A stretch of 64,000 bases of DNA, from the NCBI RefSeq assembly GCF_004342485.1, contig NZ_SMBU01000002.1, positions 1 to 64,000 on the forward strand, given 5' to 3'. The notes beneath the pieces are model-generated. The model saw nothing but the letters and a program-made list of their open reading frames with translations. It searched no databases and had not been told where the DNA came from. The stretch is from Roseateles saccharophilus (GTDB taxonomy: Bacteria; Pseudomonadota; Gammaproteobacteria; Burkholderiales; Burkholderiaceae_C). Both the position numbers and the translations under genes were made by a program. Shown in pieces: positions 1-64,000 of the stretch. Every line of letters starts with the position of its first letter. Positions within the stretch are counted from its first letter, which is position 1.

Positions 1-681
1 CTGCAGGACAAACCCCTGCACGAAGTGCTGGACCTCAAGGGACGGCTGCGCGCCAGCCGCGAGGAGCTGTTCGAGGCGCTGAGCACCGAGCGGCTGAGCC
101 CCACGCACCGCTTCGTCGCCGACGAGATCCTGCAGCACATCGAGCAGATCGAGCAGCGCATCGCCCGCATGGACCAGTACCTGCTGGACGGCTTGCAACC
201 GTGGCAGGCCCAGTTGAACCTGCTGCAGACCCTGCCGGGCATCGACCAGATCGGCGCGGCGATGCTGCTGGTGGAGATCGGCGCGGACATGGATGCCTTC
301 GGCAGTGCTGAGCGACTGGCCAGCTGGGTGGGCATCTGCCCGGGCAACAACGAGAGCGCCGGCAAGCGCAAGAGTGGGCGCATCCGCCGCGGCAATGCCT
401 GGGTGCGCCGGCTACTGTGCGAGTTCGCCCAGGCCGCGGCGCGAACGCGCTGCGCCTTCAAGGACAAGTTCCAGGCGCTGGCCATCCGCAAGGGCCACAG
501 GAAGTCCGTCGTCGCGCTGGCGCACAAGATCCTGCGCACGGTCTACGCCATGCTCAGCAGCGGCACCCATTACCAGGACCGGGTCGTCGACTACGAGGCG
601 TTGAACGTGGCGCGCAACGCTCCGCGCTGGCTCAAGATGCTGAGCAAGCACGGCTTCATCGCCACACCCGCCGCCGCCTGA
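1..681 (+). CDS. IS110-family transposase, C-terminal part (5' end outside the window)
   Basis: The frame is open from base 1, so the gene starts upstream and only about 226 residues are visible. They hold the C-terminal Transposase_20-type domain: a helix-hairpin-helix-like TLPGIDQIGAAMLLVEIG stretch, then SWVGICPGNNESAGKRKSG, the region that carries the conserved serine in IS110 transposases, and the basic RRGNAWVRRLL segment. The N-terminal RuvC-like DEDD half is outside the window. IS110 enzymes insert and excise the element guided by a structured RNA encoded in a non-coding end. Only about 80 bases separate this stop codon from the next gene, too few for the guide RNA, so I infer that it would lie upstream of the transposase. 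A GTG at 25 is an internal codon, not the start. Confidence 0.85.
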   Translation: MQDKPLHEVLDLKGRLRASREELFEALSTERLSPTHRFVADEILQHIEQIEQRIARMDQYLLDGLQPWQAQLNLLQTLPGIDQIGAAMLLVEIGADMDAFGSAERLASWVGICPGNNESAGKRKSGRIRRGNAWVRRLLCEFAQAAARTRCAFKDKFQALAIRKGHRKSVVALAHKILRTVYAMLSSGTHYQDRVVDYEALNVARNAPRWLKMLSKHGFIATPAAA

Positions 682-761
682 CGCGTCCTCCCATCGCGCC
701 CCAACGCTCCGGCCGGCGTCAGGTCAGGCGTCGTCACGTCCGGCAGGAGAGGTCTTCCACA
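1..761 (+). mobile_element. Right end of an IS110-family insertion sequence
   Basis: The transposase and the 80 bases after it form the visible end of the element. IS110 elements lack clear terminal inverted repeats, so the exact right boundary cannot be read; it lies between the transposase stop at 681 and the bpt stop at 762. The host gene bpt appears to keep its natural C-terminus. Confidence 0.5.
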
Positions 762-1505
762 TTAAGCCTCTGGGGCGGCGTCGGTCCAGACGCCGTCTTG
801 CAGGACTTGGTGCGGCCTGAAGCCGGACTTGTAGGCCATCTTGGGGCTCTCCTCGATCCAGTAGCCCAGGTAGAGGTGGCTGAGCTTGAGCTCCCTGGTC
901 TGCTGGATCTGCCACAGCACGCCATAGGTGCCGTAGCTGGCGTCCACGTCCGGGTCGTAGAAGGTGTAGACCGCCGAAAGGCCGTCGCTGAGGATGTCCA
1001 GGATGGACACCATGCGCAGCGGCGCGCTGCCGTCTGGCATGGGTTCGCGGAACTCCACGAGGCGCGAGTTGATGCGGCTCTGCAGCAGGAACTGCGTGTA
1101 CTGGTCGACGCTGTCGTGGTCCATGCCGCCGCCGCTGTGCCGGCCAGCCTGGTAGCGCAGGTAGAGGGCGTAGTGCTCGGGCGAATAGCCCAGGCGCATG
1201 ACCTTGGCCTGCAACCGGCGATGGGCCTTCCAGGCGCGGCGCTGAGAGCGGCTGGGCTCGAAGCGGTCCACCGGCACGCGCAGCGGGACGCAGGCGCGGC
1301 ACTGGTCGCAGTAGGGGCGGTAGGTGAACAGGCCGCTGCGGCGAAAGCCCGCGGCGACGAGGTTGGAATAGGCGTCGGCGTGGATCAGGTGGCTGGGCGT
1401 GGCGACCTGGGAGCGCGCCTGGCGCCCCGGCACATAGCTGCAGGGGTAGGCAGCCGTGGCGTAGAACTGGATCTGCGCAAGGGGCAGTTCTTTGGGATGG
1501 GTCAC
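762..1505 (-). CDS. bpt: Aspartate/glutamate leucyltransferase (N-degron pathway)
   Basis: Bpt moves leucine from Leu-tRNA onto proteins that start with Asp or Glu, creating a primary destabilising residue for ClpS/ClpAP degradation in the cytoplasm. The 247-residue product has the normal length. It shows the N-terminal [12 protein letters not shown] segment, the [14 protein letters not shown] cysteine cluster typical of ATE-type transferases, and the C-terminal [16 protein letters not shown] motif, which is strongly conserved in the family. I chose the GTG at 1505 because the family begins with [14 protein letters not shown] and because GTGA overlaps the aat stop by four bases, which implies translational coupling. 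An IS110 end lies directly downstream. Confidence 0.93.
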
Positions 1506-2236
1506 GTCGAAGTCAGCAGGTGCCGGTGCCAGTAGTCCGGATGATAGGTCCACGGCCGCGGCGAGGGCCGGCCGACATGGGCGGCAAGATGGGCTTCGAA
1601 CACGTTTCTCGGCACTTCGGCGGCCCCCAGCGAGGCCAGGTGGCGGGTGTTCTGCTGGCAGTCGATCCAGGGGATGCCGAACTCGCGGCACAGGCAGACC
1701 AGCGCGCACAGCGCGATCTTGGAGGCGTCGGTGCGGCGCATGAACATCGACTCGCCGTAAAACATGCGGCCGAGGTTGACACCATAGAGGCCGCCGGCGA
1801 GCTCGTCGTCGGCCCAGGTCTCGATGCTGTGCATGGCCGGCCAGGCCAGGTAGGCGGCCTGCAGCTCGGGCACGATCCAGCTGCCGCTCTGGCCGTCGCG
1901 CGGCACGCCGGCGCATGCCTGCATCACGGCGGTGCGATCGAAGTCGACGCGGATCTCGCAGCCCGGCGTTGCGGCGAAACGCTGCACCGTCTTGCGCAGC
2001 GAGCGTGACAGCCTGAAATCGGTCGTCTTCAGCACCATGCGCGGGTCGGGTGCCCACCACAGCGGCGGCTGGCCGGGGCCGTACCAGGGGAAGATGCCGC
2101 GCCGGTAGGCCGCCTCCAGCCGCGCCGGCGTCAGCATGCCGCCGGCGGCGAGCAGGCCGGGCGCGTCGGTTTGCGGGCCGAGGGCGTGCGAGCTCGGGGG
2201 GAAGTCGAGTGTGGCCTCGTCCAGCCAGTCGATCAT
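1502..2236 (-). CDS. aat: Leucyl/phenylalanyl-tRNA--protein transferase
   Basis: Aat adds Leu or Phe from aminoacyl-tRNA to proteins with N-terminal Arg or Lys, marking them for ClpS/ClpAP. The 244-residue protein has the family blocks [20 protein letters not shown] near residue 50 and the [18 protein letters not shown] block near residue 155, followed by the conserved [18 protein letters not shown] region. The ATG shares one base with the stop of the upstream chemoreceptor gene (TGATG), and its own stop overlaps bpt. With bpt it covers both basic and acidic secondary N-degrons. Confidence 0.95.
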
Positions 2237-4038
2237 CAGCGGCTGATGCGGAAGGTGGCGACGATCTGCGACAGCTGCGCGGCCTGGTCCTTCAGGCTCT
2301 CGGCCGCGGCGGCGGACTGCTCGACGAGGGCGGCATTCTGTTGCGTCATCTGGTCGAGTTGCATGACGGCGGTGTTGACCTCGCCGATGCCGCGGCTCTG
2401 CTCGGCCGCGCCGGCGCTGATCTCGGTGACGATGGCGGTCACGCTCTGCACACTGCGCAGGATCTCCTGCGTGGTCTGGGCACTTTCGTCGACGAGGCGG
2501 CTGCCGTCGGCGACCCGCGCCACGCTGCCACCGATCAGGCCCTTGATCTCCTTGGCGGCTTCGGCGCTGCGCTGGGCCAGAGCCCGCACCTCGCCGGCCA
2601 CGACGGCGAAGCCACGGCCCTGCTCGCCGGCGCGCGCGGCCTCCACCGCCGCGTTCAGCGCCAGGATATTGGTCTGGAAGGCGATGCCGTCGATGGTGCC
2701 GATGATGTCGTTGATGCGCGTCGAGCTGGCGCTGATCTCCTGCATCGTCGTGGCTACCTGCTGGGCCACTTCGCCGCCGCGCTGGGCCACGTCGGCGGTG
2801 CTGCGGGCATGGCCGTCGGCCTCCCGGGCCTGGTCGGCGCTGCGCTGCACGGTCTGCGTGATGTGCTGCATGGACGAGGCCGTCTCCTCCAGGCTGGCCG
2901 CGGCGCTCTCGGTGCGGCCGCTCAGGTCCTGGGCGCCGGCGGCGATCTCGCGCGAGGCCGTTGCGATGGACTCGGCGCTGGCCGCCACGCCGCGCATGAC
3001 CGACTCGATCTGCGACACGAACTGGTTGAAGGCACGCGCGATGTCGCTCAGCTCGTCCTCGCCGGCGTCGTTCAGGCGCTGGGTCAGGTCGCCGCCGCCG
3101 GCGCTGCCGATCTGCAGCATCGCGTCCTTCACGACGACGAGGCGGTGCAGCAGCGAGTTGACCAGCCAGGTCGCGAATAGCGCCGCGCCGGCCAGCAGGA
3201 GCACGAGCGCGATGCCGGCGTCGCGCAGCAGCGCGCTCAGCGAGGCCAGCGCCTCGCCGCGCTCGGCGGCCGTGACGAGCAGCCAGTCGGTGCCGGCGAC
3301 GGGCGCGGCGCGCAGGAAGAAGCTGTGCTCGCCCACAGTGACCTCGACGAGCTCGTCCGCGCCCGCGCCGATCAGCCTGGCGGGCGTCAGGTCGGCCGCC
3401 AGCTCGGTCATCGGCTTGAGCGTCAGCGCCGCGTTGGGGTGGGCAATGATCTTGCCCTCCTTGTCGGCCAGGAAGGCGAAGCCCGAGGGCGTGGGCTTGA
3501 GCTGGTTGATCGTCGTGACGACCTCGTCCAGCGTCACGTCCGAGCCGGCCACGCCCTTGATCTCGCCGCCGGCCCGGATCGCGTAGGCGAAGGTGACGAC
3601 CAGTTTCTTCGACGACGCGGCGATGTAGGGCGCCGTCAGCACCGGCTCCTGGCTCGTCGCCGCGAGCTTGTACCAGGCACGCGACGTGGGGTCGTAGTCG
3701 GCGGCGCGCTGGCGGTCCGGCACGGACACCATGCGCTTGTCGGCGCCGCCGACATAGGCCAGGTCCAGCGCGCCCGAGGTCTGGCCCTGCTGCAGTGCCG
3801 GCACCGGGTCGGCGGCGGCCAGGGCGGGCGCCATGGCCTGCACGACATGCTTCTGCCCATTGGCCCAGGACGCGATGCGGTCCGCCTGGGCCTGGCCATT
3901 GGCGCCGAGCTGCGCGGCCAGATCGTGCAGGATGGTGCTGCGCGCGGCGCGGTAGCTGGTCAGCGTGGCCAGCAGCACCGACACCACCATCAGCCCCAGA
4001 CAGGCCGCCAGCAGGCGACTCTTGATCGTCTTCAGCAT
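2236..4038 (-). CDS. Methyl-accepting chemotaxis protein
   Basis: A 600-residue transmembrane chemoreceptor. It has an N-terminal membrane segment (about residues 8-28), a periplasmic Cache-type sensor with the [11 protein letters not shown] block, a second membrane segment (about 275-297, [17 protein letters not shown]), a HAMP domain and a long cytoplasmic coiled coil. The signalling tip contains the highly conserved [20 protein letters not shown] motif. Cache sensors usually bind amino acids or organic acids; the ligand cannot be read. The protein ends in VATFRISR and lacks a C-terminal WETF-type CheR tether. Start ATG 4038 is preceded by a purine-rich GAGGGAG. No che genes are nearby, so it must feed a distant Che pathway. 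Its coupling to aat (TGATG) is odd for a chemoreceptor. Confidence 0.93.
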
Positions 4039-4089
4039 CGCATCTCCCTCGGCGTGGATGGCAACCTGGCCATGGTAGCTTTGCACCCC

Positions 4090-4458
4090 ATGATCACCGT
4101 CTATGGAATTCCCAACTGCGACACCGTCAAGCGCGCCCGCGCCTGGCTGGCCGGACAAGGCCTGGATGCCGCCTTCCACGACTTCAAGAAGCAGGGCGTG
4201 CCGGCCGAGCTCTTGCCGGCCTGGCTGAAGGCCTTCGGCCGCGATCGCCTCGTCAACCGCGCCGGCACGACCTGGCGCAAGCTGGACGAGGCGACCAAGG
4301 CCGCCGTCGTCGACGACGCCAGCGCCACGGCGCTGATGCTGGCCGAGCCCAGCGTCATCAAGCGGCCCGTGGTGTACTGGCCGGACGGCCGCTGGACGCT
4401 CGGATTCAGTGCGGACGAGTTCGAGAAGGGTGCGCTTTCTGCACCAAATAAGGGCTGA
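4090..4458 (+). CDS. ArsC/Spx-family (YffB-like) protein
   Basis: A 122-residue thioredoxin-fold protein of the ArsC/Spx group. It opens with [19 protein letters not shown], where the single active-site cysteine is in PNCDT, as in YffB rather than the CxxC of Spx. The central [10 protein letters not shown] and the C-terminal [19 protein letters not shown], with the R-P pair before a strand, are family hallmarks. YffB-like proteins have been proposed to be glutathione-dependent reductases; the physiological substrate is unknown. It is divergent from the chemoreceptor, with 51 bases between the two start codons. Confidence 0.85.
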
Positions 4459-4544
4459 GTGCTTCTTTGTGGTGCCTGTCTGTCGAAGGGCCACGCCTTA
4501 AAAGCGGGCATTGAATTTGCTGTTTCGGTGCGAACCGGTTCGGC

Positions 4545-5795
4545 TTGGTGCATGTCGCCCAAGTCTGGAGCCTGTGGCCGGAGACAGCGTTGGAGTCATC
4601 GATCAAGCAGGGCGCGGATGCGCTCTTCATCCTCCTGGGCGCCATCATGGTGCTCGCCATGCATGCGGGTTTTGCCTTCCTGGAACTGGGCACCGTGCGC
4701 AAGAAGAACCAGGTCAATGCGTTGGTGAAGATCCTCGTGGACTTCGCCGTGTCCACGCTGGCCTATTTCCTCGTCGGCTACCTCGTCGCCTACGGCACCC
4801 ATTTCTTCACCGGTGCGGAGACGCTGGCGCAGAAGAACGGCTATGAGCTCGTCAAGTTCTTTTTCCTGCTGACCTTCGCGGCGGCCATTCCCGCCATCGT
4901 GTCGGGCGGCATCGCCGAGCGAGCTCGCTTCGGCCCGCAGCTGGCGGCTACCTCGGTCATCGTCGGCTTCGTCTACCCGTTCTTCGAGGGGGTCGCGTGG
5001 AACCAGGCCTTCGGCATCCAGGCCTGGCTGAAGGCGGCCACGGGCGCGGAGTTCCATGACTTCGCCGGCAGCGTCGTCGTGCACGCGGTGGGCGGCTGGA
5101 TCGGCCTGGCGGCCGTGCTGCTGCTCGGCCCGCGTCTGAACCGCTACCGCAAGGACGGCGCGATGAGCGCCCACCCGCCTTCCAGCATCCCCTTCCTGGC
5201 CCTGGGCGCCTGGGTGCTGACGGTGGGCTGGTTCGGCTTCAACGTGATGAGCGCGCAGACGCTGGACAAGATGTCCGGCCTCGTCGCCGTCAACTCCCTG
5301 ATGGCCATGGTGGGCGGCACGCTGGTGGCCACGCTGCTGGGCCGCAACGACCCCGGCTTCGCCTATAACGGCCCGCTGGCCGGGCTGGTGGCCGTCTGCG
5401 CGGGCTCCGACCTGATGCACCCGCTGGGCGCCCTCGTCACCGGCGGCGTGGCCGGCTGGCTGTTCGTGCGGTTCTTCACGCTGACGCAGAACCGCTGGAA
5501 GATCGACGACGTGCTCGGCGTCTGGCCGCTGCACGGCCTGTGCGGCGCCTGGGGCGGCATCGCCTGCGGCATCTTCGGCCAGAAGGCGCTGGGCGGCATC
5601 GGCGGCGTGAGCTTCGTCGCGCAGCTCGCCGGCACGCTGGGCGGCGTGGCCTGGGCGCTGGCGGGCGGCTTCGTCGTCTACGGCCTGATCCGCAAGTTCG
5701 TCGGCCTGAGGCTGGACGCCGAGCAGGAGTTCGAGGGCGCCGACCTGTCCATCCACAAGATCGGCTCGACCCCTGATCGTGAGGTCAGCTGGTAA
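4545..5795 (+). CDS. amt: Ammonium transporter, Amt family
   Basis: About 416 residues with eleven predicted membrane spans, the Amt/Mep/Rh fold that conducts ammonium across the inner membrane. The twin pore histidines are visible in VVVHAVGGWIGLAA and in GVWPLHGLCGAWGG. The N-terminal LELGTVRKKNQVNALVKIL loop resembles the short Amt variant of betaproteobacteria. No glnK gene is adjacent, unlike many amt loci. The start is uncertain: TTG 4545 or GTG 4548 give a cytoplasmic leader without a clear ribosome-binding site. A hairpin with a T-run follows the gene. Confidence 0.9.
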   Translation: MVHVAQVWSLWPETALESSIKQGADALFILLGAIMVLAMHAGFAFLELGTVRKKNQVNALVKILVDFAVSTLAYFLVGYLVAYGTHFFTGAETLAQKNGYELVKFFFLLTFAAAIPAIVSGGIAERARFGPQLAATSVIVGFVYPFFEGVAWNQAFGIQAWLKAATGAEFHDFAGSVVVHAVGGWIGLAAVLLLGPRLNRYRKDGAMSAHPPSSIPFLALGAWVLTVGWFGFNVMSAQTLDKMSGLVAVNSLMAMVGGTLVATLLGRNDPGFAYNGPLAGLVAVCAGSDLMHPLGALVTGGVAGWLFVRFFTLTQNRWKIDDVLGVWPLHGLCGAWGGIACGIFGQKALGGIGGVSFVAQLAGTLGGVAWALAGGFVVYGLIRKFVGLRLDAEQEFEGADLSIHKIGSTPDREVSW

Positions 5796-5817
5796 GCTGG
5801 CCCGACACTCTCCAAAC

Positions 5818-5837
5818 GGCCCCTCGGGGCCTTTTTT
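5818..5837 (+). terminator. Rho-independent terminator after amt
   Basis: GGCCC at 5818-5822 pairs with GGGCC at 5827-5831 around a four-base loop and is followed by six T at 5832-5837. It ends only four bases before the ribE start codon, so ribE has almost no room for a separate leader; its promoter may lie inside the amt 3' end, or the hairpin acts as an attenuator. Confidence 0.75.
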
Positions 5838-5841
5838 CATC

Positions 5842-6546
5842 ATGTTCACAGGCATCGTCCAGGGCGTCGCCCGCGTCGAATCCATCGAGGCCCGCGAGGG
5901 CCTGCACACCCTGCACCTGAAGTTCCCCCAGGGTTTCGACGCGGAACTGGCCATCGGCGCCAGCGTGTCCTGCGACGGTGTCTGCCTGACCGTCACCGAG
6001 CGCCCCGCGCCCGGCGTGGCCAGCTTCGACGTGATGGCGCAGACGCTGCGACTGACGACGCTCGGCGGGCTGATGGTGGGCTCCGGCCTGAATGTCGAGC
6101 GCGCCGCGAAGGAGGGCGTCGAGATCGGCGGCCACCCGCTGTCCGGCCATGTCGACGTGTCCGCGCGCATCGCCGAGATCCGCCGGCCCGACAACAACCA
6201 CGTCATCCGTTTCGCGCTGCCGGCACCGTGGATGCGCTATGTGTTCGCCAAGGGCTATATCGGCGTCAACGGCTGCAGCCTGACGGTGGCCGAGGCCCGG
6301 CGCGAGCGCGATGGCTCGGGCTGGTTCGAGGTCTGGCTCATCCCCGAGACGCTGCGCATGACGACCTTCGGCGACAAGACCGTGGGCGACGCGGTGCACA
6401 TCGAGATCGAGCGCAGCACCCAGGTCGTCGTCGACACCGTGCGCGACGCGCTGGACGAGAAGCTCGGGCCCTTGCTGCCGGTGCTGGAGGCCATCGCTGC
6501 GGAGCGCGGCATCGACATCACCCAGCTTGCACTCAGCAAATCTTGA
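5842..6546 (+). CDS. ribE: Riboflavin synthase, alpha chain
   Basis: A 234-residue enzyme that dismutates two molecules of 6,7-dimethyl-8-ribityllumazine into riboflavin and the pyrimidinedione. It starts with the diagnostic MFTGIVQG and has two tandem lumazine-binding domains (about residues 1-97 and 98-200), each with the conserved cores: SVSCDGVCLTV in the first and YIGVNGCSLTVAEA in the second. GHPLSGHVD opens the second repeat. No other rib gene is adjacent. The start is unambiguous from the N-terminal motif, although the ribosome-binding region coincides with the T-run of the preceding terminator. Confidence 0.95.
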   Translation: MFTGIVQGVARVESIEAREGLHTLHLKFPQGFDAELAIGASVSCDGVCLTVTERPAPGVASFDVMAQTLRLTTLGGLMVGSGLNVERAAKEGVEIGGHPLSGHVDVSARIAEIRRPDNNHVIRFALPAPWMRYVFAKGYIGVNGCSLTVAEARRERDGSGWFEVWLIPETLRMTTFGDKTVGDAVHIEIERSTQVVVDTVRDALDEKLGPLLPVLEAIAAERGIDITQLALSKS

Positions 6547-6578
6547 TGCTTTCTTGATGCCGCCCGCCGCGTTCTTGT
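6541..6578. promoter_or_regulatory. Helically phased TCTTG repeats upstream of kdp
   Basis: TCTTGATGC occurs at 6541-6549 and 6552-6560, and TCTTG again at 6573-6577. The starts are 11 and 21 bases apart, one and two helical turns, as expected for an OmpR-family regulator such as KdpE binding tandem direct repeats. The first copy overlaps the ribE stop codon. Binding is inferred only. Confidence 0.35.
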
Positions 6579-6607
6579 CGGCGGTTTGACGGCCCGATTT
6601 CCAGAAT

Positions 6608-6629
6608 CACCTCCATCGTTATGGAGGTG
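6608..6629 (+). promoter_or_regulatory. Hairpin enclosing the first ribosome-binding site of the kdp operon
   Basis: CACCTCCAT at 6608-6616 is perfectly complementary to ATGGAGGTG at 6621-6629, with loop CGTT. The right arm contains the Shine-Dalgarno GGAGGT (6623-6628), three bases before the ATG at 6632. In the mRNA this would mask the ribosome-binding site of the first gene of the operon. Confidence 0.6.
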
Positions 6630-6631
6630 TC

Positions 6632-6727
6632 ATGGACATCGTTTTTCTCGGTCTCTGCGCGGCCCTCGCGCTCGTGACCGGTCTCGCGGCCTGGGGCTGC
6701 GACAAGCTGGCGCGGAGGAAGTCATGA
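6632..6727 (+). CDS. 31-residue membrane protein preceding kdpF
   Basis: A 31-codon reading frame with one hydrophobic helix ([19 protein letters not shown]) followed by a short [10 protein letters not shown] tail. It has a strong Shine-Dalgarno (GGAGGT) and its TGA overlaps the kdpF ATG in an ATGA, so it is very probably translated and coupled to the Kdp subunits. Similar very small single-span proteins precede kdpF in other proteobacteria as far as I recall; no function is known to me. A role in assembly or stability of the complex, like KdpF, is only a guess. Confidence 0.65.
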
Positions 6728-6816
6728 ACGGCTTCGAACTCGCCGCGACCATCCTCGTCGTGGGCTTGGTGGTCTACCTTTTCTGGGCCCTGTTGTTCCC
6801 GGAGGATCTGTCATGA
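6724..6816 (+). CDS. kdpF: Potassium-transporting ATPase subunit F
   Basis: A 30-residue single-span protein ([20 protein letters not shown]) ending PEDLS, matching the KdpF pattern of one helix followed by a P-E turn. KdpF stabilises the KdpABC complex in the inner membrane. It overlaps both neighbours by ATGA (6724-6727 and 6813-6816). Confidence 0.85.
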
Positions 6817-8609
6817 GCAGCTCCGCCTGGATTCAGCTCATTGCCTTCCTCGTCGTGCTGTTCGCGCTGGCCTGGCCGCTGGCGCGCTGGATATACGCGG
6901 CGATGGAGGGCCGGGTCGATTGGCTGCGCCGCTTCGAGCGCGGCCTGCTCAGGCTGGCCGGCGTCGACGCCGACGCCGAACAGGGCTGGCTGCGCTATGC
7001 ACTTGGGCTGCTGATCTTCAATGCGCTGGGCGTCTTCGTGGTCTATGCGCTGCAGCGCCTGCAGCCCTGGCTGCCGCTGAACCCGCAGGGCATGGCCGCC
7101 GTCACGCCGGACTCGGCCTTCAACACCGCCGTCTCCTTCGTGACCAACACGAACTGGCAGGGCTATGGCGGCGAGACGACGATGAGCTATCTGACCCAGA
7201 TGCTCGCACTGACGGTGCAGAACTTCTTCTCCGCCGCCACCGGCATCGCCGTCGTCGTGGCCCTAGTGCGCGGCTTCGCGCGCCACACCGGCCGGGCCAT
7301 CGGCAACGTCTGGACCGACCTGACCCGCGCGACGCTGTGGGTGCTGTTGCCGCTGTCCCTGGTGTTCGCGCTGGTGCTGGCCGGCATGGGCGTCGTGCAG
7401 ACACTCAAGCCCTACCAGGACGTGACCACCATCGAGGCGCAGAGCTGGCAGGAGCCCAAGGTCGGTGCCGACGGCCAGCCGCTCAAGGGGGCCGACGGCC
7501 AGCCCGTCATGGAGGACAAGCACGGCCAGAGCCAGACCATCGCGCTCGGGCCGGTGGCCTCGCAGCTGTCGATCAAGATGCTGGGCACCAACGGCGGCGG
7601 CTTCTTCAACGCCAATTCCGCCCATCCCTTCGAGAACCCGACGGCCGCGACCAATGCGCTGCAGATGCTGTCCATCTTCCTGATCCCGGCGGCGCTGTGC
7701 TTCGTCATGGGCCGGCAGGTGGGCGACATGCGCCAGGGCTGGGCGCTGCTGGGCGCGATGACGGCGATGTTCGTCGTCGCCGTGGTCGTCGCGACGTCGG
7801 CGGAGCAGGCCGGCAATCCGCAGCTCGCGAAGCTGGGCGTGGACGCGGCCCAGAGCGCCGCGCAGTCCGGCGGCAACATGGAAGGCAAGGAGGTGCGCTT
7901 CGGCATCGAGGCCTCGTCGCTGTTCGCCGTCATCACGACGGCCGCCAGCTGCGGCGCCGTCAACGCGATGCACGACAGCTTCACACCGCTCGGCGGCCTG
8001 GTGCCCCTGGTCATGATGCAGCTCGGCGAGGTCGTCTTCGGCGGCGTCGGCGCGGGCCTGTACGGCATGCTGGTGTTCGCCATCCTGGCCGTCTTCGTCG
8101 CCGGGCTGATGATCGGCCGCACGCCTGAGTACCTCGGCAAGAAGATCGAGGCGCATGAGATGAAGATGGTGTCGCTGGCCATCCTGCTGACGCCGCTCGC
8201 GGTGCTCGTCGGCACAGCCATCGCCGTCGTCGTGGAGCCGGGCAAGGCCGGCATTGCGGCGCCCGGCGCCCATGGCTTCAGCGAGGTGCTGTACGCCTTC
8301 TCGTCCGCCGGCAACAACAACGGCAGCGCCTTTGCCGGTCTGTCGGCCAACACGCCCTTCTACAACCTGCTGCTGGGCCTGGTGATGTGGGTCGGCCGCT
8401 TCGGTGTCATCGTGCCGGTGCTGGCCATGGCCGGCTCGCTGGTGGGCAAGAAACGCCTGGCCCCGGGCGAGGGCACGCTGCCCACGCATGGCCCGCTGTT
8501 CGTCGTGCTGCTGATCGGCACCGTGCTGCTGGTCGGTCTTCTGAACTATGTGCCGGCGCTGGCCCTGGGGCCCGTCGTCGAGCATCTGATGCTGTGGGGT
8601 GCGCAATGA
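6813..8609 (+). CDS. kdpA: Potassium-transporting ATPase, K+-channel-like subunit KdpA
   Basis: A 598-residue inner membrane subunit related to SKT channels that selects and carries K+ in the high-affinity KdpFABC pump. The selectivity loops can be seen: [50 protein letters not shown] and [14 protein letters not shown]. The length is slightly above the usual 557-600 range because of a charged insert near residues 210-235 (repeated GADGQP). It overlaps kdpF and kdpB by ATGA. In characterised systems it is made under K+ limitation through KdpDE, both present here. Confidence 0.98.
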
Positions 8610-10660
8610 CACGCGCTGCTTTCTCCTTGTTCGACCCGGCGCTGACCCGCGCCGCGCTGCTCGACTCCGTCCGCAAGCTGGACCCGCGCACCCAGTTGCG
8701 CAACCCGGTCATGTTCGTCGTCTATCTCGGCAGCCTGCTGACGACGGCCCTGTCCATCGCCCAGCCCAACGGCTTTGTCATCGCCGTGACGGTGTGGCTG
8801 TGGTTCACCGTGCTGTTCGCCAACTTCGCCGAGGCGCTGGCCGAGGGCCGCAGCAAGGCGCAGGCCGCATCGCTGCGCGGCCTGAAGAAGGAGACCTGGG
8901 CCAAGATCCTCGCCGGCTGGAAGGCCGGCGCCTCGCGAGAGTCGCTGAAATGGACGCCGCGCGAGGCCAGCAGCCTGCGCAAGGGCGAATGGGTGCTGAT
9001 CGAGGCCGGCGACATCGTGCCGGCCGATGCCGAGGTCGTCGACGGCGTCGCGTCCGTGGACGAGAGCGCCATCACCGGCGAGTCGGCGCCCGTCATCCGC
9101 GAGAGCGGTGGCGACTTCTCGGCGCTGACCGGCGGCACCCGCGTGCTATCCGACTGGGTCGTCGCCCGCGTGGCCGTGAACCCCGGCGAGACCTTCGTCG
9201 ACCGCATGATCGCGATGGTCGAGGGCGCGCAGCGCAAGCGCACGCCCAACGAGATCGCGCTGACCATCCTGCTCGTCGCGCTGACGCTGGTCTTCCTGGG
9301 CGTCTGTGCCACGCTGCTGCCGTTCTCGCAGTTCAGCGTGGCCGTGGCGGGGGCGGGGCAGCCGGTGAGCTTGGTCGTGCTGGTGGCCCTGCTGGTCTGC
9401 CTGATCCCGACCACCATCGCCGGCCTGCTGTCGGCCGTCGGCGTGGCCGGCATGAGCCGCATGCTGCAGGCCAATGTCATCGCCACCTCGGGCCGCGCCG
9501 TCGAGGCTGCCGGCGACGTGGACGTGCTGCTGCTGGACAAGACCGGCACCATCACGCTGGGCAATCGCCAGGCCGATGCCTTCTGGCCCATCGCCGACAC
9601 CTCCGAGGCCCAGCTGGCCGAGGCTGCGCGCCTGGCCTCGCTGGCCGACGAAACGCCCGAGGGCCGCAGCATCGTGGCGCTGGCTGACCGCAAGTTCGGC
9701 CCGGCCGCCCCGGCCGCCGAATGCGGCGAGTTCGTGCCCTTCACGGCGCAGACGCGCATGAGCGGCGTCGACTTGGGCGGGCGCCAGATCCGCAAGGGCG
9801 CCGGCAGCGCGGTGCGCGCCCACGTCGAGGCCCTGGGCGGCCGCTGGCCCGCCAGCGTGCAGGCCACGGTGGACGAGGCCGCGCGCCGCGGCAGCACGCC
9901 GCTGGTGGTTGCGGACGGTGCACGCATCCTCGGCGTCGTGGAGCTGAAGGACATCGTCAAGCCCGGCATCAAGGAGCGTTTCGCACAACTGCGCCGCATG
10001 GGCATCAAGACGGTCATGGTCACCGGCGACAACCGGCTGACGGCTGCTGCGATTGCCGCGGAGGCCGGCGTCGACGACTTCCTCGCCGAGGCCACGCCCG
10101 AGGCCAAGCTGGCGCTGATCCGCGAGCAGCAGGGGAGGGGCTTGCTCGTCGCGATGACCGGCGACGGCACCAACGATGCGCCGGCCCTGGCCCAGGCCGA
10201 CGTGGCCGTCGCGATGAACACCGGTACCCAGGCCGCCAAGGAGGCCGGCAACATGGTCGACCTCGACAGCAACCCCACCAAGCTCATCGAGGTGGTGGAG
10301 ACCGGCAAGCAGATGCTGATGACACGCGGGTCCCTCACGACCTTCTCGATCGCCAACGACCTGGCCAAGTATTTCGCGGTGCTGCCGGCGGCCTTCGTGT
10401 CGACCTACCCGCAGCTGTCGGCCCTGAACGTGATGCGCCTGGCCAGCCCCAACTCGGCCATCCTGAGCGCCGTCATCTTCAACGCGCTGATCATCGTCGT
10501 GCTGATTCCGCTGGCCCTGAAGGGCGTGCGCTACCGCGCGATCGGCGCCAGCGCGCTGCTGCGCCGCAACCTGCTGGTCTACGGCCTGGGCGGTGTCATC
10601 GTGCCCTTCATCGGCATCAAGGCCATCGACCTCATCCTCGTCACGCTCGGCCTGGCCTGA
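8606..10660 (+). CDS. kdpB: Potassium-transporting ATPase, ATP-binding subunit KdpB
   Basis: A 684-residue P-type ATPase that energises K+ uptake. It has the actuator motif TGESAP, the phosphorylation site [12 protein letters not shown], the nucleotide-binding region with KGAGSAV, and the hinge motifs [14 protein letters not shown] and [12 protein letters not shown]. The C-terminal helices include the [17 protein letters not shown] segment typical of KdpB. It overlaps kdpA by ATGA and is followed 26 bases later by a porin gene instead of kdpC. Confidence 0.98.
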
Positions 10661-10686
10661 GCGTGCAGCAACAGAACCAAGACATC

Positions 10687-11409
10687 ATGAAATTCCTGAT
10701 TTCCCTGCTGGCCCTCGCGGCGGCCGTTCCCGCCTTCGCCGACGAGACCGCCGCCGCCGACCCGTTGTCGTTCAACGTCGGCGTCGTCAGCGAATACCGC
10801 TACCGTGGCATCTCCCAGACCCGCCTGCAGCCGGCCCTGCAGGGCGGCATCGACTACGCCGCCGCCAACGGCTTCTACGTCGGCACCTGGGCGTCGACGA
10901 TCAAGTGGATCAAGGACGCCGGCGGCGATGCCGATGTCGAGATCGACCTCTACGGCGGCTACAAGACCGAGGTGTCCAAGGGCCTGACGCTGGATGTCGG
11001 CGTGCTGCAGTACTACTACCCGAGCAACAAGCTCAACCCCAGTGCCAACACCTTCGAGCTCTACGGCGCGCTGAGCTTCGGCCCGGTCACAGCCAAGTAT
11101 TCGCACAGCACGACCGACCTGTTCGGCTATGCCGACAGCAAGAACAGCGGCTACCTCGACGTGACGGCCAACTTCGACCTGGGCGATGGCCTGAGCCTGG
11201 CGCCCCACGTCGGCCACCAGACCGTCAAGCACCTGTCGGCCGCCTCGTACACCGACTACTCGCTGACCCTGGCCAAGGACTTCTCCGGTCTGGTGCTGAG
11301 CGGCGCGATCGTCGGCACGGACGCCAACAAGACGACCTATACCAGCCTGGTGGACGGCAAGTTCCTGGGCAAGACCACGCTGGTCGTCGGCCTGAAGAAG
11401 ACCTTCTGA
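10687..11409 (+). CDS. TorF-family putative porin inside the kdp operon
   Basis: A 240-residue exported protein with signal peptide [18 protein letters not shown], ending in the outer-membrane-type terminal phenylalanine (GLKKTF). The [19 protein letters not shown] block near residue 35 and the alternating beta-strand pattern match the Gcw_chp/TIGR02001 family, often named TorF-family putative porin. It sits between kdpB and kdpC on the same strand with short gaps (26 and 14 bases), so it is presumably co-transcribed and could help K+ or another solute cross the outer membrane when potassium is scarce. Substrate and KdpE dependence are inferred. Confidence 0.85.
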
Positions 11410-11423
11410 ACAGGAGACACGTC

Positions 11424-12044
11424 ATGACTACGACGCTTTCCACCCCCGCCACGTCCTCAGCCGCGGCCGACGTGCCGCTGTGGCGGCCCGCGCTGACGCT
11501 GTTTGTCGTGCTGAGCCTCGTCACGGGCCTGGCCTATCCCCTCGTCGTCACCGGCGTTGCGCAGGCGCTGTTCCCCGACCAGGCCAACGGCAGTCTCGTC
11601 GTGAGGGACGGCAAACCCGTCGGTTCGACACTGATCGGCCAGACCTTCGCCGACCCCGGCCACTTCTGGAGCCGCCCCTCGGCCACCGGCCCCATGCCCT
11701 ACAACGCAGGCAACTCGTCGGGCTCCAACCTCGCGCCGACGGCGCCGGCCCTGGCCGATGCCGTCAAGGCGCGCGTCGAGGCGCTGCGCGCGGCCGACCC
11801 GGGCAACACCCGGCCGGTGCCGGTCGACCTCGTGACCACCTCGGCCAGCGGCCTGGACCCCCACATCAGCCGCGCCGCGGCCGACTACCAGGTCGCCCGC
11901 ATCGCGCGTGCGCGCGGCCTGCCGGCCGCGAAGCTGCAGGCCCTCGTCGAGCAGCACACCGAGGGGCGTTGGCTGGGCTTCGTCGGCGAGCCGCGCGTGA
12001 ACGTGCTGGCGCTGAACCTCGCGCTCGACGCCGCCGAGAAATGA
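11424..12044 (+). CDS. kdpC: Potassium-transporting ATPase subunit C
   Basis: A 206-residue subunit with one N-terminal membrane span (about residues 24-44, [20 protein letters not shown]) and a periplasmic domain. Family motifs: [42 protein letters not shown] and [11 protein letters not shown]. KdpC stabilises the pump and increases its nucleotide affinity. The RBS is AGGAGA. The protein is a normal length, and the gene is separated from kdpB by the porin gene. Confidence 0.97.
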
Positions 12045-12089
12045 GGCATGCGAGGATGGCGTGATGCTCATGCCCCGCCTGATTTCGAC

Positions 12090-13061
12090 ATGCTGATCAA
12101 CAGTGCCGTGTACCACGATGGCCGCATCGTTGCAGAGCCGGGCCTGGACGGCGTTTCCGAGGCGCTGGAGTCCCGGTCCGGCTTCGTCTGGATCGCGTTG
12201 CGCGACCCGACCGACGACGAGCTGGGCCTGCTGCAGCGCGAGCTGGACCTGCCGCCGCTGGCCGTCGAGGACGCCCGCAAGGGCCACCAGCGCCCCAAGG
12301 TCGAGGAGTACGGCGACATGCTGTTCGCCGCCATGCACCTGCTCGAGGTCGGCGCGGACGGCAACCTCGAGGTCGGCGAGGTGCATGTCTTCGTCGGCCC
12401 GCGTTTCGTCGTCTCGGTGCGGCACAACAGCCAGCAGGGCTTTCTCGGCGTGCGCGGCCGGGCCGAGCGCGAGCCGCATCTGCTGGGCCAGGGGCCGGGT
12501 TTCGTCTTCTACGCGCTGATGGACGCGGTGGTGGACCGCTACTTTCCGCTCATCGACGCCGTCGAGGCCGAGCTGGAGCAGGTCGAGGAGAGCATGTTCC
12601 AGCCCGGCCAGGACCGCCAGGCCGTCGTGCAGAAGCTGTTCGGCCTCAAGCAGCGCCTGGCCACGCTGCGCCACGCGGTCACGCCGCTGCTGGAGGTGAC
12701 GTCCAAGCTGCACGGCGGGCGCGTGCCGGCCGTCTGCATGGCCTTGCAGGACTATTTCCGCGACGTCTACGACCACCTGCTGCGCATCCAGGGCAGCATC
12801 GACGCCGCGCGCGAAACCATCATCGCCGCGACCCAGGTCAACCTGACCCTGGTCACCATCGACGAGTCCCTCGTCACCAAGCGCCTGGCGGCCTGGGCCG
12901 CGATCTTCGCGGCGTCCACCGCGCTGGCCGGCGTCTGGGGCATGAACTTCGAGAAGATGCCCGAGCTGAAATGGGCCTTCGGCTACCCCATGGCGCTGGG
13001 GGCGATCCTGCTCGTCAGCGGCGCGCTGTATTGGCGCTTCAAGCGACTCGGTTGGCTATGA
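12090..13061 (+). CDS. corA: CorA-family magnesium/cobalt transporter in the kdp operon
   Basis: A 323-residue CorA channel: long N-terminal cytoplasmic domain rich in acidic helices, then two C-terminal membrane helices with the signature GMN in GVWGMNFEKMPEL and a short RFKRLGWL tail. CorA forms pentamers that pass Mg2+ or Co2+ across the inner membrane. The ATG at 12090 gives MLINSAVYHDG, the usual family N-terminus; an in-frame ATG at 12048 is possible. It lies between kdpC and kdpD, an uncommon place. Its stop codon lies in a TATGA that is repeated 225 bases later at the kdpD start. Confidence 0.93.
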   Translation: MLINSAVYHDGRIVAEPGLDGVSEALESRSGFVWIALRDPTDDELGLLQRELDLPPLAVEDARKGHQRPKVEEYGDMLFAAMHLLEVGADGNLEVGEVHVFVGPRFVVSVRHNSQQGFLGVRGRAEREPHLLGQGPGFVFYALMDAVVDRYFPLIDAVEAELEQVEESMFQPGQDRQAVVQKLFGLKQRLATLRHAVTPLLEVTSKLHGGRVPAVCMALQDYFRDVYDHLLRIQGSIDAARETIIAATQVNLTLVTIDESLVTKRLAAWAAIFAASTALAGVWGMNFEKMPELKWAFGYPMALGAILLVSGALYWRFKRLGWL

Positions 13062-13286
13062 ACCTAGACCCGGCAGCTGGGCACGCCCGCTGGTCTGGCG
13101 CTTCAGGCCGCTGGCAGCGTTGCTCCTCCTCGTGGACACGAGCCCACGGCGTCGTCGCGCCTTGCCGGCGACCTGCTTCGCCATGCCAGGGCCGGACGCC
13201 CTGGCCTTCGCCAGGCACAAACAGTCCTCAGGACTGTTCGTGTCCGGGCTCAGCCCCTCGGACGCGCCCAACTGCCGGGTCTAGGT
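13062..13286. mobile_element. 225-bp MITE-like element between corA and kdpD
   Basis: Non-coding segment with near-perfect terminal inverted repeats: the left end ACCTAGACCCGGCAG is repeated in reverse at the right end (15 of 15, then about 13 of 17 further matches). It is flanked by direct repeats TATGA at 13057-13061 and 13287-13291, the expected target duplication. Internal palindromes include GCCAGGGC/GCCCTGGC (13185-13192 and 13198-13205) and AACAGTCCT/AGGACTGTT (13220-13238). It encodes nothing convincing. Confidence 0.8.
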
Positions 13287-13287
13287 T

Positions 13288-15969
13288 ATGACCGACACCC
13301 GCCCCGACCCCGACGCGCTGCTCGCCAAGGTCCAGCGCGACGAAGCCGCCGCCAGACGTGGCCGGCTGAAGATCTTCTTCGGTGCCAATGCCGGCGTGGG
13401 CAAGACCTTCGCGATGCTGGCGGCGGCGCATGCTGCGAAGCTGCAGGGCCGGTCCGTGCGCATCGGCGTCGTCGAGACCCATGGCCGCGCCGACACCGAG
13501 GCCATCGCCCGCGACCTGCTGCGCATTCCGCTGAAGGACGTTGCCGGGCGTGGCCAGGCGCTGCGCGAATTCGATCTCGACGCGGCGCTGGCCTGGGGCG
13601 CGGCCGAACCCGGCGGCGTGCTGCTGCTGGACGAACTGGCCCACAGCAACGCGGCGGGTTCGCGTCACGCCAAGCGCTGGCAGGACGCGCAGGAGCTGCG
13701 CGAGGCCGGCGTGGAGGTCTGGACGACGTTGAACGTGCAGCACCTGGAGAGCCTGAACGATGTCGTCGGCGGCATCACCGGCATCCGCGTCTGGGAGACG
13801 CTGCCCGACAAGGTTTTCGACGAGGCCGACGAAGTCGTCGTCGTGGACCTGCCGCCCGACGAGCTGCTGCAGCGGCTCAAGGAGGGCAAGGTCTACCTGC
13901 CGGCCCAGGCCGAGCGTGCGGCCAGGAACTTCTTCCGCAAGGGCAATCTGCTGGCGCTGCGCGAGCTGGCGCTGCGCCGCACGGCCGACCGCGTGGACGA
14001 CCAGATGCAGGCCTACCGGCGCGAGCACACCCAGCTGGCCCAGGGCGCGGTCTGGCCGAATCGCGAGTCGCTGCTGGCCTGCGTCGGCCCCGGCGTCAAC
14101 AGCGACAAGGTCGTGCGCAGCGCTGCGCGCCTGGCTCAGCAGCTCGGCCTGGACTGGCATGCCGTGCACGTGCAGACGGCGCGGGCGCTGGGCGACGCGG
14201 ACCGCCAGCATGTGCAGCGCGCGCTGGAGCTGGCCAAGTCGCTGGGCGCGCGCGCGACGGTGCTGTCCGCACCCGAGGTGGGCGCGGCCCTGGTGGGCTA
14301 TGCGCGCGAGCACAACCTGGCCCGCCTCGTCGTCGGCCGGCGCGAGAACGCCTGGCGCTGGCCGGGCCGGCTCTCGCTGGCCGAGACGCTGAACCGCCTG
14401 GCCGACGACATGGACGTGCTGCAGGTCGCGCTGCCGACGGCAGCGACCGCCGCGCGCGGCGCCGAGCCGCAGCCGCGCATGCCGCACGGCCTGCTCGCGC
14501 CGCAGATGCTGCGCGGCTTTGCGGCGGCCCTGGCCGGGGTCGCGCTGACGACGGCCATCAACGGCCTGCTGCTGAATCTCATCGCGGTGACCAATATCGC
14601 GATGCTCTACCTGCTCAATGTCGTCGGCGTGGCCTTGCGCTTCGGCCGCGCGCCGGCGGCGCTGGCCGCGCTGCTGGGCGTCGCGGCCTTCGACTTCTTC
14701 TTCGTCGACCCGCGTTGGTCCTTCGCCGTCAGCGACGCCCAATACCTCGTCACCTTCGCCGTGCTGCTGCTGGTGGGCCTGGTCATCGGCCAGCTCGCGG
14801 CCGGCCTGCAGGCCCAGGCCCGCGCTGCCCGGGAGCGCGAGCGCCGCGTGCGCGGGCTGTACGCTATGTCGCGCGACCTCGGCGCCGCCCTCGTGCCCGA
14901 GCAGGTGGCCGAGATCGGCACGCGCTTCCTGCGCGCGGAGTTTGGCGTCGCGTCCGCCGTGCTGGCGCCGCCGCTGGGCGCCGCGCCCGACCACGAGGTG
15001 CTGGCGGTTCTTCCCGGTGGCAGCGCCCAGCCCGACCTCGGCGTCGCGCAATGGGCCTTCGACCACGGCCAGCCGGCCGGGCAGGGCACCGACACCCTGC
15101 CGGCCAGCCCCTGCCTGATGCTGCCGCTGACGGCACCGATGCGGCTGCGCGGCGTGCTGGCCGTCGACGGCCAGGGCCGGCGCTGGCTGCCCGACGAGCG
15201 CGAGCTGCTGGACACCTGCGCGGCCCTGCTGGCCATCTCGCTGGAGCGCATCCATTACATCGAGGTGGCGCAGCAGAGCACGCTGCAGATCGAGAGCGAG
15301 CGCCTGCGCAACTCGCTGCTGACGGCCATCTCCCACGACCTGCGCACGCCGCTGGCCGCCCTCGTCGGCCTGGCCGACGCGCTGAAGCTGACGCCGCTGG
15401 ACCCGCCCCAGGCCGAGGTGGCCGACGCGGTGCGCCGCTCGGCGCTGCGCATGAGCGCGCTGGTGGCCAACCTGCTGGACATGGCGCGGCTGCAGTCCGG
15501 TGCCGTGCAGCTCAACCGCCACTGGCTGCCGCTGCAAGAGGTCGTCGGCAGCGCACTCGCCAGTCTCGACGAGGCGCTGGCCGGCCGCGACGTGGCGGTG
15601 GACCTGCCGGCCGAGCTGCCCCTCATCGAGCTGGACGCCGTGCTCGTCGAGCGCGTGCTCGTCAATCTGCTGGAGAACGCGGCCAAGTACGCGCCCGGCC
15701 CCATCCGCGTGGCCGCGCGCACGGCGGGGCGGCAGGTCGAGATCGACGTCAGCGACAGCGGCCCCGGATTTCCGGCCGGCCGCGAGGCCCGGCTCTTCGA
15801 CAAGTTCGAGCGCGGCGACCGCGAGAGCGCCACGCCCGGCGTGGGCCTGGGCCTGGCCATCTGCAAGGCCATCGTCGAGGCGCATGGCGGGCGCATCAGC
15901 GCCCACAATGCCGCGACCGGCGGTGCCTGCGTGCGAGTGGAACTCCCCCTCGGCCAGCCGCCGACATAA
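13288..15969 (+). CDS. kdpD: Osmosensitive K+ channel sensor histidine kinase KdpD
   Basis: An 893-residue membrane sensor. The order is: KdpD N-terminal domain with a Walker-like FGANAGVGKTFAML and DELAHSNAAGSRHAKRWQD (about residues 25-230), USP-like domain (about 255-375), four closely spaced membrane helices (about 405-510), a GAF-like region (about 530-650), HisKA with the phospho-acceptor ISHDLRTPLAALVG (near 677), and HATPase with NLLENAAKYAP and GVGLGLAICKAI. It phosphorylates KdpE in response to K+ limitation. ATG 13288 lies in a duplicated TATGA: before the insertion upstream the start probably overlapped the corA stop as ATGA. The ribosome-binding site is now the end of the inserted element, GGGTCTAGGTT, which is a weak site. 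Confidence 0.97.
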   Translation: MTDTRPDPDALLAKVQRDEAAARRGRLKIFFGANAGVGKTFAMLAAAHAAKLQGRSVRIGVVETHGRADTEAIARDLLRIPLKDVAGRGQALREFDLDAALAWGAAEPGGVLLLDELAHSNAAGSRHAKRWQDAQELREAGVEVWTTLNVQHLESLNDVVGGITGIRVWETLPDKVFDEADEVVVVDLPPDELLQRLKEGKVYLPAQAERAARNFFRKGNLLALRELALRRTADRVDDQMQAYRREHTQLAQGAVWPNRESLLACVGPGVNSDKVVRSAARLAQQLGLDWHAVHVQTARALGDADRQHVQRALELAKSLGARATVLSAPEVGAALVGYAREHNLARLVVGRRENAWRWPGRLSLAETLNRLADDMDVLQVALPTAATAARGAEPQPRMPHGLLAPQMLRGFAAALAGVALTTAINGLLLNLIAVTNIAMLYLLNVVGVALRFGRAPAALAALLGVAAFDFFFVDPRWSFAVSDAQYLVTFAVLLLVGLVIGQLAAGLQAQARAARERERRVRGLYAMSRDLGAALVPEQVAEIGTRFLRAEFGVASAVLAPPLGAAPDHEVLAVLPGGSAQPDLGVAQWAFDHGQPAGQGTDTLPASPCLMLPLTAPMRLRGVLAVDGQGRRWLPDERELLDTCAALLAISLERIHYIEVAQQSTLQIESERLRNSLLTAISHDLRTPLAALVGLADALKLTPLDPPQAEVADAVRRSALRMSALVANLLDMARLQSGAVQLNRHWLPLQEVVGSALASLDEALAGRDVAVDLPAELPLIELDAVLVERVLVNLLENAAKYAPGPIRVAARTAGRQVEIDVSDSGPGFPAGREARLFDKFERGDRESATPGVGLGLAICKAIVEAHGGRISAHNAATGGACVRVELPLGQPPT

Positions 15970-15984
15970 GCAGGAGAGGGCAGG

Positions 15985-16683
15985 GTGGGCGCCGCACGCG
16001 TGTTGATGATCGAGGACGAGCCGGAGATCCGGCGTTTCGTGCGCATGGCGCTGGAAAGCGAGGGCATCGAGGTGTTCGAGGCGGCCACGCTGGCCCGCGG
16101 CCTCATCGATGCGGCCACGCGCCGCCCCGAGCTCGTCGTGCTGGACCTGGGCCTACCCGACGGCGATGGCCTGGACTTCATCCGCGAGTTCCGCGGCTGG
16201 TCGCAGGCGCCCGTGCTGGTGCTGTCGGCCCGCGAGGGCGAGGAGCGCAAGGTGCAGGCGCTGGATGCCGGCGCGGACGACTACCTCGTCAAGCCCTTCG
16301 GCGTGGCCGAGCTGCTGGCCCGCGTGCGCGTGCAGTTGCGCCGTCACGGTGGTGGTGGCAACGATGCCGACCCGGTGCTGCGCTTCGGCGACATCGCCGT
16401 GGACCGTGCGCTGCGCAGCGTCACGCGCACGACACCTGAGGGCAGCGAGGAACTGCACCTGACGCCCATCGAATACCGGCTGCTGCAGGAGCTCGCCGCC
16501 GCGCCGGGCCGCGTGTTGACCCACCAGCATCTGCTGAAGGCCGTTTGGGGCCCCGGCCACGCCGATGACGTGCATTACGTGCGCGTGCACATGGCCAACC
16601 TGCGCAAGAAGCTGGAGGCCGACCCCAACCGGCCGCAGTGGCTGCTGACCGAGGCCGGGGTGGGCTACAGGCTCAAGACCTGA
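15985..16683 (+). CDS. kdpE: Response regulator KdpE
   Basis: A 232-residue OmpR-family regulator. The receiver domain has the acidic pair in MIEDEPEIR, the phosphorylated Asp in VVLDLGLPDGDG and the Lys of YLVKPFG; the C-terminal winged helix includes LTPIEYRLLQELAA and MANLRKKLE, ending in GVGYRLKT. It activates kdp transcription when phosphorylated by KdpD. The start is GTG 15985, preceded by AGGAGAGGG, 15 bases after the kdpD stop. Candidate binding repeats lie at 6541-6578. Confidence 0.97.
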   Translation: MGAARVLMIEDEPEIRRFVRMALESEGIEVFEAATLARGLIDAATRRPELVVLDLGLPDGDGLDFIREFRGWSQAPVLVLSAREGEERKVQALDAGADDYLVKPFGVAELLARVRVQLRRHGGGGNDADPVLRFGDIAVDRALRSVTRTTPEGSEELHLTPIEYRLLQELAAAPGRVLTHQHLLKAVWGPGHADDVHYVRVHMANLRKKLEADPNRPQWLLTEAGVGYRLKT

Positions 16684-16816
16684 GGGCTGGCGCCGCGGCC
16701 GCCTGTTGTGCTTTCCGGTGCGCAGGGCCAGACTCCGGCGACGCTCCCATCAGACAGCTCCCGCGGCGAGGCGGAGCGACCCACCGCCGCCAACCTCTGG
16801 CCTTGGAGGCTCCCTC

Positions 16817-17275
16817 ATGAGTCGCTCGACTGAACACCTGAAGCGTCTGCTGTTTCCGCTCGTGCTCGCCCTGTCGGGCTGCGCCGCCACGCCTCTCGCG
16901 CGGGAGGTGGTGGTCAGCAAGGACGCTCCGGCCCCGATCGGCCCCTATTCGCAGGCCGTGCGGGCGGGCAATCTGCTGTTCCTGTCCGGGCAGGCCGGCC
17001 TGGACCCGAAGACCGGCCAGCTGAGCGGCGGGTCGATCGAGGAGCAGACGACAACGGCCCTCGAGAACCTGAAGGCGGTGCTGGCCGCCAACAACATGAC
17101 GATGGCGGACATCGTGTCGACGACGGTCTATCTGAAGGACATCGGCGACTTCGGCAAGATGAATGCGGTGTATGCCCGATTCTTCCCGGACAAGCCGCCG
17201 GCCCGGGCCACGATCCAGGCGGCCCGCCTGCCCCGGGATTCGCTCGTCCAGATATCGGCCATCGCAGCGCGTTGA
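16817..17275 (+). CDS. RidA-family protein with a lipoprotein signal
   Basis: A 152-residue protein made of an N-terminal lipobox signal (LVLALSGCAAT, Cys near residue 21) and a complete Rid/YjgF domain (APAPIGPYSQAVRAGNLLF, then SGQAGLDPKTGQL and PARATIQAARLPRDSLVQI). RidA hydrolyses reactive enamine/imine intermediates made by PLP enzymes and is normally cytoplasmic, so membrane anchoring in the periplasm is unusual. By eye, the arginine equivalent to R105 of E. coli RidA is kept (PAR) but the E120 position is Gln, so classical imine deaminase activity is doubtful. It is a separate transcription unit after kdpE, with a 133-base gap in which I see no feature. Confidence 0.88.
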   Translation: MSRSTEHLKRLLFPLVLALSGCAATPLAREVVVSKDAPAPIGPYSQAVRAGNLLFLSGQAGLDPKTGQLSGGSIEEQTTTALENLKAVLAANNMTMADIVSTTVYLKDIGDFGKMNAVYARFFPDKPPARATIQAARLPRDSLVQISAIAAR

Positions 17276-17297
17276 GGGCGGCCGGGTCGCGTCCGGC

Positions 17298-17546
17298 TTG
17301 CCGCCGGACTGGGCGGACTATGCGCAGGCCCAGCTCGACTGGACGCTGGGATCACCGGCGCCGTCGGCAGCGACACGGGCGAGGGCATCACCTTCGCCCC
17401 CGGGGCCCGACGAGGCGCAGTGGCGCTGGGTGGAGCAGTGGCTGCCGCATTCGGCGTGGATGCTGCTGGCCGCCCTGTCGATGGAGCAGCAACGCAGCGG
17501 GCAGGGGGCTGCCGTGGCGCATCGATTGGCGGCAGTCAAGCCCTGA
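17298..17546 (+). CDS. Possible small hypothetical protein
   Basis: An open frame of about 82 residues from TTG 17298, with codon third positions as GC-rich as neighbouring genes and a plausible soluble composition including WVEQWLPHSAWMLLAALSM. It follows the RidA-like gene by 22 bases on the same strand. No motif is recognised, the start is weak and the frame continues upstream inside the RidA-like gene, so it may be spurious. Confidence 0.35.
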   Translation: MPPDWADYAQAQLDWTLGSPAPSAATRARASPSPPGPDEAQWRWVEQWLPHSAWMLLAALSMEQQRSGQGAAVAHRLAAVKP

Positions 17547-17554
17547 CCCCGTCG

Positions 17555-17602
17555 CCCGCATTTGCGGGGATGCGCATTGGTTTCAAATTGATACAGTTGA
17601 AA
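17555..17602. promoter_or_regulatory. Hairpin and AT-rich dyad upstream of the ThDP operon
   Basis: In the 287-base gap before the ThDP gene, CCCGCA/TGCGGG (17555-17568) forms a small hairpin without a T-run. TTTCAA at 17581-17586 and TTGAAA at 17597-17602 form a dyad with 16-base centre spacing in an unusually AT-rich stretch. The dyad is operator-like, but no matching -35/-10 pair was found. Confidence 0.25.
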
Positions 17603-17833
17603 TCACTGAGCAGTTGCCGATGGCATTCATGCACAGGCAACAGATGTCGCAGGGCCTCGCGCCCTAAGCGCACGCAGGGGGACAAGGCCGTCCGGACAAA
17701 CGTCCATGGCCACTCGCGAGCCCGCTTTGGCGGGTTCAATCCGTTCCCGATGCCGTGCGGTACCGCGGTTGGCATGGCGCTCCAGCAGCGCCGGCTGACG
17801 TGCCACGCTTGGCATCCCTTGCCTGCTTGTCAC

Positions 17834-19678
17834 GTGGAATCGAACACTGCTCTTGCCCCGGCCCGCGCCTGGGCGACCGAACCGGCCCGAGATTGCGCTC
17901 CGCGCGACGCCGCCGACCTGATCGTCGACGCGCTGGCCGCCCTGGGCGTCGAGTACGTCTTCGGCGTGCCGGGCGGCGCCGTCGAGCCGCTCTACAACGC
18001 GCTGGCACGCAGCGCCCGCCGCGGCGGGCCGCAGGCCATCGTCGCCCGCAACGAGCAGGGCGCAGCCTATATGGCCGACGGCTATGCCCGCGAGACCGGC
18101 CGCCTGGGCGTGTGCATCGCCACCTCGGGGCCGGGCGCCACCAATCTCATCACCGGCGTGGCCTGTGCCTACGACAACAACGTGCCCATTCTGGTCATCA
18201 CCGGCCAGCCGCCGATCAAGAACTTCGGCAAGGGCGCGCTGCAGGAGTCGAGCTGCACGGGCATCAATACCGTGGCGATGTTCCGGCCCTGCACGCGCTA
18301 CAACTCGCTGGTCTCGCATGCCGAGCAGTTGCCCACCAAGCTCTTCAATGCGCTGATGCAGGCCCAACGTGCGCCCAGCGGCCCCAGCCATCTGTCCATT
18401 CCCGTCGATATCCTGCGCGAGCCGCTGCGGCCCGGCATGGAGGCGCCCGACTTCGCCGGCCTGCTGCGCCGTGCGCCGGCCCTGGTCGACCTGCCGGCCG
18501 TGCGCCAGCTCGCGCGGCTGCTGTTCTCGGCGCGCCAGCCGGTCTGGCTGATCGGCGACGGCTGCGGCGACGCGGCCAACGAGCTGATGCAGCTCGTGCA
18601 GCGCAGCGACGGCAGCTTCATCACGACGCCCGACGGCAAGGGCTTCATCAATCCGCGCCACCCGCGATACCGAGGCGTGTTCGGCTTCGGCGGGCATGCC
18701 AGCGCGGCCGAGCTGCTGCAGGCCGAGCCCGACCTCGTCATCGCGCTGGGCACGGGCTTCGGCGAGTTCAACAGCGGCGGCTGGTCCTCCACGTTGCTGA
18801 ACAGCCGCCTCGTCCATGTCGACGACAGCGACGAGAACCTGATGCGCTCACCGATGGCGCGGCTGCATGTGCGCGGCCACATCAAGTCGGTCTGCGAGCA
18901 ATTGCTGGCGCTGCTGGCCCCGTCGCACAACGGCCAGGAGGCGCAGCTGCTGCCCTTCCTGCACCCGCAGGTGGCGCGCCTGGCCTACGAGGCCATGGTC
19001 GACAGCCCCGAGGCGCTGCGCAGCGACAGCGCGCCGGTCAAGCCGCAACGCCTCGTCGCCTGCTTGAGCGAGCGCTGCCCGCCACAGACGCGTTTCGTCG
19101 CCGACGCCGGCAACAGCGCCGCCTGGGCGGTGCACTACCTCGCGCCGCGCGACCAGCGCAGCGCGCGCCTGCCCGGCAGCGCCTTCCTGCCTGCGGGCCA
19201 GGAGAGGCGCACGGGCAGCTCCAGCTGGCTGCGCGTGACGATGGACTTCGCGCCCATGGGCTGGGCCATCGGCTCGGCCGTGGGCATCGCGATGGCCAAT
19301 CGCCGCTGCCCGGTCGTCTGCCTGACGGGCGACGGCAGCTACTTGATGAACGGCCAGGAGATCACGGTGGCCGCCGAGCTGGGCCTGCCGGTGCTCTACG
19401 TCGTGCTCAACGACGGCGCGCTGGGCATGGTCAAGCACGGCCAGCGTCTGGCCGGCGCCGAGCCCATCGGCTTCCAGCTGCCCAAGGTTGACTTCGCCGC
19501 GATGGCCGCGTCCATGGGCATCCCCGGCCACGTCATCCGAACGCCGCAGGAGCTGGACGCGCTGGACTTCGACGCGCTGCTGTCGCGCGCCGGGCCGACG
19601 TTGCTGGACGTGCGCATCGACGGCGAGGAAGTGCCGCCGATGAACCTGCGCATGCGCACGCTCGGGACCGCACGATGA
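17834..19678 (+). CDS. Thiamine-diphosphate-dependent enzyme, acetolactate-synthase-like
   Basis: A 614-residue protein of the pyruvate oxidase/acetohydroxyacid synthase superfamily. The N-terminal pyrimidine-binding domain has FGVPGGAVEPLYN, the activating Glu in ARNEQGAAYMADGYA and SGPGATNLITG; the middle domain follows at about residues 215-350; the C-terminal domain has the ThDP/Mg2+ motif GDGSYLMNGQEITVAAEL ending in LNDGALGMVKHGQ, where the usual second Asn is Asp. The last 100 residues resemble catalytic AHAS subunits, but no regulatory ilvH-like partner is present. Instead it is fused by ATGA overlaps to two citrate-synthase-fold genes. It presumably decarboxylates a 2-oxo acid or cleaves/ligates next to a carbonyl; the substrate is unknown. 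GTG 17834 is preferred; an in-frame ATG at 17774 is possible. Confidence 0.88.
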   Translation: MESNTALAPARAWATEPARDCAPRDAADLIVDALAALGVEYVFGVPGGAVEPLYNALARSARRGGPQAIVARNEQGAAYMADGYARETGRLGVCIATSGPGATNLITGVACAYDNNVPILVITGQPPIKNFGKGALQESSCTGINTVAMFRPCTRYNSLVSHAEQLPTKLFNALMQAQRAPSGPSHLSIPVDILREPLRPGMEAPDFAGLLRRAPALVDLPAVRQLARLLFSARQPVWLIGDGCGDAANELMQLVQRSDGSFITTPDGKGFINPRHPRYRGVFGFGGHASAAELLQAEPDLVIALGTGFGEFNSGGWSSTLLNSRLVHVDDSDENLMRSPMARLHVRGHIKSVCEQLLALLAPSHNGQEAQLLPFLHPQVARLAYEAMVDSPEALRSDSAPVKPQRLVACLSERCPPQTRFVADAGNSAAWAVHYLAPRDQRSARLPGSAFLPAGQERRTGSSSWLRVTMDFAPMGWAIGSAVGIAMANRRCPVVCLTGDGSYLMNGQEITVAAELGLPVLYVVLNDGALGMVKHGQRLAGAEPIGFQLPKVDFAAMAASMGIPGHVIRTPQELDALDFDALLSRAGPTLLDVRIDGEEVPPMNLRMRTLGTAR

Positions 19679-20469
19679 CGCAAACCTTGACGACGCGCAT
19701 CTGGCGCGAGGAGGCCGAGCCCGGCAATGCCTTCGCGGCCCGCGCGGCCTTCTGCCACGGCTACGACGTCTTCGGCGAGATGCTGGGCCGGGCGCGCTGG
19801 GTGGACATGCTGTGGCTGCTGTTCCGCGGCGACGTGCCGCCGCCGGAGCAGGCCGCGTTGCTGGAAGACCTGGCTGTGGCGCTGGCCAACCCGGGGCCGC
19901 GCGATCCGGCCGTTCATGCCGCGATGTGCGCCGGCACCGGCGGCTCCACGGCGGCGGCGAGCCTGATGGCGGCGCTGGCGGTCGGTGCCGGCCAGCAGGG
20001 CGGTGCGCGCGAGGTCTTCCATGCGATGGCGCTCTGGCAGCGCTGCGGCACGGACCTGGCCGCCTGGGCGCAGGTGCTGGCCGCGCCGGCCGAGTCGGTG
20101 GCCAGCATCTGGCCGGACTTTGAGCACGCACCCGGCTTCGACCCCAATGCCTCGGCCGCCGGCCTGACCGTGCTGCAGACGCTGGCGCACCTGGCGCGCG
20201 GTGGCGTGGGCCATCGGCTCGGCTGGCTGGACAGGCAGCGGGCGGTGCTGGAGGGCCTGGCCGCTGCGCCGCTGGCCATGACGGGCGTCGCGGCCGCCGC
20301 CCTGTCCGACCTGGGCCTGACGCCCGATCAGGGCGAGATACTTTTCCTGCTGCTGCGCCTGCCGGGCGCAGCGGTGCATGCGCTGGAGCAGCGCGCCCTG
20401 GGGCCGAAGCACTTCCCGTTCTTCGAGCTGGACCTGTTGAACGACCCCGTCGACGAGGTGGCCGCATGA
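19675..20469 (+). CDS. Citrate-synthase-fold protein, citryl-CoA-lyase-like (first of a pair)
   Basis: A 264-residue protein resembling the short citrate synthase relatives called citryl-CoA lyases, which cleave or form a C-C bond in a CoA ester. Recognisable parts are TRIWREEAEPGN at the start, RWVDMLWLLFRGDVP, VHAAMCAGTGGSTAAASLMAA and GQQGGAREVF. By eye, the last corresponds to the HGGA motif of citrate synthase, with the catalytic His replaced by Gln; the His in AVHAAM may fill the first active-site position. It is translationally coupled on both sides (ATGA at 19675-19678 and 20466-20469), which suggests a fixed ratio with its neighbours. The reaction is unassigned. Confidence 0.75.
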   Translation: MTQTLTTRIWREEAEPGNAFAARAAFCHGYDVFGEMLGRARWVDMLWLLFRGDVPPPEQAALLEDLAVALANPGPRDPAVHAAMCAGTGGSTAAASLMAALAVGAGQQGGAREVFHAMALWQRCGTDLAAWAQVLAAPAESVASIWPDFEHAPGFDPNASAAGLTVLQTLAHLARGGVGHRLGWLDRQRAVLEGLAAAPLAMTGVAAAALSDLGLTPDQGEILFLLLRLPGAAVHALEQRALGPKHFPFFELDLLNDPVDEVAA

Positions 20470-21278
20470 ACGGTCCGGCACTGCTGCGGCGCAATGCCGG
20501 CCGCCTCGAGACCCGCGCCGGCAAGGCCTTCGTCGGCACGCGGGCGGTGTTCCGCGGCCAGGACCTGCACCAGGACCTGCGCGATGCCGACTGGGTCGAC
20601 CTCTATCTGCTGTCGATCACGGGCCGCCGCTTCGACGCGCCGGCGCTGCGCCTCTTCCATGCCATGTGGGTCTGCACGAGCTACCCGGATGCGCGGCTTT
20701 GGAACAACCGCGTGGCGGCCCTGGCCGGCAGCGCGCGCAGCACGCCGGCCCTCGGGCTGTCGGCGGCGCTCGGCATGTCCGAGGCGGTGGTCTACGGCGG
20801 CCATCCCTGCGTGCGCGCCATCGACTTCCTGATCGGTGCGCAACGCCGCGCCGCGTCGGGTGAGCCTTTGGCCAGCCTCGTCGAACAGGAGCTCGCGCAG
20901 CGCCGCATCTACGGCTATGGCCGGCCCATCCACGCCACCGACGAGCGCCTGCCCTGGCTGCTGAGCCTGGCCCGCGACCTGGGGTTGGCTGGCGGCCCCC
21001 ACCTGGCGCTCGCCCACGAGGTGGAGCGGCTGCTCGTGGCCCGCGACGGCCGGCTGAAGATGAACTACGCGGCGCTGACGGCGGCCCTGGCCGCGGACCT
21101 GGGCCTGTCGGTGGCGGAGTTCCACCATTTCCAGGTGCCGATGCTGCTGGCGGGCATGACGCCCTGCTACATCGAGGCCGCCGAGCGGCCGGCCGGCGCG
21201 CTGTTCCCGCTCTCCTGCGAGCACATCGCCTACGAGGGCGTCGAGCGGCGGCCCTGGCCGGGCGTTCAGAAACGGTAG
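20466..21278 (+). CDS. Citrate-synthase-fold protein (second of a pair)
   Basis: A 270-residue citrate synthase relative, more complete at the C-terminus than its upstream partner. DARLWNNRVAALAGSARST, the block GYGRPIHATDERLPWLL (equivalent to the GFGH...DPR region) and the C-terminal HFQVPMLLAGMTPCYIEAAE followed by HIAYEGVERRPWPG match citrate synthase large-domain landmarks. By eye, the HGGA histidine is Tyr (VYGGH) and the NVDF aspartate region reads MNYAAL, so canonical citrate synthase chemistry is unlikely by this subunit alone. Two related non-identical subunits side by side suggest a heterodimer. Its 3' end overlaps the convergent TonB receptor gene by 13 bases. Confidence 0.75.
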   Translation: MNGPALLRRNAGRLETRAGKAFVGTRAVFRGQDLHQDLRDADWVDLYLLSITGRRFDAPALRLFHAMWVCTSYPDARLWNNRVAALAGSARSTPALGLSAALGMSEAVVYGGHPCVRAIDFLIGAQRRAASGEPLASLVEQELAQRRIYGYGRPIHATDERLPWLLSLARDLGLAGGPHLALAHEVERLLVARDGRLKMNYAALTAALAADLGLSVAEFHHFQVPMLLAGMTPCYIEAAERPAGALFPLSCEHIAYEGVERRPWPGVQKR

Positions 21279-23377
21279 CTGGCCTGGGCCGACAGCGAGC
21301 GGCGCGCCATGGGCAGGTCGTTCGCGATGCCCGCGCTGGGCAGGCTTGGCTCGCGCACGTCGGCATCGAAGGCGTTGAGCAGGCTGAAGGACAGGTCCCA
21401 GCCGCTGTGGGCCAGCGCGGTCCGCAGCGTCAGGTCCAGCGTCGTGTAGTCGGGCACCGGCGGGCGCATGTCGCCGAAGGCGCGCATGCGCTTGGTAACG
21501 CGGTTGAGCGTGCCGCTGAGCGTGGAGCCGCCGGCAAACGACCAGTCCAGCCGGGCGTTCAGGTGCTGGTGCGGCGCATAGCCGGCGTCGACCCGGTTGA
21601 GTTCGTTGGTGGATCGCTGGTAGGCGTAGCTGCCGCTGAAGCGCAGGTCGACCCGCGGGTCCCAGACCCATTCGATCTCGGCGCCGCGGCCGTGCTGGGT
21701 GCCCTCGTTGCGGAAGGTTGCGCCCGGTGCCGGCGCCGGGTTGGGCGTGGTCTTGATGATGTCTTCCATCGCGTAGCGGAAGACATTGAAGTTGAGCTGC
21801 AGTTCGCGGCCCGCATGCCACTGCAGCACCGCCTCCAGTGTGCGCATGGTTTCTGGCTGGATCGTCGGGTTGCCGCTGGCCACCGGGTTGACGCCGTACT
21901 GCTCGTTGAACGAGGGCGCCCGGAAGGCGCTGCCGTAGAGCAGCTTGGCGGTCAGGTCGAGGCTGGCGTCCCAGACCAGGGCGGCGCGCGGATTGGTGGT
22001 GCGGCCGAAGTCGGAATAGCGGTCCTGCCGCACGCCGGCCGTCAGCGTCCAGTCCTGGGCGAAGCTCCACTCGTCCTGCACATAGGCGTAGTCGACGCGG
22101 CGGCGGTGCGGCGCCAGGAAGGAGTCCTCGACCGGCGCCTCGACCAGTTGGCCGCCGGGCACGGGCACCGGCACGCCGGTTAGGGGGCCCGAAGTGATGA
22201 CGGTGAAGTTCTTGAACTCCTGCGTGCGGTAGAGGTCCAGGTCGTCATGGCCCAGGCCGATGCGCCATTGGTGGCCGGCCCAGCCGCCGTAGGTGGCGGC
22301 CGCGGAGAGCCGCAGCTGTCGCTCCCAGGTGTTGGGCGAACCGAAGACGCCGTTCGGGAAGCTGCCGCCGAAGGCGCCGGGCGGAAAGAGCTGCACCGGC
22401 ACGGACAGCTTCTGGATGTAGTTCAGGTAGCTGCCGCCCAAGCTCAGGCGCCAGCCCGGCGAGAGGTCGACGTCGTTGACGCCGGTGTCGAGCTCCGCGC
22501 GCGTCGAGCCCATGCGGCCGACCGGGTCGAGGGCGCCGGCGATGCCCGCCCCCGTGCCCACGTCGCTGCGCTGCTTGTAGCCGGCATGCAGACGCCATTT
22601 GGCGTAGCCCAGCTCCAGGCCGCCGTCGATGGCGTGGTAGCCCGTGTTGACCGGCCCCGGCGCCAGGCTGGCGTGCGTGCCGAACACGGTGTCCAGGCCG
22701 GTCTGGGCGTCCGATGCGACGACCTCCTTGAAGCCGTCGCCGCGCCCGACGCGCAGGAAGGCCGCCAGGTCCAGCGGCCCGGCCTTGCCGCCGTGCTGAA
22801 GCCAGGCGTCGCGGGTCCGGAAGGAGCCGGCGTGCAGGCCCAGCTCGGTGCCGGGGGTGTCCTGTACGCCCTTGGTGATGATGTTGATGATGCCGGCGTA
22901 GGCGTCTGCGCCGTAGAGGGCCGAGCCCGGGCCGCGGATGACCTCGATGCGCGCGATGTTCTGCACCGGCAGGCCGCCCCAGATGATGCCGCGGCTGCCG
23001 ACATAGAGCGTCGTCATCGGCACGCCGTTCTGCAGCATCAGCACCTGCGGGTTGAAGTCGCTGGCCACGCCGCGGATCAGGTACTGCGGCGAGTAGGCGC
23101 CGTTGCTGCGGCTCACATGCAGGCCGGGCACGGTCTCCAGCACCTCGTCGAGATCGTTCGCGCCCATCGTCGCGATGTCCTGCGCCGTGATCACCGTGGC
23201 CACCGCCGGCGCCCGGCGCAGGGCTTGCGGCCGGCCCGTGGCGATGCTGATGGTCGTCTTGTCGGCGTAGACCTGGGCGAGCTCGTCTTCGTCGTTCGGC
23301 GCCTGCGCATAGGCCGCCGACTGCGCCGCCATCCAGCAGGCGCCGGCCAAACTCACCGAACGGAACACAAAACGCAT
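21266..23377 (-). CDS. TonB-dependent outer membrane receptor
   Basis: A 703-residue outer membrane receptor with signal peptide MRFVFRSVSLAGACWMAAQ ending near AYAQA. The plug domain has ATVITAQDIATMGANDLDEV, LETVPGLHVSRS, a QYLIRGV block, and IEVIRGPGSALYGADAYAG followed by IINIITKG; a 22-strand barrel follows, ending in ASYRF with terminal Phe. The plug resembles receptors for vitamin B12, siderophores or other small chelates; the ligand cannot be read. It is divergent from the binding protein at 23538 (160-base intergenic region) and convergent with the ThDP operon. A TonB box is not obvious, though DKTTISIATG near residue 40 is a candidate region. Confidence 0.93.
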   Translation of the reverse strand: MRFVFRSVSLAGACWMAAQSAAYAQAPNDEDELAQVYADKTTISIATGRPQALRRAPAVATVITAQDIATMGANDLDEVLETVPGLHVSRSNGAYSPQYLIRGVASDFNPQVLMLQNGVPMTTLYVGSRGIIWGGLPVQNIARIEVIRGPGSALYGADAYAGIINIITKGVQDTPGTELGLHAGSFRTRDAWLQHGGKAGPLDLAAFLRVGRGDGFKEVVASDAQTGLDTVFGTHASLAPGPVNTGYHAIDGGLELGYAKWRLHAGYKQRSDVGTGAGIAGALDPVGRMGSTRAELDTGVNDVDLSPGWRLSLGGSYLNYIQKLSVPVQLFPPGAFGGSFPNGVFGSPNTWERQLRLSAAATYGGWAGHQWRIGLGHDDLDLYRTQEFKNFTVITSGPLTGVPVPVPGGQLVEAPVEDSFLAPHRRRVDYAYVQDEWSFAQDWTLTAGVRQDRYSDFGRTTNPRAALVWDASLDLTAKLLYGSAFRAPSFNEQYGVNPVASGNPTIQPETMRTLEAVLQWHAGRELQLNFNVFRYAMEDIIKTTPNPAPAPGATFRNEGTQHGRGAEIEWVWDPRVDLRFSGSYAYQRSTNELNRVDAGYAPHQHLNARLDWSFAGGSTLSGTLNRVTKRMRAFGDMRPPVPDYTTLDLTLRTALAHSGWDLSFSLLNAFDADVREPSLPSAGIANDLPMARRSLSAQASYRF

Positions 23378-23537
23378 GGTCGGTTTCTCCGAGGTGGACG
23401 GTGGTGGGCGCATATTGTGGGGGGCGCCGAAGCGGGGGGGGCGAGGAATTGCGCAGGAATTGAGGCGCGGCGGCGGCGCCCGGGTCTGCATAATCGCCGC
23501 CGTTCCGCGTCCGGTGCTCCAACGACATTGACCTCAC

Positions 23538-24521
23538 TTGACTGACCACGGCCGATCCTCAGACGCCGCCCGTCGCGCCTTGTTGCGGCGGGCCCTAGGC
23601 GGTGCCGTGGCATTGGCAGGGCTGGGGGCCCGCCCGGCCTTCGCGGCCGAGGCCGCGCGCGGCATGGCCGTCGTCTACCCCGACCTGGGCGAGCCCTTCC
23701 GCCAGGTCTTCACGACCATCATCGAAGGCATCGAGGACAAACTTGGCGGCTCTGTCATCAGCATCGCGGTGGCCAACAACGCCAACCCGGCCCAGGTCGC
23801 CGACGACATCCGCAAGCGCGACGTGCAGGTGCTGATCGGCCTCGGCCGTGGCGGCATGCGGGTCGCGGCCGCGATGGCGGGCGAGCTGGCGGTGCTGGTG
23901 GGCTGCGTGGTGTCGGTGCAGGAGTCCGAGGCCCGCGCCTTCCCCGTCCACACGCTGGCGCCCGACCCGGCCCTGCTGCTGACGCGGCTCAAGCGGCTGC
24001 GGCCGGCCACGCGGCGGGTGCAGCTGGTCTACGACCCCAAGCTCAACGGCTGGCTGGTGCGCCTGGCGCGCGAGGCGGCCAAGGCCGAGGGCATGGAGCT
24101 GCAGGCGCTGGAGGCCGCCGACCCGGCCGAGGCTCTGCGCGGCTACACCCAGCTGCTGGCCGCCGCCGACCCCGCGCACGACGCGCTGTGGCTGCCGCAG
24201 GACCCGACCACGGTGGACGACAACGTGGTGCTCTCGCTGGTGCTGCGCGAGGGCTGGAGCCGCAACATCGCCGTGATCTCCAGCCACCTGGCCCATGTGA
24301 AGCGGGGCGCGCTGTTCTCGCTCTACCCGGACAACCACGAGCTTGGGCGCACGCTGGCCGCATCGGCGCAGCGGCTGGCGGCTGCGCCCAAGGCGGCCGC
24401 GGGCGGCGTGCTGCCTTTGCGCCAGGCGCGTGCTGCCATCAATATCCGTACCGCTGCGCATCTGGGCATCGATGTGGCCGCGGTGCAGTCCGGATTCGAT
24501 CTGGTCTATCCCTCCAACTGA
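23538..24521 (+). CDS. Periplasmic ABC-type substrate-binding-like protein
   Basis: A 327-residue exported protein with an N-terminal signal (ARRALLRRALGGAVALAGLG, cleavage near AFA; the twin Arg could mean Tat export). The mature part has the alternating alpha/beta pattern of ABC_sub_bind (PF04392-type) proteins: VQVLIGLGRGGMRVA, RRVQLVYDPKLNGWLV and ALWLPQDPTTVDDNVV. No ABC permease or ATPase gene is adjacent. Such orphan binding proteins next to a TonB receptor and a sensor kinase probably present a ligand to the kinase; this is inference. The start TTG 23538 is tentative. Confidence 0.78.
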   Translation: MTDHGRSSDAARRALLRRALGGAVALAGLGARPAFAAEAARGMAVVYPDLGEPFRQVFTTIIEGIEDKLGGSVISIAVANNANPAQVADDIRKRDVQVLIGLGRGGMRVAAAMAGELAVLVGCVVSVQESEARAFPVHTLAPDPALLLTRLKRLRPATRRVQLVYDPKLNGWLVRLAREAAKAEGMELQALEAADPAEALRGYTQLLAAADPAHDALWLPQDPTTVDDNVVLSLVLREGWSRNIAVISSHLAHVKRGALFSLYPDNHELGRTLAASAQRLAAAPKAAAGGVLPLRQARAAINIRTAAHLGIDVAAVQSGFDLVYPSN

Positions 24522-24592
24522 GGTCCAGCTTGACGCCACCCTATCCCGCCGACAGCCAGCCGCCCAGCCTCCTGCGGGAGGAGGGCGTGCCC

Positions 24593-26162
<1,570 letters not shown>

Positions 26163-26191
<29 letters not shown>

Positions 26192-27277
26192 CGGCGCCCC
26201 GCCGCGCGTCCAGCCGGTCGCGCAGCCACAGGCCCGGCCGCTCCACGGCGTGATGCAGCGCGGCGTCCACCAACAGAATGGCCGCCGCGTAGACCGCGAA
26301 CAGCGCCGGCCCGTGCAGCGGCAGCACCGGCGCCAGCCATTCGTGCACGGCGTGCATGGCCAGCTTGTGGCTCAGGTAGAGGCTGTACGAGATGGCCGCG
26401 ACCCCGCCTGCGCCCGGCACCGCCCGGCGGCCCAGCAGGCCCTGCGGCGAGGTGGCAGACAGGGGCAGCAGCCCGAAGCCGAACGACAGCAGCGGCCAGC
26501 CGACGGCGTTGGCGAACAGGTTCGTGCGGTCGCGGAACAGCCAGAAGGCCAGCGCCGCGATGGCCAGGCCGGCCAGCATCAGCGGCGTCGAGCGGGCCTG
26601 CAGGCGCTGCCATGCCCCGAGCCGGTAGACGCGCAGAGCCGCGAGCGCGATGCCCATCAGCAGGCCGTCCAGGCGCATCCAGGTCGGGTAGTAGATGTCC
26701 TCGATGAACCAGTTGCGCGGCGGCTGATAGGCGTCGTCGTGCAGCCACACGCCCGCGCGCAACGCGATGCCCAGCAGCACGAGACAGGCGCACAGGCCGA
26801 TGAAGCGGGGGGCTGAGGGTCGGCGCGTGGCCCACAAGGCCAGCAGCGGGAAGAGCAGATAGAAATGCTCCTCGACGCACAGCGACCAGGCATGCGAGAA
26901 GGCGGGGTTGTGGCCGTAGTCGATGAAGAGGTTCAGCGTGAGGGGCGCGAACTGCCACGCGGCCGCCATCCCCGGCACCTCGCGCAGCGCGGGGAACAGC
27001 AGGTAGACCGCCAGCACGGCGGCGAAGGCCGGCAGGATGCGCCAGGCCCGGCGCCAGTAGAAGGCCCGCAGCGAGGTCGGCTCGCCGCGCCGCAGCGCGC
27101 GCAGCAGCTGGGAGCCGATCAGGAAGCCGCTGAGCACGAAGAAAATGTCCATGCCGGCCCAGCCGAAGCGCGACAGCCAGGCGAAGTTCGCCCCAGGCCG
27201 CCGGCGAGGAAGGAGTGGAAGAGCATCACCTAGACGATGGCGATGCTGCGCAGCAGGTCGAGGCCGGGAAACGATGC
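26163..27277 (-). pseudogene. Acyltransferase-3 family protein, inactivated
   Basis: The 5' part encodes the family N-terminus FPGLDLLRSIAIV, then an in-frame TAG where the family has Trp, then VMLFHSFLAGGLG, after which one G is missing from a GGGG run (near 27193) and the sequence continues in another frame as ANFAWLSRFGWAGMDIFFVL. From there the protein is intact for about 340 residues with some ten membrane spans, the HAWSLCVEEHFYLLFPL motif and a final HHAVERP. Intact members transfer acyl groups to cell-surface sugars. Two independent lesions argue for a pseudogene rather than one sequencing error. The 5' limit is uncertain. The 3' end overlaps the convergent kinase gene by 29 bases. 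Confidence 0.8.
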
Positions 27278-27322
27278 CCCTCGTCCAGTCCCGCCTCCGC
27301 TGAACGCGGGCAGGCCTGACCG

Positions 27323-27412
27323 GTCCCCCGCGGGGGACGGCGAAGCGTGCGGCGTTGAGCCGCACGCATATCGCCACAGGCGGGCCGGCTTGGGAGCGGC
27401 CCGGCGCTCGGC
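27323..27412. repeat. Dispersed intergenic repeat, copy A
   Basis: Read on the minus strand, 27412-27380 matches 34435-34467 at 30 of 33 positions (begins GCCGAGCGC, ends in CCCGC). The same region holds a perfect 16-base palindrome GTCCCCCGCGGGGGAC at 27323-27338, and copy B also has a CCCCGCGGGG palindrome beside the shared block. The 178 bases between the broken acyltransferase and aconitase contain nothing else I can support. Confidence 0.55.
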
Positions 27413-27455
27413 CCGCAAACTCAAACGGCCCGCCACCGACTTTGCATGTAGCGAC

Positions 27456-30164
<2,709 letters not shown>

Positions 30165-30241
30165 GGTTACTCCTATAGGATCCCTGGCCATTCTGGCGAG
30201 CTTGTCGTGACTTGTGTGAATACCTCTGAACGGAGTCGGCC

Positions 30242-31591
30242 TTGACGGCTCCGTCCGCTCGCCCCCGTCTCTTTCCGCTGACCTGGCCGCTGCTGCTGGA
30301 GCTGCTGCTGGGCATAGGCATCGGCATCATCGGCACGGCCCTGGCTGCGCGGCTGTCGGACAACAGCGGCGCGGCCTTCGGCATCGCCAACCAGGTGTTC
30401 GCGGCCCTGTTCGTGCTGTTCCGCGTCATCGGTGCGGGCGTCAGCGTCGCCGTGACCCAGGCCCTGGGGGCCGGACGGCGCGACCAGGCCGATGCCGTGG
30501 CCCGCGCGGTCGTCGGCGCCAGCACCTGGCTCGGCCTGGCCGGCGCGCTGCTGGCGCTGCTGGCCGCGGGGCCGCTGCTGGCCATCGTCAACACGCCGGC
30601 CGAGGTGGCGCCGCTGGCGCGCACGCTGCTGCAGGCGCTGGCGCCGGCCCTGCTGCTGGACGCGCTGAACGCCAATATGTCCAGTGTGATGCGCGCCCAC
30701 CTGCGTAGCCGCGAGGCCCTGGTGGTCGTCATCGCGATCCAGGTCGTCACGCTGACGGTGGCGTTGCTGGCCATGCCGCACCTGGGCCTGGTGGGCTATG
30801 CGCTGGCCTGCATCTGCGGGCGCGGCATCGGCCTGGGGCTGCACATCACGCTGTGGCGTGCGCGGCTGGGCCTGCGCCTGCGCGCGGCCGACTGGTGGCG
30901 CCTGGTGCGCGCGCCGCTGGCCACGGTGCTGCATATCGGCATCCCGGGCGCGGCCGAGAACATCTCCTGGCGCCTGGCCTTCATGACCAGCATCGCGGCT
31001 GTGGCCCAGCTCGGCGCCCATGCGCTGGCCACGCATGCCTACACGATGCAGTTCCTGAACGTGATCCTGATGTTCAGCCTGGCCATCGGTTTCGCGGTAG
31101 AAATCCTGGTCGGCCACATGATCGGCGCCGGGGAGTTGCATGCGGCCCACAAGCTGGTGCGGCGCTCGCTGGCCCTGGGCTTCGTCGTCGCCTTCCTGGT
31201 TGCCGGCAGCTTCGCGCTGGCCGGCCCCTGGCTGCTGGCCCGCTTCACGTCCGACCCCGAGATCATCGCGCTGGGCTGCCAGCTGCTGTGGTGGACCGTG
31301 CTGCTGGAGCCGGGGCGCAGCTTCAACCTCATCGTCATCAACGCGCTGCGCGCCACGGGCGACGCGCGCTACCCGGTGATGGCCGGGGCGGCCTCGATGG
31401 CCGTCGTGCTGGCCGGCGGCAGCTGGTTCCTCGGCGTGCACCTGGGCTGGGGCCTGGTGGGTGTCTGGATCGCCTACGCGGCGGATGAGTGGATCCGAGG
31501 CCTGTTGATGTGGCGGCGTTGGGCGACACTCGGCTGGCTTCCCCATGCCCGGGCGGCGCATCGCAAGCTGCACCACGCCAGGGCGGGGTGA
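30242..31591 (+). CDS. MATE-family efflux transporter
   Basis: A 449-residue inner membrane protein with twelve predicted helices in two related halves, as in NorM-type cation-coupled exporters. Useful landmarks are [20 protein letters not shown] in the first half and [20 protein letters not shown] in the second. Substrates of this group range from drugs to metabolites and cannot be told here. The start TTG 30242 is the first codon of a plausible N-terminus but lacks a strong ribosome-binding site. No regulator is adjacent. Confidence 0.88.
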
Positions 31592-31672
31592 ATCCGTATT
31601 TTCCTGACCAGTAAAACTTGAGGGATGTTTTCTACAATGCGCCCCTTTCGCCGGAACAACCCCGTCCCACCC

Positions 31673-32656
31673 ATGAAGTTCACCCTGCCTCGACTTTCCC
31701 TGGCCCTGATGCTCGTCTGTGGCGCGGCCCAGGCGCTGGCTCAGTCCCAGCCCGCGGTGATCTTCGACATGGGCGGCAAGTTCGACAAATCCTTCAACCA
31801 GGCCGGCTACCAGGGTGCCGAGCAGTGGAAGAAGGAAACCGGCAAGGCCTATCTCGAGTTCGAGATCAGCAACGACACCCAGCGCGTGCAGGCCATCCGC
31901 CGCATGGCCGAGCGCGGCGCCAGTCCCATCATCAGCATCGGTTTCGCGCAGGCGTCGGCGCTGCAGCAGGTGGCCAAGGACTTTCCCAAGACCCACTTCG
32001 CCATCATCGACGCCAAGGTCGACCTGCCGAATGTGCAGTCCCTGCTGTTCAAGGAACACGAGGGCAGCTACCTCGTCGGCGCAATGGCCGCCCTGGTCAG
32101 CAAGACCGGCAAGGTCGGCTTCGTCGGCGGCATGGACATCCCGTTGATCCGCAAGTTCCAGTGCGGCTACGAGCAGGGTGCCAAGGCGACCCAGCCCAAG
32201 ATCGAGGTGTTCTCGAACATGACGGGCACCACGTCCACCGCCTGGAACGACCCCACGCGTGGCGGCGAGCTGGCCAAGGCCCAGTTCGCCAAGGGTTCGG
32301 ACATCGTCTTCGCCGCGGCCGGCGGCACCGGCATCGGCGTCTACCAGGCCGCCAAGGACGCCGGCAAGCTGGCCATCGGCGTGGACAGCAACCAGAACCA
32401 CATCCAGCCCGGCACGATGCTGACCTCCATGGTCAAGCACGTCGACGTGGCCGTCTACAACGTGCTCAAGGGCTGGAAGCCCGGCGTCAGCGTGCTGGGC
32501 CTGAAAGAAGGCGGCGTCGACTACGCGCTGGACGAGAACAACGCCAAGCTCATCACGCCGCAGCTGAAGGCCAAGGTCGAGGCGATCAAGGCCGACATCG
32601 TGTCCGGCAAGGTCAAGGTGGCCGACTACATGGCCGACAACGCCTGCAAGTTCTGA
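31673..32656 (+). CDS. BMP-family nucleoside-binding protein of an ABC importer
   Basis: A 327-residue periplasmic binding protein of the PnrA/BMP group that captures nucleosides. It has signal peptide MKFTLPRLSLALMLVCGAAQ with cleavage near ALA-Q; the only Cys in the signal does not form a good lipobox. Family blocks: DMGGKFDKSFNQAGYQG, the EGSYLVGAMAA segment, VGFVGGMDIPLIRKF and FAAAGGTGIGVYQAA, with Trp in TAWNDPTRG. It is the first gene of a run encoding importer and nucleoside-degrading enzymes, which supports the substrate. A TACAAT at 31633-31638 is a possible -10 box, without a good -35. Confidence 0.93.
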   Translation: MKFTLPRLSLALMLVCGAAQALAQSQPAVIFDMGGKFDKSFNQAGYQGAEQWKKETGKAYLEFEISNDTQRVQAIRRMAERGASPIISIGFAQASALQQVAKDFPKTHFAIIDAKVDLPNVQSLLFKEHEGSYLVGAMAALVSKTGKVGFVGGMDIPLIRKFQCGYEQGAKATQPKIEVFSNMTGTTSTAWNDPTRGGELAKAQFAKGSDIVFAAAGGTGIGVYQAAKDAGKLAIGVDSNQNHIQPGTMLTSMVKHVDVAVYNVLKGWKPGVSVLGLKEGGVDYALDENNAKLITPQLKAKVEAIKADIVSGKVKVADYMADNACKF

Positions 32657-32666
32657 TCGCCTCGCG

Positions 32667-32891
32667 ATGAACAAGCGTGTGCTGGTGGCCGCGCTGACGG
32701 CCTTCGTTCTTGGCGGGCTGACCCTGCTGCTCTGCTTCGAGGGCTCGGCCTGGCTGCTCTCGCAGCTGGAGGTGCTGTCGCCGCAGGCGCACCGGTGGTT
32801 GCGCGTCGCGCAGCCGCTGATCGGCGCGCTGCCTGCCGTGTTCGGTCTGTTGTTGTGGCGTCGGCGTCGCCGCGAGGAGCCGTCCGAATGA
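32667..32891 (+). CDS. Small membrane protein within the nucleoside ABC operon
   Basis: A 74-residue protein with two predicted membrane helices (about residues 8-30 and 47-64) and a basic-acidic tail RRRRREEPSE. It lies between the binding protein and the ATPase; its stop overlaps the ATPase ATG in an ATGA, which supports translation. I do not recognise the family. It may be an accessory subunit or simply a hitch-hiker. Confidence 0.7.
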   Translation: MNKRVLVAALTAFVLGGLTLLLCFEGSAWLLSQLEVLSPQAHRWLRVAQPLIGALPAVFGLLLWRRRRREEPSE

Positions 32892-34429
32892 GCACTAACG
32901 CGGCGGCCGTCCGCCTGCAAGGCATCTCCAAGCGCTTCGGCGCCGTGCAGGCCAACCGCGAGGTGTCGTTCGACATCGCCGCGGGCAGCGTGCATGGCCT
33001 GGTCGGCGAGAACGGCGCCGGCAAGAGCACGCTGATGGCCATCCTGTACGGCTACTACCACGCCGATGCTGGGCATATCGAAGTCGACGGCCGCCAGGTC
33101 CACATCACGAACTCGCAGCAGGCCATCGGCCTGGGCATCGGCATGGTCCACCAGCACTTCATGCTGGTCGACACGCTGAGCTGCCTGGAAAACATCATGC
33201 TGGGTGCCGAGGGTGGCTTCTTCCTCGGCGCCTCCAAGGCCAGGGTGCGGGAGAAGCTGGAAGCGCTGATGGCCGAGACCGGCCTGCAGGTGCGACTGGA
33301 CGCTCTCGTCGGCGAACTGCCCGTGGGCGAGCTGCAGCGCCTGGAAATCCTGAAGGCGCTGTACCGCGGCGCCCGCATCCTGATCCTGGACGAGCCCACC
33401 GCGGTGCTGACGCCGCAGGAGACCGACCAGCTCTTCGTCACGCTGCGCCGGCTGAAGGAGCGCAGCACGACGATCATCCTCATCACCCACAAGCTCAGGG
33501 AAGTGATGAACCTGTGCAGCACCGTCACGGTGATGCGCGCCGGTCAGGTCGTCGAGACGCGGCCGATTGCCGATTGGAGCGAGGAATCACTGGCCGAGTC
33601 CATGGTCGGCCGCAAGGTCACGCTAGGCCGCCCCGAGGGCATGGAAGTGCATGCCGGCGAAGTGCGCCTGCAGGCCAGCGGCCTGAGCTTGAAGCACGCC
33701 AACGGCGTGCCGGCGCTGAAGGATGTGAGCCTGACGCTGAAGGCGGGAGAAATCGTCGGCGTGGCCGGCGTGTCGGGCAATGGCCAGAGCGAGCTGCTGG
33801 AGGTGCTGTCCGGCTTGCGCGCGCCCGAGGGCGGCCGCATGGATTTGGGCGGCCAGGCCTTCACGCCCGAGACCTGGCTGGACACGGCCCAGGCCCGGCC
33901 CTTGCGCCTGGCTCATGTGCCCGAGGACCGGCATGCGGTCGGACTGGTCATGAGCTTCCCGGCCTGGGAGTCGGCCGTGCTGGGCTACCAGGACCTGCCC
34001 AAATACCGGCGCGGCGCCTCGATGAACCACGCCGCGATGCGCGAGGCCACGCGTGCGATGCAGGAGCGCTTCGATGTGCGCCCGCGCGACGAGAACCTGG
34101 GCTCTGCCAAGTTCTCCGGCGGCAACCAGCAGAAGCTCATCCTCGCCCGCGAGATCGGCGAGCAGCCGACCGTGCTGCTGGTGGGCCAGCCCACGCGCGG
34201 CGTCGACATCGGCGCCATCGAATTCATCCACCACCAGCTGCGGGCGCTGCGCGATGCCGGCTGCGCGGTGCTGCTGGTCAGCAGCGAGCTGGATGAGATC
34301 CTGGCGCTGGCCGACCGGGTCGTCGTCATGAACTGCGGCCGCATCACCGGCGAGCTGGCCATCGAGGACTGCGACGAGAAACGCCTCGGCCTGCTGATGG
34401 CCGCACAAGAAGAAAGGGTGGCCGCATGA
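32888..34429 (+). CDS. Nucleoside ABC transporter, tandem ATP-binding protein
   Basis: A 513-residue protein with two ABC domains, like YufO/RbsA. Domain 1: Walker A GENGAGKSTLM, signature region LPVGELQRLEILKAL and Walker B LILDEPTAVLTP. Domain 2 is degenerate as in relatives: GVSGNGQSELLEV, signature KFSGGNQQKLILARE and LLVGQPTRGVDIGAIE, with Gln in place of the catalytic Glu. It powers uptake through the two permeases that follow. An 85-base gap containing a repeat separates it from the first permease. Confidence 0.95.
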   Translation: MSTNAAAVRLQGISKRFGAVQANREVSFDIAAGSVHGLVGENGAGKSTLMAILYGYYHADAGHIEVDGRQVHITNSQQAIGLGIGMVHQHFMLVDTLSCLENIMLGAEGGFFLGASKARVREKLEALMAETGLQVRLDALVGELPVGELQRLEILKALYRGARILILDEPTAVLTPQETDQLFVTLRRLKERSTTIILITHKLREVMNLCSTVTVMRAGQVVETRPIADWSEESLAESMVGRKVTLGRPEGMEVHAGEVRLQASGLSLKHANGVPALKDVSLTLKAGEIVGVAGVSGNGQSELLEVLSGLRAPEGGRMDLGGQAFTPETWLDTAQARPLRLAHVPEDRHAVGLVMSFPAWESAVLGYQDLPKYRRGASMNHAAMREATRAMQERFDVRPRDENLGSAKFSGGNQQKLILAREIGEQPTVLLVGQPTRGVDIGAIEFIHHQLRALRDAGCAVLLVSSELDEILALADRVVVMNCGRITGELAIEDCDEKRLGLLMAAQEERVAA

Positions 34430-34514
34430 AGCGAGCCGAGCGCTGGGCCGCTCCCGAGCCGGCTCGCATCCCCGCGGGGGATCGTCGGCGGTACTCCGCC
34501 GGCGAGGGGCAGAC
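34430..34514. repeat. Dispersed intergenic repeat, copy B
   Basis: The block 34435-34467 is 30/33 identical to the minus strand of 27380-27412. It is followed by the hairpins ATCCCC/GGGGAT (34468-34482) and CGGCGG/CCGCCG (about 34486-34502). The element occupies the whole gap between the ATPase and permease genes, so the transcript probably carries these stems. Confidence 0.55.
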
Positions 34515-35624
34515 ATGAGCCAGCCCATCCAATTGCCCCGCTGGATCGACATCGGCCTGCTGCCGCTGTGGAACCTCGCCATCGCGCTGGTCGTGGCCGG
34601 CCTCGTCGTCATGATCATCGGCCACAGCCCCTGGCAGGCGCTGACCGTGCTGCTGAACGGCGCCCTGGGCAGCGTGCGTGGCCTGGGCTATTCGCTGTAC
34701 TACGCGACGACCTTCATCTTCACCGGCCTTGCGGTGGCGGTGGCCATCCATGCCGGCCTGTTCAACATCGGCGGCGAGGGCCAGGCGACGCTGGGCGGCG
34801 TGGGCGTGGCCCTGGTCGCGCTGTGGCTGGGCGCCAAGCTGCCGGCCATCGTCATGCTGCCGCTGCTGGTCGTCGCCGCCGCGCTGTTCGGCATGCTGTG
34901 GGCGGCGCTGCCGGCCTGGCTGCAGGCCTGGCGCGGCAGCCACATCGTCATCACGACGATCATGTTCAACTTCCTCGCCGCCGGCCTGAACGGCTATCTG
35001 CTGGTGAACTGGCTGCGCCCGGCCGACAGCATGGCGGTGGAGTCTGCCGAGTTCGCCGACAGCGCGCGCATGCCGGCCCTGCACCAGATCGCCGCCGCCT
35101 TCGGGCTTGAGCTGCCCTCGTCGCCGCTGAACCTCAGCCTCGTCATCGCGCTGCTTGCCTGCGTCTTCGTCGGCTGGTTCCTGTGGCGCAGCGCGGCTGG
35201 CTATGCGGTGCGCGCCGTCGGTAGCGCGCCGCGCGCGGCCCACTACGCCGGCATCCGCCCACGCGCCCAGGTGCTGCTGGCCATGGCCATCTCCGGCGCG
35301 CTGGCCGGCATGGTGGGCATCAACGAGATCTCGGGTGTGCAGGGCAAGCTGACGCTGGACTTCGTCGCCGGCGCCGGCTTCACCGGCATCGCCGTGTCGC
35401 TGATGGGCCGCAACCATCCGATCGGCATCGTGCTGGCCTCGCTGCTGTTTGGCGTGCTCTACCAGGGCGGCGTCGAGGTGAGCTTCGAACTGCAGGGCTT
35501 CAGCCGCGAGATGGTCGTCACGGCCCAGGGCCTGATCGTGCTGTTCTCCGGCGCGATGGCCACCGTCAGCGCGCCGCTGTTCGCGCGGGTCTACGCGAAA
35601 TTCAAGGGAGGCCGCCATGGATGA
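34515..35624 (+). CDS. Nucleoside ABC transporter permease (YufP-like)
   Basis: A 369-residue inner membrane permease of the BPD_transp_2 family with about nine to ten helices. The diagnostic NIGGEGQATLGGVGVAL motif is near residue 80, and AGIRPRAQVLLAMAISGAL and AGAGFTGIAVSLMGRNHPIG follow. It forms the membrane channel with the next gene product, whose start overlaps its end by eight bases. The upstream neighbour is the ATPase. Confidence 0.94.
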   Translation: MSQPIQLPRWIDIGLLPLWNLAIALVVAGLVVMIIGHSPWQALTVLLNGALGSVRGLGYSLYYATTFIFTGLAVAVAIHAGLFNIGGEGQATLGGVGVALVALWLGAKLPAIVMLPLLVVAAALFGMLWAALPAWLQAWRGSHIVITTIMFNFLAAGLNGYLLVNWLRPADSMAVESAEFADSARMPALHQIAAAFGLELPSSPLNLSLVIALLACVFVGWFLWRSAAGYAVRAVGSAPRAAHYAGIRPRAQVLLAMAISGALAGMVGINEISGVQGKLTLDFVAGAGFTGIAVSLMGRNHPIGIVLASLLFGVLYQGGVEVSFELQGFSREMVVTAQGLIVLFSGAMATVSAPLFARVYAKFKGGRHG

Positions 35625-36582
35625 AGTCCTGATCGCCTCGGTGATCGCGTCCACGCTGCGCGTCAGCGCGCCGCTGCTGCTGTGCGCGATGGCGGGGGTG
35701 CTGTCCGAGCGTGCGGGCGTCGTCGACCTTGGCCTGGAAGGCAAGATGCTGTTCGCCGCCTTCGCTGCTGCGGCGACGGCCTCGGTCGCGCATTCCACCG
35801 CCTGCGGCTTGATGGCCGCCATCGCCGTCGCCAGCGCGGCGTCGATGCTGCACGGCTTTGCCTGCGTGACGAATCGCGGCGACCAGGTCGTCTCCGGCGT
35901 CGCGCTGAACATGATTGCCGCCGGCCTGACCGTCGTGCTGGGCATCGCCTGGTTCCAGCAGGGCGGGCAGACGCCGCCCATCGAGGCCGACGTGCGCCTG
36001 ACGGCACTGGCCAAGGGCTTTGCCGAGCCGCAGCCGGGCCACTGGTTCGCGTCCGTGTTCGGCCACGGCCTGCTGAGCCACAACCTGCTGGTCTATGTGG
36101 CCTTCCTGATGGTGGCTGTGGTCTGGTTCTTCCTGGAGCGCACGCGGCCGGGCCTGCGCCTGCGCGCGGTCGGCGAGAACCCGGCCATGGTCGAGGCCGC
36201 CGGCATGTCGGTCCAGGGTCTGCGCTACCAGGCGCTGCTGATGAACGGCGTGCTCTGCGGCCTCGCGGGCGCGTACCTGACGCTGGCGCAGAACGCGTCC
36301 TTCTCGCCCAATATGACGGCCGGCCGCGGCTTCATCGCGCTGGCCGCGATGATCTTCGGCAAGTGGAAGCCGCTGCCGACGATGGGCGCCTGCCTGCTGT
36401 TCGGCTTCCTGGACGCGATGGCCATCCGCCTGCAGGGCGTGCAGTTGCCAGGCATCGGCGAGGTGCCGGTGCAGCTGATCCAGGCATTGCCCTATATCTT
36501 GACGGTCGTGCTGCTCGCTGGCTTCATTGGCTCCGCCGTTGCGCCGCAGGCGCTGGGCCGCCCTTACGTGAAGGAGCGCTGA
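35617..36582 (+). CDS. Nucleoside ABC transporter permease (YufQ-like)
   Basis: A 321-residue permease with about eight helices, the second half of the channel. The N-terminal RAGVVDLGLEGKMLFAAFAA corresponds to the NIG.EG motif of the partner; RAVGENPAMVEAAGMSVQGL and TAGRGFIALAAMIFGKWKPL are family landmarks. It overlaps the previous gene by eight bases, and the cytidine deaminase GTG begins two bases after its stop. Confidence 0.94.
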   Translation: MDEVLIASVIASTLRVSAPLLLCAMAGVLSERAGVVDLGLEGKMLFAAFAAAATASVAHSTACGLMAAIAVASAASMLHGFACVTNRGDQVVSGVALNMIAAGLTVVLGIAWFQQGGQTPPIEADVRLTALAKGFAEPQPGHWFASVFGHGLLSHNLLVYVAFLMVAVVWFFLERTRPGLRLRAVGENPAMVEAAGMSVQGLRYQALLMNGVLCGLAGAYLTLAQNASFSPNMTAGRGFIALAAMIFGKWKPLPTMGACLLFGFLDAMAIRLQGVQLPGIGEVPVQLIQALPYILTVVLLAGFIGSAVAPQALGRPYVKER

Positions 36583-36583
36583 C

Positions 36584-37000
36584 GTGGAACTGAGCCAAGA
36601 CCTGCTGGACAAGCTGCTCGCCGAGTCGCTGCGTGCCCGCGAGTTCTCGCATTCGCCATATTCGAAGTACAAGGTCGGCGCCGCCATCCTCGACGAGCAG
36701 GGTCGCATCCACATCGGCGCCAACATGGAGAACGCTTCCTACCCGCAGGGCTGGTGCGCCGAACCCTCGGCGTTGACGGCCATGATCATGGCCGGCGGCA
36801 AGCGTGTCCTGGCCGTGCTGGTGACGGGCCCGGGCCCGGACATCATCACTCCCTGCGGCGGCTGTCGCCAGAAGCTGCGGGAGTTTGCCGTGCCCGAAGA
36901 GCTTGTCATCATCGCCGGCGATCCTGGCGGCATCCGCCAACGCTGGACTCTGGCCGAACTGCTGCCCCACAGCTTCGGGCCCAGTCACTTGAATTTCTGA
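36584..37000 (+). CDS. cdd: Cytidine deaminase
   Basis: A 138-residue homotetrameric-type deaminase converting cytidine or deoxycytidine to the uridine form. Zinc ligands and catalytic Glu are in MENASYPQGWCAEPSAL (Cys and the CAE Glu) and in TPCGGCRQKLREF (two Cys). The start is GTG 36584, immediately after the permease. Placement after the importer shows that imported cytidine is directed to catabolism. Confidence 0.95.
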   Translation: MELSQDLLDKLLAESLRAREFSHSPYSKYKVGAAILDEQGRIHIGANMENASYPQGWCAEPSALTAMIMAGGKRVLAVLVTGPGPDIITPCGGCRQKLREFAVPEELVIIAGDPGGIRQRWTLAELLPHSFGPSHLNF

Positions 37001-37008
37001 GGTTTCCC

Positions 37009-37845
37009 ATGATCGACAACAAGACCCTCGACGTCGCGATCGCCGCGAGCGTCGAGAAGCTGCAATCCCTGTTCGGCACTGCGCCCGAAGTCGCCGTCGT
37101 GCTCGGCTCCGGCTGGGCTGGCGCGGTCAGCCACGTGCGGGACGCGAAGAACCTGTCCTATACCGAGCTGCCGGCCTTCCCGCAGCCCAGGGTCGAGGGC
37201 CATGTCAACGAGATCGTCGTCGGTCACATCGGCGGCCAGCGCGTCGTCATGCTGCGCGGCCGGGCCCACACCTACGAGAGCGGCGAGTGCACCGGCATGG
37301 CCGGCGCGCTGCGCACGCTCAAGTCCTGGGGCGTGAAGCTGCTCGTGCAGACCAATGCCTCTGGCTCGCTGCGCGGCCACATGCCGCCCGGCAGCCTGAT
37401 GCTGATCGCCGACCACATCAACGCGCCGCAGCGCAGCCCGCTCGTCGGCGAGCAGGGCAGCCACCGCTTCGTCGACATGGTCAACGCCTATGACGGCGAG
37501 CTGCGCAAGCATGCGCTGCTGCTCGCCAAGCGCGAGAACCTGATGCTGGGCGAGGGCGTGTACTGCTGGGCGCTGGGCCCGCAGTTCGAGACGCCGGCTG
37601 AGATCCGCATGTTCGCGGCCTGGGGCGCCGATGCCGTCGGCATGAGCACCGTGCCTGAGACCATCCTGGCCCGCCACGCCGGCCTCAAGGTGATGGGCAT
37701 CGCGCTGATGACCAATATGGCCGCGGGCTTGTCCGCCGAGGCGCTGACGCACGACCTGACGCTGAAGCAGGCCCAGGCCTCCGGCGAGCGCGCTGCAGCC
37801 TTCCTGGCCGCCTTGGTCGCCAGCCTCAAGGATGTGACGTTGTGA
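37009..37845 (+). CDS. Purine nucleoside phosphorylase
   Basis: A 278-residue PNP of the trimeric PNP/MTAP family, which splits purine nucleosides with phosphate into base and (deoxy)ribose 1-phosphate. Motifs: VVLGSGWAGAV near the N-terminus (phosphate-binding Ser), MLRGRAHTYESGECTGM, VQTNASGSLRGHMPPGSLML, GPQFETPAEIRMFAAWGADA and VGMSTVPETILARHAGL, with the purine-site NMAAGL near residue 240. The downstream deoC starts after a 71-base gap in which I see no feature. Phosphopentomutase (deoB) is not in the window although the pathway needs it. Confidence 0.93.
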   Translation: MIDNKTLDVAIAASVEKLQSLFGTAPEVAVVLGSGWAGAVSHVRDAKNLSYTELPAFPQPRVEGHVNEIVVGHIGGQRVVMLRGRAHTYESGECTGMAGALRTLKSWGVKLLVQTNASGSLRGHMPPGSLMLIADHINAPQRSPLVGEQGSHRFVDMVNAYDGELRKHALLLAKRENLMLGEGVYCWALGPQFETPAEIRMFAAWGADAVGMSTVPETILARHAGLKVMGIALMTNMAAGLSAEALTHDLTLKQAQASGERAAAFLAALVASLKDVTL

Positions 37846-37916
37846 GCGCCGCACGACCGCCCGAAGGTGGTTCAGCTCCCGCTTGGCGGGACAGCGCGCA
37901 GCGCGAAGGGTGCACC

Positions 37917-38681
37917 ATGAATACCGAGCTGCAAGCCGCGGCCCGCACGGCGCTGGCCTGCCTGGACCTGACCAGCCTCAACGACGCCGACACGGCCGCC
38001 GACATCGACGCGCTCTGCAAGCGCGCGCAGACGGTGCATGGCAACGTCGCCGCCGTCTGCGTCTGGCCGCGCTTCGTCGCCCAGGCGCGTGCCGCGCTGC
38101 CGGCGGCGATCAAGGTCGCCGCGGTCGCCAACTTCCCCGACGGGGCGCTTGATGTACAGCGCGCGCTGGCCGACGTCGCCGAGATCGCCCAGGCCGGAGG
38201 TGACGAGGTCGATGTGGTCCTGCCTTACCGCGCGCTGCTGGCCGACCATTCCACCGAGGTCGCCGAGTTCCTGTCCGAAGTGCGTTTCGCCAGTCGCCCG
38301 CTGACGCTGAAGGTCATCATCGAATCCGGCGAACTCGGCACGTCCGAGCGCGTCGCCCAAGCCACGCGCATGGCCCTGGCCGCGGGGGCCGATTTCGTGA
38401 AGACCAGCACCGGCAAGACCAGGACCGGTGCCACCCCAGAAGCTGCCGCCGTGATGCTGAAGGAGATCAAGGCCAGCGGCCTGTCCGCCGCCGGCTTCAA
38501 GGCCTCGGGCGGCGTGCGCTCGGTGGCGGATGCGGCGGGTTATATCGCCCAGGTCCAGGCCGCCCTCGGCGCCGAAGCCCTCAACCCGCAGCGCCTGCGC
38601 TTTGGCGCGAGCGGCCTGCTGACCGACATCGAAGCCGTCCTGTCCGGCGCCGAATCGGCCGCCGTCACAGCGGCCTACTGA
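37917..38681 (+). CDS. deoC: Deoxyribose-phosphate aldolase
   Basis: A 254-residue class I aldolase cleaving 2-deoxyribose 5-phosphate to acetaldehyde and glyceraldehyde 3-phosphate. The Schiff-base Lys is in DFVKTSTGK; VAAVANFPDG, GGDEVDVVLPYRALL, KVIIESGELG and GFKASGGVRSVADA (second active-site Lys) are all present. It completes deoxynucleoside degradation together with the phosphorylases encoded on each side. Confidence 0.96.
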   Translation: MNTELQAAARTALACLDLTSLNDADTAADIDALCKRAQTVHGNVAAVCVWPRFVAQARAALPAAIKVAAVANFPDGALDVQRALADVAEIAQAGGDEVDVVLPYRALLADHSTEVAEFLSEVRFASRPLTLKVIIESGELGTSERVAQATRMALAAGADFVKTSTGKTRTGATPEAAAVMLKEIKASGLSAAGFKASGGVRSVADAAGYIAQVQAALGAEALNPQRLRFGASGLLTDIEAVLSGAESAAVTAAY

Positions 38682-38683
38682 CC

Positions 38684-39994
38684 ATGCTCGCCCAAGAAAT
38701 CATCCGCGCCAAGCGCGACGGCCAGGCGCTGAACGAAGCGCAGATCAAGCACTTCGTCCGCGGCCTTGTCGACAACTCATGGAGCGAAGGCCAGGTGGCT
38801 GCGCTCGGCATGGCCGTGTTCCTCAGGGGCATGGGTCGCGACGAAGCCGTGCTGCTGACCCGCGCGATGATGAACTCCGGCCGCGTGATGCGCTGGCCCG
38901 ACATGCCCGGCCCCGTGCTGGACAAGCACAGCAGCGGCGGCGTGGGCGACAAGGTCAGCCTGATGCTGGCGCCCATGGTGGCGGCCTGCGGCGGCTACGT
39001 GCCGATGATCGCGGGCCGCGGCCTGGGCCACACCGGTGGCACGGTCGACAAGCTCGAAGCCATCCCCGGCTACACGACGACGCCCGACCCTTTAAGGTTC
39101 GACCAGATCGTGCGCAGCCTGGGTTGCGCCATCATCGGCCAGACCGCCGATCTCGCCCCTGCCGACAAGCGCTTCTACGCGACGCGCGATGTGACGGCCA
39201 CGGTCGAGAGCGTGCCGCTGATCACGGCCAGCATCCTGTCAAAGAAGCTGGCTGCCGGCCTCGAAGGCCTGGCCATGGACATCAAATGCGGCAACGGTGC
39301 GTTCGCGTCCACGCCCGAGTTCGCGCGCGAGCTGGCCGAGAGCATCGTCGCCGTTGCCGGTGGTGCCGGGCTCAGGACGCGTGCGCTGATCACCGACATG
39401 AACCAGATCCTGGGCAGCGACGTCGGCAACGCGCTGGAAATCGTCGAGACGATCCGCTACCTGAAGGGCGAGGCCCGCGAGCCGCGCCTGCACGAGGTCA
39501 CGCTGGCGCTGTGCGCCGAGATGCTGGTGCTGGGCGGCCTCGCCGCCGACACGGCCGCCGCGCGTGTGAAGCTGCAGGCAGCGCTGGACTCCGGCGCCGC
39601 CGCGGAGAAGTTCGCGAAGATGGTCGTGGCCCTGGGTGGCCCGGCCGACCTGCTGGAGCGCCCGGCCGCCTACCTGGCCGCCGCGCCCGTCGTGAAGCCC
39701 GTGGCTGCGCCGCGCGCCGGCGTCATCACGACGATGGCGACCCGCGACCTCGGCGTGGCCATCGTCGAACTGGGCGGCGGCCGTCGCAAGGCCGGCGATG
39801 CCATCGACATGCGCGTCGGCTTCTCCGACGTGAAGCCGCTGGGCACGCGTGTCGCCGCCGGCGCGCCGCTGGCATTGATCCACGCAGCCGATGACGCCGC
39901 TGCCGACCGTGCCGTCGCGTCCTACCTGGCCGCAGTCACGCTGGGTGATGCCGACGTGGCCGCCACGCCTATGGTCATGGCGACAATAGGCTGA
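38684..39994 (+). CDS. deoA: Thymidine phosphorylase
   Basis: A 436-residue pyrimidine phosphorylase that releases thymine or uracil from deoxynucleosides. Motifs: [20 protein letters not shown] (phosphate site, family signature), [39 protein letters not shown] and [20 protein letters not shown]. It starts two bases after deoC, and its stop shares one base with the trmB start (TGATG). Confidence 0.96.
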
Positions 39995-40695
39995 TGGAAG
40001 AGCAGAACAACAACCCACCGCAGAATCCACCGCGCCGCGCGATCAAGAGCTTCGTCACTCGCGCCGGCCGCATGGGCACGGGCCAGATCAAGGCCCTGGC
40101 CGAACTGGGCCCGAAGTTCGTGCTGCCCTACCAGGCCGAGCGCCTCGACGCCGAGGCGATCTTCGGCCGCAAGGCCCCGCTGGTGCTGGAGATCGGCTTC
40201 GGCATGGGCGGCGCGACGGCCGAGATCGCCGCCACGCTGCCCGACCACGACTTCATCGGCTGCGAGGTGCACGAGCCCGGCGTCGGCGCGTTGCTCAAGC
40301 TCATCGATGAGAAGCAGATCGCCAACATCCGCATCGTCCAGCACGATGCCGTCGAGGTGCTGCGCGACATGATCGGCCCCGAGCTGCTGGCCGGCGTGCA
40401 CATCTTCTTTCCCGACCCCTGGCACAAGAAGCGCCACAACAAGCGCCGCCTGATACAGCCGGAGTTCGTTGCCAAGCTCGTGCAACACCTGGCGCCCGGC
40501 GGCTATCTGCACTGCGCGACCGACTGGCAGCCCTATGCCGAACAGATGCTTGAAGTGCTGTCGGCCGAGCCGCATCTCCTGAACACCGCGGCCGGCTATG
40601 CTGACAAGCCCGCCTACCGCCCCCTGACCAAGTTCGAGAACCGTGGCATCAAGCTCGGACATGGCGTGTGGGACCTGGTGTTCAGGAAGCGCTGA
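39994..40695 (+). CDS. trmB: tRNA (guanine-N7-)-methyltransferase
   Basis: A 233-residue enzyme that makes m7G46 in the tRNA variable loop using S-adenosylmethionine. Motifs: SAM-binding [29 protein letters not shown], and the family block [20 protein letters not shown]. It begins in TGATG with deoA and ends in TGATG with coaBC, so three functionally unrelated genes are translationally chained. Confidence 0.96.
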
Positions 40696-41903
40696 TGACA
40701 ACGAGCCCACTGCACGGCAAACACATCCTCCTCGCGATGACCGGCGGCATCGCCGGCTACAAGATCGCCGAGCTGACCCGCCTGTTCGTGAAGGGCGGGG
40801 CGACCGTGCAGGTCATGATGACCGAGGCGGCCGAGCAGTTCATCACCGCGGTGACTATGCAGGCGCTGTCCGGCCGCCCCGTCTACACCAGCCAGTGGGA
40901 TGCGCGGCCCGACAACAACATGGCCCACATCAACCTCAGCCGCGAGGCCGACCTGATGCTGGTGGCGCCGGCCAGCGCCGACGCCATCGCCGCGCTGGCC
41001 CAGGGCAGGGCGGACGAGCTCATCGGCCTGACCGCGCTGGCCCGCCGCATCCACGAATGCCCGCTGCTGGTCGTGCCCGCGATGAACCGCGAGATGTGGG
41101 CCCACCCGGCCACGCAGCGCAATGTCGCGCAGATCAAGGCCGATGGCGCCACCATCGTCGGCCCCGCCAACGGTGAGCAGGCCTGCCGAGAAACAGGTGA
41201 CGGCCGCATGCTGGAAGCACAGGAGATCTTCGACGATGTCGAGGCCTTCCTCGCGCCTAAGCCGCTGCGAGGCAAAAAGCTCCTCATCACGGCCGGCCCG
41301 ACCTTCGAGCCCATCGACCCGGTGCGCGGCATCACCAACCGCAGCAGCGGCAAGATGGGCTTCGCCATCGCCCGCGCCGCGGCCGAGGCCGGCGCCGAGG
41401 TCACGCTGGTGGCCGGCCCGGTGCACCTGGCCACACCGCGCGGCGTGCAGCGCATCGACGTGCAGTCGGCCCAGCAGATGTTCGATGCCGTGCTGCCGCT
41501 GGCCGCGCATCAGCACGCCTTCATCGCCACAGCCGCGGTCGCCGACTGGCGGCCCGCGCAGACGCACGAGCACAAGCTGAAGAAGGCCGAAGGCGGCGCC
41601 ACCGCGCCGACCCTTGCGATGGCCGAGAACCCCGACATCCTGGCCGCCGTGGCCAGGCTGCCCCAGCCGCCCTACTGCGTCGGCTTCGCCGCCGAAAGCG
41701 AGAAGCTGGCCGAGCATGCCGACGCCAAGCGCCGCCGCAAGGGCATTCCGCTCATCGTCGCCAACCTCGGCCCGGCCACCTTCGGCCGCGACGACAACGC
41801 GCTGCTGCTCATCGACGCGCAGGGCCGGCGCGAACTGCCCCGATCCGACAAGCTCAGCCTCGCGCGTGAGCTGATCCAAGAACTCTCGAAACGACTTTCC
41901 TGA
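40695..41903 (+). CDS. coaBC: Bifunctional phosphopantothenoylcysteine decarboxylase/synthetase
   Basis: A 402-residue fusion of coenzyme A synthesis. CoaC half (1-190): flavin-binding [11 protein letters not shown], catalytic His in [24 protein letters not shown] and the active Cys in [12 protein letters not shown]. CoaB half: [33 protein letters not shown], the AAVADWRP block and the conserved Lys stretch HKLKKAEGG. It condenses 4'-phosphopantothenate with cysteine and decarboxylates the product. The ATG shares a base with the trmB stop, and the TGA shares one with dut. Confidence 0.96.
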
Positions 41904-42352
41904 TGCACGCGATTGACCTGCAAGTGCTCGACGCCCGCATGGCCGAGCAGATCCCCGCCTACGCCACGCCCGGCAGCGCCGGCCTCGACCTGCGCGCCTG
42001 CCTGGACGCGGCCATCACGCTGGCCCCGGGCCAGACGACGCTGATCCCCACCGGCCTGGCCATCCACATCGGCGACCCGGGCTTGGCCGCCATCATCCTG
42101 CCCCGCTCGGGCCTGGGTCACAAACACGGCATCGTGCTGGGCAACCTCGTGGGCCTGATCGACAGCGACTACCAGGGCCAGCTGATGGTGAGCTGCTGGA
42201 ACCGCGGCCAGGCAGAGTTCACCATCCAGCCCTTCGAGCGCATCGCGCAACTCGTCATCGTGCCGGTCGTGCAGGCGACGTTCCGGCGCGTGGACAGCTT
42301 CGATGCCTCCGAACGCGGTGCAGGTGGATTCGGCTCTACAGGCAAGGGCTGA
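41903..42352 (+). CDS. dut: dUTP diphosphatase
   Basis: A 149-residue trimeric dUTPase that hydrolyses dUTP to dUMP, protecting DNA from uracil. Five family motifs are visible, including [43 protein letters not shown] and the C-terminal P-loop-like [12 protein letters not shown]. The dfp/coaBC-dut pair is a widely conserved neighbourhood. Last gene of the long plus-strand run. Confidence 0.97.
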
Positions 42353-42373
42353 ATTGAGTTTCTGAATCAGTTG

Positions 42374-42404
42374 GGGACAGAGCTTGCTCCGCTCGGTCTG
42401 TCCC
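42374..42404. terminator. Inverted repeat between convergent dut and slyD-like genes
   Basis: GGGACAGA (42374-42381) pairs with TCTGTCCC (42397-42404), with an inner GAGC/GCTC pair. It lies between two convergent genes, so it may terminate both, although T-runs are short (CAATTAAT after it on the plus strand). Confidence 0.45.
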
Positions 42405-42408
42405 GCAA

Positions 42409-42927
42409 TTAATGAAGACTCTCGTCCGGCGGTGCACCGGTCTGCACCATGAAGATGGGTTCACCCACTGAGCCGGCCTGGGCCTCTTCCTCGGTCGCCG
42501 GGCGCACGTCCAGCAGCTTCAGGTGCATGCGCAGTCCGATGCCGGCGAGCGGATGGTTGCCGTCCAGCACGACATGCTCCGGGTAGACCTCGGTGACGGT
42601 GTAGACCGCGTCGGGCATGCCTTCGGTGACGGCGCCTTCGGGCAGGCCCTCGAATTGCATGCCGGGCTCGACATCCTTGGGGAACAGGCTGCGGGCCTCG
42701 AAGCAGACGAGGCCGGAGTCATAGTCGCCGAAGGCCTCCTCGGGCTGCAGCGCGAGATCGGTCTCGAAGCCGACTTCCTGGCCCTCCAGTGCGGCCTCGA
42801 CCTTGGCGAACAGGTCGTCGCCCCCGAGCAGGAATTCCATCGGTTCGGCCAGCTCGTCGATGAGCTGGCCTTGGGCATCGTCGAGTCTCCAGCGCAGGGA
42901 GACGACACAGGGGCGGGTCACTTGCAT
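42409..42927 (-). CDS. FKBP-type peptidyl-prolyl isomerase, SlyD-like
   Basis: A 172-residue two-domain protein: a split FKBP domain (LIDELAEPMEFLLGGDDLF, then HPLAGIGLRMHLKLLDV) with an inserted IF chaperone domain between (about residues 68-125). SlyD proteins assist folding and, when they carry a His/Cys tail, nickel delivery; this one ends GAPPDESLH and has no metal-binding tail. Convergent with dut and divergent from the ribosomal oxygenase gene, 41 bases apart. Confidence 0.88.
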   Translation of the reverse strand: MQVTRPCVVSLRWRLDDAQGQLIDELAEPMEFLLGGDDLFAKVEAALEGQEVGFETDLALQPEEAFGDYDSGLVCFEARSLFPKDVEPGMQFEGLPEGAVTEGMPDAVYTVTEVYPEHVVLDGNHPLAGIGLRMHLKLLDVRPATEEEAQAGSVGEPIFMVQTGAPPDESLH

Positions 42928-42968
42928 GAGATCAATTTTCCCACAGCCCCTCTCGGCACAATGACCGC

Positions 42969-44084
42969 ATGCAGATCGACCACCCGACCCCCATGCTCGC
43001 CGGCCTCAGCCCGGCCCAGTTCATGCGCAAGCATTGGCAGAAGAAGCCGCTGCTGGTGCGTCAGGCCTTTGCCGACGCGACGCCGCCGGCGGCGTTGAAG
43101 GAGCTGGCCGCGCTGGCCGCACGCGACGACGTCGAAAGCCGTCTCGTCACCGCCTTCGACGGCAACTGGAAACTCAGGCATGGCCCCATCGCCCGCCTGC
43201 CGGCGATGAGCAAGCCTGGCTGGACGTTGCTGGTGCAGGGTCTGGACCAACATCTTGCCGAAGCGCGTGCGCTGCTGGACCTGTTCCGCTTCGCGCCCGA
43301 TGCCCGGCTGGATGACCTAATGCTGTCCGTCGCCAGCGATGGCGGCGGCGTCGGGCCGCATTTCGATTCCTACGACGTCTTCCTGATCCAGCTTACCGGC
43401 CGGCGCCGCTGGCGCATCGCGCCGCAGAAGGATGCTGTGCTGCGCGACGACGTGCCGCTGAAGATCATTGCCAACTTCAAGCCCGAGCAGGAGTTCGTGC
43501 TGGAGGCGGGCGACATGCTCTACCTGCCGCCTGGCTGGGCCCATGACGGCATTGCTGTCGGCGCCGGCTGCATGACGGCCTCGGTGGGCTTTCGTGCGTC
43601 GACCGCCGAGGCGCTGGCGGCAGAGTTGCTGCCGCGCCTGCTGGACGACGTCGACGACGCCGGCAAGCTCTACGCCGACCCGCGCCAGGAGGCCGTCACC
43701 CAGCCGGCCCAGGTGCCGGCCGCGCTGCTGGACTTCGCGCGCCGCGCCGTCGAAGCCGCCGTGCAGCGGCCGCGGGCGCTTGAGCGCGCGCTGGGCGAGG
43801 CGCTGACCGAGCCCAAGGCCAAGGTCTGGTTCGAGCCGGGCGACGTGTTGCCGCCGGGGCAGGGCGCGCGGCTCGACCGGCGCAGCCGCATGCTCTATGA
43901 CGCGGCGCATGTCTTCCTGAACGGCGAGAGCTTCCGCGCCGGCGGCAGCGATGCGACGCTGATGCGCCGGCTTGCCGATGGTCGCGAGCTGATTGCGGCT
44001 GATGTGGCGCGCCTGTCGCCCGGCGCACGCGAGCTGCTCGATCAGTGGGCCGAGGACGGCTGGGTGCAGCCGCTCTGCGAATGA
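42969..44084 (+). CDS. JmjC/cupin ribosomal oxygenase (RoxA/YcfD-like)
   Basis: A 371-residue Fe(II)/2-oxoglutarate oxygenase. The metal triad is HFDSYD (HxD) near residue 135 and the His of LPPGWAHDG near 195, within a JmjC-type cupin; a dimerisation region and a C-terminal winged-helix-like part follow. E. coli YcfD hydroxylates an arginine of ribosomal protein L16. AFMRKHWQKKPLL-type N-terminus (here QFMRKHWQKKPLLVRQAF) is characteristic. Its stop overlaps the next ATG (ATGA), so a partner is co-translated. Confidence 0.92.
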   Translation: MQIDHPTPMLAGLSPAQFMRKHWQKKPLLVRQAFADATPPAALKELAALAARDDVESRLVTAFDGNWKLRHGPIARLPAMSKPGWTLLVQGLDQHLAEARALLDLFRFAPDARLDDLMLSVASDGGGVGPHFDSYDVFLIQLTGRRRWRIAPQKDAVLRDDVPLKIIANFKPEQEFVLEAGDMLYLPPGWAHDGIAVGAGCMTASVGFRASTAEALAAELLPRLLDDVDDAGKLYADPRQEAVTQPAQVPAALLDFARRAVEAAVQRPRALERALGEALTEPKAKVWFEPGDVLPPGQGARLDRRSRMLYDAAHVFLNGESFRAGGSDATLMRRLADGRELIAADVARLSPGARELLDQWAEDGWVQPLCE

Positions 44085-44575
44085 GCCCGCAAGGCTTTGC
44101 CGGCCGCGCCGATTTCCAGCGCCTGCTGGTCGAGACCCTGGCCTGGGCCGGCGCACAGGGCCTGCGCGAACTGCATGCCTGGGACGCGAGCTTCGTCGAC
44201 TGGCCGCTGTCCGACGCTACGGCCCTCGCTGCGCTGACGACCTGGGCGCGGCCCGGGCGCCAGTTGCATCTGCTGGCCCTGCAGTACGACGACATCGCGA
44301 GGCGCCATCCGCGCTTCGTGCGCTGGCGGCGCGACTACGCGCACTGCGTGACGGCTCGTGTCGTCGAGCCCGAACTCAGGCTGGAGGCGGCGCCCGAAAG
44401 CTTGCTGCTGGCTGTCGGCGAACAGGCGATGTTGAGCCTGCGGCTTTTCGATCGCCACCTCTGGCGCGGCGAACTGGCCCTGGGGGCGGCCGAATATCAG
44501 CGTGGCCTGGAGTGGTTTGATGCCCTGGCGCAACGTTCCAGCGAATCATTTGCGCCAACGACTTTGGGACTATGA
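44081..44575 (+). CDS. Protein of unknown function coupled to the ribosomal oxygenase
   Basis: A 164-residue soluble protein without signal or membrane segment. It contains RELHAWDASFVDWPLSDATA, a hydrophobic strand LHLLALQYDDIARRHPRF, and WRRDYAHCVTARVVEPEL, a layout vaguely like phospholipase-D-fold domains that recognise an acceptor, but I see no HKD motif. ATGA overlap with the oxygenase gene suggests a related task. I cannot assign a family with confidence. Confidence 0.8.
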   Translation: MSPQGFAGRADFQRLLVETLAWAGAQGLRELHAWDASFVDWPLSDATALAALTTWARPGRQLHLLALQYDDIARRHPRFVRWRRDYAHCVTARVVEPELRLEAAPESLLLAVGEQAMLSLRLFDRHLWRGELALGAAEYQRGLEWFDALAQRSSESFAPTTLGL

Positions 44576-44597
44576 GTCTTTGTGACATGCCAACCCC

Positions 44598-44737
44598 TAT
44601 AATCAGTGGCTAGGCGAGGGAAGCGCTCGAGGTTTTCCGCGTCTTGTTCTGTCGGGGTCGGCAGTCGGTGCAAGAAACACTGGCGCTCGACCCCAAAGTT
44701 ATGGTGTGCACCGTCGTTTAAACGTTTGAGGGCAAGT
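44598..44737 (+). promoter_or_regulatory. Perfect -10 box and long leader of the small lipoprotein gene
   Basis: TATAAT occurs at 44598-44603. TTGTGA at 44580-44585 is the only -35-like hexamer but is 12 bases away, too close, so an activator or extended contacts may be needed. The leader of about 125 bases can pair GGGGTCG with CGACCCC (about 44655-44697), hinting at a structured 5' untranslated region. Confidence 0.4.
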
Positions 44738-44941
44738 ATGAAAAAGTCGATCCTGTTGGCTTCCCTGCTGGCTGCCGTTGCTCTGACCGCTTGCAGCAAG
44801 AAGGAAGAGCCCAAGGTTGAAGCGCCCGCTCCCGTCGCCGCCGCTTCGGCCGTGGTTGAGGCCGCTTCTGCTGCCGCCAGCGCCGTTGACACGGCCGCTT
44901 CGGCCGTCGTGGACGCTGCCGCTTCGGCCGCTTCGAAGTAA
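44738..44941 (+). CDS. Small alanine-rich lipoprotein
   Basis: A 67-residue protein with lipobox LLAAVALTACSKKEE (Cys near residue 19), an acidic-basic linker and about 40 residues in which A-S-A-V and A-A-S repeats dominate, forming a likely amphipathic helix reminiscent of small Lpp-like envelope spacers. Codon choice is less GC-biased in places (GCT, TCG), as in strongly expressed genes. It has its own promoter-like region and a strong terminator, so it looks like an abundant monocistronic envelope protein. Function unknown. Confidence 0.85.
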   Translation: MKKSILLASLLAAVALTACSKKEEPKVEAPAPVAAASAVVEAASAAASAVDTAASAVVDAAASAASK

Positions 44942-44960
44942 TCACTTCGTCCCCACGGAA

Positions 44961-44996
44961 AAAGCCGTCGCTGCTCAGGCAGCGGCGGCTTTTTTC
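44961..44996 (+). terminator. Strong Rho-independent terminator
   Basis: AAAGCCG-CGCTGC (44961-44974) pairs with GCAGCG-CGGCTTT (44979-44992), with one mismatch and a four-base TCAG loop, followed by a T-rich tail. It ends the small lipoprotein transcript; the remaining 74 bases to the next gene hold nothing else. Confidence 0.9.
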
Positions 44997-45070
44997 TTTT
45001 CCGGCTCCGAATCGCACCCCCTGTCGGAAGCAGAACCTTGCCTGACGCGGCCCGGGAGGGCTTGAGCGGT

Positions 45071-45850
45071 TCAGTGCAGTTGGAGCCAGTCAAAACCCAG
45101 CGCCGGGTCGGCCACGCGAACGTCGGCCGGGGCGCAGCCCAGCGCGGCGGCCAGTGCGTCGCGGGCCAGTGCAGGTGAGTTGTTTCGCTCGCTGAGGTGG
45201 GCGGCAACGACATCGCGCAACGCGGGGTGCTGGCAGCGCGCAAGCAGATCGGCGGCGGCAGCATTGGACAGGTGGCCGTGGCTGCCGAGGATGCGTTTCT
45301 TCAGTGACGGCGGGTAGGGCCCGTCGCGCAGCAACGCCACGTCATGGTTGCATTCCAGCAGCAGGGCCTGGCAGCCTGCGAGTGCGCCGGCAACATCGTC
45401 AGGCGCACTGCCGAGGTCGGTGACGATGCCAAGCCTTGCGGCGCCATCGTGCAGCGTGAGCTGCAGCGGCTCCTGGGCGTCGTGAGGCACGGCGAAAGGC
45501 CGCACTTCCAGATCGCCCAGCGCGATGGCCTCGGCGCCCTTCGCGATGCGTAGCAGGGCGGGGTCGAAGTCGGCATTGCCAACGGCACGCCAGGTGCCGC
45601 GGCTCATGATCAGCGGCAGGCGGTGCCGGCTTGCGAAGGCCAGCGCGCAGCCGATGTGGTCGCCGTGCTCGTGGGTGATGAAGACGGCATCCAACTCGGC
45701 CGGCTCGCAGCCGGCGCGGGCCAGGCGGCGCGTCAGCTCGCGCATGCTGAAGCCGGCGTCGACGAGCAGCCGCGTGCTCGTGATGCCCTGGCTGGCCTCG
45801 ATGAGTGTCGCGTTGCCGGCGCTGCCGCTGCCGAGGCTGCAGAAACGCAT
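45071..45850 (-). CDS. MBL-fold metallo-hydrolase (WalJ/YycJ-like)
   Basis: A 259-residue metallo-beta-lactamase-fold hydrolase. The metal motif is FITHEHGDHIG, with further His/Asp ligands in AVPHDAQEP, GIVTDLGSA and GSHGHLSNAAA. The start MRFCSLGSGSAGNATLIEA is typical of the YycJ/WalJ group, suggested to act on nucleic acids or in cell-wall homeostasis; the substrate is unknown. ATG 45850 follows a GTG at 45853 that could also serve. Third gene of the dapA-bamC run on the minus strand. Confidence 0.87.
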   Translation of the reverse strand: MRFCSLGSGSAGNATLIEASQGITSTRLLVDAGFSMRELTRRLARAGCEPAELDAVFITHEHGDHIGCALAFASRHRLPLIMSRGTWRAVGNADFDPALLRIAKGAEAIALGDLEVRPFAVPHDAQEPLQLTLHDGAARLGIVTDLGSAPDDVAGALAGCQALLLECNHDVALLRDGPYPPSLKKRILGSHGHLSNAAAADLLARCQHPALRDVVAAHLSERNNSPALARDALAAALGCAPADVRVADPALGFDWLQLH

Positions 45851-45890
45851 CACGGCATGCGGGCCCTGCCGGGCGACCGGCGCAGCGGGC

Positions 45891-47075
45891 TTATTTCAGA
45901 TCGTCCATCAGCAACGACAGGATGCGCTTGGCGTTGTCGTCGGCGATGGACTGGCCGCGGTCGTCCAGGATGCTGACCGTGCTCTTCGCGCCGTCGGCCT
46001 TGACCGACACGCGATAGCGCACCGGAGACGCGGCCTTGGCGCCGAACAGGCGCTGGAAGAAGTTGGGCTCGTCCTTGCCGGCCTGCTCGGGGTCGGCATA
46101 GCGCAGGTAGAACAGGCCGGCCGCGCGGTCGCGGTCCTCGATCGTGAAGCCATGGCGGTCCAGCGACAGGCCGACGCGGCGCCAGGCGCGGTCGAAGCCG
46201 TCGGCGACGCTGAGGCGGTCGGGCACTTCGGACAGCGGGCGGCGAGCCTTGGGCGCCTCGCCACCGACCTTCAGCGTGCTGGTCGTGACGGGTGCCGGCT
46301 GGCCGGCCTCGGCGACGACGGCCTTGGCCGCGTCTTCCTTGCCGCCGAGCTTGAGCATCAGGTGCGACAGCATCTCGGCTTCGAGATAGGGGTCGCTCGG
46401 GCGGCCCTGCCAGGCGGTCGAGTCGCGGCCGGAGGTGGTGTAGACCTCCTGCATACCGCGGTGGCTGATGAAGATGTCGGTGCCGCCGGCGCTGCCGGTG
46501 CCGCGCTCGACGCGGGTGCGATACATGTCGCGTTCACCGGTCGAGTACAGGCCGTCGAAGACCTTGCCGATGGTCGAGCGGATGAAGTCGTTGGGCAACT
46601 TGGCGCGGTTCTCGCCCCAGTTGGTTTCCATGACGCCGATCTCGGGCTGCTCCTTGACGACCTCGAGGCCGCGCTCCTGCCAGAAGCTGCGCAGCTGCGG
46701 CCAGAGCTGTTCGGGCGTGGCCGAGACATGCAGCCAGCGGTCGGTGCCGCTGCGCTCCAGGTGGATGTCGCCGATGGCATTGGTCGCCACGCTGCCGGCC
46801 ACCAGGGACTGGGCGTTCGTCGAGTTGGCCGGCTTGACGGCGGACAGCTGGGAGGCCGTGATCGAGCCGCCCTGCACCTGGGCGCGGTTGTCCTTGGCGA
46901 GCTGGGTCAGGTCGGGCGGGACTTCCAGGCCCTGGGTCTGCTTGGCCGCGGCGCGGTAGTCGACCTTGTCGCTCGAGAAGAGGCTGTCAACGGTGCTGCA
47001 GCCGGCGAGCGACAGGACAAAGGCCGTGCAGGCCAGGCGGGTCGCCGACGGGCGAATCGAGAGAAGGGACGTCAC
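45891..47075 (-). CDS. bamC: Outer membrane protein assembly factor BamC
   Basis: A 394-residue lipoprotein of the BAM complex, which inserts beta-barrels into the outer membrane. The signal ends in lipobox FVLSLAGC; an unstructured segment that contacts BamD follows (VDYRAAAKQTQGLEVPPDLT), then two helix-grip domains (about residues 105-215 and 280-394). GTG 47075 places the lipobox correctly and follows GGAG at a suitable distance. It lies 66 bases after dapA, the conserved dapA-bamC order. Confidence 0.93.
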   Translation of the reverse strand: MTSLLSIRPSATRLACTAFVLSLAGCSTVDSLFSSDKVDYRAAAKQTQGLEVPPDLTQLAKDNRAQVQGGSITASQLSAVKPANSTNAQSLVAGSVATNAIGDIHLERSGTDRWLHVSATPEQLWPQLRSFWQERGLEVVKEQPEIGVMETNWGENRAKLPNDFIRSTIGKVFDGLYSTGERDMYRTRVERGTGSAGGTDIFISHRGMQEVYTTSGRDSTAWQGRPSDPYLEAEMLSHLMLKLGGKEDAAKAVVAEAGQPAPVTTSTLKVGGEAPKARRPLSEVPDRLSVADGFDRAWRRVGLSLDRHGFTIEDRDRAAGLFYLRYADPEQAGKDEPNFFQRLFGAKAASPVRYRVSVKADGAKSTVSILDDRGQSIADDNAKRILSLLMDDLK

Positions 47076-47141
47076 GCTGGAAATCTCCGGGGAACAAGGG
47101 CGCCGGGCAAGGCCGGCGCAGCCGCGCATTAGACCAGAGGC

Positions 47142-48023
47142 TCAGGCCAGTCCGGCTTCGGTCATGGCCTGGCCGACGCCGGCCTGGCCGGCCGCGGTCA
47201 GCGGCGTGATGGGCAGGCGCACCGTGGCGCCGCAGCGGCCCAGGCGCGACAGCGCCCACTTGGCCGGCGCGGGGCTGGGTTCGCAGAACAGCTGCTTGTG
47301 CAGGCCGAGCAGCTTGAGGTGGATCTTGCGGGCCTCCAGCGCGTTGCCGGCCATCGCCAGGCGGCACATTTCGGCCATTTCGCGCGGTGCGACGTTGGCC
47401 GTCACGCTGACATTGCCGTGGCCGCCGAGCAGCATCAGCGCCACCGCCGTGCCGTCGTCGCCAGAATAGACGTGGAAGCCCTCGGGCGCGTGCTTGATCA
47501 GGTAGGCGGCGCGCTCGATGTTGCCGGTGGCCTCCTTGACGCCGAAGACGCCGGGCAGCGACGCGCAGCGCAGCGTGGTCTCGGGCAGCATGTCCGCAAC
47601 GGTCCGGCCGGGCACGTTGTAGAGCATCATCGGGATGTCCACGGCCTCGGCGATGGCCTTGAAGTGCTGGTAGATGCCTTCCTGCGAGGGCTTGTTGTAG
47701 TAGGGCACGACGGACAGCGTGCAGTCGGCGCCGACCTCCTTGGCATAGCGGCTCAGCTCGATGGCCTCGGCCGTCGAGTTGGCGCCGGTGCCGGCCAGGA
47801 TGGGAACGCGGCCCTTGGCGTGCTCGACCGCGATGCGGATGATTTCGCGGTTCTCTTCCATGCTGACGGTGGGCGACTCACCGGTCGTGCCAACGACGCC
47901 GACGCAGGCCGTGCCGGCCTCGATATGCCAGTCGATCAGGCGGCGCATTGCGGGAAAGTCGATGCTGCCGTCCTCGTTCATGGGCGTGACGAGGGCGACG
48001 ATGCTGCCGAGGATGGGCTTCAT
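47142..48023 (-). CDS. dapA: 4-hydroxy-tetrahydrodipicolinate synthase
   Basis: A 293-residue enzyme that condenses pyruvate with aspartate semialdehyde for lysine and peptidoglycan synthesis. The Schiff-base Lys is in [18 protein letters not shown] binds the pyruvate carboxylate, and Tyr of [12 protein letters not shown] is the proton relay. Start ATG 48023 is preceded by AGGAG-like purines. Followed by bamC on the same strand. Confidence 0.97.
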
Positions 48024-48064
48024 GGTTGAAAAGTCTTAAGGAGTCGGTTGATTTTAGGCCGCTG

Positions 48065-48577
48065 TCATCGTGACTCGGGCGGCCGGATGGCCGCAACGCG
48101 CTGCACGAAGCGTGGGTTGACGTCGCTCTCGAACAGGTCTTCGTAAGCCGCGATGTGCCAATCGCCGCAGACGCGCAGCAGTTCGCCGCGCTGAAGCAGG
48201 AAGTCGGGCCGTGACGGCCGGCCGATGGTCTGCTGGCCATCGGCGAAGGTTTCCCAGATCAGCCAGCCGCCGGGCTTGACGGCGGACTTGATGCTGTCGA
48301 ACAGCGGGCGCCACAGGTAGTTGCAGACGACGACCAGGTCGAAGGCCCGGCCCCGAAGTGGCCATGGGCTGTTCTCGATGTCGGCGTCGACGATCTCGGC
48401 CTGTGCCCGCAGCGGCGCAGTGGCCGCCGTGTCGCGGTCGACGCCGGTGACCTGCCAGCCGGTCTTGGTCAGCCAGGCCAGATTGCGGCCCGAGCCGCAG
48501 GCCAGGTCCAGCGCCGTGCCGGGTGGGGTGGGCGCGAAACGCTGCAGCCAGGCCGAGTGCCGGGAAGGGGCGGTCAT
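48065..48577 (-). CDS. SAM-dependent methyltransferase
   Basis: A 170-residue class I methyltransferase: TALDLACGSGRNLAWL (motif I), VTGVDRDTAA (acidic end of strand 2), IVDADIENSPWPL and FDLVVVCNYLWRPLF. The compact size and TehB/YjhP-like motifs suggest a small-molecule or metalloid substrate, but it cannot be specified. ATG 48577 overlaps the stop of the upstream 41-residue gene (ATGA). Confidence 0.87.
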   Translation of the reverse strand: MTAPSRHSAWLQRFAPTPPGTALDLACGSGRNLAWLTKTGWQVTGVDRDTAATAPLRAQAEIVDADIENSPWPLRGRAFDLVVVCNYLWRPLFDSIKSAVKPGGWLIWETFADGQQTIGRPSRPDFLLQRGELLRVCGDWHIAAYEDLFESDVNPRFVQRVAAIRPPESR

Positions 48578-48699
48578 CCGAAGCAGGCCCAAATCTGCTC
48601 GCTGAGCTGGATCATGACGGCCGGGTGGCGGTAGGCCAGCATCGTCGCCGCCAGCACGGCGGCGGCGAGCAGCGGCAGGATCCAGCGGCGTGGCTTCAT
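48574..48699 (-). CDS. 41-residue membrane protein
   Basis: A 41-codon gene with one hydrophobic helix (ILPLLAAAVLAATMLAYRH) and tail LSEQIWACFG. It overlaps the MFS gene upstream and the methyltransferase gene downstream, both by ATGA, which makes translation very likely. No function is known to me. Confidence 0.7.
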   Translation of the reverse strand: MKPRRWILPLLAAAVLAATMLAYRHPAVMIQLSEQIWACFG

Positions 48700-49919
48700 G
48701 CCGGCTGCGCCTGCATCGGGCGCGCGATGGCAGTTTCGCGCACCGGCAGAGTGGTCAGCATGGCCATCACGCCCAGGCCGACGGCCAGCCACCAGACGAC
48801 GTCGTAGCTGCCGGTCGCGTCGTACAGCCGGCCGCCGAGCCAGACGCCCAGGAAGCTGCCGATCTGGTGGCTGAGGAAGACGAAGCCGCCCAACATGGAT
48901 AGGTGCTGGGCGCCGAAGATCTGCGCGACGACCGCATTCGTCGGCGGCACCGTGGACAACCACAGGAAGCCGATGACGGCGGCGAAGACGTAGACGCTGG
49001 CCGGCGTCAGCGGCAGCGAGATGAAGGCGACGATGGCGATGGAGCGCAGGCCGTAGATGGCTGACAGCAGATAGCGCTTAGGAAAGCGCTGGCCCAGCAT
49101 GCCGACGGCATAGGTGCCGAAGATGTTGAACAGGCCGATCAGCATCAGCGCGCCGGTCGACACGCCCAGCCCCAGGCCGTGGTCGCGCAGATAGCTGGGC
49201 AGGTGCACGCCGATGAAGACGACCTGGAAGCCGCAGACGAAATACCCGAGCATCAGCAGCTGGAAGCTGCGATAGCCGAAGGCCTCGCGCAACGCATGCC
49301 CGATGCTTTGGTGGCCGGCCGGGCCGCCCTTGGCGCGGCGCTCGCGCACGCCCAGGGCCAGCGGCAGGATCAGCAGGGCCGAGCCGGCCAGCAGATAGAG
49401 GGCGCTCTGCCAGCCGAGGCGGCCGATCAGCCAGGTCTCGACCGGGATCATGACGAACTGGCCGAAGGAGCCCGCCGCCGCGGCGACGCCGAAGGCCCAG
49501 GAGCGCTTCTCATCGGACACGGTGCGGCCCAGCACGCCGTAGATGACGGCATAGGTCGAGCCCGACTGCGCGATGCCGACCAGCACGCCGGCGCTGAGCG
49601 TGAAGGCCAGTGGATGGCTGGACACGGCCATCAGCAGCAGGCCCAGCGCGTACAGGAGACCACCGGCGATCAGAATTTTCCAGGCGCCGAAGCGATCGGC
49701 CAGCATGCCGGCGAAGGGGCCGGCGAAGCCCCAGGCCAGGTTCTGCACGGCCATCGCGAAGGAGAAGGTCTCGCGTGTCCAGCCGCGCTCGGTGATGATG
49801 GGCTGCAGCCAGAAGCCGAAGCCATGGCGTATGCCCATCGACAGCGTGACGATCATGGCGCCGCACAGCAGCACCTGCTGCACGGACAGGCTGGAGGCGG
49901 AGGGGCGGGCGGCGCTCAT
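48696..49919 (-). CDS. Major facilitator superfamily transporter
   Basis: A 407-residue, twelve-helix transporter of the oxalate/formate or monocarboxylate porter-like group. Family landmarks: GFGFWLQPIITERGWTRETF in helix 1-loop, GMLADRFGAWK (motif A), GSTYAVIYGVLGRTVSDEKR and the second-half WLSTVPPTNAVVAQIFG. The substrate is probably a small organic anion by family. First gene of a three-gene set with the 41-residue protein and the methyltransferase. Confidence 0.9.
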   Translation of the reverse strand: MSAARPSASSLSVQQVLLCGAMIVTLSMGIRHGFGFWLQPIITERGWTRETFSFAMAVQNLAWGFAGPFAGMLADRFGAWKILIAGGLLYALGLLLMAVSSHPLAFTLSAGVLVGIAQSGSTYAVIYGVLGRTVSDEKRSWAFGVAAAAGSFGQFVMIPVETWLIGRLGWQSALYLLAGSALLILPLALGVRERRAKGGPAGHQSIGHALREAFGYRSFQLLMLGYFVCGFQVVFIGVHLPSYLRDHGLGLGVSTGALMLIGLFNIFGTYAVGMLGQRFPKRYLLSAIYGLRSIAIVAFISLPLTPASVYVFAAVIGFLWLSTVPPTNAVVAQIFGAQHLSMLGGFVFLSHQIGSFLGVWLGGRLYDATGSYDVVWWLAVGLGVMAMLTTLPVRETAIARPMQAQPA

Positions 49920-49932
49920 CGGGCGAATGTAA

Positions 49933-51294
49933 TCAGTGCCGCTTGGCCTTGGCTGACGCCCTGGCTTTGCCGCTCTTCTTCTTCGCCTTGGGCGGGTCGG
50001 CGGTCGAGGTGCTGACCTGGGCGCTGGAGGCGGCCACGTCGGCCAGCCGGGTCAGCAGCCGGCCCTGCTTGACGCGCAGCAGCGGCATGTCCACCTGGGC
50101 CAGGTCGGCCAGCGGGTCGCCGCCCAGCAACAGGAAGCTGGCCTCGCAGCCGGGCTCGAAGCAGCCGAGCTTGCGGCCCGGGAACAGGGCGCGCGGCGTG
50201 TCGTGGGTGGCCAGGCGCAGCAGCGTCGCGTGGTCCAGGCCGAGTTCGTCCAGCGCATGCAGCTCGGCGCGCGCGGTGCCGATGAAGACGTCCGAGCCGA
50301 TCAGCAACTGCACGCCGGCGGCCTGTAGCCGGCCGAGGTTGGCGCGCTGCACCTCGCGCAGCGCGGCCAACGCGGTAGTGTCCAGCTTGAACAGGGCAGT
50401 GGCGGCCGTCGTCGTGATGACGGCGGCGTGCTGGCGCGCGGCCTGTGCGGCGGCGGCTTCGCTCAGCGCGAAGACCTCGGGTGCCTCGTCCAGCGTGTTG
50501 GCATAGCCGGGCAGGTGGGCGATGACGTCGATGCCGGCCGCCAGCGCTGCGTCGAAGTCCGCCGCCGTCTCGACATGGGCGACGACGTGCCGGCCGTCGG
50601 CGTGGGCCAGGCGGGTCAGTTCGGCGGCCGTGTCGGGCCGCAGGCCCAACCTGCCGAACATGGCCGGCTGCTGGCGCAGTTCCGGCCGTTCGCTGTGGGC
50701 CAGCACCAGGCGCAGCCAGTTGCCGCCGCGCGCCTTGATGGTCGGCCATTGCTGCCGGGCCTGCTCGGGGCTGTCGACGAGGACGATCTGGTCCTGCGCC
50801 GCGGCGGCCTCGGCGCTGGGCTCGGGCAGCACGGCGGCCAGCGGGTAGCCGTCGGGCGAGGTGATGCAGGCAGTGACGAAGCTGGTGTCCGGCGCCGCGG
50901 GCTTGGCGGCCAGCGGCCGGACCGGGGCCACGCCCGCCGGGTCGCCACAGAGCATGGCGGCATAGAACACGCCGTCGTCGATGTATTTGTCGGCGTACTG
51001 GCCCCAGCCCCAGGCGGTCTGCAGATTGTGGTTGTGGGCCTCGGCCAGCGGGTTGATGAGGACCTGCTGGTTGCGCAGGTCCATCTTGCGGTTGACCTTG
51101 GCCGGCTTCTTCGCGACGAAGACGCCGTTCTCGACATAGAGGTTGCCGCGCTGCAGCTTCTGGCCGTCGAACCAGCGGGCGTTCTTCAGTTCCCAGGACA
51201 GCGGGGCGCTGGCCTGGAAGGGCTGTTGAGGGGGCGGGGTCTGGGCCTGTGAAAAAATACAGGTCAACAGCAAACAAGCGATCAGGAATCTCAA
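49933..51294 (-). CDS. Exported amidohydrolase-family protein
   Basis: A 453-residue periplasmic metal-dependent hydrolase of the imidazolonepropionase-like amidohydrolase class. Signal peptide: LRFLIACLLLTCIFSQAQT. The N-terminal beta sandwich has LYVENGVFVAKKPAKVN; metal-site candidates are AEAHNHNLQ (HxH-like), HVVAHVE, VIAHLPGYA and the Asp of LLIGSDVF. The C-terminal 25 residues are Lys/Ala/Ser-rich. The TTG start at 51294 is chosen because it opens the signal peptide; the codon is weak. The upstream region is filled by an inverted-repeat element. Substrate unknown. Confidence 0.82.
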   Translation of the reverse strand: MRFLIACLLLTCIFSQAQTPPPQQPFQASAPLSWELKNARWFDGQKLQRGNLYVENGVFVAKKPAKVNRKMDLRNQQVLINPLAEAHNHNLQTAWGWGQYADKYIDDGVFYAAMLCGDPAGVAPVRPLAAKPAAPDTSFVTACITSPDGYPLAAVLPEPSAEAAAAQDQIVLVDSPEQARQQWPTIKARGGNWLRLVLAHSERPELRQQPAMFGRLGLRPDTAAELTRLAHADGRHVVAHVETAADFDAALAAGIDVIAHLPGYANTLDEAPEVFALSEAAAAQAARQHAAVITTTAATALFKLDTTALAALREVQRANLGRLQAAGVQLLIGSDVFIGTARAELHALDELGLDHATLLRLATHDTPRALFPGRKLGCFEPGCEASFLLLGGDPLADLAQVDMPLLRVKQGRLLTRLADVAASSAQVSTSTADPPKAKKKSGKARASAKAKRH

Positions 51295-51334
51295 GCGGCG
51301 GAACTCGGGTTTCGAGGGCCGCGAATCGTACTTT

Positions 51335-51594
51335 GAACCTGTTCCCGGCCTCCCCATGGTGCCCGCAAGGCATCCCAGGGGCGCAATCCAGGCGCACGCC
51401 GCCGGCCAGGCTGGAGCCTGGGCAAGGCGGGCAACGAGTGCGGCCCTGGGATGCCTTGCCCTTCGGGTTGCCCCGCAAAACAACGGCTGCGGCGTTGCAA
51501 ATCCTCGCCGGGCAACCAGCCCGGCTGCGGTTTGCGCCTTGCACCCGCCGCTTTGCGGGGCAACGGGCGCCATGGGGAGGTCGTGAACAGGTTC
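51335..51594. mobile_element. 260-bp inverted-repeat element upstream of parE
   Basis: Terminal inverted repeats: left GAACCTGTTC followed by CCTCCCCATGG, right the reverse complement, with about 26 of 29 positions matching. Inside are further paired blocks such as GGGATGCCTTGC (51457 region) against GCAAGGCATCCC (51366 region). No credible target duplication is visible and no protein is encoded. It fills most of the 316-base gap between the amidohydrolase and parE start codons. It looks like a MITE or a folded intergenic repeat. Confidence 0.65.
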
Positions 51595-51610
51595 TTAGAA
51601 TCTCGCCCCT

Positions 51611-53605
<1,995 letters not shown>

Positions 53606-53608
53606 GGT

Positions 53609-54133
53609 ATGAGCCTGCGCCTGCGCCCGACGATGCTGTCCGACCTGGACTGGGTGGTCTCGCTCGAGCGCGACGGGGCCAACCTGCCCTTCATCACGCC
53701 CTGGGAGCGGCCGCAGCACGAGGGTGCGATCCGCTTCCCGGATTCGCGGCATTTCGTGGTGGAGGAAGGCGATCGGCTCGAGCGCATCGGCTTCGTCATC
53801 CTGCAGGGCTGCCGCAACCCGAACGGCTCGGTCGAGCTGAAGCGCCTGGTGCTGCAGCCCAAGGGCCGCGGCCTGGGGCGCGCGGCGGTGCGCCTGCTCA
53901 AGGCCATGGCCTTCACGCAGCTGAAGGCACATCGCTTCTGGCTGGACGTGAAGTCGCTGAACGCGCGCGCCCTGAAGCTCTACCAGAGCGAGGGCTTCGT
54001 CGAGGAGGGCCGGCTGCGCGAGAGCGTGCGGGTCACGATAGACGGCGCCGACGGCTACGACTCGCTGATCGTCATGTCGCTGCTCGACCGCGAATACCAG
54101 GCCCGCGTGGCGCTAGGGCTGGAGTCGGCATGA
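53609..54133 (+). CDS. GNAT-family N-acetyltransferase
   Basis: A 174-residue acetyl-CoA-dependent acyltransferase. The pyrophosphate-binding motif is seen as LVLQPKGRGLGRAAVRLL, and the last core block is NARALKLYQSEGFVEEGRLR, as in RimJ/RimI-like enzymes acting on protein N-termini or small amines. It lies three bases after parE and overlaps the transglycosylase gene by ATGA. The acceptor is unknown. Confidence 0.9.
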   Translation: MSLRLRPTMLSDLDWVVSLERDGANLPFITPWERPQHEGAIRFPDSRHFVVEEGDRLERIGFVILQGCRNPNGSVELKRLVLQPKGRGLGRAAVRLLKAMAFTQLKAHRFWLDVKSLNARALKLYQSEGFVEEGRLRESVRVTIDGADGYDSLIVMSLLDREYQARVALGLESA

Positions 54134-54786
54134 AGATCCTCTGCCTGCTGCTGTTTGCCTGCCTGGCCTTGCCGGCCCATGCCGAGCTCTGGGGCTATGT
54201 GGACGCAGCGGGCGTGGCCCATTTCGCGCCCCGCGAGCTCGACACGCGCTACAAGCCCGTCCTCGGCAGCGTCGGCATGCAGCGCGTGCCCGGCAAGACC
54301 GACGCGGGCCTGGCCCTGCTGAACTGGCTGGACATCGCGCCCGAGGTCAAGGCCGTGCAGCCCTGGGTGCGCGAGGCGGCCGCGCAGACCGGTGTGGACG
54401 CCGAACTGCTGAAGGCCGTCATCGCCGTCGAGTCCGGCTACCAGAAGGGCGCCGTCTCGCCGCGCGGCGCGATGGGCCTGATGCAGATCAGGCCCGAGAC
54501 GGCCAGCCGCTACGCGTCGCCCGCCGAGGCCGCGCGGCTGATCGAGCCGCGCATCAACATCCGTACCGGCGCACGCATGCTGGCCGACCTGATCCGCCGC
54601 TTCGGCCACATCGACGCGGCACTGGCGGCCTGGAACGCCGACGAGGGCGCCGTGCGCCGCGCCGGCAACCGCGTACCCGACATTGACGAAACCCAGGCCC
54701 ATGTGCATCTCGTGCTCGAGCTGTACTGGGCCCTGCTGCAGCAGAGCCAGCCGGCCCATGCGCAGCGTTTGACCCTGCATCCATGA
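54130..54786 (+). CDS. Lytic transglycosylase (SLT domain)
   Basis: A 218-residue exported enzyme with signal MKILCLLLFACLALPAHA. An N-terminal ELWGYVDAAGVAHFAPREL segment is DUF4124-like, then the SLT lysozyme-like domain with catalytic Glu in KAVIAVESGYQKGAVSPRGA and AMGLMQIRPETASRY. It cleaves peptidoglycan between MurNAc and GlcNAc. It sits between GNAT and parC genes with ATGA overlaps at both ends. Confidence 0.92.
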   Translation: MKILCLLLFACLALPAHAELWGYVDAAGVAHFAPRELDTRYKPVLGSVGMQRVPGKTDAGLALLNWLDIAPEVKAVQPWVREAAAQTGVDAELLKAVIAVESGYQKGAVSPRGAMGLMQIRPETASRYASPAEAARLIEPRINIRTGARMLADLIRRFGHIDAALAAWNADEGAVRRAGNRVPDIDETQAHVHLVLELYWALLQQSQPAHAQRLTLHP

Positions 54787-57116
54787 GTTCCCAGACCACG
54801 ATCGACTTCAACGGCCCCACCGACGGTGGCAGCGACGATAGCAACGCGCTGACCCTGGCCGCCTATGCCCAGCAGGCCTATCTCGAATACGCGCTCAGCG
54901 TCGTCAAGGGCCGCGCGCTGCCGAGCTATGCCGACGGCCAGAAGCCCGTGCAGCGCCGCATCCTCTATTCCATGCACCGTCTGGGCCTGGGCTGGAGCGG
55001 CAACTCCGGCGCCAAGCCGGTCAAGGGCGCCAAGGTGGTGGGCGATGTGCTGGGCAGCTTCCACCCGCACGGCGACCAGTCGGTCTACGACGCGTTGGTG
55101 CGCATGGCCCAGGACTTCTCGCTGCGCTATCCGCTGATCGACGGCCACGGCAACTTCGGCAGCCGCGACGGCGACGGCGCCGCGGCGATGCGCTACACGG
55201 AAGCGCGCCTCGCACCCATCGCCCGCCTCGTGCTGGACGAGATCGACGAGGGCACGGTGGACTTCCGGCCCAACTACGACGGCACGACGCAGGAACCCAT
55301 CGAGCTGCCGGCACGCCTGCCCTTCGCGCTGCTGAACGGCGCCAGCGGCATCGCCGTGGGCCTGGCGACCGAGATCCCCAGCCACAACCTGCGTGAGGTG
55401 GCCGCGGCGGCCGTCGCGCTGCTGAAGGACGACAGGCTCGCCGACGACGCCCTGTTCGAGCTGATTCCCGGCCCGGACTTCCCCGGCGGCGGCCAGCTCA
55501 TCAGCGCGCCGGAGGAGATCCGCACGGCCTACACCTCGGGCCGCGGCAGCCTGAAGCTGCGCGCGCGCTGGAAGATCGAGGACCTGGCGCGTGGCCAGTG
55601 GCAGCTCGTCGTCACGGAGCTGCCGCACGGCACCAGCGCGCAGAAGGTGCTGGAGGAGATCGAGGAGCTGTCGAACCCCAAGGTCAAGGCCGGCAAGAAG
55701 ACGCTGACGCCCGAGCAGCTGCAGCTCAAGGCCAGCCTGCTGGCGGTACTGGACTGCGTGCGCGACGAGTCCAGCAAGGACGCGCCGGTGCGCATCGTCT
55801 TCGAGCCCAAGAGCCGCACCGTCGAGCAGCAGGACCTGGTCAACGCGCTGCTGGCCCACACGAGTCTCGAGAGCAGCGCCTCGGTCAACCTGACGATGAT
55901 CGGCGCCGACGGCCGGCCGACGCAGAAGAGCCTGCGCGAGGTGCTGACCGAGTGGATCGGTTTCCGCCAGACGACGGTGCGCCGCCGCACCGAGCACCGC
56001 CTGGCCCACGTCAACGACCGCATCCATGTGCTGGAAGGCCGGCAACTGGTGCTGCTGAACATCGATGAGGTGATCCGCATCATCCGCGAGTCGGACGAGC
56101 CCAAGGCCGCGCTGATCGCGCGTTTCAATCTCTCCGACCGCCAGGCCGAGGACATCCTCGAAATCCGGCTGCGCCAGCTGGCGCGGCTGGAGGCCATCAA
56201 GATCGAGCAGGAGCTGGCCAAGCTGCGCGACGAGCGCGCCAAGCTGGAAGACATCCTCGGCTCCGCCGCGGCGCTGCGCCGCACCGTCATCAAGGAGATC
56301 GAGGCCGACGCCAAGCAGTACGGCGACGACCGCCGCACGCTGATCCAGGCCGAGAAGCGTGTCACCGCCGAGGTGAAGATCGTCGACGAGCCGGTCACCG
56401 TCATCGTCAGCCAGAAGGGCTGGGTGAGGGCGCTGAAGGGCCACGAGGTCGACGTCGCCGTGCAGACCTTCAAGGCCGGCGACTCGCTGTGGGGCGCCTT
56501 CCGCTGCCGCAGCGTCGACCCGCTGATCGTCGTCGGCAGCAATGGCCGGGTCTATTCCGTGCCCGTCTCGACGCTGCCGGGCGGCCGTGGCGACGGCCAG
56601 CCCATCACGACGATGATCGAGCTGGAGACCGGCAGCCAGATCGCCCATTACCTGGCCGGCGCGCCAACCCAGCGCCTGGTGATGGCCGGCTCCACCGGCT
56701 ATGGCCTGATCGCGCAGATCGGCGACCTGGTCGGCCGCCAGAAGGCCGGCAAGACCTTCCTGGCACTGGACGAGGGCGAGGCGCCGTTGCTGGCGCCGGT
56801 GCCGGGCGATGCGGTGGCGCTGCAACTGGGCGTGCTGAGTGCGCAGGGCCGGCTGCTGGGCTTCCCGCTCGACGAGCTCAAGCACCAGCCCAAGGGCGGC
56901 AAGGGCCTGATGCTGATGGACCTGGAAGCCAAGGACGCCGTGCTGTCCCTGGCCTGCTTCACGACCCAGCTGCGCGTGCACGGCAGCGGCCGTGGCGGCA
57001 AGCCGCGCGAGGAGTTGCTGAAAAACCAGTCGCTGGCCGCCCATGCCGGCAAGCGCGCCCGCAAGGGCAAGAGCGTCGAGGGCCTGCTGAAGGTGATGCG
57101 CCTGGCGGCCGAATGA
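54783..57116 (+). CDS. parC: DNA topoisomerase IV subunit A
   Basis: A 777-residue DNA-cleaving subunit. The catalytic Tyr is in [10 protein letters not shown], the winged helix in [20 protein letters not shown], and the quinolone-pocket block reads [18 protein letters not shown]: position S80 of E. coli ParC is Gln and E84 is Asp, which I believe is normal for related betaproteobacteria. The C-terminal half has a degenerate beta-pinwheel. It overlaps the transglycosylase gene by ATGA, so parE and parC are separated by two genes but remain in one coupled run. Confidence 0.95.
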
Positions 57117-57277
57117 GGCACAGCCGCATGCGCCGCTGACAACGGAAAACCTCTGGTTTACAGGTCGCTACAAGTGACCCGCCCGCCCTCCCTAGGCTGA
57201 AGGTTAGGCAAGACTTCATGGCGCTTGGTTGCGCCGCACAATGATTCCGTACACCAGTTCTGTGTCAGGAGTTGAGC

Positions 57278-57778
57278 ATGAAGTTGAAATCCGTCGCCAC
57301 GCTGAGCGCCCTTTCTCTGGCCGCGCTTGCCGCGCAGGCGACCACCACCGACCTCGGCAGCCTGGGCACGGCGATCACCACCAGCGGTGGTGTCGCGACC
57401 TCGTTCGGCAGCATCGTCAACGACGACTTCACGTTCTCACTGGGTGTGGCCTCCACTGTGCAGAGCAGCGTGTCGACCTTCCTCGGCAACATCAATCCGT
57501 CCTTCTACGGCATCTACACCGCCGGCCTCGACCACATCGTCGGCACGGCCGACGATGTCCAGGTCGTCGGGCACGGTTTCTCGTCCGGCAACTTCGACAC
57601 GCTGGCCGCCGGCAATTACTACTTCAAGGTCTTCGGCCTGTCGAACGCAGCGCTGTCGGCCTACTCGATCGCCGCCAGCGCCACGGCCGTGCCGGTGCCC
57701 GAGCCCGAGACCTATGCAATGCTGGGCGCCGGCCTGGCCGCCATCGGCTTCGTCGTCCTGCGCCGTCGCCGCGACTGA
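57278..57778 (+). CDS. FxDxF-type PEP-CTERM domain protein
   Basis: A 166-residue exported protein with signal MKLKSVATLSALSLAALAAQ, an early VNDDFTFSLG segment (the FxDxF signature), and the C-terminal sorting signal PVPEPETYAMLGAGLAAIGF followed by the basic stop RRRRD. Exosortase cleaves such proteins at the PEP motif; in floc- or biofilm-forming betaproteobacteria they are exported with exopolysaccharide. The exosortase genes are not in the window. RBS AGGAG at 57267-57271. The 161-base upstream gap holds a near-sigma-54 motif with wrong spacing. Confidence 0.92.
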   Translation: MKLKSVATLSALSLAALAAQATTTDLGSLGTAITTSGGVATSFGSIVNDDFTFSLGVASTVQSSVSTFLGNINPSFYGIYTAGLDHIVGTADDVQVVGHGFSSGNFDTLAAGNYYFKVFGLSNAALSAYSIAASATAVPVPEPETYAMLGAGLAAIGFVVLRRRRD

Positions 57779-57825
57779 TCCGTTCTCGATGAGCCGGCCC
57801 GAGCCCGGGGCCGGATGGACAACCC

Positions 57826-57857
57826 AAGCCTTGGCGCGCCGCGACCAGGGCTTTTTT
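57826..57857 (+). terminator. Rho-independent terminator after the PEP-CTERM gene
   Basis: AAGCCTTGG (57826-57834) pairs with CCAGGGCTT (57845-57853) with one G-T wobble, and T-run 57852-57857 follows. Confidence 0.75.
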
Positions 57858-57882
57858 CTGCCGCTCGGCGGACGCGGGCGCG

Positions 57883-58377
57883 TCAGTCCCCCATCGGGAA
57901 GCGGCGGTCCCTGAACACCATGCTCTGCGTCGTCCGCACGACGACGCCGTCCTTGAAATGGACGTTGAAACGCATGCCGTAGCCCGACTGGTCGGGCTCG
58001 ATGGTCCAGTCCCAGACATCCTCGCCGCTGAGGCGGAAGAACACCCGGGTGCGCTCCATGCCGAGGATGCGGCCGACCTGCTCCGGCGTCATGCCGGGCT
58101 CGATGCGGGCGCGGCCGGCGGGCGAGAGGCCGTCCTCGATGCCGATCAGCCGGCCATCGGCACCCAGGTGCACCATGTAGCAGTGCTTGCCCATGGGCTG
58201 GCTCGAATATTCCAGCGTGCGCCCGCCGTCGCCCTCGGGCCAGACGCGCCTGGGCTGGCCATAGAGTGCGACGACATCGGCCTCCTGGCTGACGCCTTGG
58301 CGCAGCCGCCCGTCATGGTCCGGCGTCGCGCAGCCGGCAAGCAGCGCGGTGCAGAGGGCGAGGGCGGCGAATCGCAT
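57883..58377 (-). CDS. BamE/OmlA-like lipoprotein
   Basis: A 164-residue lipoprotein: lipobox ALCTALLAGCATPDHDG (Cys near residue 16), then two tandem helix-strand repeats of SmpA/OmlA type, LRQGVSQEADVVALYGQPRR and IEPGMTPEQVGRILGMERTR. It ends FRDRRFPMGD. BamE itself is shorter and usually near fur; this two-repeat relative probably sits in the outer membrane with an unknown task. Fourteen bases after the pyrD 3' end on the same strand. Confidence 0.8.
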   Translation of the reverse strand: MRFAALALCTALLAGCATPDHDGRLRQGVSQEADVVALYGQPRRVWPEGDGGRTLEYSSQPMGKHCYMVHLGADGRLIGIEDGLSPAGRARIEPGMTPEQVGRILGMERTRVFFRLSGEDVWDWTIEPDQSGYGMRFNVHFKDGVVVRTTQSMVFRDRRFPMGD

Positions 58378-58390
58378 GGCGGTCCAGGGT

Positions 58391-59431
58391 TCAGCGCCGT
58401 GCCAAGGCCTTCGCGCAGTCGCTGACGAGGCCGGGGCCCTGGTAGATCAGGCCGGTGTAGATCTGCACCAAGTCGGCGCCGGCATTGATCTTCGCGCGGG
58501 CGTCGTCGCCGCTCAACACGCCGCCCACGCCGATGATGGGATAGCCCTCGGGCAGGGCCGCGCGCAGCAGGCGGATCACCCGGTTGCTGGCCTCGAAGAC
58601 CGGTGCACCGGACAGCCCACCCGTCTCGTTCGCATGCGCGAGGCCCTGGACCTTGTCGCGTGCGATCGTCGTGTTGGTCGCGATCACGCCGTCGATGCCG
58701 TTGGCCTTCAGGGTCTGTGCGATGACGCCGACCTGGTCCTCCTCGAGGTCGGGCGCGATCTTCACGAACATCGGCACCTGGCGGCCGGTCTGGCTCTCCA
58801 GCTGCAGCTTGCGCTGCTGCAGGCGCGACAGCAGCGCGTCCAGCGCCTCGTCGCTCTGCAGCGCGCGCAGGTTCTTGGTGTTGGGGCTGGAGATGTTGAC
58901 GGCGATGTAGTCGGCGTGCGGGAACACGCCCTCCAGGCCGAGCAGATAGTCGTCGGCCGCGTTCTCGATAGGCGTCGCGGCGTTCTTGCCGATGTTCAGG
59001 CCCAGGATGCCGCCGGCGGCGCGGAAGCTGTAAGCCCGCTTCACGTTGGCGACGAAGGCGGCCAGGCCCTCGTTGTTGAAGCCCAGGCGGTTGATCAGTG
59101 CGTTCGCCTCGGGCAGGCGGAACATGCGCGGCTTGTCGTTGCCGGGCTGGCCCTTGGGCGTCACCGTGCCCACCTCGATGAAGCCGAAGCCCATCGCCCC
59201 CAGGCCGTCGATACAGCGGCCGTTCTTGTCCAGGCCGGCGGCCAGGCCGATGCGGTTGGGAAAGCGCAGGCCGGCGAGCGTGACCGGATCGCTGATGCGC
59301 GCGCCGCTCCACAGGCATTGGGCCGGCGTGTTCTGCAGCCGGGCGATGCTGTTCAGCGTCAGTTCGTGGGCGTGCTCGGGGTCCAGGCCGAACAGGAAGG
59401 GGCGGGTGAGGGCGTAGGGAATCAGCGGCAT
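58391..59431 (-). CDS. pyrD: Dihydroorotate dehydrogenase (quinone), class 2
   Basis: A 346-residue membrane-associated FMN enzyme that oxidises dihydroorotate to orotate and passes electrons to quinone. The class 2 N-terminal helix pair ([20 protein letters not shown]) is present, and the catalytic Ser is in [18 protein letters not shown] motifs [31 protein letters not shown] and [13 protein letters not shown] are clear. ATG 59431 gives the typical start. It is 14 bases after the LysR gene stop on the same strand. Confidence 0.96.
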
Positions 59432-59445
59432 AGCCCGCGATTGTC

Positions 59446-60405
59446 TCAGGCGACTTCTTCCCGATCCCAGGGCGGCACCTCGCCCATCTTCTCCAGCATG
59501 AAGTCGATCAGCGCACGCACCTTGGGCGCCGGGTGGCGCGGCGTGCGGCCCGGCAGATAGACGGCATAGAGCGTGTCGGCGTCGGCCAGCCCGCCGACGG
59601 GCTGCCATTCGGGCAGCAGCGCGCGCAGCCGGCCGGCGCGCAGGTCGGCGCCGATGGCATAGGTCGGCAGCACGGTCAGGCCCATGCCGGCAAGCGCGGC
59701 GATGCGCAGGCTCTCGCTGCTGTTGGCCGTCAGCCCGCTCTCGAAGCGCAGCGCGCCGCGGGTCTCGACCCCGGCCTCGCCAAGCCCTGCATGCCTGAAG
59801 CGCCAGCGGTCGGGTGATTGCAGATAGCCGAACCGCAGGCAGCGGTGGCTGGCAATCTCGGCGACGGTCAGCGGCTCGCCGTGGGCCGCCAGATAGGCCG
59901 GCGCGGCGCAGAGCACGAAGCGGATGGCCGCCAGCCGCCGCGCCACCAGCCCGTCCGACGGCCTGTGCGTCAGCCGCAGCACGACGTCGAAGCCTTCCTC
60001 GGCCAGATCCACATAACGGTCGTTCAGCCCCAGCACGACATCGATCTGCGGGTGGCGGGCGCAGAACTCGGCCATCAGCGCGGTGCACTGAAGATTGCCG
60101 AAGGCCGTGGACACCGACAGCCGCAGCACGCCGCGCGGCTCGTCGCGGCGACCGGCCAGCTCGGTCTCCAGCGCCAGCGCCTCGTCCAGCAGGCGCAGCG
60201 CGCGCTCGTAGACGGCATGGCCCTCGGCCGTGGGGCTGACGCTGCGCGTCGTGCGGTGCAGCAGCCGCGTGCCGAGCTGATCCTCCAGCCGTACAACCTG
60301 CTTGCTGACGGCCGACTTGGTCGTGCCGAGCAGGCGTGCGGCGCCGGAGAAGCCGCGCGCGTCGACGACGCGTGCGAAGGCTTGCAGGTCCTCGAGGCGG
60401 CCCAT
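59446..60405 (-). CDS. LysR-family transcriptional regulator
   Basis: A 319-residue regulator with an N-terminal winged helix-turn-helix ([19 protein letters not shown], residues about 18-37) and a LysR effector domain from about 90. It is divergent from the EamA transporter gene, the standard arrangement for a LysR protein controlling its neighbour. Effector unknown. Only 99 bases separate the two start codons. Confidence 0.93.
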
Positions 60406-60448
60406 TGTTGTTCTCCGTATGGAAACTCTGAATCTACTTTTTGCTGGA

Positions 60449-60477
60449 TTGTGTCTTGATTTGTTGATTTCTACATT
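60449..60477 (+). promoter_or_regulatory. Candidate promoter of the EamA transporter gene
   Basis: TTGTGT at 60449-60454 and TACATT at 60472-60477 with 17 bases between lie in a markedly AT-rich stretch of the LysR-EamA intergenic region. The match to the sigma-70 consensus is moderate. Confidence 0.4.
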
Positions 60478-60504
60478 GGCGGCCTGCCCCTTCAAGGAGT
60501 CGCC

Positions 60505-61428
60505 ATGTCCACCACCCTGTCGCCTTGTATGGCCCGGTCCTTCCGGCCCGGCCTGCCGGAGAGGCTGCTGTCCGCGCTGGCTTCGTCCAGCCTGCCGCTG
60601 CTGTTCATCCTGCTGTGGAGCAGCGGCTATGTCGCCGGCAAGCTGGCCCTGCCGCACACCGGGCCCTTGACGCTGCTGGTGCTGCGCTTCGGCCTGGCCG
60701 CCGTCGTGCTGCTGGCCGTGGCCGTCGCCACCGGCGCGCCCTGGCCGCACGGGGCGCATGCCTGGGGCCATCTGGCAGTCGTCGGCCTGCTGATGCAGGT
60801 GCTGCATTTCAGCGGCATCTATTTCGCGCTGCGCTGGGGGCTGAGCGCCGGCGTGGCCGGCCTGCTGATCGGCCTGATGCCGCTGGCGACGGCCCTGGGC
60901 GCCCACCTGTGGCTGGCCCAAAAGCTCGGCGGCCGGCAGTGGCTGGGCCTGCTCGGCGGCCTGGCCGGCGTGGCCCTGGTCGTGGCCGGCAAGCCGCTGG
61001 GCGGCGCCTGGAGTGCCTATGCCGCAGCCGGCTTCGGGCTGCTCGGCCTGGTGGCGGGCACGCTCTACCAGAAGCGCTACTGCGCTCACATGGACCTGCG
61101 CAGCGGCGCGGGCGTGCAGATGGCCGTGTCGGCCGTCGCCGTGGCGCTCGTGGCCGGGCCGACCGAGCAATTCGCCATAGCCTGGGTGCCCGAGCTGGTC
61201 GGCGCCTGGCTGTGGCTGGGCCTGGTGAATTCCATCGGCGCCTTCAGCCTGATGTTCATCATGATCCGCCGCGGCCAGGCGGGGCAGGTGGCGCGGCTGT
61301 TCTTCCTGATCCCGGGCGTGTCGGCGCTGATGGGTTTCGTGCTGCTCGGCGAGCGCCTGGGGCCGCTGGCACTGGCGGGCTTCGCGCTGTCGGCGCTGGC
61401 CGTGTGCGGTGCTGTCGTGAAGCGGTGA
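60505..61428 (+). CDS. EamA/DMT-family transporter
   Basis: A 307-residue inner membrane protein with ten predicted helices in two EamA repeats (about residues 28-155 and 168-305). Landmarks: LWSSGYVAGKLALPHTGP, AGLLIGLMPLATALGA in repeat 1 and LFFLIPGVSALMGFVLLGE in repeat 2, the typical P-x-x-x-x-x-L-G-E ending. Exporters of this family move amino acids or other metabolites outward. RBS AAGGAG. Probably regulated by the divergent LysR protein. Confidence 0.9.
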   Translation: MSTTLSPCMARSFRPGLPERLLSALASSSLPLLFILLWSSGYVAGKLALPHTGPLTLLVLRFGLAAVVLLAVAVATGAPWPHGAHAWGHLAVVGLLMQVLHFSGIYFALRWGLSAGVAGLLIGLMPLATALGAHLWLAQKLGGRQWLGLLGGLAGVALVVAGKPLGGAWSAYAAAGFGLLGLVAGTLYQKRYCAHMDLRSGAGVQMAVSAVAVALVAGPTEQFAIAWVPELVGAWLWLGLVNSIGAFSLMFIMIRRGQAGQVARLFFLIPGVSALMGFVLLGERLGPLALAGFALSALAVCGAVVKR

Positions 61429-61455
61429 AAATCGCGGGCTTCTATGGAGCCCGCA

Positions 61456-62577
61456 ATGAAACCTCTGGACGACCCCCGACACGACCGTGAAGCGGGCTCT
61501 CGCGACGAAACGCGCGACACGACGCGCACCGACGACACCCGCATCGGCGCCGTGCGCGCGCTGATCAGCCCGGCCCTGCTGCTGGAGGAGCTGCCCATCC
61601 CCGACGCGACGCTGTCCCTCGTCGAGCGGGCGCGCCAGCAGATCAGCGCCATCCTGCACGGCTGCGACGACCGCCTGCTCGTCGTCGTCGGCCCCTGCTC
61701 CATCCACGACCACGACCAGGCGATGGACTACGCCCGGCTGCTGAAGGCCGCGAGCGACGAGCTCAGCCGCGACCTGCTGGTGGTGATGCGCGTCTACTTC
61801 GAGAAGCCGCGCACGACGGTGGGTTGGAAGGGCTATATCAACGACCCGCGCCTGGACGGCAGTTTCCACATGAACGAGGGCCTGCGCCTGGCGCGCCAGC
61901 TGCTGCTCGACGTGAACGGCCTGGGCCTGCCGGCGGGCACCGAGTTCCTGGACCTGCTGTCGCCGCAGTACATCTCCGACCTGATCGCCTGGGGCGCCAT
62001 CGGTGCGCGCACCACCGAGAGCCAGAGCCACCGCCAGCTCGCCTCGGGCCTTTCCTGCCCGGTCGGCTTCAAGAACGGCACCGACGGCGGCATCAAGGTC
62101 GCCAGCGACGCCGTGCTGGCCGCCAGCAGCGCGCACGCCTTCATGGGCATGACCAAGATGGGCACGGCCGCCATCTTCGAGACGCGCGGCAACCAGGACT
62201 GCCACGTCATCCTGCGCGGCGGCAAGGCGCCCAACTACGACGCCGCTTCCGTCGCCGCCGCCTGCGAGGCGCTGAAGGCCTCGGGCCTGCGCGAGCAGGT
62301 CATGATCGACTTCTCGCACGCCAACTCCAGCAAGAAGTACGAGCGCCAGGTGGACGTGGGCCGCGACGTGGCGGCGCAGATCGCGGCCGGCGACGCACGC
62401 ATCACCGGCGTGATGATCGAGAGCCATCTGCAGCCCGGCCGCCAGGACCTGGCCGAGGGCCAGACCCGGGCCGACCTGAAGCCGGGCGTGTCCATCACCG
62501 ACGCCTGCCTGGGCTGGGCCCAGACCGAACCGCTGCTGCGCGAGCTGGCCGCGGCCGTCCAGAAACGCCGCGGCTGA
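61456..62577 (+). CDS. 3-deoxy-7-phosphoheptulonate synthase (class I)
   Basis: A 373-residue DAHP synthase, the first step of aromatic amino acid synthesis, joining PEP and erythrose 4-phosphate. Motifs: [66 protein letters not shown] and [17 protein letters not shown]. Metal ligands include the Cys of GPCS. ATG 61456 has GGAG six bases upstream; ATG 61444 is in frame and inside a GCGGGCT/AGCCCGC hairpin loop. Which of Phe, Tyr or Trp inhibits it cannot be told. Confidence 0.95.
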
Positions 62578-62593
62578 ACGCGACGGAGACCTC

Positions 62594-63265
62594 ATGAACC
62601 AAGACCAACTCAAGCAACTCGTCGGCCGCGCGGCCCTGGACTACGTCCCCGCCGGCCAGATCCTCGGCGTCGGCACCGGCTCGACGGTGGACTGCTTCAT
62701 CGACGCCCTCGCGGCTGAAATCGCCAAGGGGGCCATCGCCATCCCCGGCACCGTGTCCAGCTCGGAGCGCTCGACCCAGCGCCTCATCAAGCACGGCATC
62801 AAGGTGCTCGATGCGAGCGAGGTCACCGGCCTGGCTGTCTACATCGACGGCGCCGACGAGATCGACGGCCGCGGCTATATGGTCAAGGGCGGCGGTGCCG
62901 CGCTGACGCGCGAGAAGATCGTCGCCGACCTGGCCGGGAAGTTCGTCTGCATCGCCGACGAATCCAAGCTCGTGCAGACACTGGGCGCCTTCCCGCTGCC
63001 GGTCGAGATCATCCCGATGGCCGCCGCGCAGCTGACGCGGCGCTTCGCGAAGATAGGCGGCACGGCCAGCCTGCGCGCCGGCGTCGTCACCGACAACGGC
63101 GGCCACATCCTTGACGTGCGCGGCCTGTCCATCACCGACCCGCTGGGCTTCGAGGCCGAGGTCAACCAGTGGCCCGGCGTCGTCACGGTCGGCGTGTTCG
63201 CGCGTCACAAGGCCAGTGTCTGCCTGCTGGGCGGCGCGGGTGGCGTGAAGACGCTGACTTTCTGA
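62594..63265 (+). CDS. rpiA: Ribose-5-phosphate isomerase A
   Basis: A 223-residue isomerase interconverting ribose 5-phosphate and ribulose 5-phosphate. Motifs: [35 protein letters not shown] (catalytic acids) and [15 protein letters not shown]. Lys and Asp of GGGA/ADE blocks form the active site. Located 16 bases after the DAHP synthase gene, so probably co-transcribed. Confidence 0.96.
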
Positions 63266-63275
63266 GCCTGGCCGC

Positions 63276-63860
63276 ATGCCGCGCCGCGAACCGCCCGGTT
63301 TCGATGCGGCGGCGCACGAGCGGCATCACTGGTGGCGCAGCCTGCTGCTGAAGCTGGCCCTGTGCTCGGGCGTGAGCGCCCTGCTGTGGTGGTCGAGCGG
63401 ATGGGCCGGCCTGCTCGTCAGCGTGATGCTGTGGGCGCGCGCCCTCGCCGGCGACCTGATGGCCTTGCTTGAAACGGCCTGGCGCTCGCTGCGCCAACTG
63501 GCCTTCCGGCCGGTGCAGGGGCATTTCTACCAGTTCAAGGGTCAGCGCATCCGCGTCGTCGACGACGACCTCGACGCGCACCGCTGGATCGCGCTGCAAG
63601 ACCTCGCGACGGCGCTCGGCGCGCCCATGCCGGCGGCCGTATTCAGGCGGCGCCAGCCGCAGGCGCTGCGCGAGCGGCCCGATGGCGTCTACCTGCTCGA
63701 CCAGGCCGCGCTGGCCTGGCTGGGCGAGCAGCGCAGCGAGCGCGCCGGGCGGCTGCGGCTGTGGGTGGAGCGCGAGGTCTGGTACCCGGCGCGGGGCCGT
63801 CGGGCCGGCTACAGGCAAAAAGGGGCGCCCGGCAACGGGTTGGACACCCCCGAGGGCTGA
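63276..63860 (+). CDS. Membrane protein of unknown function
   Basis: A 194-residue protein with two predicted membrane helices (about residues 20-40 and 43-62) and a cytoplasmic C-terminal part containing FYQFKGQRIRVVDDDLDAHR and a conserved-looking RWIALQDLATALG, which resembles the DNA-binding-like Bro/KilA fragment seen in some envelope proteins. I do not recognise the family. It starts 11 bases after rpiA. Confidence 0.75.
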   Translation: MPRREPPGFDAAAHERHHWWRSLLLKLALCSGVSALLWWSSGWAGLLVSVMLWARALAGDLMALLETAWRSLRQLAFRPVQGHFYQFKGQRIRVVDDDLDAHRWIALQDLATALGAPMPAAVFRRRQPQALRERPDGVYLLDQAALAWLGEQRSERAGRLRLWVEREVWYPARGRRAGYRQKGAPGNGLDTPEG

Positions 63861-63914
63861 GCCGCGGCGATGGTCGCTGGGCAGGCACCGGCGTGGCCGG
63901 TGCTGGAGCTCATC

Positions 63915-64000
63915 TCAGAAGGTTTCCCAGTCGCCGTCGTCGCTGGTGGGCGCGGGAGTCGGGACGGGCGCGGCCGGCCGCGGCGCGGTGACGGGCGTGG
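63915..64000 (-). CDS. Methyl-accepting chemotaxis protein, C-terminal tail (rest outside the window)
   Basis: Read on the minus strand, the last 27 or so residues are a Pro/Ala-rich flexible linker followed by DDGDWETF and a TGA stop. The DWETF ending is the C-terminal pentapeptide that tethers CheR and CheB in high-abundance chemoreceptors. Composition fits a receptor whose body lies beyond base 64000. It is convergent with the gene at 63276. Confidence 0.7.
   Translation of the reverse strand, partial: TPVTAPRPAAPVPTPAPTSDDGDWETF

Follow-up and report, generated by a model that had tools for sequence, protein, structure and literature searches.

The window, by which is meant the whole stretch of 64,000 nucleotides of Roseateles saccharophilus DNA that was analysed, contains three consecutive forward-strand genes, encoding a thiamine diphosphate (ThDP)-dependent enzyme that resembles acetohydroxyacid synthase (AHAS) yet is not AHAS (17834..19678, from a GTG start, with a true start that may lie further in), and two citrate-synthase-fold proteins called CSL1 (19675..20469) and CSL2 (20466..21278). 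An earlier note on this DNA had described three genes joined by ATGA overlaps, and the open reading frames and both overlaps, at the ThDP/CSL1 and CSL1/CSL2 junctions, can indeed be read from the sequence. The same note took the triplet for an orphan operon, which proved wrong, since an adjoining TonB-dependent receptor (TBDR), a periplasmic binding protein (PBP) and a kinase or c-di-GMP protein recur with it. In the window these are a plug-and-barrel TBDR on the reverse strand (21266..23491), where a signal-peptide-like stretch suggests a translation start at 23377, a PF04392-type PBP on the forward strand (23538..24521, TTG start), and a forward-strand HAMP-HisKA-HATPase histidine kinase (24593..26191, with an ATG at 24593; its domains were scanned in a frame taken from 24521). 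Control by a riboswitch was ruled out, there being no Rfam match at E 0.1 between positions 12000 and 30000 of the window and no riboswitch in 7 loci scanned, where a tRNA was the only match. Plasmid carriage was also ruled out, as CSL2 matched none of 72,556 plasmid records.

The first protein of the triplet belongs to the superfamily of ThDP-dependent carboligases and decarboxylases. A Pfam search finds the three TPP_enzyme domains (N, M and C), the catalytic Glu (E74) is kept in all 82 alignment rows that have a letter there, and the GDG...N motif is present, its GDG being kept in 83/83 rows; the ThDP landmarks that had been claimed for this protein are therefore real, and its ThDP site is intact. 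The three-domain layout and the catalytic Glu are common to AHAS as well, but the ThDP protein scores only 305 bits against a TIGR00118 cut-off of 538 and reaches neither the TIGR00118 nor the PRK AHAS cut-offs. The organism's AHAS is encoded elsewhere in the genome (L161, which scores 1196 bits where the cut-off is 1035), which rules out AHAS identity for the ThDP protein and disposes of the objection, foreseen in the earlier note, that it might be the ordinary valine/isoleucine enzyme. Its closest solved relatives are BbmA (8x3x, 302 bits) and CsmA (8x3z, 256 bits), for whose products nothing was found in the literature among the matches listed. Gly536 of the ThDP protein, kept in 82/83 rows, lines up with a Gly of BbmA whose counterpart in 8xod is Phe. 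Against the model of ScyA-related TPP enzymes (NF035927) the protein scores 235, with a cut-off of 1000.

Both CSLs have a citrate-synthase fold of about 260 residues. Structure prediction of the single proteins, a check that the earlier note had proposed, gave AlphaFold models with mean pLDDT 90.5 (CSL1) and 84.0 (CSL2), and the best Foldseek match of each is citryl-CoA lyase 6hxp (E 6.2e-8 and 1.3e-8, respectively). In fold and length they thus match the citryl-CoA lyases (6hxp and the NCBIfam PRK06224 group), but such a lyase is one protein, whereas the CSLs are two tandem paralogues that fall far under every cut-off: their best scores with the lyase models (PRK06224) are 59.4 bits for CSL1, where the cut-off is 261, and 48.6 bits for CSL2, where it is 193, and the gathering cut-off of PF00285 is not reached by CSL1 (15.8 against 27), while CSL2 has no match at all. 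The genome's sole PF00285 match lies elsewhere, outside the triplet.

Citryl-CoA lyase also has a catalytic His, His, Asp set, which is absent from both CSLs when their active sites are mapped by sequence alignment rather than on model coordinates. The earlier note had read the HGGA histidine as replaced by Gln and Tyr, and this is borne out by alignment for the window proteins (Gln in CSL1, Tyr in CSL2). CSL1 relatives differ at this first-His site (S 22, L 17, H 16, Y 15, N 12, Q 4; n=94), the second-His stretch is an alignment gap, and the Asp position is Ser or Thr in 69/94. A His three residues past the PGF motif (DPH) is found in 67/94 and is Asn in the window protein; with the gap placed differently, the second His of the lyases could have a partner in CSL1. 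In CSL2, Tyr110 (Tyr in 98/99) stands in place of the first His, Arg153 of the second, and Ala202 (Ala or Gly in 79/99) of the Asp, while R77, W79, N81, R153, D159, E160, R161 and N200 are each kept in 99/99. A plain citryl-CoA lyase is therefore ruled out by scores and residues alike, and the catalysis of that type which had been proposed finds no support as it was worded. Partial residue loss also occurs outside the CSLs: of six other aligned lyase-family proteins only L159 has the full set, and L030 and L164-L167 keep the second His but have neither the first His nor the Asp. Since the classical triad is missing from both CSLs by alignment, they may instead serve for binding or as a scaffold. 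The proposal of a two-subunit enzyme fares better in part. CSL1 and CSL2 are homologous to each other, and of the ten protein pairs compared over 47 loci theirs has the best-correlated distances (r 0.926), which agrees with a two-subunit enzyme without proving that the two touch; Mantel permutations gave 0/500 for all ten pairs, and shared species history remains in the correlations.

Relatives of the triplet were surveyed as the best 80 of 266 confirmed (79 loci), a set that leans to close relatives, and linkage was counted in the 54 of those 79 loci that offer at least 18.5 kb of sequence. The ThDP gene is present in 53 of these 54 and CSL1 in all; the TBDR accompanies them in 51, the PBP in 37, and a kinase or GGDEF protein in 45. 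A further 21 hand-picked triplet loci gave, at the same thresholds, 20, 18 and 20, respectively; this set left out three loci that were long enough, L141 and L151 with the receptor and L155 without it, whose inclusion would make the receptor count 22/24. Twenty control stretches, one from each of 20 genomes, lay on the same contig as the triplet but at a distance from it, and 19 of these genomes also belong to the triplet set; they contained no TBDR, no PBP and a single kinase or GGDEF protein. Over 369 genomes of the class, CSL2 co-occurs with the TBDR in 40 of 47 CSL2 genomes (odds ratio 148, P 1.5e-35), or in 40/44 when three genomes whose matches are other lyase-family proteins (G130, G353, G394) are excluded. 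It co-occurs with the ThDP protein in 34/47 (P 7e-33); ten of the 44 have no ThDP match at 1e-100, and G183, G296 and G391 do show one in the locus. The association of triplet and sensing genes thus exceeds chance, and conservation of the triplet reaches far outside the close relatives, as the earlier note had needed it to. For an autoinduction system, enzyme genes would be linked to receptor and sensor genes, and this is what is seen, as linkage. In the genome of the window, the TBDR and the PBP each have one match (at E 1e-20 and 0.001, respectively).

The arrangement varies among the loci, which were mapped with a simple ORF picker that missed or fused some genes. In L191-L194 all six genes form one run, TBDR-CSL1-CSL2-ThDP-PBP-HK, that is, one operon, with a ThDP protein of 37-38% identity; these four loci come from one genus and are not independent, and their Pfam assignments are based on the genes of L191. 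Five triplets that lack the receptor lie near other sensors, namely an STK-AAA-GAF-HK giant with a LuxR-type regulator (L195, L197), an STK-AAA-GAF-HK-REC protein (L089), and hybrid kinases (L154, L155). L196 has a 1730-residue ORF resembling those of L195 and L197. The place of the CSLs can be taken by a FabH-like synthase (L171) or a methyltransferase (L172), and in L198, a short contig with neither receptor nor sensor, the genes after the triplet encode a carrier protein and an AMP-ligase. Within the stretches examined, the PBP is absent from 17/54 loci and a kinase or GGDEF match from 9/54, one of which, L089, has the giant kinase; in L063, L086, L098, L105, L107, L113, L117 and L136 none of the kinds of sensor searched for appears in the stretch examined, and in L107 and L113 the receptor is absent too. 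A nearby ThDP match is absent from 7 of the 13 type-2 loci, and in two of these genomes (G236, G384) the ThDP gene is on another contig. The TBDR family occurs without CSL2 in 12/369 genomes.

The best explanation of the linkage, conservation and enzyme swaps is that the six genes constitute one cassette for making and sensing a small molecule in an autoinducer-like loop, to which we assign a probability of about 0.55. The triplet would probably make a small thioester-derived signal (or a metallophore) that is sensed by the receptor, binding protein and kinase. In such a loop, the ThDP enzyme would join units derived from 2-oxo acids into a hydroxy-ketone or hydroxy-keto-acid, and CSL1 and CSL2, as a putative heteromeric thioester-handling enzyme of altered chemistry, would condense, acylate or cyclise this product with an acyl thioester, a short-chain dehydrogenase/reductase (SDR) perhaps reducing the result in some lineages. 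The small product would leave the cell, return through its TonB receptor and bind the PF04392 protein, which when loaded would drive the membrane kinase or c-di-GMP protein. Because genes for the receptor, the PBP and a kinase or c-di-GMP protein accompany the triplet, its likely role shifts from the metabolic carbon-carbon pathway that had been suggested to the making of a sensed molecule. Against the cassette reading count the loci without a PBP, a sensor or the receptor, the type-2 loci with no ThDP match nearby, the TBDR family in genomes that lack CSL2, the missing triad of the CSLs, and the fact that no exporter or response regulator was recognised.

The closest competitor, distinctly less probable, is that the cassette makes a small chelator of the hydroxy-carboxylate type, whose metal complex is retrieved by the receptor while the PBP and kinase report its arrival. 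TonB receptors carry mostly scarce chelates, a TonB-dependent receptor as found in siderophore systems is present, and its closest solved structures are Cir, BtuB and the enterobactin receptors (identity as a B12 receptor was ruled out, with a score below cut-off and no riboswitch found). The hosts, moreover, include the iron bacteria Gallionella, Sideroxydans and Geobacter. Some observations may speak against a metallophore: no Fur-box-like site stands out in a simple consensus scan (best 10/19 in two window stretches, where 200 shuffles topped at 13), some receptor-less forms accompany GAF kinases, and no inner-membrane transporter was recognised inside the L191-L194 run, nor, by eye, an ABC permease or ATPase beside the PBP of the window. 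That no inner-membrane importer was recognised also counts against a catabolic cassette, in which receptor, PBP and kinase would sense an environmental compound that the ThDP, SDR and CSL enzymes degrade. We consider this unlikely, even though cleavage of C-C bonds is the work of citryl-CoA lyases and of many ThDP enzymes and the receptor family also lies beside GGDEF or kinase genes where the triplet is absent (L177, L183), as the variants with a FabH-like synthase, a methyltransferase or a carrier protein and ligase suggest that a compound is built up and not broken down.

Two further explanations concern the triplet itself. Loss of His, His and Asp from both CSLs by alignment, and the precedent of AHAS enzymes with separate regulatory subunits, would suit a catalytically dead pair that binds a metabolite and regulates the ThDP enzyme. 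The invariant polar set of CSL2 in the aligned active-site region (R153, D159, E160, R161 and N200, with Y110 nearly so) and the type-2 loci in which the CSLs have no adjoining ThDP gene make this improbable. An ordinary acetolactate synthase and citryl-CoA lyases brought together by chance, which superfamily resemblance might suggest, can be given hardly any credence, in view of the wide margins by which curated cut-offs are missed, the AHAS and PF00285 match encoded elsewhere, a linkage far above the 20 control stretches, and the contrary co-occurrence over 369 genomes.

If the make-and-sense cassette is right, it would provide a new type of signal-making enzyme and a TonB-dependent route for hearing, distributed across Burkholderiales, Gallionellaceae, Rhodocyclales, other proteobacteria and Geobacter relatives. 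More tentatively, and somewhat short of an even chance, it could define a new class of chemical signalling, in which a ThDP carboligase and a repurposed heteromeric CSL pair form the signal synthase, TonB uptake delivers the signal to a PBP that controls kinases or c-di-GMP proteins, the synthase core occurs with at least three kinds of sensor, and the second enzyme can be swapped for a FabH-like synthase or methyltransferase. The CSL pair, in which the classical residues are lost by alignment and CSL2 has fixed another invariant set, offers a test of new chemistry from an old fold, and genes that general models call acetolactate synthase or citryl-CoA lyase would, we infer, be reassigned. No description of the cassette was found among the titles and abstract openings listed, a scope outside which lie preprints and most subscription journals. 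In Caulobacter, a "citryl-CoA lyase" that is a citrate lyase beta chain has its locus tag in iron-response tables (PMC11005374, PMC3751524), and the portions of those accounts that concern it draw no link to a ThDP-CSL system.

Comparison with established sensing systems places the cassette near two of them. As in the LuxP-LuxQ and TorT-TorS systems, the genes for a PBP and a HAMP kinase are neighbours, and no adjoining transporter genes were recognised. LuxP-LuxQ and TorT-TorS exemplify sensing by PBP and kinase; here, by contrast, the linked genes include a TonB receptor and an enzyme set, and the kinase scores below the cut-offs of the LuxQ (235 against 1200) and TorS (301 against 677) models. 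Control of diguanylate cyclases of the YfiR type offers another parallel: to our knowledge the known YfiR system comes without an enzyme set or TonB receptor, whereas in L143 the surroundings of the CSL pair and receptor include a DUF4154 (YfiR/HmsC-like) protein and a CHASE8-GGDEF-EAL protein.

The six-gene cassette studied here, in which a triplet of enzyme genes adjoins genes for a TonB-dependent receptor, a PF04392 periplasmic binding protein and a HAMP histidine kinase, is read as a signal synthase with its own receptor, the signal role being putative. The triplet lies on the forward strand where the earlier note had placed it: a thiamine-diphosphate (ThDP) enzyme (17834-19678) and two proteins of citrate-synthase fold, CSL1 (19675-20469) and CSL2 (20466-21278), with ATGA overlaps at both the ThDP-CSL1 and CSL1-CSL2 junctions. 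Pfam recognized all three TPP domains in the ThDP protein. It scores 305 against TIGR00118 (cut-off 538) and falls short of each acetolactate-synthase cut-off in a listing of 25 out of 59 families. It is not the organism's AHAS, which is encoded by a separate gene (L161; 1196 bits, cut-off 1035). The closest solved structure is BbmA (302 bits), whose glycine, Phe in 8xod, aligns with Gly536 of the ThDP protein, a residue present in 82 of 83 aligned rows. We take Gly536 to occupy the position of the AHAS Trp, which makes it plausible that the ThDP enzyme accepts a larger substrate.

CSL1 and CSL2 are homologous to each other (hhalign E 2.4e-13), and predicted models of both have citryl-CoA lyase 6hxp as top match, in keeping with the earlier view of them as citrate synthase relatives. 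The sole PF00285 match of the genome is at C2:147879-148988. When the two were aligned by sequence with six other lyase-family proteins, one of the six (L159) had the complete His, His, Asp set and the other five (L030, L164, L165, L166 and L167) kept the second His alone; measured against L159, the set is absent from both CSL1 and CSL2. The first-His position of CSL1 is variable (His in 16/94), the second falls in an alignment gap, with a His three residues past the PGF motif in 67/94, and the Asp position holds Ser or Thr in 69/94. The corresponding residues of CSL2 are Tyr (98/99), Arg (99/99) and Ala or Gly (79/99). Also conserved are R77, W79, N81, D159, E160, R161 and N200 of CSL2 (99/99 each) and R228 (82/94), H235 (93/94) and E238 (94/94) of CSL1. 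These two sets look complementary, consistent with a composite site that the proteins would form together. Their distance matrices correlate with r 0.926, the highest value among ten protein pairs (47 loci). At the L164 locus, an AHAS-like ThDP gene (29% to that of the window) lies about 4 kb from the short lyase-family gene.

The association with the sensory genes recurs well beyond the window, in whose genome the receptor and binding protein have a single match each (at E 1e-20 and E 0.001, respectively). Among the 54 named loci with at least 18.5 kb of sequence, drawn from the best 80 of 266 confirmed relatives, ThDP was found in 53, CSL1 in 54, the receptor in 51, the binding protein in 37, a kinase or GGDEF protein in 45 and an SDR in 21. 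The receptor, binding protein, kinase or GGDEF protein and SDR accompany 20, 18, 20 and 5 of 21 hand-picked triplet loci, and 0, 0, 1 and 1 of 20 control stretches. Across 369 genomes of the class, 40 have CSL2 and receptor, 7 CSL2 without receptor, 12 receptor without CSL2, and 310 neither. The four genomes of L191-L194, which belong to a single genus not in the window's class, have all six genes in one uninterrupted order on one strand. At L177 and L183, a receptor of this family sits beside GGDEF or kinase genes and no triplet was found; these may be listeners that sense the molecule without producing it.

Named hosts include Pelomonas, Roseateles, Rugamonas, Massilia, Gallionella, Sideroxydans, Dechloromonas, Chitinimonas, Collimonas, Pelotalea chapellei and Geobacter sp. 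OR-1. Transfer of the cassette between phyla is likely, judging from sequence identities, since Pelotalea CSL2 is 56% identical to that of the window whereas the CSL2 of thirteen remote loci within the window's own class is 27-34% identical. Those thirteen have the receptor (13/13), CSL1 (11/13), a kinase or GGDEF protein (12/13), the binding protein (9/13) and a nearby ThDP gene (6/13).

The make-and-sense loop is the most economical account: the triplet enzymes would build a small thioester-derived molecule, which the receptor and binding protein would bring to the kinase or c-di-GMP protein. We infer the product, the complex, the catalytic direction and export alike. The main rival is that the product is a metallophore; a simple consensus scan of two window stretches revealed no Fur-like site, and by eye no importer was recognized beside the PF04392 gene. 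The titles and abstract openings of the papers listed by literature searches yielded no description of the cassette.

The outputs of such a loop vary among the examples scanned: a HAMP kinase in the window, a HAMP-kinase-receiver-Hpt-GGDEF-EAL hybrid (L029), HAMP-GGDEF-EAL (L025), a YfiR-like protein with CHASE8-GGDEF-EAL (L143), kinase-receiver-Hpt-GGDEF-EAL (L141) and HAMP-PAS-kinase-receiver (L191). In several lineages another sensor takes the place of the receptor. In receptor-less L195 and L197 the triplet is followed by a giant Ser/Thr-kinase-AAA_16-GAF-histidine-kinase protein (L195:11391-17197; L197:1016-6969) and a LuxR-type response regulator; a similar giant kinase (L089:12130-17745) lies close to another receptor-less triplet on the opposite strand, and the triplets of L154 and L155 adjoin hybrid kinases that carry GAF or PAS domains. 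Some loci run counter to this pattern. Neither receptor nor sensor of the kinds searched was found at L107 or L113, and six further named loci (L063, L086, L098, L105, L117 and L136) showed no searched sensor although they retain the receptor or some of the other genes.

In two lineages another enzyme stands in for the CSLs: no CSL was found between ThDP and receptor in L171 or L172. L171 has there a FabH-like ketosynthase gene overlapping that of a 131-residue protein (L171:4694-6060, minus strand); neither Pfam (at E 0.01) nor NCBIfam (at E 1e-5) gave a match to the latter, and the former, read by eye, has Cys, His and Asn at what we take to be the FabH triad positions. L172 has a methyltransferase. 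A carrier protein and AMP-ligase follow the triplet in L198, the whole triplet is duplicated in tandem in L106, and CSL1/CSL2 genes are repeated beside one ThDP gene in L107. What stays mostly constant through these variants is therefore an enzyme set beside a sensor. Two cassettes seem to be decaying, one whose receptor gene is broken into separate parts flanking another ORF (L156:9566-12873) and one with a fragmented ThDP gene (L187:9628-11395).

Upstream of the ThDP gene in the window, a gene at 16706-17275 (+) appears, by eye, to encode a RidA relative that is secreted or a lipoprotein, and two genes at 13288-16683 (+) resemble KdpD and KdpE on the same kind of inspection.
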